Virus record (IMG/VR): IMGVR_UViG_3300030333_001155
Span: 1 to 20,213 of that record
DNA from: a virus
Direction: 5' to 3' (one strand)
Length of the DNA stretch: 20,213 nucleotides
Both the position numbers and the translations under genes were made by a program. The first letter of the stretch is position 1, and every line of letters starts with the position of its first letter. Below, one piece after another: positions 1 through 20,213 of the stretch. The notes beneath the pieces were generated by a model, which was given only the letters and a program-made list of their open reading frames with translations, was not told the origin of the DNA and made no database searches.

Positions 1-5
1 CCACT

Positions 6-344
6 TTATCGGCAACCATAAGGCGTCAATGCCGTAATGTTTTGGTCAAAAATGCTTCCGCGTACATAGTTCAGAGCAGGAGCCTTCCACGTTGCTGCCT
101 TGAGGATAGCACCATCAGCAGCGCGGACAAAGCACCACACAAATGTCTGATTGCTGTCACGCTTGGCAATCTTAATATATTTCCGACCACCAGCAACAAA
201 GACCTCTGGTGGTGTCAGGTTGGGTAGACGGGCAGCAAAATGGGCTTCCATCATTGCCTGAAGTCTTGCGACGAAGTTTGGCAACTCTTCCTCAACCATT
301 GCTGGGCAGCGGTTAGCATCCAAAGCCATTCTCGGGTCATTCAT
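6..344 (-). CDS. Small conserved-looking phage protein of unknown function
   Basis: This encodes about 112 residues. I chose the ATG at 342-344 because the strong ribosome site AAGGGAGAG lies a few bases upstream. The farther in-frame start near 380 would fall upstream of the transcription start predicted from the promoter at 371-399. The C-terminal half has a compact beta-rich pattern: KYIKIAKR, then VWCFVRAADGAILKAATW, then KAPALNYVRGSIFD. This resembles a short domain I recall from many tailed-phage proteins of unknown function, but I cannot assign a role. There is no signal peptide, membrane segment or catalytic motif. It has its own promoter, unlike most genes here, so it may be expressed separately from the block upstream. 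The coding claim is firm; the function is unknown. Confidence 0.8.
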   Translation of the reverse strand: MNDPRMALDANRCPAMVEEELPNFVARLQAMMEAHFAARLPNLTPPEVFVAGGRKYIKIAKRDSNQTFVWCFVRAADGAILKAATWKAPALNYVRGSIFDQNITALTPYGCR

Positions 345-364
345 AAGTATCTCTCCCTTGGTAC

Positions 365-377
365 ATACATAATGTAT
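365..377. repeat. Palindrome overlapping the -10 of the promoter
   Basis: Arms ATACAT (365-370) and ATGTAT (372-377) flank a single central base, giving a 13-base palindrome. It covers the -10 hexamer and probable transcription start of the promoter at 371-399. This position is typical of a repressor operator, but palindromes this short and AT-rich occur by chance, so the role is inferred. Confidence 0.4.
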
Positions 378-399
378 CATAGGGGGCGGCTCATGTCAA
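371..399 (-). promoter_or_regulatory. Sigma-70-type promoter for the gene at 6-344
   Basis: On the minus strand the -35 is TTGACA (394-399, exact consensus). The spacer is 17 bases and the -10 is TACATT (371-376, 4 of 6). The predicted start of transcription is near 364, about 20 bases before the chosen ATG at 344. It sits in the 86-base gap upstream of that gene. The base preceding TTGACA is C, as in the other three promoter candidates in this window. Confidence 0.7.
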
Positions 400-430
400 G
401 CAAAAACTTCAAATTTTATTAAAAAAAAAT

Positions 431-817
431 TTAAGCACCCGGCACAATCAAAGACATAAAAGCTTTTACCATTAGTGCAAGGACACCAGCACCGATTGCC
501 CATGTAATTTTATTATAAAAAGCAACCTGCAACTCTAGCTTGAGTAATCTTTCATCCTGCTTGCGATTACCATCAATCACAGCGTCAGCACGCTGCCTCC
601 AATCAGACAACTCCTTAACTCTGGCGATTGCACCCTGCTGCGGGTCGTTCAAAGCGACCTCCATGACGCCAAGTCTTGCGTCGATTCTCTCAATCATTTC
701 CATCAATGAAGCCCAGCCACCGTTTTGTGATGGATGGTGCTTGACCAACTCCAATTGCGATTCGATGTTCGCTATGCTCGCAGCAATAGCGGCTAATTGT
801 TCATTGCTATCCGACAT
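431..817 (-). CDS. Coiled-coil protein with one C-terminal membrane segment; holin/XhlA-like candidate
   Basis: This encodes 128 residues. The ATG at 815-817 is preceded by a GGGGGG tract acting as the ribosome site; a TTG five codons upstream is less likely. The first ~100 residues are heptad-like and hydrophilic (for example SIANIESQLELVKHH and RIDARLGVMEVAL), predicting a coiled coil. The last ~25 residues form one hydrophobic segment (ITWAIGAGVLALMVKAFMSLIV). A helical cytoplasmic part ending in a single membrane helix resembles XhlA-like lysis accessory proteins and some phage holins. An amidase gene nearby (4090-5031) fits a lysis role. It could equally be a structural or membrane-anchored scaffold protein. 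The topology is read from sequence; the lysis function is inferred. Confidence 0.75.
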   Translation of the reverse strand: MSDSNEQLAAIAASIANIESQLELVKHHPSQNGGWASLMEMIERIDARLGVMEVALNDPQQGAIARVKELSDWRQRADAVIDGNRKQDERLLKLELQVAFYNKITWAIGAGVLALMVKAFMSLIVPGA

Positions 818-839
818 TTTTTTGCCCCCCAAAAAGTTA

Positions 840-866
840 AATATTCCCCCCCCGGTGAATATTGCA
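840..866 (-). repeat. Intergenic G-tract/AATATT motif, copy A (inverted repeat)
   Basis: On the minus strand this reads TGCAATATTCACC, then GGGGGGGG, then AATATT. The ends AATATTC (840-846) and GAATATT (857-863) are inverted repeats around the G/C tract. It matches 21 of 27 bases of a second intergenic copy at 7722-7748. It lies in the 75-base gap between groL and the holin-like gene. Function unknown. Confidence 0.5.
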
Positions 867-892
867 TTCTGGAGTAAATAGTTGCAAAGAGT

Positions 893-2476
893 CTAATTTG
901 TCTCGACAATTCCGTGACTTGTGGTGATTAATGTACCTGCTGCCGACACAGCGTTTGTGAGTGCAGATTTCGTCACCTTCACTGGGTCAATAATCCCCTC
1001 GTCCATCATAACCACGTCACTCTCACCAGTAAAGAAGTTATAACCACAGCCGTGATTGAAAGAATTAATTTCATTAATCATAATATCTGGAGAGAGCCCA
1101 GCGTTTCTTGACATTTGTCTGACCGGCTCACCACAAGCATCGAGCACAATCTGAACACCCACTTGCTCTGCTTGAGTCATCGCAGAGAAATCATTCTCCC
1201 TGACTGTTGCAACCGCATTCAAGAGAGCCACACCGCCGCCAGCAACGACGCCCTGTTCTTGAGCAGACTTCACTGCTTTGAGCGCGTCATCTGCTCGGTG
1301 TAGAGCCTCCATCATTTCAATCTCTGTGCTTCCACCCACCTTAATAATACCGATGCCACTAGCAAGGCGATTAATTCTTCGCTGGATTGCTTCACATTCT
1401 TTCATATTGTCTGTCTGTGTGATTTCCTCTTTAAGCTGATTGATTCTTTCCTCAATCCTATCGGGGTCACCGTGACCGCCAACAAAGGTAGACCAATTCT
1501 TTTTAGCCTCTACTGTGTATGCTTGCCCCATGTCAGTCAACTTGGTGTTCTTCAGTGTAACACCATTGGCTGGTCCTACAAGCGTTCCACCCACCGACAT
1601 AGCAAGGTCGTTCAAGCAGGCTCTGCGTTCCTCTCCATAGCCCGGTGCTTTAATTGCAGCCACCTTCATTGTACCTCGGGTCACATTAGTAATCAATGCA
1701 GCAAGGGCTTGGTCCTTCACGTCCTCAGCCACAATAGTCAGTGCTCGACCTTCTCTCGCGACCAACTGCAACACGGGAAACAACTCATCTACAGACGAGA
1801 TGACGCCATCATACACAAGAACCAGCGCGTTTTCTTGACGCATGGTCCACCGTCGCTTGTCAGTCACAAATGTTTTAGACAGGTAACCCGAATCAAACTG
1901 GAACCCTTCGATGAGTTCAAGGGTTGTATTCTGTGAATTGGCAGGCTCAATCTGAATTGCGCCGTGCTTGCCTACTTGGTCAATGGCTTGAGCAATCAGC
2001 CCGCCAAGCTTCTTATCTCCGTTAGCTGAGATGACAGCGATGTTCTCGACTTGCTCAAAAGATGTGAGCGGCTTTGCAACATTGGTCAGCGAGTTCAACA
2101 ACTGCGTTGTTGCAAAGTCCATGCCTCGTTTAATCTCAGTGGGAGACACGCCCGCAATCAAATGCTTGGTGGACTTATCTACAATGCTTCTCGCAATCAT
2201 AGTGGACGTGGTGGTTCCATCGCCAGCCTCATCTGCGGTAACCTGAGAAGCCTGCTTGACCACTTGGATACCCAGATTTTCAAACGGGTCTTCCGCGTCC
2301 ACGAATGAAGCAACGGTCACGCCGTCCTTCGTAATGACAGGGCGTTCGCCTGCCTTTTGCAGAATCACGTTTCGACCCTTTGGTCCAAGGGTTGCCCCTA
2401 CGTTATCTGCCAACAGGTTAACACCTGTTGCAATCTTTTTAACCAATGATAGATTAGAATCATATACCTTACTCAA
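893..2476 (-). CDS. groL: Chaperonin GroEL (60 kDa, group I)
   Basis: GroEL forms ring complexes that fold proteins in an ATP-driven cycle with a GroES co-chaperonin. This copy has 527 residues, against ~548 in E. coli, and is complete across equatorial, intermediate and apical domains. Visible signatures are NVGATLGPKGRNV (residues 25-37), TKDGVTVA with D51, and AGDGTTT with ATP-site D86. Also present are GYLSKTFV and AAIKAPGYGEERRA in the apical domain, and RADDALKA plus GVVAGGGVALL near the intermediate hinge, which carries the ATPase aspartate. The Gly-Met-rich C-terminal tail of bacterial GroEL is absent. The start is TTG at 2474-2476: GGAGGA lies 4 bases upstream and overlaps the end of the preceding gene, whereas the upstream GTG (2494) has no such site. 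Phage GroELs are known, for example in Pseudomonas phage EL. A GroES-like gene is at 16756-17040. The targets, perhaps capsid or enzyme subunits, are inferred. Confidence 0.97.
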   Translation of the reverse strand: MSKVYDSNLSLVKKIATGVNLLADNVGATLGPKGRNVILQKAGERPVITKDGVTVASFVDAEDPFENLGIQVVKQASQVTADEAGDGTTTSTMIARSIVDKSTKHLIAGVSPTEIKRGMDFATTQLLNSLTNVAKPLTSFEQVENIAVISANGDKKLGGLIAQAIDQVGKHGAIQIEPANSQNTTLELIEGFQFDSGYLSKTFVTDKRRWTMRQENALVLVYDGVISSVDELFPVLQLVAREGRALTIVAEDVKDQALAALITNVTRGTMKVAAIKAPGYGEERRACLNDLAMSVGGTLVGPANGVTLKNTKLTDMGQAYTVEAKKNWSTFVGGHGDPDRIEERINQLKEEITQTDNMKECEAIQRRINRLASGIGIIKVGGSTEIEMMEALHRADDALKAVKSAQEQGVVAGGGVALLNAVATVRENDFSAMTQAEQVGVQIVLDACGEPVRQMSRNAGLSPDIMINEINSFNHGCGYNFFTGESDVVMMDEGIIDPVKVTKSALTNAVSAAGTLITTSHGIVETN

Positions 2477-2477
2477 T

Positions 2478-4088
2478 TTATCCTCCGAGTTCACTCATTA
2501 AAATTGCTGCGCCGGGGTCAGCCGGTGGCTCAATAGCCTCAACATAGTCAGAAAGACTAATTCCAAAAAATTGCATCAACCCATATGTGCCGCCAGACAT
2601 GGCATCCTTGATACCTTCCAATAGTTTTTTTGCATTTTCCACGATACCCATTATACTATCTTGAAACCACTTTGTAAAGTCATTTATAAAACTTTTTAAC
2701 GACTCCATGAAGCCAGCCCAAAATTCTGCGCCCTTCTTAATAACACCCTTGCCGACCTCTGTAGCTTTGCGAATGAAATCACCCAGCCCAGCTTCATTCA
2801 ATTCCTGCTCTGTCAATAGTCCTTCAGAAACTGCCTGCGGCAAATTATCCTGTAACATTTTATCAAACTCAGCAAGATAGGCATTTTTTTCACCCTTGGC
2901 GTTCTTTATCTCTGCAATAATTGATGCCCGCAAAAGGTTGTAGCCTGTCTTTTTCTTTCCGCTAGCGACCTTTTCTTTCAAACTGTCTGAACGAAACTTT
3001 CCTCGCCAAGTCGCGGCTGAGGAAATCTTTTTGATATAAGCATCATCCAAATCATGAAAGACATGAAGCCCCTTGATGTTGGCACTACCAGTGTGCTTTG
3101 CTAACACGTCCTTTGGCTGTGTAATATAAATTGAATCGGCAATGTGGCTTGCACCCGGATTTATAACCTGCTTTGTCTTTGGGTCCAACCCACCAAATTT
3201 CACAGCAGCGGTCAGTGCCTCTTTATAGAAAGCAAACTCCAACTCTGGATTTTCAGTTGGATTCAGGGCACCCACAACCTCTGTTTCAATATTTTTCAGC
3301 GTTTCCTCAAGTTTTAAAATTTGCTCTGCGTGTTCCAGCAATTGTTTTGTTGTTGAAATTCCAACCATTTCTAACTTTTGTGCCGCAGTCTTGTCAAACT
3401 CTTCACCCTTTTCAGAGGCATCCTGCTTCTGCTTATCAAGACGCTGCGACATTTGCTGGCGAGCGTCTTTGTCCATTTGATATCCTTTCCCACCAACTTG
3501 TTTCAACGCTTCATCTGCATCGTCTGGTAGAGTATCTGCGGCGTTTATAGCTTTTTTTAGAACCCCAAGAGGTGCGCGAGCAATCCCCCGCTCCATCTTG
3601 CCAAGGGTGTCTTTTAGTGCATTTGCTTCTGCTGTGCGGTCGTCGGGCAAGCCTGCGGTCATTATAGCCGCAGCCATTGTAGCCTTTGCATCTCCCGGTC
3701 CAAAGCCAAAGAGCATTGCATTCGCCCCCATCTTCATTGAAACCCTATATTTACCAAGTTTAATATCAGCCTTAGAGGTGCTGTCTTTGCCACCAGCTTC
3801 AGCCCAAAACTTAGATATTTTTCCGCTTTCAAGTTTTTCAGCGCCACCCGAGATTTTATATCTTTGTTTAAGGTCGGGAACAGCAATCTTCACAAATCCT
3901 TGAAAGTGCTTTGGTTCCGAGCCATTCCACTCGTCCACAATCGCAGCCTCCAAGTCCTCGCCTCTGCCTGCCGTGCCCATATCCTCGTCAAGCATCTCTA
4001 AAATTAATTTATCAATAGCATCACGACCCCACTTGTCAGGGCGATTCTTTTTATAATAATTCTCAACGAGCAGACTCCAATCAGGCAT
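2478..4088 (-). CDS. 536-residue phage protein with possible PD-(D/E)XK nuclease-like N-terminal core
   Basis: I do not recognise a named family. Around residues 101-125 the protein reads DSTSKADIKLGKYRVSMKMG. The D108...S117-x-K119 spacing, with an acidic helix at GEDLEAAIVDEW (E47) before it, looks like a PD-(D/E)XK nuclease core in which the E/D-x-K is S-x-K. The middle (~190-290) is charged and probably coiled-coil. The segment around 440-510 is amphipathic (FWAGFMESLKSFINDFTKWF) and could contact membrane or other proteins. The C-terminus is hydrophilic. It lies between the amidase (TAA, 1-base gap) and groL, whose ribosome site overlaps its last two Gly codons, so the three are probably co-transcribed. 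It could be a virion protein rather than a nuclease. Gene certain; function inferred weakly. Confidence 0.9.
   Translation of the reverse strand: MPDWSLLVENYYKKNRPDKWGRDAIDKLILEMLDEDMGTAGRGEDLEAAIVDEWNGSEPKHFQGFVKIAVPDLKQRYKISGGAEKLESGKISKFWAEAGGKDSTSKADIKLGKYRVSMKMGANAMLFGFGPGDAKATMAAAIMTAGLPDDRTAEANALKDTLGKMERGIARAPLGVLKKAINAADTLPDDADEALKQVGGKGYQMDKDARQQMSQRLDKQKQDASEKGEEFDKTAAQKLEMVGISTTKQLLEHAEQILKLEETLKNIETEVVGALNPTENPELEFAFYKEALTAAVKFGGLDPKTKQVINPGASHIADSIYITQPKDVLAKHTGSANIKGLHVFHDLDDAYIKKISSAATWRGKFRSDSLKEKVASGKKKTGYNLLRASIIAEIKNAKGEKNAYLAEFDKMLQDNLPQAVSEGLLTEQELNEAGLGDFIRKATEVGKGVIKKGAEFWAGFMESLKSFINDFTKWFQDSIMGIVENAKKLLEGIKDAMSGGTYGLMQFFGISLSDYVEAIEPPADPGAAILMSELGG
2481..2486 (-). 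promoter_or_regulatory. Ribosome binding site that selects a TTG start for groL
   Basis: The minus strand carries GGAGGA formed by the last two Gly codons of the upstream gene, followed by its TAA stop, one A, and the TTG start at 2476. Translation of groL is therefore likely coupled to termination of the upstream gene. Confidence 0.7.
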
Positions 4089-4089
4089 T

Positions 4090-5031
4090 TTATAATTCCT
4101 CTTTCACTTCTTTAATTAGTTCGTCAAGTGCCAAACCTGCACAATCAATCTTCTTCTTTGTAAAATTATAGTGGTTATTGAAGCCCTCAAATTCTCCACC
4201 GTCTACATCGGGATGAACTGTTGTGCAGAGACTGCCATCACGGTTCTGCGGAAACTCCAAAGGAATACCAAGCCCAAGGTGCAGTGCCTTCCACAGCTTT
4301 TTCAGTGCTTCAATCTGCACCGGGTAGAAATCTAGATGCTCATCCAACCCTCTGCCGTGAACAACCGCCTCGCCCTTCGGGACCACTGGGCGTGATTCGC
4401 CAAGGTTCTTTTCGTACCAGCCTTGGTACTTGGTGTAGTAAGCATTAGAAATTTCCACACCGATGCCACGCTTGTTGCCATACCAGTGACCAGCGTGCCA
4501 AGCGCCGTGCTGCGTGTCAAGCAACTGGTAGATGGTGCCATCGTTGTCAATGCAGAAGTGAACGGACACGCCGCGCCTGTTCAAGACCTTGGCACATGCT
4601 TCCGCGCTCAGACAAACGTCCCAGTGGTTTGTAAAATTATTTGGCTTGCGGTCCTCTTTCCCGCCATAGTCATAGTAATTGCCAGCGTCACACTTCAAGC
4701 CATCGGGCTCGTCCCAAAGAACAACCTTGTCCCACTCGATAGGAATAAACTTGCTGTTGTGGACAATGTGTTTGTTCCCGCAAGATTCCTTGACCCTCTT
4801 AAACCCAAGTGCGCTGGGTACATAATCGTGGATATCAGCCTGCCGCTCTGTCCAGATTCTCCTATATGTGCCGGGTCCACACATACCATCGGCTGTAATT
4901 CCGTTGCGCCGTTGCCACTTTCTAATGGCTTCGACCAACTCATCATCGTGGTGCTCGCACCCGAACCATGACGGCTCCCACCCGAGTTTAGATGCGGAAG
5001 CTTGGTTGTAAAAAACCTTGTCCACCGACAT
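4090..5031 (-). CDS. Endolysin: peptidoglycan-binding domain plus N-acetylmuramoyl-L-alanine amidase (Amidase_2)
   Basis: This enzyme should cut the amide bond between N-acetylmuramic acid and L-alanine in the cell wall. It has 313 residues. Residues ~28-62 (ELVEAIRKWQRRNGITADGMCGPGTYRRI pattern, split here as LVEAIRKWQRRNG and ADGMCGPGTYRRI) match a PG_binding_1 domain. Residues ~88-300 match Amidase_2: NHWD with candidate zinc ligand H136, SVHFCIDNDGTIYQ (H158), AWHAGH (H179), then KRGIGVEISN. Near the C-terminus NNHYNF...IDCAG supplies a plausible second and third zinc ligand (His and Asp/Cys), as in T7 lysozyme. No signal peptide is visible, so export would need a holin; the holin-like gene at 431-817 is a candidate. 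The ATG follows the clpP stop by one base. Its domain order, binder first, is common in phage endolysins. Confidence 0.9.
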   Translation of the reverse strand: MSVDKVFYNQASASKLGWEPSWFGCEHHDDELVEAIRKWQRRNGITADGMCGPGTYRRIWTERQADIHDYVPSALGFKRVKESCGNKHIVHNSKFIPIEWDKVVLWDEPDGLKCDAGNYYDYGGKEDRKPNNFTNHWDVCLSAEACAKVLNRRGVSVHFCIDNDGTIYQLLDTQHGAWHAGHWYGNKRGIGVEISNAYYTKYQGWYEKNLGESRPVVPKGEAVVHGRGLDEHLDFYPVQIEALKKLWKALHLGLGIPLEFPQNRDGSLCTTVHPDVDGGEFEGFNNHYNFTKKKIDCAGLALDELIKEVKEEL

Positions 5032-5032
5032 T

Positions 5033-5782
5033 TTAAAATACCTCGTCTGCGATTCCGTATTCTACTGCTTGCTGTGCTGTCAGATAAATATTAACTTTTC
5101 TGCCCAGCATCTTCTTTACCATCGCCTTTGTCATATCAGACTCAGCTACTAGTGTTTCAATGTATCTCTCCTGAATCCAACGAATCTCATCCATCTCGTT
5201 TTCAAGATTGTGCATGGCACCGTGAGTTCCACCGACAACCGAATGAATCATCACTCGACAATTCTTTCCAATTCTGCGCTTGCCCTTTGTACCGGCTGCA
5301 AGAATAAGAACACCAGCAGACATAACTTTGCCAACACCCGTCGTGGCAATGTCCATATCTTCTCTGACCAGTCTCATTATATCATAGATGCCGAACATGT
5401 CGCTGGCGCTGCCGCCATATGTGGAAACCATAATTTCCATCGGGTCATATGTGGTTACAATTTCAGAGGATGGGTCTTCAGGAATTTTAAAATCTTCCCG
5501 CTTGCCACTCTCTCTCAAAGCTAACATGCCATAAATTAACTCGTTTGCCTTTTCCTCATCAACATCGCCAATCATTCCAAGGACTCGAATCTTGCCATCC
5601 GAACGTCCTCCCCCTCCACCTAACATATCGAAAAGCGGTGGCAACATAATAATTGACTTTTTCGATTCCTCTTTTTCTTCATCCGCTGCTTCAGCTTCTT
5701 CTGGCTCTTCTACTGACTCTTCAGCAACCTCTTCTGCCTTCTGGACTTCTTCAGCTTCTTCGGTTTTCTTTTTTCTTGGCAT
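5033..5782 (-). CDS. clpP: ClpP-type (S14) serine protease with acidic N-terminal extension
   Basis: This is a homologue of the proteolytic subunit of Clp proteases, 249 residues against ~200 for bacterial ClpP. The first ~42 residues are a highly acidic, Lys/Glu/Ala-rich extension (MPRKKKTEEAEEVQKAEE start). The ClpP core follows: VSTYGGSASDMFGIYDIM (~119-136), GVGKVMSAGVLILAAG with nucleophile S155, and CRVMIHSVVGG with H180. The C-terminal NIYLTAQQAVEYGIADEVF aligns with the bacterial DRFLSAPEAVEYG segment and places N231 where the catalytic Asp normally sits. The serine and histidine are intact. With no ATPase gene nearby it may recruit host ClpX/ClpA. Alternatively it may act alone as a capsid maturation protease, since some phages use S14-type prohead proteases. 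Its position among late-looking genes favours the latter, but that is inference. Confidence 0.92.
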   Translation of the reverse strand: MPRKKKTEEAEEVQKAEEVAEESVEEPEEAEAADEEKEESKKSIIMLPPLFDMLGGGGGRSDGKIRVLGMIGDVDEEKANELIYGMLALRESGKREDFKIPEDPSSEIVTTYDPMEIMVSTYGGSASDMFGIYDIMRLVREDMDIATTGVGKVMSAGVLILAAGTKGKRRIGKNCRVMIHSVVGGTHGAMHNLENEMDEIRWIQERYIETLVAESDMTKAMVKKMLGRKVNIYLTAQQAVEYGIADEVF

Positions 5783-5784
5783 TG

Positions 5785-6057
5785 TTATTCTTCCTTTGGT
5801 TGTTTTGACAAGCCCTCAATATCCCAGTTTAAATCCGCTTCATCGTTAAGATATTCATCTATGTACGAAAGATAAAGCTTCATCTCCCTGATGTTCATGT
5901 CTCCGCTTGCAAGTCTATCATAAACTTTGTTCATGATATCATTAACTTTAAATAGCTTCTCACAATATAAAACATTATCTTCTTCTTGAAGACAACGCGG
6001 GTCATTAAAGAGAGCCGCTATAAATTCTTTTATTGCGTCCAGTCGAAAGTCTGACAT
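5785..6057 (-). CDS. Small hypothetical protein (90 aa)
   Basis: The 90-residue product begins MSDFRLDAIKEFIAALFND and ends in an acidic stretch (DEYLNDEADLNWDIEG). It is predicted mostly helical and soluble, with two cysteines (C22, C32) but no metal-site spacing. I do not recognise it. The gene sits between the P-loop protein (6-base gap) and clpP (2-base gap) in what appears to be one transcript. Its ATG lacks a strong ribosome site, so translation may depend on coupling to the upstream gene. Small size and neighbours suggest an accessory protein for one of them, but nothing in the sequence shows this. Confidence 0.75.
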   Translation of the reverse strand: MSDFRLDAIKEFIAALFNDPRCLQEEDNVLYCEKLFKVNDIMNKVYDRLASGDMNIREMKLYLSYIDEYLNDEADLNWDIEGLSKQPKEE

Positions 6058-6063
6058 TGGTTA

Positions 6064-7257
6064 TCATGATGAATAATTCTTCATCATTTCCCAAATGACT
6101 TTTTCAATCTTGCGGGTCAGCCTCTCTTGGACCGCAGCGTCGGGTGCCATGTCACGAATCGACGGGTCTTTTCCGTCCTTACCTTGGACACCAAACTTAT
6201 CGCCCACCACTTTCCTGTCCCGCTGGGCACCTTTAAGCGGTGCCTCGACACCACCCATGTCTGCAATCACCTTGACAGCCTTCACAATTGCCTCGTTGTC
6301 AGTGCCGATGCCTGCGGATGCCGCCGAACCAAAGTCCAGCATGTTCTGCCCAAGCTTGCCACCAGAAACCTTAACCAAAGCCTTCATGCCAGCCAAAATA
6401 GCTTGACCTGTGGGGTTCTTCGGTGGAACTACTTTCATCCAGTTTTGAAGGTCAGTCCTTGCTTGTTCCAGCAGTTGGGCAGCATACTCGGCTGAATATG
6501 GCGAGCCGTCCTTTGTCGTCATGGATTTGATATGCTCGTCAGTGACACCCTCTAAAGGCTTGCCCGTGCGAAGGTCGAACAGGTTGGCATAAATATCACC
6601 ACCCAGCATGGTCGCATATGGCTGGTCAGCCAACGCCTTGAAGTATCCACGCTCGGCTACAACCTGCTGTTGATACTTCTTTGAAATATTTGCGGTTTCT
6701 TGACCGACTGTGCGGTCACGCTCGATATCGCGGGAAATTGAAATATCGGTTGGTACATTGACCTGAAACACGGCAACGTCATAACCAATCTTCATAAGAT
6801 TCTTCATGCGTCCGACGATTTTCCCGACCTTCTCGCCAGTCGTGTCAAACACAATCGGATTTGCAATTGAAAGAAGATTGTGTGTATGTCCCTGTTCAGC
6901 ATTCTGTAGGACTTCACGCGCTGTCTGTTGAGCCTTTGTTAGTGGGCTGGCTTCTTTTTCTTTGTCCTTCTCCCACGTTCCTTCACTAAATTTCATGCTC
7001 ATTCCGAAATTCGGGAACACGTCCTCGATACGTTCATCTGGATTAGACGTTTTGAAGTCATCTGGGATACCGATTTGCTTAGACAGGAAGGACTTTCCTG
7101 CCCCTGCCGGTCCAAAGATAAAAATAGCCTTGAAAGGGTACTTGTTCTTTAAAATACTCTTCTCTTGTAGCACCTCGGGGGATTCCAGAATACCAGTCGT
7201 ATCCCTCTTGTATTCTTCCAGAACCAGTTTCCTGAGCGTTTCATAATTCAACTTCAT
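6064..7257 (-). CDS. P-loop NTPase, kinase-like (zeta-toxin/AAA-type fold), 397 aa
   Basis: The Walker A motif is clear: IFIFGPAGAGKSFLSKQ, with the P-loop GPAGAGKS at residues 49-56. Further on, IVFDTTGEKVGKIVGRM (~138-155) supplies a strand ending in Asp, as in the DxTG-type active sites of small kinases. SISRDIERDRTVGQ (~175-188) contains several arginines suited to a LID. This layout resembles zeta-toxin-like or polynucleotide-kinase-like phosphotransferases. The last ~150 residues (from about GMKALVKVSGGKLGQ) form a Gly/Asp-rich region of unknown fold. No antitoxin-like partner sits beside it, which argues against a classical toxin-antitoxin pair. The start at ATG 7255-7257 has AAGGAGAG upstream. 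NTP binding is well supported; the substrate is unknown. Confidence 0.88.
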   Translation of the reverse strand: MKLNYETLRKLVLEEYKRDTTGILESPEVLQEKSILKNKYPFKAIFIFGPAGAGKSFLSKQIGIPDDFKTSNPDERIEDVFPNFGMSMKFSEGTWEKDKEKEASPLTKAQQTAREVLQNAEQGHTHNLLSIANPIVFDTTGEKVGKIVGRMKNLMKIGYDVAVFQVNVPTDISISRDIERDRTVGQETANISKKYQQQVVAERGYFKALADQPYATMLGGDIYANLFDLRTGKPLEGVTDEHIKSMTTKDGSPYSAEYAAQLLEQARTDLQNWMKVVPPKNPTGQAILAGMKALVKVSGGKLGQNMLDFGSAASAGIGTDNEAIVKAVKVIADMGGVEAPLKGAQRDRKVVGDKFGVQGKDGKDPSIRDMAPDAAVQERLTRKIEKVIWEMMKNYSS

Positions 7258-7258
7258 T

Positions 7259-7639
7259 TTAGTCTCTCCTTGATAGTTTTTCTTTTTCTAAAGTCTGCAT
7301 GGCTGTTTGCCAGTCATACCACTTAACACTTCGCTTGAAAGGGTGTGCTTCGTAAATAGCTTGCACAGCAGTCTTTTGCCACTGCTTGTGACTAAACTCA
7401 AGACTATTAATTGTGCGAATTATTTCATTGTTCCTCTCCGTAGCCTCGCCAGCGTCCTTCAACATACGCAGCGAGTGATAGTAGTGCTCATGGGCGCGAC
7501 CTAACATAGTGAGGCTCTTCCTTTCAATATCGTTGACAAGCATGACTAGCTTTCCACTAATATATAGTTTGTTAATTGCGCCTCGCATAAGCCAGCCTGC
7601 AAAAAATGCGGCTGCTCCAATAATAAAAGTCTCTGACAT
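7259..7639 (-). CDS. Membrane-anchored small protein (N-terminal TM), unknown function
   Basis: This encodes 126 residues. Residues ~5-20 (FIIGAAAFFAGWLMRG) form one hydrophobic segment, followed by basic residues and a mainly helical soluble part (SLTMLGRAHEHYYHSLRMLKD, then IRTINSLEFSHKQWQKTAVQ). It therefore looks like a single-pass protein with the bulk on one side of the membrane. The ATG has a strong AAGGAAGGA ribosome site. It is the first gene after the terminator at 7664-7697, leaving only ~25 bases for any promoter, so expression probably relies on read-through or processing. It could be a virion or lysis-related protein; I do not recognise the family. Confidence 0.8.
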   Translation of the reverse strand: MSETFIIGAAAFFAGWLMRGAINKLYISGKLVMLVNDIERKSLTMLGRAHEHYYHSLRMLKDAGEATERNNEIIRTINSLEFSHKQWQKTAVQAIYEAHPFKRSVKWYDWQTAMQTLEKEKLSRRD

Positions 7640-7663
7640 GTTCCTTCCTTTCTCAAATTAGAT

Positions 7664-7697
7664 AAAAAGAAAGCAGGATGCATTATCCTGCTTTCTT
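7664..7697 (-). terminator. Intrinsic terminator after the acidic protein gene
   Basis: AAGAAAGCAGGA (7667-7678) and TCCTGCTTTCTT (7686-7697) form a perfect 12-bp stem around a 7-base loop. On the minus strand the stem runs into TTTTTATC. It lies ~50 bases past the stop of the gene at 7748-8272, so it should end that gene's transcript in whole or part. Confidence 0.8.
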
Positions 7698-7721
7698 GAA
7701 ATCGCACGTTTTAGTTCAATA

Positions 7722-7748
7722 TTCAATATCATTCGGGGGGAGAATATT
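7722..7748 (+). repeat. Intergenic G-tract/AATATT motif, copy B
   Basis: On the plus strand this reads TTCAATATCATTC, then GGGGGG, then AGAATATT. It matches copy A (840-866, minus strand) at 21 of 27 positions. It sits between the stop of the acidic protein gene and the terminator, in opposite orientation to transcription, and is preceded by a direct repeat TTCAATA TTCAATA (7715-7728). Function unknown. Confidence 0.5.
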
Positions 7749-8272
7749 CACTTATTGCGAGACATACGAACAAGTCGTCGTGCCACACGTCGTGCTACTT
7801 CATTCACAACTCTGCGTTCCATAGCCATCTCATCTTCGACCGGCTCTTCCTCAGCAGCCGCCATTGGGTCTTCCTCAGCAGCAGCCACAGGCTCTTCGGC
7901 AGGAACCTCTTCTTCGCCACCAACGGCAGCTTCCTCACCTTCACCGGGAACTCGCTCAAGGGGCACGCCAGTTTCTTCTTCAATGCCAGCAAGCACGGCA
8001 TCCACGATAGCTTCAACCTTGTCTTGTGGAATTGCACCGGCATCCATTGCAGGTTCTTCAGCAGCGGGCTCTTCAGCAGCCAGTGGGTCTTCTTCTGCGC
8101 CCACCTCGGCTTCAACACCAGCATCATCAACTGGGTCTGCTGCCTCTTCCTCTTCTTCCTCATTGAATTTTGAGAATCTATTTGAAATGAAACTCTCACC
8201 CAATGCAGGGTTGCCCGCTAGCGCGAACATTCTTCTTACCTGTGCCTCTTCAAGCAACTTCTTTTTACTCAT
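7748..8272 (-). CDS. Highly acidic Glu/Ala/Pro-rich protein with basic C-terminus; scaffold-like candidate
   Basis: The product has 174 residues. After a basic N-terminus (MSKKKLLEEAQVRRMFALAG) a long low-complexity acidic tract runs from ~38 to ~150, with repeats such as AAEEDPMAAAEEEP and EEPAAEEPAMDAG. One more ordered helix sits at DKVEAIVDAVLAGIEEETG. The end is strongly basic and helical (RRVVNEVARRVARRLVRMSRNK). This acidic-core, basic-tail arrangement is typical of phage scaffold, prohead-core or other internal virion proteins; the basic end could bind capsid subunits or DNA. It has its own 117-base leader, a good ribosome site (TAGGAGA) and a strong terminator downstream, which suggests abundant, separate expression. 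The family is not certain; I infer scaffold from composition and context, including the nearby ClpP-type protease. Confidence 0.85.
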   Translation of the reverse strand: MSKKKLLEEAQVRRMFALAGNPALGESFISNRFSKFNEEEEEEAADPVDDAGVEAEVGAEEDPLAAEEPAAEEPAMDAGAIPQDKVEAIVDAVLAGIEEETGVPLERVPGEGEEAAVGGEEEVPAEEPVAAAEEDPMAAAEEEPVEDEMAMERRVVNEVARRVARRLVRMSRNK

Positions 8273-8389
8273 GTTTTTAATCTCCTAAAACAGTTTAATT
8301 TCAGCCGCTACAGAGGCTGTATTGTGCATCACCTATTAAATAGTGCGCTGTACGGGAAACGGACTTGTGGTCGTTGTAATTTTATATCG
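8273..8389 (-). promoter_or_regulatory. Leader/promoter region of the acidic protein gene
   Basis: This 117-base gap holds no gene. On the minus strand it has TATAAAAT (8379-8386), 6 of 8 matches to the T4 late promoter TATAAATA. It also has a near-palindrome CTATTTAATAG (8333-8343) and a small hairpin CAGCC/GGCTG with an 8-base loop (8302-8319). The ribosome site follows. No sigma-70 -35/-10 pair stands out. A phage-specific late promoter is plausible but unproven. Confidence 0.4.
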
Positions 8390-8635
8390 TTATGGTGCGT
8401 AATCCTTCAATTTTCTGCGAAGCATAGGCAATAGCTTGTCCTCAATCTGACTCACTCGCACATGCGAAATACCTTCACGCTTCGCTACATCACGCAAAGT
8501 CATTGGTCCATTGTTGTCGATGGCTATGAAGGTACAATTCAAATCATCGCCATAATCAATCCAATACCGGCAAGCTGAATTTTCTTTTGGACATGGTTCA
8601 TTCCACTTCAAACACGTTTTACTACATTCTCTCAT
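8390..8635 (-). CDS. Small Cys-rich sigma-region-4-like HTH regulator
   Basis: The 81-residue product has two parts. The first half is cysteine-rich (C4, C8, C15, C22, C34) and could bind zinc. The second half, MTLRDVAKREGISHVRVSQI (residues 45-64) followed by EDKLLPMLRRKL, closely follows the sigma-70 region 4.2 helix-turn-helix that reads the -35 element. The ...R-x-S/R-Q-I-E... recognition-helix pattern is particularly telling. No other sigma regions are present, so it is either a stand-alone -35 binding factor, an appropriator of host RNA polymerase, or a repressor built on the same fold. It is translationally coupled to the upstream ribbon-helix-helix-like gene by an ATGA overlap, and lies just upstream of the acidic late-looking gene it might control. 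DNA binding is strongly suggested; the exact role is inferred. Confidence 0.85.
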   Translation of the reverse strand: MRECSKTCLKWNEPCPKENSACRYWIDYGDDLNCTFIAIDNNGPMTLRDVAKREGISHVRVSQIEDKLLPMLRRKLKDYAP

Positions 8636-8958
8636 AGGTCTGGGTGCTCCTTTTCAATCATATCAAAAATATTACTAAGTTCATCTGTCTCAAGTGAGAA
8701 AGAATTTTTTATCTTCTCTGCTGCTTCTTCTTCTTTATTAACAACCTTGCGCTGCCGCTTGCTTTGAACATCATTGCTTTCTTTATAAGAACGGAGAAAG
8801 TCTGCAAAGTATTCATCGTCCTCTATCAGCCCCGACACAACTGCACGAAAGAACGCTGCCTGTGTCAGCCCATGATATTGCAATTTCACCTTCAGAGCAA
8901 CATGCCGGTCGTCCGTGTCATAAAACACAATCTTCTTTTTATTGCCGCCGTACTCCAT
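8632..8958 (-). CDS. Ribbon-helix-helix-like DNA-binding candidate (108 aa)
   Basis: The first half has the rhythm of a ribbon-helix-helix repressor. A short strand (KKIVFYDTDD) is followed by a first helix (HVALKVKLQYHG), then a turn and second helix (LTQAAFFRAVVSGLIEDD). The second half is charged and helical (SKRQRKVVNKEEEAAEKIKN) and ends in an acidic segment. Arc/MetJ/ParG-type proteins are usually small dimeric repressors, so a regulatory role is a reasonable guess. It starts on the last base of the stop codon of the upstream IMPDH/GMPR gene (TAATG) and overlaps the sigma-like gene by four bases, so all three are co-expressed. The fold is inferred from pattern alone; I cannot name the family. 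Confidence 0.8.
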   Translation of the reverse strand: MEYGGNKKKIVFYDTDDRHVALKVKLQYHGLTQAAFFRAVVSGLIEDDEYFADFLRSYKESNDVQSKRQRKVVNKEEEAAEKIKNSFSLETDELSNIFDMIEKEHPDL

Positions 8959-10001
8959 TAGCTAACCTTTGCCACATGAGCACCGCTTTCGTTGCGACCA
9001 GCATCGGTCTGCCGGATGAACACTGCCCGTCGATGGAGTTCATCAACAGTGCGAGCACCTGAGTATGATAGACCACTGCGAATTCCACCCTCCAGCCTAA
9101 TCAAGACCTCATCCACCTTGCCCTTATACGGGATAGTGGTTGCAACACCTTCCAAACTCGACGTGCGCCCGCGCCACTCATTCTGAGCATCTGCGCTTGC
9201 CATGCCACGGTAGACCTTGCGACTCTCCCCCATTTGATTACCAAAGTTTTGAATCAATTCTCCCGGCGTTTCTGTTGTCCCTGCCAACAGGGAACCAAGC
9301 ATCACAAAATCAGCCCCTGCTGCTAGTGCCTTAACAATGTCTCCAGAATTTCTAATACCACCGTCTGCAATGATTTTAACATCACCAGCCCACTCGCTGG
9401 CTGCACACTCAAAGATTGTATGCAGTCCCGGCACCCCATGACCAGTTTGCACCCTTGTGGTGCAAATTGAACCACCGCCGATATTGCACCGAACCGAATC
9501 TGCTCCCCACTCAGCTAAAGCATTGAAGCCATCCAAAGTAGCCACATTACCAGCCATGATATGAACATCATCACCAAGGCTATCCCGCAAACTTTTAATT
9601 GCAGTTTCAACAAGAACATGATGCCCGTGAGCCACGTCAACGCACACCACTTGAACACCTTCCCCACATAAAGCGATGGCTCTGTCAAGATAATCTCCAG
9701 TGACGCCAACTGCTGCGCCAACATTTTTTGCCCCAACCTCAAACGCCTTCTCAGCTTGTGCCGCCTGCTGTTCAATAGAGTTGTAGCGATGAATGATGCC
9801 GATGCCGCCAGCTTCATCCATCGAACGACACATGCTCCACTCCGTCACAGTGTCCATTGGGCTGGAGATAACTGGTAGGCTTAGTCGCATATTAGATAGG
9901 GTGCCGCCAATGTCAATCTGCCGCCTTGACTCAATATCGCTATACTGTGGCACCAGCAGCACATCGTCGTAGGTAAGCACTTCTTTAATCCTGTTGTTCA
10001 T
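8958..10001 (-). CDS. IMP dehydrogenase / GMP reductase family enzyme without CBS domains
   Basis: This TIM-barrel NAD(P)-dependent enzyme interconverts IMP with XMP (IMPDH) or GMP (GMPR). The N-terminus [15 protein letters not shown] and MDTVTE...[15 protein letters not shown] is IMPDH-like. The catalytic loop [11 protein letters not shown] contains the active cysteine, and [22 protein letters not shown] is the phosphate-binding segment. No CBS pair is inserted after the second motif. From [10 protein letters not shown] to IPYKGKV the segment is short, lacking the long mobile flap of IMPDH and resembling GMPR, as does [13 protein letters not shown] therefore slightly favour GMP reductase, but IMPDH is possible. 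Two starts exist: ATG 10001, chosen because it matches family N-termini and has GAGG 12 bases upstream, or ATG 10019, adding six residues. It overlaps the zinc-ribbon gene upstream. It would reshape purine pools during infection. Confidence 0.93.
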
Positions 10002-10275
10002 TTTTTTCTTTTTCCTCATAATAATTTTTGACGACCGATGTTGCAGTTTGCCAGCATGTCGGACAATATAAATTTACTTTCTTTTCAGCTTCTTTCACAA
10101 CCACCGTCCAAGTCTTGACCATCTCTTTATCGTTCTTATCGAACGGAGCGGTACAAGCCAAGCACTCATCAGGCAGTCGCGAAAACATATTCATCTTCTT
10201 TGCAACTTCTTTTTTTAACTGCTTCTCTTCCTTCTTCGCTCTGTTGCGCTCCATACGGCGCTTCATGCTACCCAT
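9985..10275 (-). CDS. Small zinc-ribbon-like protein (two CxxC motifs)
   Basis: This encodes about 96 residues from the ATG at 10273-10275, with a GGGGG site just upstream; ATGs at 10278, 10281 and 10266 are alternatives. The N-terminal ~28 residues are very basic and helical (KRRMERNRAKKEEKQLKKE). Then come C38-x2-C41 (DECLACTAPFDKND) and C71-x2-C74 (LYCPTCW), a four-cysteine zinc-binding pattern separated by a strand-rich linker (TWTVVVKEAEKKVNLY). The charged tail [10 protein letters not shown] is disordered. Such proteins in phages often bind nucleic acid or transcription machinery, but no function is shown. The start overlaps the dUTPase stop region and the end overlaps the IMPDH/GMPR start, so the three are translationally linked. 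Confidence 0.82.
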   Translation of the reverse strand: MGSMKRRMERNRAKKEEKQLKKEVAKKMNMFSRLPDECLACTAPFDKNDKEMVKTWTVVVKEAEKKVNLYCPTCWQTATSVVKNYYEEKEKNEQQD

Positions 10276-10786
10276 CATCATCCCCCAGAAGAGGGATATG
10301 CATCTTACGACCGTTTCGCCTCGGGTCATCGGTGGAGCCAAGCGCACCATCACCGCGCCCACTCATCGTGATAGGATACCACTCGTATAAATTGTCCTGC
10401 CGTGTTTCAACTGCACGGAAATGGACCACGGGAACCAAGACCAATTGTGCTATCTTATCGTAACGCTCAATCACTTGGTCTGCATTGCCCACATTGTGAA
10501 GGTTGATAAACACCTCACCGTTGTAGCCGCTGTCAATCACGCACGCACCAACAAGTAGCCCACGTTTAGCAGCTATACTAGAGCGGTTCTTGACCTCAAG
10601 CATGTAGCCGTGCGGTACACCAAATTTTAATCCAGTCTCCAACACGGCTGATTGCCCCGAGTGGATAACCTTCATGTTGACTGCACCGTCGTCTGGATTC
10701 CAATACACGTCCAAGCCTGCATCAGATGGATTTGCTCGCTCGGGAGGGCGTGCATCACGACGTAATCGCACATACTCTAACATCAT
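10268..10786 (-). CDS. dut: dUTP diphosphatase (trimeric dUTPase)
   Basis: The enzyme hydrolyses dUTP to dUMP and pyrophosphate, keeping uracil out of DNA and supplying dUMP for thymidylate. All five trimeric dUTPase motifs are visible in 172 residues. Motif 1 is SDAGLDVY (D22-D26), motif 2 is VKNRSSIAAKRG, motif 3 is VIDSGYNGEV with the catalytic Asp, motif 4 is RYDKIAQLVLVP, and motif 5 is GRGDGALGSTD, the C-terminal lid. Motif 2 has Asn before RSS instead of the common Gly. A ~15-residue tail follows motif 5. The gene starts within the stop of the upstream gene (ATGATG overlap). With the class II ribonucleotide reductase and IMPDH/GMPR enzyme it forms the nucleotide-metabolism set of this phage. 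Confidence 0.96.
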   Translation of the reverse strand: MMLEYVRLRRDARPPERANPSDAGLDVYWNPDDGAVNMKVIHSGQSAVLETGLKFGVPHGYMLEVKNRSSIAAKRGLLVGACVIDSGYNGEVFINLHNVGNADQVIERYDKIAQLVLVPVVHFRAVETRQDNLYEWYPITMSGRGDGALGSTDDPRRNGRKMHIPLLGDDDG

Positions 10787-11103
10787 GCTTCACCGCCTTC
10801 ATCTCCATTATCGCCGTCGTCGTCGTTGGCGGTTGGCTGCTGCATAGCACGAATAACTTTAGCTGCATTCTCCAACGAATCAGCAAATTGTGCCGCAGCC
10901 TTATTTATTTCCTCCTGAGAGGGCGGCTTGAACAACTCACTAAATGCCTCAAACACTTTTGTAAAGTCGTCCTGCCTCGCTTGTTGTTGCTGCTTCTGCT
11001 TTTCTTCTTGTGCTTCCTTTTGCTTATTCAACTCGTCCATCGCTTTCCTGAAGGCTTCAAAGTTAAAAACATTGCCGCCGTCATTACCGTTATCTTTGCC
11101 CAT
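10783..11103 (-). CDS. Hypothetical coiled-coil protein, 106 aa
   Basis: The product is low in complexity at both ends: an Asp/Gly/Asn-rich start (GKDNGNDGGNVFNF) and an Asp/Gly-rich end (DDDGDNGDEGGEA). Between them a helical region contains a Gln/Lys/Glu tract (EAQEEKQKQQQQARQ) and FTKVFEAFSELF. It is probably a coiled coil with disordered ends and no enzymatic motif. AGGAGAA precedes the ATG, and it overlaps the dUTPase start by four bases. Position between the polymerase and dUTPase hints at a replication-associated protein, but nothing in the sequence shows that. Confidence 0.75.
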   Translation of the reverse strand: MGKDNGNDGGNVFNFEAFRKAMDELNKQKEAQEEKQKQQQQARQDDFTKVFEAFSELFKPPSQEEINKAAAQFADSLENAAKVIRAMQQPTANDDDGDNGDEGGEA

Positions 11104-11104
11104 T

Positions 11105-11329
11105 TTAAGCTTCTCCTGTTTCTGTATTACTTAAAGGTGTATTTTTTAGATGCTCTACCATGCCCTTCTCGATTGCTCTGCCCATTGCTTCCTGCATTGC
11201 CTCATATTCTGCAATCAAAAAATCCAACATCGCAACCTCATCTTGTAACACCTCAACCAACTTAATCAATTCTTCTTTTGACTTGCATTCAAGCATCTCT
11301 CTCGTATAGTTTTGTTTTTCTTTACTCAT
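11105..11329 (-). CDS. Small helical protein, 74 aa, unknown function
   Basis: The start is the ATG at 11327-11329, with GGAGA just upstream overlapping the dnaE stop; an earlier in-frame start at 11395 would lie wholly inside dnaE and is unlikely. The protein is nearly all helix (EMLECKSKEELIKLVEVLQD, then DFLIAEYEAMQEAMGRAIEKG), suggesting a small coiled-coil dimer or an adaptor. It follows dnaE by 7 bases, so it should be made with the polymerase. An accessory factor for DnaE is conceivable but unsupported. Confidence 0.75.
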   Translation of the reverse strand: MSKEKQNYTREMLECKSKEELIKLVEVLQDEVAMLDFLIAEYEAMQEAMGRAIEKGMVEHLKNTPLSNTETGEA

Positions 11330-11336
11330 ATTTCTC

Positions 11337-14300
11337 CTATGCCAAAAGACGGAAATTGTGCCGAACGCTTCTTGAACTAAAACCCCACTGCTCACTATAG
11401 TCTAACTTAGCCATGTACGGTCTGTTAAGGTGAATTTTATCTACACCCTTTCTAACGCCCCAACACTTTATACTATTGATTGTGCTTGTGGAGTCGATGA
11501 CTTTAACAATCCAGTAATCTTTCCCATTCTTGGTCTTTTTCTCAATGACTTCTCTCGGAATAAACCACGACACAAGCAAATCTGGGTCAAAATCTCCGAG
11601 TGGGGGAATTCCATGTGCGTCAAGCTTATCCAAAACGTCACCAGTAATTACCAACTCAAAAGGAAAGATGCCAGTTAAATCGACCTGATACTCAATCATT
11701 TCTTCATCGGTAAAATCACCTTCTGGTGCATACAACTCAATATTCTCGCCAAACTTCTTCTTAGTCTTTGCTCGGTCTACAGCGACAGCAGACCAAAAGT
11801 GCTTCCGACCACTAAACCGCTCATCCATCAGACTATTCAATGCTTGGCTGCGAACCAGAACGTCCAACGCCTTCTTGTTCAGCTTAGAATACACCACGTC
11901 CTCATTAAACAAGAAATGTTCGATATTCTCAAACGGGCGATTGTTAAGAATCTGGTCGATAGCTGCGTCACCAAGACCCTTAACAGATGAGAAGGGTTGG
12001 ACCAAGCGACCATCATCAGCAATCTGCCAATCACGGTCAGACAAGTTGATATCAATTGGTGCTATCTCAAAGCCCATCTTCTTAGCCGCATTGATAGCAC
12101 GCTCCTTGCGCGACTCTGGCTCTTTATCTAAGAACGCTGCAATCCACTCGGCAGGATAATAATGGAATAGCCATGCACACTGATAAGACAGAATACTGTA
12201 CGAGACTGCATGTGACTTGTTGAAGCCGTAGCCTGAGAAGAACTCAAATGTCTCCCACAGCTTTTCGGAGTCACGAACTGTGATGCCCTTCTCCGAGCAC
12301 CCGTCAATGAATTTAACGCGCAATTTATTTTTAATGCCGCCCTTGCCTGTACCCTTCTTGGTCAAGACCTTCCGAAGCATGTTACCTTCGTCCAGTGTCA
12401 AGCCGCCCAGCTTGTGGGCAAGCAAAGCAATCTGCTCCTGAAAAATAAGGAACCCAAATGTCTCTTCGGTGACCTCCTTGACTGTCTCATTCAGATACTT
12501 GATAGCACTAGGGTTAGATTTTGCTTCAACATAATTTCTATCAACCTTTGCTGACAGAGGACCGGGACGGAAGATGGAGGTAATAGCAGAAATATCAATA
12601 ATACTTCTCGGCTTTGCGTTCACACAGAACGTCTGTGCTCCCGGCTCAGTGAACTGGAAGATGCCTGCCCATCGACCCTTATGAAAAACATTTTCATAAA
12701 CTTCTTGGTCGTCAAAATCAATTACATCAGGATGAAGCTTGTCGTCATAAAATTTGCGAACATCTGCAAAGCTTGGCTCCGCATTGTTATAGTGACGACG
12801 GAGAACATTCTTAATACAATTGTCCATCATCCGCAGTGAAGCAAGCCCAAGAATATCAAACTTAATGAACCCCATGGGCTCCAAGTGCCTGACGTTCTGA
12901 CCCTCGGACCACGGAGCCTGCTTGACGCCACCGCTCGTAATCAGCGGCATGTACTTGTCCAAATCCTCCGCGATGACAACACCACCTGCATGTCTGGAGC
13001 ATGAGCGCACCTGACCATAAAGAGCCTCAACGTGCGTCTTAACGTGGGGGTACTTGCGAAGGAAAGACTGCAATGATTCAGAGAACTCCATAACCTCTTC
13101 AAAGGTCGGAGCATATACGCCAGCAGTGATACCGTGCTTACGCTTGGCTTTGGGTGTAGCCTCATGGAGCATACGCCCGGTCACCGCATTCACCTCGACA
13201 AACGGAATTTGATAAAATTTGGAGATATCCTTGATTAGCGAACGCAACTGAAGCGTATTCCAATTGGAGATTGGAACAACAGTATTCTCACCCCACTCAT
13301 CAGCCAGACGCTCTTTCAACTCCATCGGCTCCGCAACATCATAATCAATATCGGGGTAATCCTTGGCATCAGAGCGCATGAAGCGGCTGAACAGCAGCCC
13401 ATACTTAATTGGGTCAACCTGTGTAATGTCCAAGACGTATGACACCAGCGAGCCAGCCGCAGAGCCGCGACCGGGACCAACCAATTGTGTCTCGACCGCC
13501 TTATCAGCCACAGCTTTCATTGTCAAGAAATACTTGCTGAACCCTCGACTGTCGATAACCTCTAATTCACGCTTCAGCCGGTCAATATACTCTTGACTAC
13601 CTGCAAGGTTCTTGGAGCGCAATCCATCAAGCGACATGGCAACCAAAGCCTGTGTTGCTGTCTTGCCCTCTGGTACTACAAAGTCAGGAAGGCGCACGGT
13701 GTTATCCGGCAGGAAGTCATCAATAAGCTTTGTTGCAATGTGGTGAGTCTCTGTGATACTATCTAACACAAGCTTGTCATCATATACAACGTCACATTCG
13801 GCTGCATAGTTTAGATACGATTCCCACATCTGGTCACCGTTCTTGGGATACAACTCATAGCCGACCTCATCCAAGCCAGCAGGCAACTCAGATGGAACCT
13901 CATCCTTGCGCCCGAGCCAGCCCAGCTTCTTGTAGAGAATCCGGTCTTTCCATGCATCAGGGTTGGGATAATGACTATCGGCTGTTGAAATCAGCTTGAT
14001 GCCGAACTCTTTGTGCATCTGAATAACATATTGATTGAGCACATGCTGCTCTGGAATGTTATTCCACTGAAGTTCTCCATACCACCTGTCGCCAAAGATT
14101 TTTTGCATCTGGCGGGTCGTTTCACGCATTTCTTCCAATACGCCGTCTTCATCAAATCCTGTGCGATTGCCGTCATCGTCATACACCGCGTTTCGCCACA
14201 TGCACCCGGCATAAGCCCCACCAAGGCAAGCAGAAGCAGCAATAACGCCCTCAGAGTGCTTGGCAAGCAACTCATAATCAACGCGGGGGAAGCGGTAATA

Positions 14301-14774
14301 ATTATCGCCCGAAAACGACTCAGACACCATCTTAAAGATGTTGTTCAAGCCTGTCTGGTTCTGAGCCAGAAGAATAAGGTGGTTGCGGCGATTGACCAAG
14401 CCCTTGAAGTGTCGCTGCTCATCTTCGACAACCGCACCACCAGTGCTGCCGTCCTTCAGCGCAGAAGCGTTCTTCTTGACCTTCTTGGCTTCTTCGTAAT
14501 CGCCCTTCCACCCCTCGATTGATGGATGGAAATATGCCTCGACGCCATAAATCGGCTTGAACTCTTTGCCTTCCGCTCGCATTTTCTTGGTATGCAACAC
14601 CTGATAGGCAAGCCCGTTGCAATTGCCGTGGTCGGTGAGTGCGAGTGCATCCATGCCGTTGGCATAAGCGTACTCCATGTGCTCTTGGGGGTAGCCAAGG
14701 GCATCAAACGGAGAGCCCGCTACGGAATGAGCATGAAGCCCCACAAACGGAATAGATGATTCATTTCGACTCAC
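11337..14774 (-). CDS. dnaE: DNA polymerase III alpha subunit (DnaE type, family C) with intact PHP domain
   Basis: This is a family C replicative polymerase of 1145 residues, against 1160 for E. coli DnaE. Residues 1-~275 form a PHP domain retaining all nine metal-ligand positions: H14, H16, D24, H49, E79, H132, C183, D266, H268. That suggests a working proofreading exonuclease. The palm has VGPGRGSAAGS (432-442), PDIDYD with catalytic D475 and D477, HAGGVVIA (595-602), and KFDILGL with the third catalytic Asp, D640. SIFRPGPL, FQEQIALLAH, YGFNKSHAVSY and PAEWIAAF continue the fingers. After a helix-hairpin-helix region the protein ends soon after an OB-like segment; I see neither an obvious clamp motif nor a tau-binding tail. 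The start is GTG with AAGGAGG six bases upstream, overlapping the previous gene by 14 bases. No separate exonuclease subunit is in the window. Confidence 0.97.
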   Translation of the reverse strand: MSRNESSIPFVGLHAHSVAGSPFDALGYPQEHMEYAYANGMDALALTDHGNCNGLAYQVLHTKKMRAEGKEFKPIYGVEAYFHPSIEGWKGDYEEAKKVKKNASALKDGSTGGAVVEDEQRHFKGLVNRRNHLILLAQNQTGLNNIFKMVSESFSGDNYYRFPRVDYELLAKHSEGVIAASACLGGAYAGCMWRNAVYDDDGNRTGFDEDGVLEEMRETTRQMQKIFGDRWYGELQWNNIPEQHVLNQYVIQMHKEFGIKLISTADSHYPNPDAWKDRILYKKLGWLGRKDEVPSELPAGLDEVGYELYPKNGDQMWESYLNYAAECDVVYDDKLVLDSITETHHIATKLIDDFLPDNTVRLPDFVVPEGKTATQALVAMSLDGLRSKNLAGSQEYIDRLKRELEVIDSRGFSKYFLTMKAVADKAVETQLVGPGRGSAAGSLVSYVLDITQVDPIKYGLLFSRFMRSDAKDYPDIDYDVAEPMELKERLADEWGENTVVPISNWNTLQLRSLIKDISKFYQIPFVEVNAVTGRMLHEATPKAKRKHGITAGVYAPTFEEVMEFSESLQSFLRKYPHVKTHVEALYGQVRSCSRHAGGVVIAEDLDKYMPLITSGGVKQAPWSEGQNVRHLEPMGFIKFDILGLASLRMMDNCIKNVLRRHYNNAEPSFADVRKFYDDKLHPDVIDFDDQEVYENVFHKGRWAGIFQFTEPGAQTFCVNAKPRSIIDISAITSIFRPGPLSAKVDRNYVEAKSNPSAIKYLNETVKEVTEETFGFLIFQEQIALLAHKLGGLTLDEGNMLRKVLTKKGTGKGGIKNKLRVKFIDGCSEKGITVRDSEKLWETFEFFSGYGFNKSHAVSYSILSYQCAWLFHYYPAEWIAAFLDKEPESRKERAINAAKKMGFEIAPIDINLSDRDWQIADDGRLVQPFSSVKGLGDAAIDQILNNRPFENIEHFLFNEDVVYSKLNKKALDVLVRSQALNSLMDERFSGRKHFWSAVAVDRAKTKKKFGENIELYAPEGDFTDEEMIEYQVDLTGIFPFELVITGDVLDKLDAHGIPPLGDFDPDLLVSWFIPREVIEKKTKNGKDYWIVKVIDSTSTINSIKCWGVRKGVDKIHLNRPYMAKLDYSEQWGFSSRSVRHNFRLLA

Positions 14775-15024
14775 TCAAGCCCTCCTTTGTCCTAATTCGG
14801 ACTTCCACTGCATTCAAAATCTCTTTAGCCTCTGCAATCAACTCTTGAGCAACTGCGATATCATCTATATTATCACAATTATCAGATTTGTCAAGCAAAA
14901 TTACAAATTCTTCCAAAAAAGTTATTAAGCTGTTGTCGAGTTCATAAAATCGCGTCGGCAACTCCGCAATATCTTTACAAGCATACGAAACCTCGTCGTA
15001 TGCTCTTTCAATTGGATTCCTCAC
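14761..15024 (-). CDS. Small helical protein preceding dnaE (87 aa), unknown function
   Basis: This encodes 87 residues from a GTG start at 15022-15024 with GGGAGG five bases upstream. The protein is helical and acidic in the middle (LDKSDNCDNIDDIAVAQELI) and ends with a basic-to-polar tail. No motif is recognised. It overlaps the upstream putative nucleotidyltransferase gene by 17 bases and the dnaE start by 14 bases, so translation of all three is linked. Its coding sequence also carries one promoter-like pair (14867-14894). Confidence 0.7.
   Translation of the reverse strand: MRNPIERAYDEVSYACKDIAELPTRFYELDNSLITFLEEFVILLDKSDNCDNIDDIAVAQELIAEAKEILNAVEVRIRTKEGLSESK
14781..14787 (-). promoter_or_regulatory. 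Consensus ribosome site fixing the GTG start of dnaE
   Basis: AAGGAGG lies six bases before the GTG at 14774, inside the end of the preceding gene. No in-frame ATG is close, so this sets the dnaE start. Confidence 0.75.
14867..14894 (-). promoter_or_regulatory. Intragenic sigma-70-like promoter candidate before dnaE
   Basis: The minus strand reads TTGACA (14889-14894), a 16-base spacer, and TAATAT (14867-14872), followed by AGAT. It lies inside the 87-residue gene and ~85 bases before the dnaE start. The -35 is perfect and the -10 is 4 of 6. The AT-rich setting makes chance possible. Confidence 0.4.
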
Positions 15025-15886
15025 TCACGCCTCCCATTTTGTTCCACTTCTTAGGTTTAAAGAAATCAGGCTTTGTTAGTGATTCGCTGCCTGATAAATA
15101 TTTCGTCAATCCATCCCATGAATCCACTCTGTGATACCATGGAACTTCAATCATAGAATCTGTATCTATTATAACATCTGAGAACACTTTGTCAAGTGAA
15201 AAGTTTCTCGCAGACCATCTTTTTTCAATTGGCAGGCGATTTCCGTCTGAGTCGTGTACTGATGTTGCCTCTTCGCGGACACGGCGTCTACATCTTTTAA
15301 AATCTTCGCCATCAAAAGTGAATCCAAGATACTCGCCCGTTTTCACAGATGCACCATTGTACGTCAAACAGAAAGTTCCATTTCTGGAAATTTTGCGGCG
15401 AAAAATTTTGAGCAATTCGGGATTATAGATTCCATACGGAAATGCACAATAAAATTTATCTGGAATAAGCCACTTGCTGATGCGCTTGGAAATATAATAT
15501 GCACTGAGCGCACCATACAGGGCAGACCACCCCAAGCAGTCTCTTCGGTCCCGGTCCTTTGGATGCACCGGCACATAGTAAATTGGAATGCGCCGTCGTT
15601 TCTCAGACTGAAACATTCCCTTTTGCAGCAGGGAGTTGGGGTCAAAAATCCACTCTCCCATGCGCTCTTTAATTAGTGGCTGCATGTCCCTGTGGCACAC
15701 AACCCAGATGGTTTCTGCCCCTGCCCACGCGCACTCTAACACTGCACGCTCAACAGCCAAATAATTTTTTCCTATCGGCATTAAACTGTCGTGCCATGGC
15801 ATATCAAAGTCCAACGGCTGTCCAGCAACAGGAACGACACCAGCCAAGTGAAATGCAGAAGCGTTTTGCTCACCACTCTCTATCAC
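15008..15886 (-). CDS. Putative nucleotidyltransferase-fold (GT-A-like) phage protein
   Basis: This encodes about 292 residues. The first ~75 residues follow the layout of sugar-nucleotide transferases. A strand and loop (HLAGVVPVAG) are followed by P-x-H-D-S-L-M-P-I in place of the P-K-x-L-x-P-I segment. A helix then leads to a second strand (LAVERAVLECAWAGAETIWV), and finally VCHRDMQPLIKERMG. The normal glycine-arginine signature loop is not present, so catalysis is unproven. Later regions (KYLSG..., PWYHRVDSWDGL) are not recognised. The GTG at 15886 has AAGG eight bases upstream; a GTG at 15895 is the alternative. It overlaps the unknown gene upstream by 17 bases and the next gene by a similar amount. 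I recall similar proteins in large marine phages without a known function. Confidence 0.8.
   Translation of the reverse strand: MIESGEQNASAFHLAGVVPVAGQPLDFDMPWHDSLMPIGKNYLAVERAVLECAWAGAETIWVVCHRDMQPLIKERMGEWIFDPNSLLQKGMFQSEKRRRIPIYYVPVHPKDRDRRDCLGWSALYGALSAYYISKRISKWLIPDKFYCAFPYGIYNPELLKIFRRKISRNGTFCLTYNGASVKTGEYLGFTFDGEDFKRCRRRVREEATSVHDSDGNRLPIEKRWSARNFSLDKVFSDVIIDTDSMIEVPWYHRVDSWDGLTKYLSGSESLTKPDFFKPKKWNKMGGVSEESN
15168..15195 (-). promoter_or_regulatory. Intragenic promoter with exact consensus -35 and -10
   Basis: The minus strand reads TTGACA (15190-15195), a 16-base spacer and TATAAT (15168-15173), then AGAT. Both hexamers match consensus exactly. It sits in the C-terminal coding part of the putative nucleotidyltransferase gene and would drive the 87-residue gene and dnaE. 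Transcription would begin near 15161. Confidence 0.6.
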
Positions 15887-16640
15887 GTCGGACACCTTGA
15901 ATTAAATAATTTAAATAGCCACTCTTTGAGAGCGGATAATTGATAGACGAACATTCCATTATTTCAAACCCGTCTGGCAAGCTTGAATACACTCTTTTAC
16001 TCAGCGGATAAACCACCCGCTTACGCGATTCTAATCGAATTGGTAAATACCTGCCCGCGCCATTACCAGCACCCTTGATTCCCGCCTCCCTCATCGCCTC
16101 TTCCGTCTTGAGTCTGGTAACCAATTCTGAGTATTCAAAGTCTTGTAACTGTTCATCCGTAAGGTGACTTATCGTACAAGCATCTTTCAAATTATGATTA
16201 CCATCAATTCTCTCTGACGGATAAAAGTTTACGCTTTTAATAAAGTCAGAGTTCCAGACATGAAGAGCGTGCAGGCTATGCTTCATTCCACTCCGAACAT
16301 CTATCCAATCAAGAACTTCATTTAGGGCGTCTTTACGCTCTGGCACCGGCATCCCTTCAATACTCTTGTCGTCAAAAATAAACACTGAGGTATTTTTAAC
16401 TTCGTGAACCTTGTGCCCAACAGTTATTCTCAAACCTTCGTCAGTCATTCTAATTTGAGAAACTTTATCTCCAAATTTAATTAGCCCAGCAAGAGACAGG
16501 CAAAAATATAAATGATGCCACTCTTCCACATGCCCGGTGAATCGGTGTGGAGGTTGTGGCTTTAGATACACAAGGGGCGTGCCGTGCTCAAAAGCATAGC
16601 GCATCGCTCCAATGGTACTTCCTACCACCAACCCTTGCAT
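15870..16640 (-). CDS. Hypothetical protein, 256 aa, unknown function
   Basis: The ATG at 16638-16640 is preceded by GGAGAGG. The N-terminus MQGLVVGSTIGAMRYAFEHG then TPLVYLKPQPPHRF looks like a strand-glycine-helix-strand start reminiscent of a Rossmann-type nucleotide-binding fold, but no complete motif follows. There is a strand-rich middle (MTDEGLRITVGHKVHEVKN, then VFIFDDKSI), and a His/Trp-containing segment (HALHVWNSDFIKSVNFYPSE). It overlaps the putative nucleotidyltransferase by 17 bases and presumably acts in the same process. I do not recognise it. Confidence 0.8.
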   Translation of the reverse strand: MQGLVVGSTIGAMRYAFEHGTPLVYLKPQPPHRFTGHVEEWHHLYFCLSLAGLIKFGDKVSQIRMTDEGLRITVGHKVHEVKNTSVFIFDDKSIEGMPVPERKDALNEVLDWIDVRSGMKHSLHALHVWNSDFIKSVNFYPSERIDGNHNLKDACTISHLTDEQLQDFEYSELVTRLKTEEAMREAGIKGAGNGAGRYLPIRLESRKRVVYPLSKRVYSSLPDGFEIMECSSINYPLSKSGYLNYLIQGVRRDREW

Positions 16641-16652
16641 ACAACCTCTCCA

Positions 16653-16793
16653 CTAGAATAAATCAGAAATAACCAGCAGCACAATAAAGATTTCAAAAGC
16701 TACCGTGCCAAGGGCGCACACACTCAAGTATGCGAGCCCAAGGCGAACGAGCACCCTATTGACCACTGGGTTTGAGTTGTCTGCAAACAACAT
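16653..16793 (-). CDS. Small membrane protein (46 aa)
   Basis: The likely start is the ATG at 16791-16793, with AAGAGA upstream; a GTG at 16838 and an ATG at 16832 would extend the overlap with the GroES-like gene. The C-terminal ~25 residues are strongly hydrophobic (AYLSVCALGTVAFEIFIVLL) and should span the membrane once or twice. The first ~20 residues are polar with arginines that favour the cytoplasmic side. The size and composition resemble small phage membrane proteins that alter the host envelope, but no specific role is visible. It overlaps the GroES-like gene by 38 bases, and its stop is 12 bases before the next gene. Confidence 0.6.
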   Translation of the reverse strand: MLFADNSNPVVNRVLVRLGLAYLSVCALGTVAFEIFIVLLVISDLF

Positions 16794-17040
16794 AATTCTC
16801 TTGTACAAAATGAAATTGACTGCCAAGAGCATCAACACAGAGCAGCATGTTACCGGGGAAAACTACAACGCTGCCAACGTCCTTCGACGAGAAGTGTTCG
16901 CAATTCTTCGCCACCTCTTTGATAACCCCTGTCTCCCACTCTTGAAGAGCCTTGTAATCTTCTGGCATGAGAACACCCCCCGAATCGGGGGGAGTCTGCT
17001 GGACAATATCAACTTTAATATGCCGGTTCATCGGTGTCAT
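16756..17040 (-). CDS. GroES-like co-chaperonin
   Basis: The 94-residue product has the size and layout of GroES (97 in E. coli). A strand (HIKVDIVQQ, residues 7-15) leads to a Gly-containing loop TPPDSGGVLMPEDYK (16-30), at the place of the GroES mobile loop that docks onto GroEL. Then come ETGVIKEV (36-43; compare GEVLAVG), KDVGSVVVF (53-61; compare KVGDIVIF) and FHFVQENYVV (76-85; compare VLIMSESDIL). The loop VLM corresponds to the GroES IVL tripeptide. A phage GroEL is encoded at 893-2476, giving a likely partner. The start is ATG 17038-17040 with GAGG five bases upstream, rather than a GTG two codons earlier. Similarity is by pattern, so another small beta-barrel protein remains possible. 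Confidence 0.72.
   Translation of the reverse strand: MTPMNRHIKVDIVQQTPPDSGGVLMPEDYKALQEWETGVIKEVAKNCEHFSSKDVGSVVVFPGNMLLCVDALGSQFHFVQENYVVCRQLKPSGQ
16976..16992. repeat. G/C hairpin inside the GroES-like mobile-loop codons
   Basis: Arms CCCCCCGA (16976-16983) and TCGGGGGG (16985-16992) are a perfect inverted repeat around one base. In the mRNA this gives a 6-bp C/G stem with a 5-base loop. It encodes the P-P-D-S-G-G of the predicted mobile loop. Confidence 0.6.
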
Positions 17041-17048
17041 AAGCACCT

Positions 17049-17315
17049 CTACCGCAACTTCTTGTGGACAGTGTTGTAATAATCCATCAACTGTTCAGGG
17101 TCAGTCTTTTTCTGAATCATTCGGAATGCTTTAACAGCCAGCGAAATGTCCTCACGGGACAGCCAGCCATTTTCCATGTAGTTATTCTTGAGCGCCCGCT
17201 TCTGCTCCTTGAACGGCTCCATAGCCTCTTCAATGGCAGCAAGCGACTTCACATAATTAATCACATGCTCCTGATGCTCATCAATAACGGTAGGGTTCTC
17301 GTTGTTATCAACCAT
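17049..17315 (-). CDS. Small helical protein, possibly GapR-like DNA-binding
   Basis: The product has 88 residues and is almost entirely helical. From ~18 to ~88 it has an extended helix (NYVKSLAAIEEAMEPFKEQK, then RALKNNYMENGW), a turn (LSREDIS) and a second helix (LAVKAFRMIQKKTDPEQLMD, then YYNTVHKKL). The length and spacing, notably a Y-x-E-x-G-like turn followed by basic helix, recall GapR/DUF2312, which binds overtwisted DNA around replication. The match is loose and several key basic positions differ, so this is a suggestion only. It is the first gene after a strong sigma-70 promoter, with AAGGAGA before its ATG. It is therefore probably made early and abundantly, followed by the GroES-like protein 8 bases downstream. 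Confidence 0.75.
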   Translation of the reverse strand: MVDNNENPTVIDEHQEHVINYVKSLAAIEEAMEPFKEQKRALKNNYMENGWLSREDISLAVKAFRMIQKKTDPEQLMDYYNTVHKKLR

Positions 17316-17345
17316 GTTAATCTCCTTGTTGGTTGTTGTGCTATT

Positions 17346-17374
17346 AATATACTCTATCTTGACTCACTTGTCAA
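17346..17374 (-). promoter_or_regulatory. Strong sigma-70 promoter for the GapR-like/GroES-like block
   Basis: The minus strand carries TTGACA (17369-17374, exact), a 17-base spacer, and TATATT (17346-17351, 5 of 6). Transcription would begin near 17339, ~25 bases before the ATG at 17315. It lies in the 76-base gap after the ribonucleotide reductase gene and looks like a host RNA polymerase promoter. Confidence 0.8.
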
Positions 17375-17375
17375 G
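17358..17375. repeat. Inverted repeat overlapping the -35: operator candidate
   Basis: CTTGAC (17358-17363) and GTCAAG (17370-17375) are perfect 6-base inverted arms with a 6-base centre. One arm contains the -35 of the promoter and the other lies in the spacer. A protein binding here would block RNA polymerase. The regulatory role is inferred. Confidence 0.45.
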
Positions 17376-17391
17376 AAGTTTTTTTATTTTT

Positions 17392-19761
17392 TTATCCACA
17401 CTTTGCATCGCACGACTCACAAACCTTGTCGCTTGGAGTCTCACCATCTTGAATATAATTCTTTAGGATGCGAGCGATGCATCTTGCAAAGCTGAACATG
17501 TCGCTGTTTTTATCTTTCTGTAGTTGCTCAACCATGAACCTTGGACGCGCCCCGTGACGCAACCCCAGCGAAATCATGCGAGTGAAAGAAGCATTGCTGG
17601 GATTGTCGAACACCTTGACCACATCTTTAATGTTGATTGTATCGCCATTATAGCCGAACGATAAGTCATAACGATTCATGCGCGTCTTGTAGCTGTGCTT
17701 GGTTAGGCGACCTTTATCATATTTCTTTGGAATTTCAATCAAGCTTGCTTCGCCAGCCAAAACTTCATATGGCTTCCCAGCAAGAATACCCACCAAGACA
17801 ACCCACTTCTCGCCTTGAATGGTGGTGTGGTGAATGTCGCAATCAAGGATTTGTGGGCGCTTCGGTGCCTCATGGACAGGGAACGGCTCTGCCTGCGTAG
17901 ACTCTTCTTTGGTTACCAAAACGCCAGACCGACTACCATCCACATAAACTGTGACACCCTTCAGCCCCCGACGCCAACCTTCTAAGTAAAGCTGACCCAC
18001 GGTGGCTGGCTCGGTGCCTGCTGGAAGATTGATAGTAGAACTAATGGCGTGGTCAACATTATCTTGAATAGCTTGCTGAATCTCGATGCGACGGGTCCAA
18101 TCAATCTGGTCCGACTCAACAAAGAAGCTTGGCAATTCCTCGCCCTCGTTTGCTTCGCGCCACTGCTGGACGTTGTGGTGGAAAACTTCAAACTCTTTCC
18201 AGCGGTCACCAAGTTCATCCACAAAGTCAGCCTCTACATCAGCCTCGTCATGACTCATCTTGCGGCGACGAATATAAGAATTCCTAAACACCGGCTCCAA
18301 GCCAGAAGAGGTTTGAGAAAGAATTGACACAGACCCAGTTGGTGCATTGGTAAGGAGAGAAATGTTTCTCCTACCATGTCGAGATATAGCACGCTTCAGT
18401 GTCTCTGGAAGCCGCTTAATATATCCGTTGTCCTTTTCCTTGCTCCACTTAAACACCGGAAACTGCCCACGCTCAGTAGACAGGTTGACGCTCTCCTGAT
18501 ATGCTGTATCCCTCAAGCAAGTATAAATTCTGGAAATCATAGCCAAGCCGTCATCGGAATCATAACCCATGTTAAGGCACGCTAGTGCATCAGCCAGCCC
18601 ATGAGTTCCTAATCCTGTCCGGCGTCCATCTCTTGCTGCAACATACAGCTTGCTCCACAGAGCCTTTTCATCTGGCGTGTCAGCCAACTCAATAATTGAC
18701 TGCAACTTCTCAAGTTCAAGGTCAACCAAGTCGTCAGAAAGTCGCATCGCTGCGGAAGCAACCTCGGTAAACTTTTTAAAATCAAATTTCGCCTTGCCGG
18801 TGAACGGAGACTGGACAAAGTTTTTTAAATTAATAGAAATCAGACGACAGGAATCATAAGCCGAAAGAGGAATTTCAGCACAGGGGTTGGTGCAAATGGT
18901 GGCAAACCCGTCATCAGCATATGAGTGTGCAGGAAGATTATTAATAATGTTGTCCCACATCAGGATGCCCGGTTCAGCAGTCGTTGTTGCGGACTCAACA
19001 ATAATATCCCACAAAGCTTTCGCATCAATGTCCTTGGTGTACGTTGGCTCATCCGAATCAACTGGAAACTGAAGTGTGAATTTACTATTGTTCTGAACAG
19101 CCTGCATGAAGCTGTCACTAATCTTAACGGAGACATTCGCGCCCGTGACCTTCGTCAAGTCACGCTTCATTGTGACAAACTCTTCAATGTCAGGATGCCT
19201 CACGTCCATAGTAATCATGAGAGCACCACGGCGTCCATTCTGCCCAATCATTCGACAGACGTAAGAATAAAAATCTGCGAAACTCCATGCTCCTGTCGTA
19301 GTACCAGCCGAATTATTTACTGGTGTGCCGTCCGGTCGCAAATCAGATAGGTCAAGCCCAACACCGCACCGACGCTTAAATAAATTAGCCAAATCTCTCC
19401 CGGCGTTAATGATGGAAGAGATATTGTCGGAAGGTGACTCAACCACCACGCAGTTGGATAGCGATACATTAACATAACTATTACCAATCCCCATCATCGG
19501 TGAACCTTGGGGTACGATATATTTGAAATTATCAAAATATTCGCTAATCTTCTCTTCGGTCAGTGCTCGGGGTCCACCGTATTTTCCTTCAATTCTCGCA
19601 AACTCTGAAGCCATGCGACTGTGCATGTCTTTCGGAGTTTTTTCTACAAAATTTCCCTCCTTATCTCGGAGGCAGTATTTGGTGATGAAAACATTTGTAG
19701 CAAGTTCATCACCACCAAAGTATTCAAGGGTCGCTTCCCTTACTTCTGACTCATTATACAT
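17392..19761 (-). CDS. nrdJ: Class II (adenosylcobalamin-dependent) ribonucleotide reductase
   Basis: It reduces ribonucleotides to deoxyribonucleotides using a B12 radical, without a small subunit or oxygen. The 789-residue protein has SLSNC with C104 (first redox cysteine) and TNPCAEIP (N292, radical cysteine C294, E296). YDSC has C305, the second redox cysteine. NAPTGSVSILSQTSSGLEPVF and an INLPAGTEP-type segment follow. Near residue 650 a TSCPD-like domain begins (GEKWVVLVGILAGKPYEVLAG), characteristic of NrdJ. The end is CESCDAKCG with C781, C784 and C788, the tail that re-reduces the active site. No small-subunit or activase gene is next to it. The ATG directly follows the helicase stop (TAAATG), so the two are co-transcribed. 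It supplies dNTPs for phage replication; the host must supply or import B12. Confidence 0.95.
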   Translation of the reverse strand: MYNESEVREATLEYFGGDELATNVFITKYCLRDKEGNFVEKTPKDMHSRMASEFARIEGKYGGPRALTEEKISEYFDNFKYIVPQGSPMMGIGNSYVNVSLSNCVVVESPSDNISSIINAGRDLANLFKRRCGVGLDLSDLRPDGTPVNNSAGTTTGAWSFADFYSYVCRMIGQNGRRGALMITMDVRHPDIEEFVTMKRDLTKVTGANVSVKISDSFMQAVQNNSKFTLQFPVDSDEPTYTKDIDAKALWDIIVESATTTAEPGILMWDNIINNLPAHSYADDGFATICTNPCAEIPLSAYDSCRLISINLKNFVQSPFTGKAKFDFKKFTEVASAAMRLSDDLVDLELEKLQSIIELADTPDEKALWSKLYVAARDGRRTGLGTHGLADALACLNMGYDSDDGLAMISRIYTCLRDTAYQESVNLSTERGQFPVFKWSKEKDNGYIKRLPETLKRAISRHGRRNISLLTNAPTGSVSILSQTSSGLEPVFRNSYIRRRKMSHDEADVEADFVDELGDRWKEFEVFHHNVQQWREANEGEELPSFFVESDQIDWTRRIEIQQAIQDNVDHAISSTINLPAGTEPATVGQLYLEGWRRGLKGVTVYVDGSRSGVLVTKEESTQAEPFPVHEAPKRPQILDCDIHHTTIQGEKWVVLVGILAGKPYEVLAGEASLIEIPKKYDKGRLTKHSYKTRMNRYDLSFGYNGDTINIKDVVKVFDNPSNASFTRMISLGLRHGARPRFMVEQLQKDKNSDMFSFARCIARILKNYIQDGETPSDKVCESCDAKCG

Positions 19762-20213
19762 TTATTCCTCTTTCTTCTTTGTTCTGAATGCTTTATATTT
19801 GTCCTTCAAAGACTGTGCTTGTTCTTTGCTTGTTTTAGAAACCGCCTGATTAGGAGTCATACCCGAACCAGCAACGACCTTGATTTTTACATTGGACGTA
19901 TCCATAAAGATTGGATACACAAGACCGTCTGGACCATTTCTATTCTTAGCGATGAAAAACCTTCCCTCGTTGGTATTCTTGTCCTCGATGGTTCTCGACA
20001 GAGAGAAGATAAAATCAGCCACGAAACATTTATTAAACGCTTCGGAAATTGACTCCATCGTGATGACTTCGGCATTCAGACCAGAGCGATTTGTCTGCGA
20101 AGCCGTCCACACAGGACACTCATAAATTTGGGCAATTGCCCGCAACTCTTCATAAATAGATTCCAATTCATTTCTTTTTTCCCTTTGAGCACTGATTGGT
20201 CGCAATAGGTCAC
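19762..20213 (-). CDS. DnaB/T4 gp41-type replicative helicase, C-terminal part (truncated by window edge)
   Basis: Only the last ~150 residues are present; the reading frame is open to the window edge (DLLRPISAQREKRNELES), so the real start is outside. The preserved RecA-like segment includes D-L-L-R-P at the Walker B end, then ELRAIAQIYECPVWTASQTNRSG, split here as ELRAIAQIYECPVW and TASQTNRSG, the H3-type motif. Next come ADFIFSLSRTIEDKN and RFFIAKNRNGPDG, where an arginine-rich loop binds the neighbouring subunit. The Q-T-N-R and the long insert before the ADF strand match T4 gp41 more than E. coli DnaB. The C-terminal ~30 residues are a Lys-rich, low-complexity tail. It should unwind DNA ahead of the DnaE-type polymerase encoded downstream. 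Confidence 0.88.
   Translation of the reverse strand, partial: DLLRPISAQREKRNELESIYEELRAIAQIYECPVWTASQTNRSGLNAEVITMESISEAFNKCFVADFIFSLSRTIEDKNTNEGRFFIAKNRNGPDGLVYPIFMDTSNVKIKVVAGSGMTPNQAVSKTSKEQAQSLKDKYKAFRTKKKEE

What the first reader, a model, noticed from the sequence alone, without database searches (positions are those of the whole stretch)
15008..16640. Two-gene module: nucleotidyltransferase-fold protein plus unknown partner
The overlapping pair 15870-16640 and 15008-15886 has a GT-A-like first segment with an altered catalytic loop (P-W-H-D-S-L-M-P-I) and a partner with a Rossmann-like start. They are likely to work together, perhaps in modification of DNA, RNA or a cell-surface molecule. 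I know no established function for either, so it is a prime candidate for a new system.
Basis: inference. Interest (0 to 1): 0.6.

Follow-up and report, generated by a model that had tools for sequence, protein, structure and literature searches.

The report
Orphan gene pair in marine phages
Hundreds of uncultured ocean phage contigs carry the same two adjacent genes next to their DNA-copying genes; the pair is always present or absent together, and both proteins look like old metabolic enzymes whose usual nucleotide-binding parts have been rewritten, so they probably do one unknown job together.

Summary
Two overlapping, codirectional genes, P2 (15870-16640) and P1 (15008-15886), are under strong purifying selection. 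The co-occurrence test was run from both sides. P1-anchored: P2 lies upstream on the same strand in 126 of 126 IMG/VR loci that reach far enough. DnaE-anchored: of 118 loci with at least 3 kb upstream, 112 carry both genes, 6 (5 contigs, two DnaE lineages) carry neither, none carries one. This is a real, dispensable two-gene module in the replication cluster (FEN-DnaB-RNR-GroES-P2-P1-DnaE-dUTPase) of an uncultured marine phage lineage. P1 has the GT-A fold of GalU/RmlA nucleotidyltransferases, but the phosphate-binding Arg and Lys align with acidic residues (Asp/Glu-29 in 95 of 95 sequences, mostly Asp-36) and the metal-Asp strand reads P-Y-G. P2 has a compact flavoenzyme (renalase/NGTO-like) fold with a modified Rossmann loop. 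Neither family is in Pfam, PHROGs or NCBIfam. The 5-hydroxymethyl-uracil modification route is not supported: no thymidylate-synthase-type gene in 15 large relatives. My best reading is a heteromeric enzyme with new active-site residues acting on nucleotides or DNA. The module is firmly shown; the chemistry is inference.

The parts
15870..16640 (-). P2: 256-aa protein with compact flavoenzyme-like (GR2/renalase/NGTO-like) fold; Rossmann loop G-x-[S/T]-x-x-A; family-specific D111-W112, K152-D153, S158, G187-x-x-G190-x-x-N-G194, R208
15008..15886 (-). P1: about 292-aa protein with GT-A sugar-nucleotidyltransferase fold (GalU/RmlA type); the catalytic signature G-x-G-T-R...P-K is replaced by Q-x-L-[D/E]-F...P-W-H-D-x-L-x-P. 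The open frame extends to GTG 15895
11337..14774 (-). DnaE-type DNA polymerase III alpha with PHP domain, conserved downstream neighbour of the pair (context, not part of the module)
16756..17046 (-). 95-aa-class GroES/Cpn10-like protein, conserved neighbour upstream of P2 (context)
   Evidence: (PF00166, E 0.0087, below the curated cut-off)
17392..19761 (-). Ribonucleotide reductase large subunit (context)
14761..15024 (-). 87-aa protein between P1 and DnaE, present only in close relatives (context)

Best explanation
P2 and P1 are the two subunits, or two consecutive activities, of one phage enzyme made with the replication proteins. P1 descends from a GalU/RmlA-type nucleotidyltransferase. 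It keeps the GT-A fold and a conserved loop on the base-binding side, but has exchanged the triphosphate-gripping Arg and Lys for conserved acids and has lost the metal-Asp motif, so it cannot run the ancestral reaction in the usual way. P2 is a small flavoenzyme-fold protein with a conserved, modified phosphate-binding loop. The most likely role is making a modified nucleotide, or modifying bases in phage DNA, in step with replication, with P2 providing redox or lyase chemistry and P1 holding the nucleotide or base. Shown: the module, its joint presence and absence, the folds (by prediction), the motif replacement, the selection. Inferred: complex formation, catalysis, substrate, and the DNA/nucleotide role.
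For: Joint presence/absence. Fixed order P2-P1; gap at most 0 in 102 of 124 loci. Inheritance tracks DnaE and DnaB (distance correlations 0.73-0.82). Place in a nucleotide/replication cluster. Folds; GalU profile match. In P1, position 29 is acidic in 95/95 and position 36 is Asp in 89 of 96, while the segments facing the ancestral active site are more conserved than average (0.68-0.71 against 0.57). In P2, the Rossmann loop is among the most conserved segments (top 1% of windows). The nearest phage flavoenzyme in the fold search is gp47 of PaMx11, a DNA thymidine-modification lyase. Dispensability and mosaic loss suit a DNA-protection function better than an essential replisome part.
Against: No substrate, cofactor or product evidence. 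P2 lacks the second Gly of GxGxxG and a conserved acid at the end of strand 2, and shows no significant sequence homology to gp47/NGTO (hhalign E 0.037). None of 15 large records has a thymidylate-synthase-type enzyme, so the known 5hmU-based routes are not available. P1's segment conservation is only moderately above other windows (9-17% of windows are as conserved).
Confidence: 0.35

Rival explanations
1. Pseudoenzyme complex: both proteins have lost catalysis and act as a binding or scaffolding pair that blocks or redirects a host factor (host takeover or counter-defence).
For: Both ancestral catalytic signatures are lost or altered. The module is dispensable and lost as a unit in at least two DnaE lineages. 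P2 evolves faster than the rest (mean identity 0.34 against 0.66 for DnaE), as host-facing proteins often do.
Against: P1 is highly conserved, and the segments that faced the ancestral active site are above average in conservation. Host-facing factors usually turn over in location and presence more than this pair does.
Confidence: 0.25
2. Divergent sugar-nucleotide enzymes serving glycan synthesis (virion, cell surface or glycosylated DNA).
For: P1's nearest relatives by profile and fold are GalU/RmlA. Large relatives carry NDP-sugar epimerases/dehydratases (14 of 15) and GT2 glycosyltransferases (13 of 15), but recognised sugar nucleotidyltransferases in only 2 of 15.
Against: P1 lacks the Arg, Lys and metal-Asp motifs needed for nucleotidyl transfer. 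The pair sits in the replication cluster, not in the glycan cassette.
Confidence: 0.18
3. Replisome accessory proteins of the phage DnaE polymerase, using old metabolic folds as structural parts.
For: Immediately upstream of DnaE in most loci; inherited with DnaE and DnaB.
Against: Relatives with 66-70% identical DnaE and the same cluster lack both genes, so the polymerase does not need them. In some loci other genes lie between P1 and DnaE. Neither family is notably basic (median pI about 7).
Confidence: 0.12
4. An ordinary known enzyme pair too diverged for the libraries to recognise.
For: Folds are known.
Against: No hits in Pfam, PHROGs or NCBIfam beyond noise, even from distant members. 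Catalytic motifs are replaced across the whole family, not only in the window.
Confidence: 0.1

Closest known systems
Sugar nucleotidyltransferases GalU / RmlA (Pfam NTP_transferase PF00483)
   Same: GT-A fold; N-terminal IPVAG strand, helix and AGxxxIWIV strand align with E. coli GalU/GalF/RfbA
   Different: G-x-G-T-R and the catalytic Lys replaced by acidic residues; metal-Asp motif replaced by P-Y-G; not recognised by the Pfam model except for two members at best E 0.02
PaMx11 gp47 / NGTO, flavin-dependent lyase of 5-N-alpha-glycinylthymidine (PDB 8z2o, 8z79)
   Same: Compact flavoenzyme fold of similar size, phage-encoded
   Different: No significant sequence relation; lacks intact GxGxxG and NGTO's C-terminal TGGAKNGT motif; no thymidylate-synthase homologue in the large relatives
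Renalase and related GR2 flavoenzymes
   Same: Best solved-structure matches to the P2 model
   Different: About 10-12% identity, TM about 0.4 or lower; cofactor-binding signature only partly kept
BFVD entries A0A516LBJ9 and A0A516M785
   Same: Same P2 family by structure (TM up to 0.85, 26-28% identity), unannotated viral proteins
   Different: Their genomic context was not available, so whether P1 is beside them is unknown

Membership tests
Sugar nucleotidyltransferase (NTP_transferase, PF00483) - P1 | GT-A fold | tested here: met
   AlphaFold2 pLDDT 86.8, Foldseek to RmlA E 1e-8; hhalign E 2e-5 over 55 columns
Sugar nucleotidyltransferase (NTP_transferase, PF00483) - P1 | Signature GxGTR...(P)K holding the NTP phosphates | tested here: not met
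   Aligned positions are D/E29 in 95/95 and mostly D36 in the family
Sugar nucleotidyltransferase (NTP_transferase, PF00483) - P1 | Metal-binding Asp after the central strand (GD/PD) | tested here: not met
   F-P-Y-G in nearly all members; position inferred from the predicted strand 147-150, as the sequence alignment covers only the N-terminus
Sugar nucleotidyltransferase (NTP_transferase, PF00483) - P1 | Above the curated Pfam score | tested here: not met
   No hit for the window protein; 2 of 35 members at best E 0.02
GR2-type FAD-dependent oxidoreductase - P2 | Fold | tested here: met
   Foldseek E 3e-5 to renalase, probability 1.0, although TM is only about 0.4
GR2-type FAD-dependent oxidoreductase - P2 | GxGxxG loop | tested here: inconclusive
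   G-x-[S/T/G/D/N]-L-x-A; first Gly in 94 of 95 sequences with a residue, third Gly is mostly Ala; segment strongly conserved
GR2-type FAD-dependent oxidoreductase - P2 | Acidic residue at the end of strand 2 (ribose contact) | tested here: not met
   No conserved acid at residues 25-30
GR2-type FAD-dependent oxidoreductase - P2 | Bound flavin / redox activity | not testable with these tools
   Needs purified protein
NGTO / 5hmU-derived thymidine hypermodification system | Sequence homology of the flavin lyase | tested here: not met
   hhalign A2 against the NGTO family, E 0.037, N-terminus only
NGTO / 5hmU-derived thymidine hypermodification system | dUMP hydroxymethylase (thymidylate-synthase fold) | tested here: not met
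   PF00303 in 0 of 15 large records, control genomes rang
NGTO / 5hmU-derived thymidine hypermodification system | 5hmU DNA kinase (PF18723) | tested here: inconclusive
   0 of 15, but no control rang
Two-gene functional module | Joint presence and joint absence | tested here: met
   Both in 112 of 118 DnaE-anchored loci, neither in 6, one alone in 0; 126 of 126 P1-anchored loci

The most novel reading that the evidence does not exclude
A new two-subunit enzyme in which a nucleotidyltransferase fold with a charge-reversed active site and a mini-flavoenzyme jointly make a nucleotide or DNA-base modification not yet described, used by an abundant uncultured marine phage lineage to mark or protect its DNA.
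Probability: 0.25. Interest if true: 0.8.

Novelty: new variant of a known kind. Interest (0 to 1): 0.5.

Why it matters
The pair is conserved across a large, uncultured marine phage lineage, sits among its replication genes, and combines two remodelled metabolic folds absent from the family libraries searched. Natural relatives lacking exactly these two genes give a built-in comparison. If it is a DNA or nucleotide modification enzyme, it adds a chemistry and explains part of how ocean phages protect their genomes. If it is a pseudoenzyme pair, it is a clear case of coordinated repurposing.

Tried and rejected
tblastn of P1 (three members) and P2 (two members) against 50,697 phage records: no match. 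Single-protein P2 scan of IMG/VR: nothing, because P2 diverges fast; the A2 profile had no stretch conserved enough to scan; a P2 from another clade found 9 loci, too few and too close to the P1-anchored set to test P2's independent distribution. Profile against solved-structure sequences: only chance hits for P1, none for P2. phrog_8205 hit (E 3e-4, 43 residues of one member): judged chance. Homology of P2 to UDP-galactopyranose mutase: only the generic Rossmann start. 5hmU hypermodification: thymidylate-synthase family absent. YerA41, which has a heavily modified thymidine (PMC9023294): no P1/P2 homologue in its first 100 kb (the last 45 kb were not read). GTDB genomes: only 4 MAG contigs with P1, probably binned phage, so no host assignment. 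Controls in E. coli through the genome search were not possible.

Full report
WHAT IS THERE. The window is a whole 20,213-base virus record from IMG/VR; all its recognisable genes are on the minus strand. The finding covers two overlapping genes: P2 (15870-16640, 256 aa) and P1 (15008-15886, about 292 aa; the frame is open to a GTG at 15895). Relatives align at the 15886 start, and L007 has ATG there. Both are under purifying selection: dN/dS 0.03-0.07 for P1 and 0.07-0.13 for P2 against four close relatives.

DISTRIBUTION. Among the fetched P1 loci, every one with enough upstream DNA (126 of 126) has P2 upstream on the same strand. The exceptions are contigs cut at the gene. In 102 of 124 the genes touch or overlap; in 18 more than 150 bases lie between them, mostly other genes. 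The converse test was anchored on DnaE. Of 118 DnaE loci with at least 3 kb upstream, 112 carry both genes and 6 carry neither; none carries one. The 6 are 5 contigs: L146 (seen again as L217), L218, L219 and L221, whose DnaEs are 82-100% identical to L146's, and L226, whose DnaE is 69% identical to it. They keep the surrounding cluster where read, and no P1 or P2 was found elsewhere in those contigs (the contigs are 15-30 kb fragments). Some loci are repeats of the same contig or near-identical contigs, so the counts are not independent events; the absence is in at least two lineages.

CONTEXT. The conserved order is 5'-3' exonuclease, DnaB helicase, ribonucleotide reductase, a GroES-like protein, P2, P1, DnaE, dUTPase, IMPDH/GMP reductase. 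Pairwise identities of P1 and P2 correlate with those of DnaE and DnaB at 0.73-0.82, so the pair is inherited mainly with the replication genes. Yet the natural joint absences show that replication does not require it. The closest phage records have DnaE at only about 28-32% identity, and no phage record matched P1 or P2. This is an uncultured lineage, and its host is unknown.

P1. The model (pLDDT 86.8, pTM 0.87) matches RmlA-type nucleotidyltransferases (E 1e-8, 8-14% identity, TM about 0.5). Against E. coli GalU, GalF and RfbA, hhalign gives E 2e-5 over 55 N-terminal columns: the IPVAG strand, the loop and the AGxxxIWIV strand are in register. In that register the Arg of G-T-R and the following Lys of the ancestral enzymes fall on acids. 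Position 29 is D or E in all 95 sequences with a residue, and position 36 is D in 89 of 96. The strand that carries the metal-binding Asp reads F-P-Y-G (this placement rests on the predicted strand order, not on the sequence alignment). The segments corresponding to the active site are more conserved than the protein average, though not exceptionally (9-17% of equal-length windows are as conserved). The reading is an exchanged rather than decayed site; this is inference.

P2. The model (pLDDT 86.8, pTM 0.77) matches renalase and other flavoenzymes, and the PaMx11 gp47 flavin-dependent lyase. The loop V-[IV]-G-x-[S/T]-L-x-A is among the most conserved segments (top 1% of windows), but the second Gly and a strand-2 acid are not kept, so flavin binding is plausible and unproven. 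Other near-invariant positions are D111, W112, S158, G187, G190, G194 and R208. Sequence comparison with the gp47 family is not significant. Two unannotated viral proteins in BFVD belong to the P2 family by fold (TM up to 0.85).

NO KNOWN FAMILY. The window proteins and 35 P1 / 37 P2 relatives gave only noise in Pfam and PHROGs, and sampled members likewise in NCBIfam. Two P1 members touch NTP_transferase at best E 0.02.

WHAT IT COULD DO. Fifteen large records (77-206 kb) have no thymidylate-synthase-type gene (control rang), so the known 5-hydroxymethyl-uracil route to hypermodified thymidine is not supported for them; some relatives carry ThyX instead. The 5hmU kinase search also found nothing in fifteen large records, but had no positive control. 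Thirteen of fifteen carry GT2 glycosyltransferases and fourteen carry NDP-sugar epimerases or dehydratases, while only two carry a recognised sugar nucleotidyltransferase. These lie in glycan-type cassettes elsewhere in the genome, so a sugar-nucleotide role for P1 is a live rival. My preferred reading is a heteromeric enzyme acting on nucleotides or DNA (0.35), followed by a pseudoenzyme pair acting on the host (0.25), a glycan role (0.18), a replisome accessory (0.12), and an unrecognised ordinary enzyme pair (0.10).

VERDICT. The two-gene module is real, conserved, jointly gained or lost, and not filed in the family libraries searched. The folds are known; the motif replacements fail the defining tests of the parent families. 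The function is not established.

Noticed in passing
L146 5899-6986, L226 5714-6665, L219 6223-6998: Relatives lacking both P2 and P1 have, between the GroES-like gene and DnaE, only small accessory genes (a lytic transglycosylase plus an 80-aa ORF, or unrelated ORFs): natural empty sites for the module.
   Followed up: yes
region between RNR/GroES-like gene and P2 in many loci (e.g. L064, L079, L075, L035): Hot spot for accessory genes: ThyX, SAM lyase, SLT transglycosylase, amidase-like proteins and others inserted at the same place.
   Followed up: partly
window 17392-19761 versus L061 1200-3059: Two different ribonucleotide reductases (about 800 aa and 619 aa) occupy the same syntenic slot in different relatives.
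   Followed up: partly
L014 5675-6664; also cluster c56 in L015, L049, L096, L097: Some relatives encode an adenylosuccinate-synthetase homologue (PF00709) in the cluster; whether it is a PurZ-type enzyme for 2-aminoadenine DNA was not tested.
   Followed up: no
L297-L304 (large relatives): Glycan cassette with NDP-sugar dehydratases/epimerases, GT2 glycosyltransferases and, by eye, sulfotransferase-, NeuB/NeuA- and fucosyltransferase-like genes, far from the replication cluster.
   Followed up: partly
window 893-2494 and 16756-17046: Phage-encoded GroEL-like protein (by eye) plus a separate GroES-like gene (weak Cpn10 match) conserved beside P2 in about 105 loci.
   Followed up: partly
window 11337-14774: The DnaE of this lineage is at most about 32% identical to any of 50,697 phage records although hundreds of marine contigs carry it: a large lineage without an isolate.
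   Followed up: partly
window 8390-8635: 81-aa protein with a weak sigma-70 region 4 match (E 2e-4, just below the cut-off), possible phage transcription factor.
   Followed up: no
window 6064-7257: 397-aa protein with weak AAA/zeta-toxin-like kinase matches.
   Followed up: no
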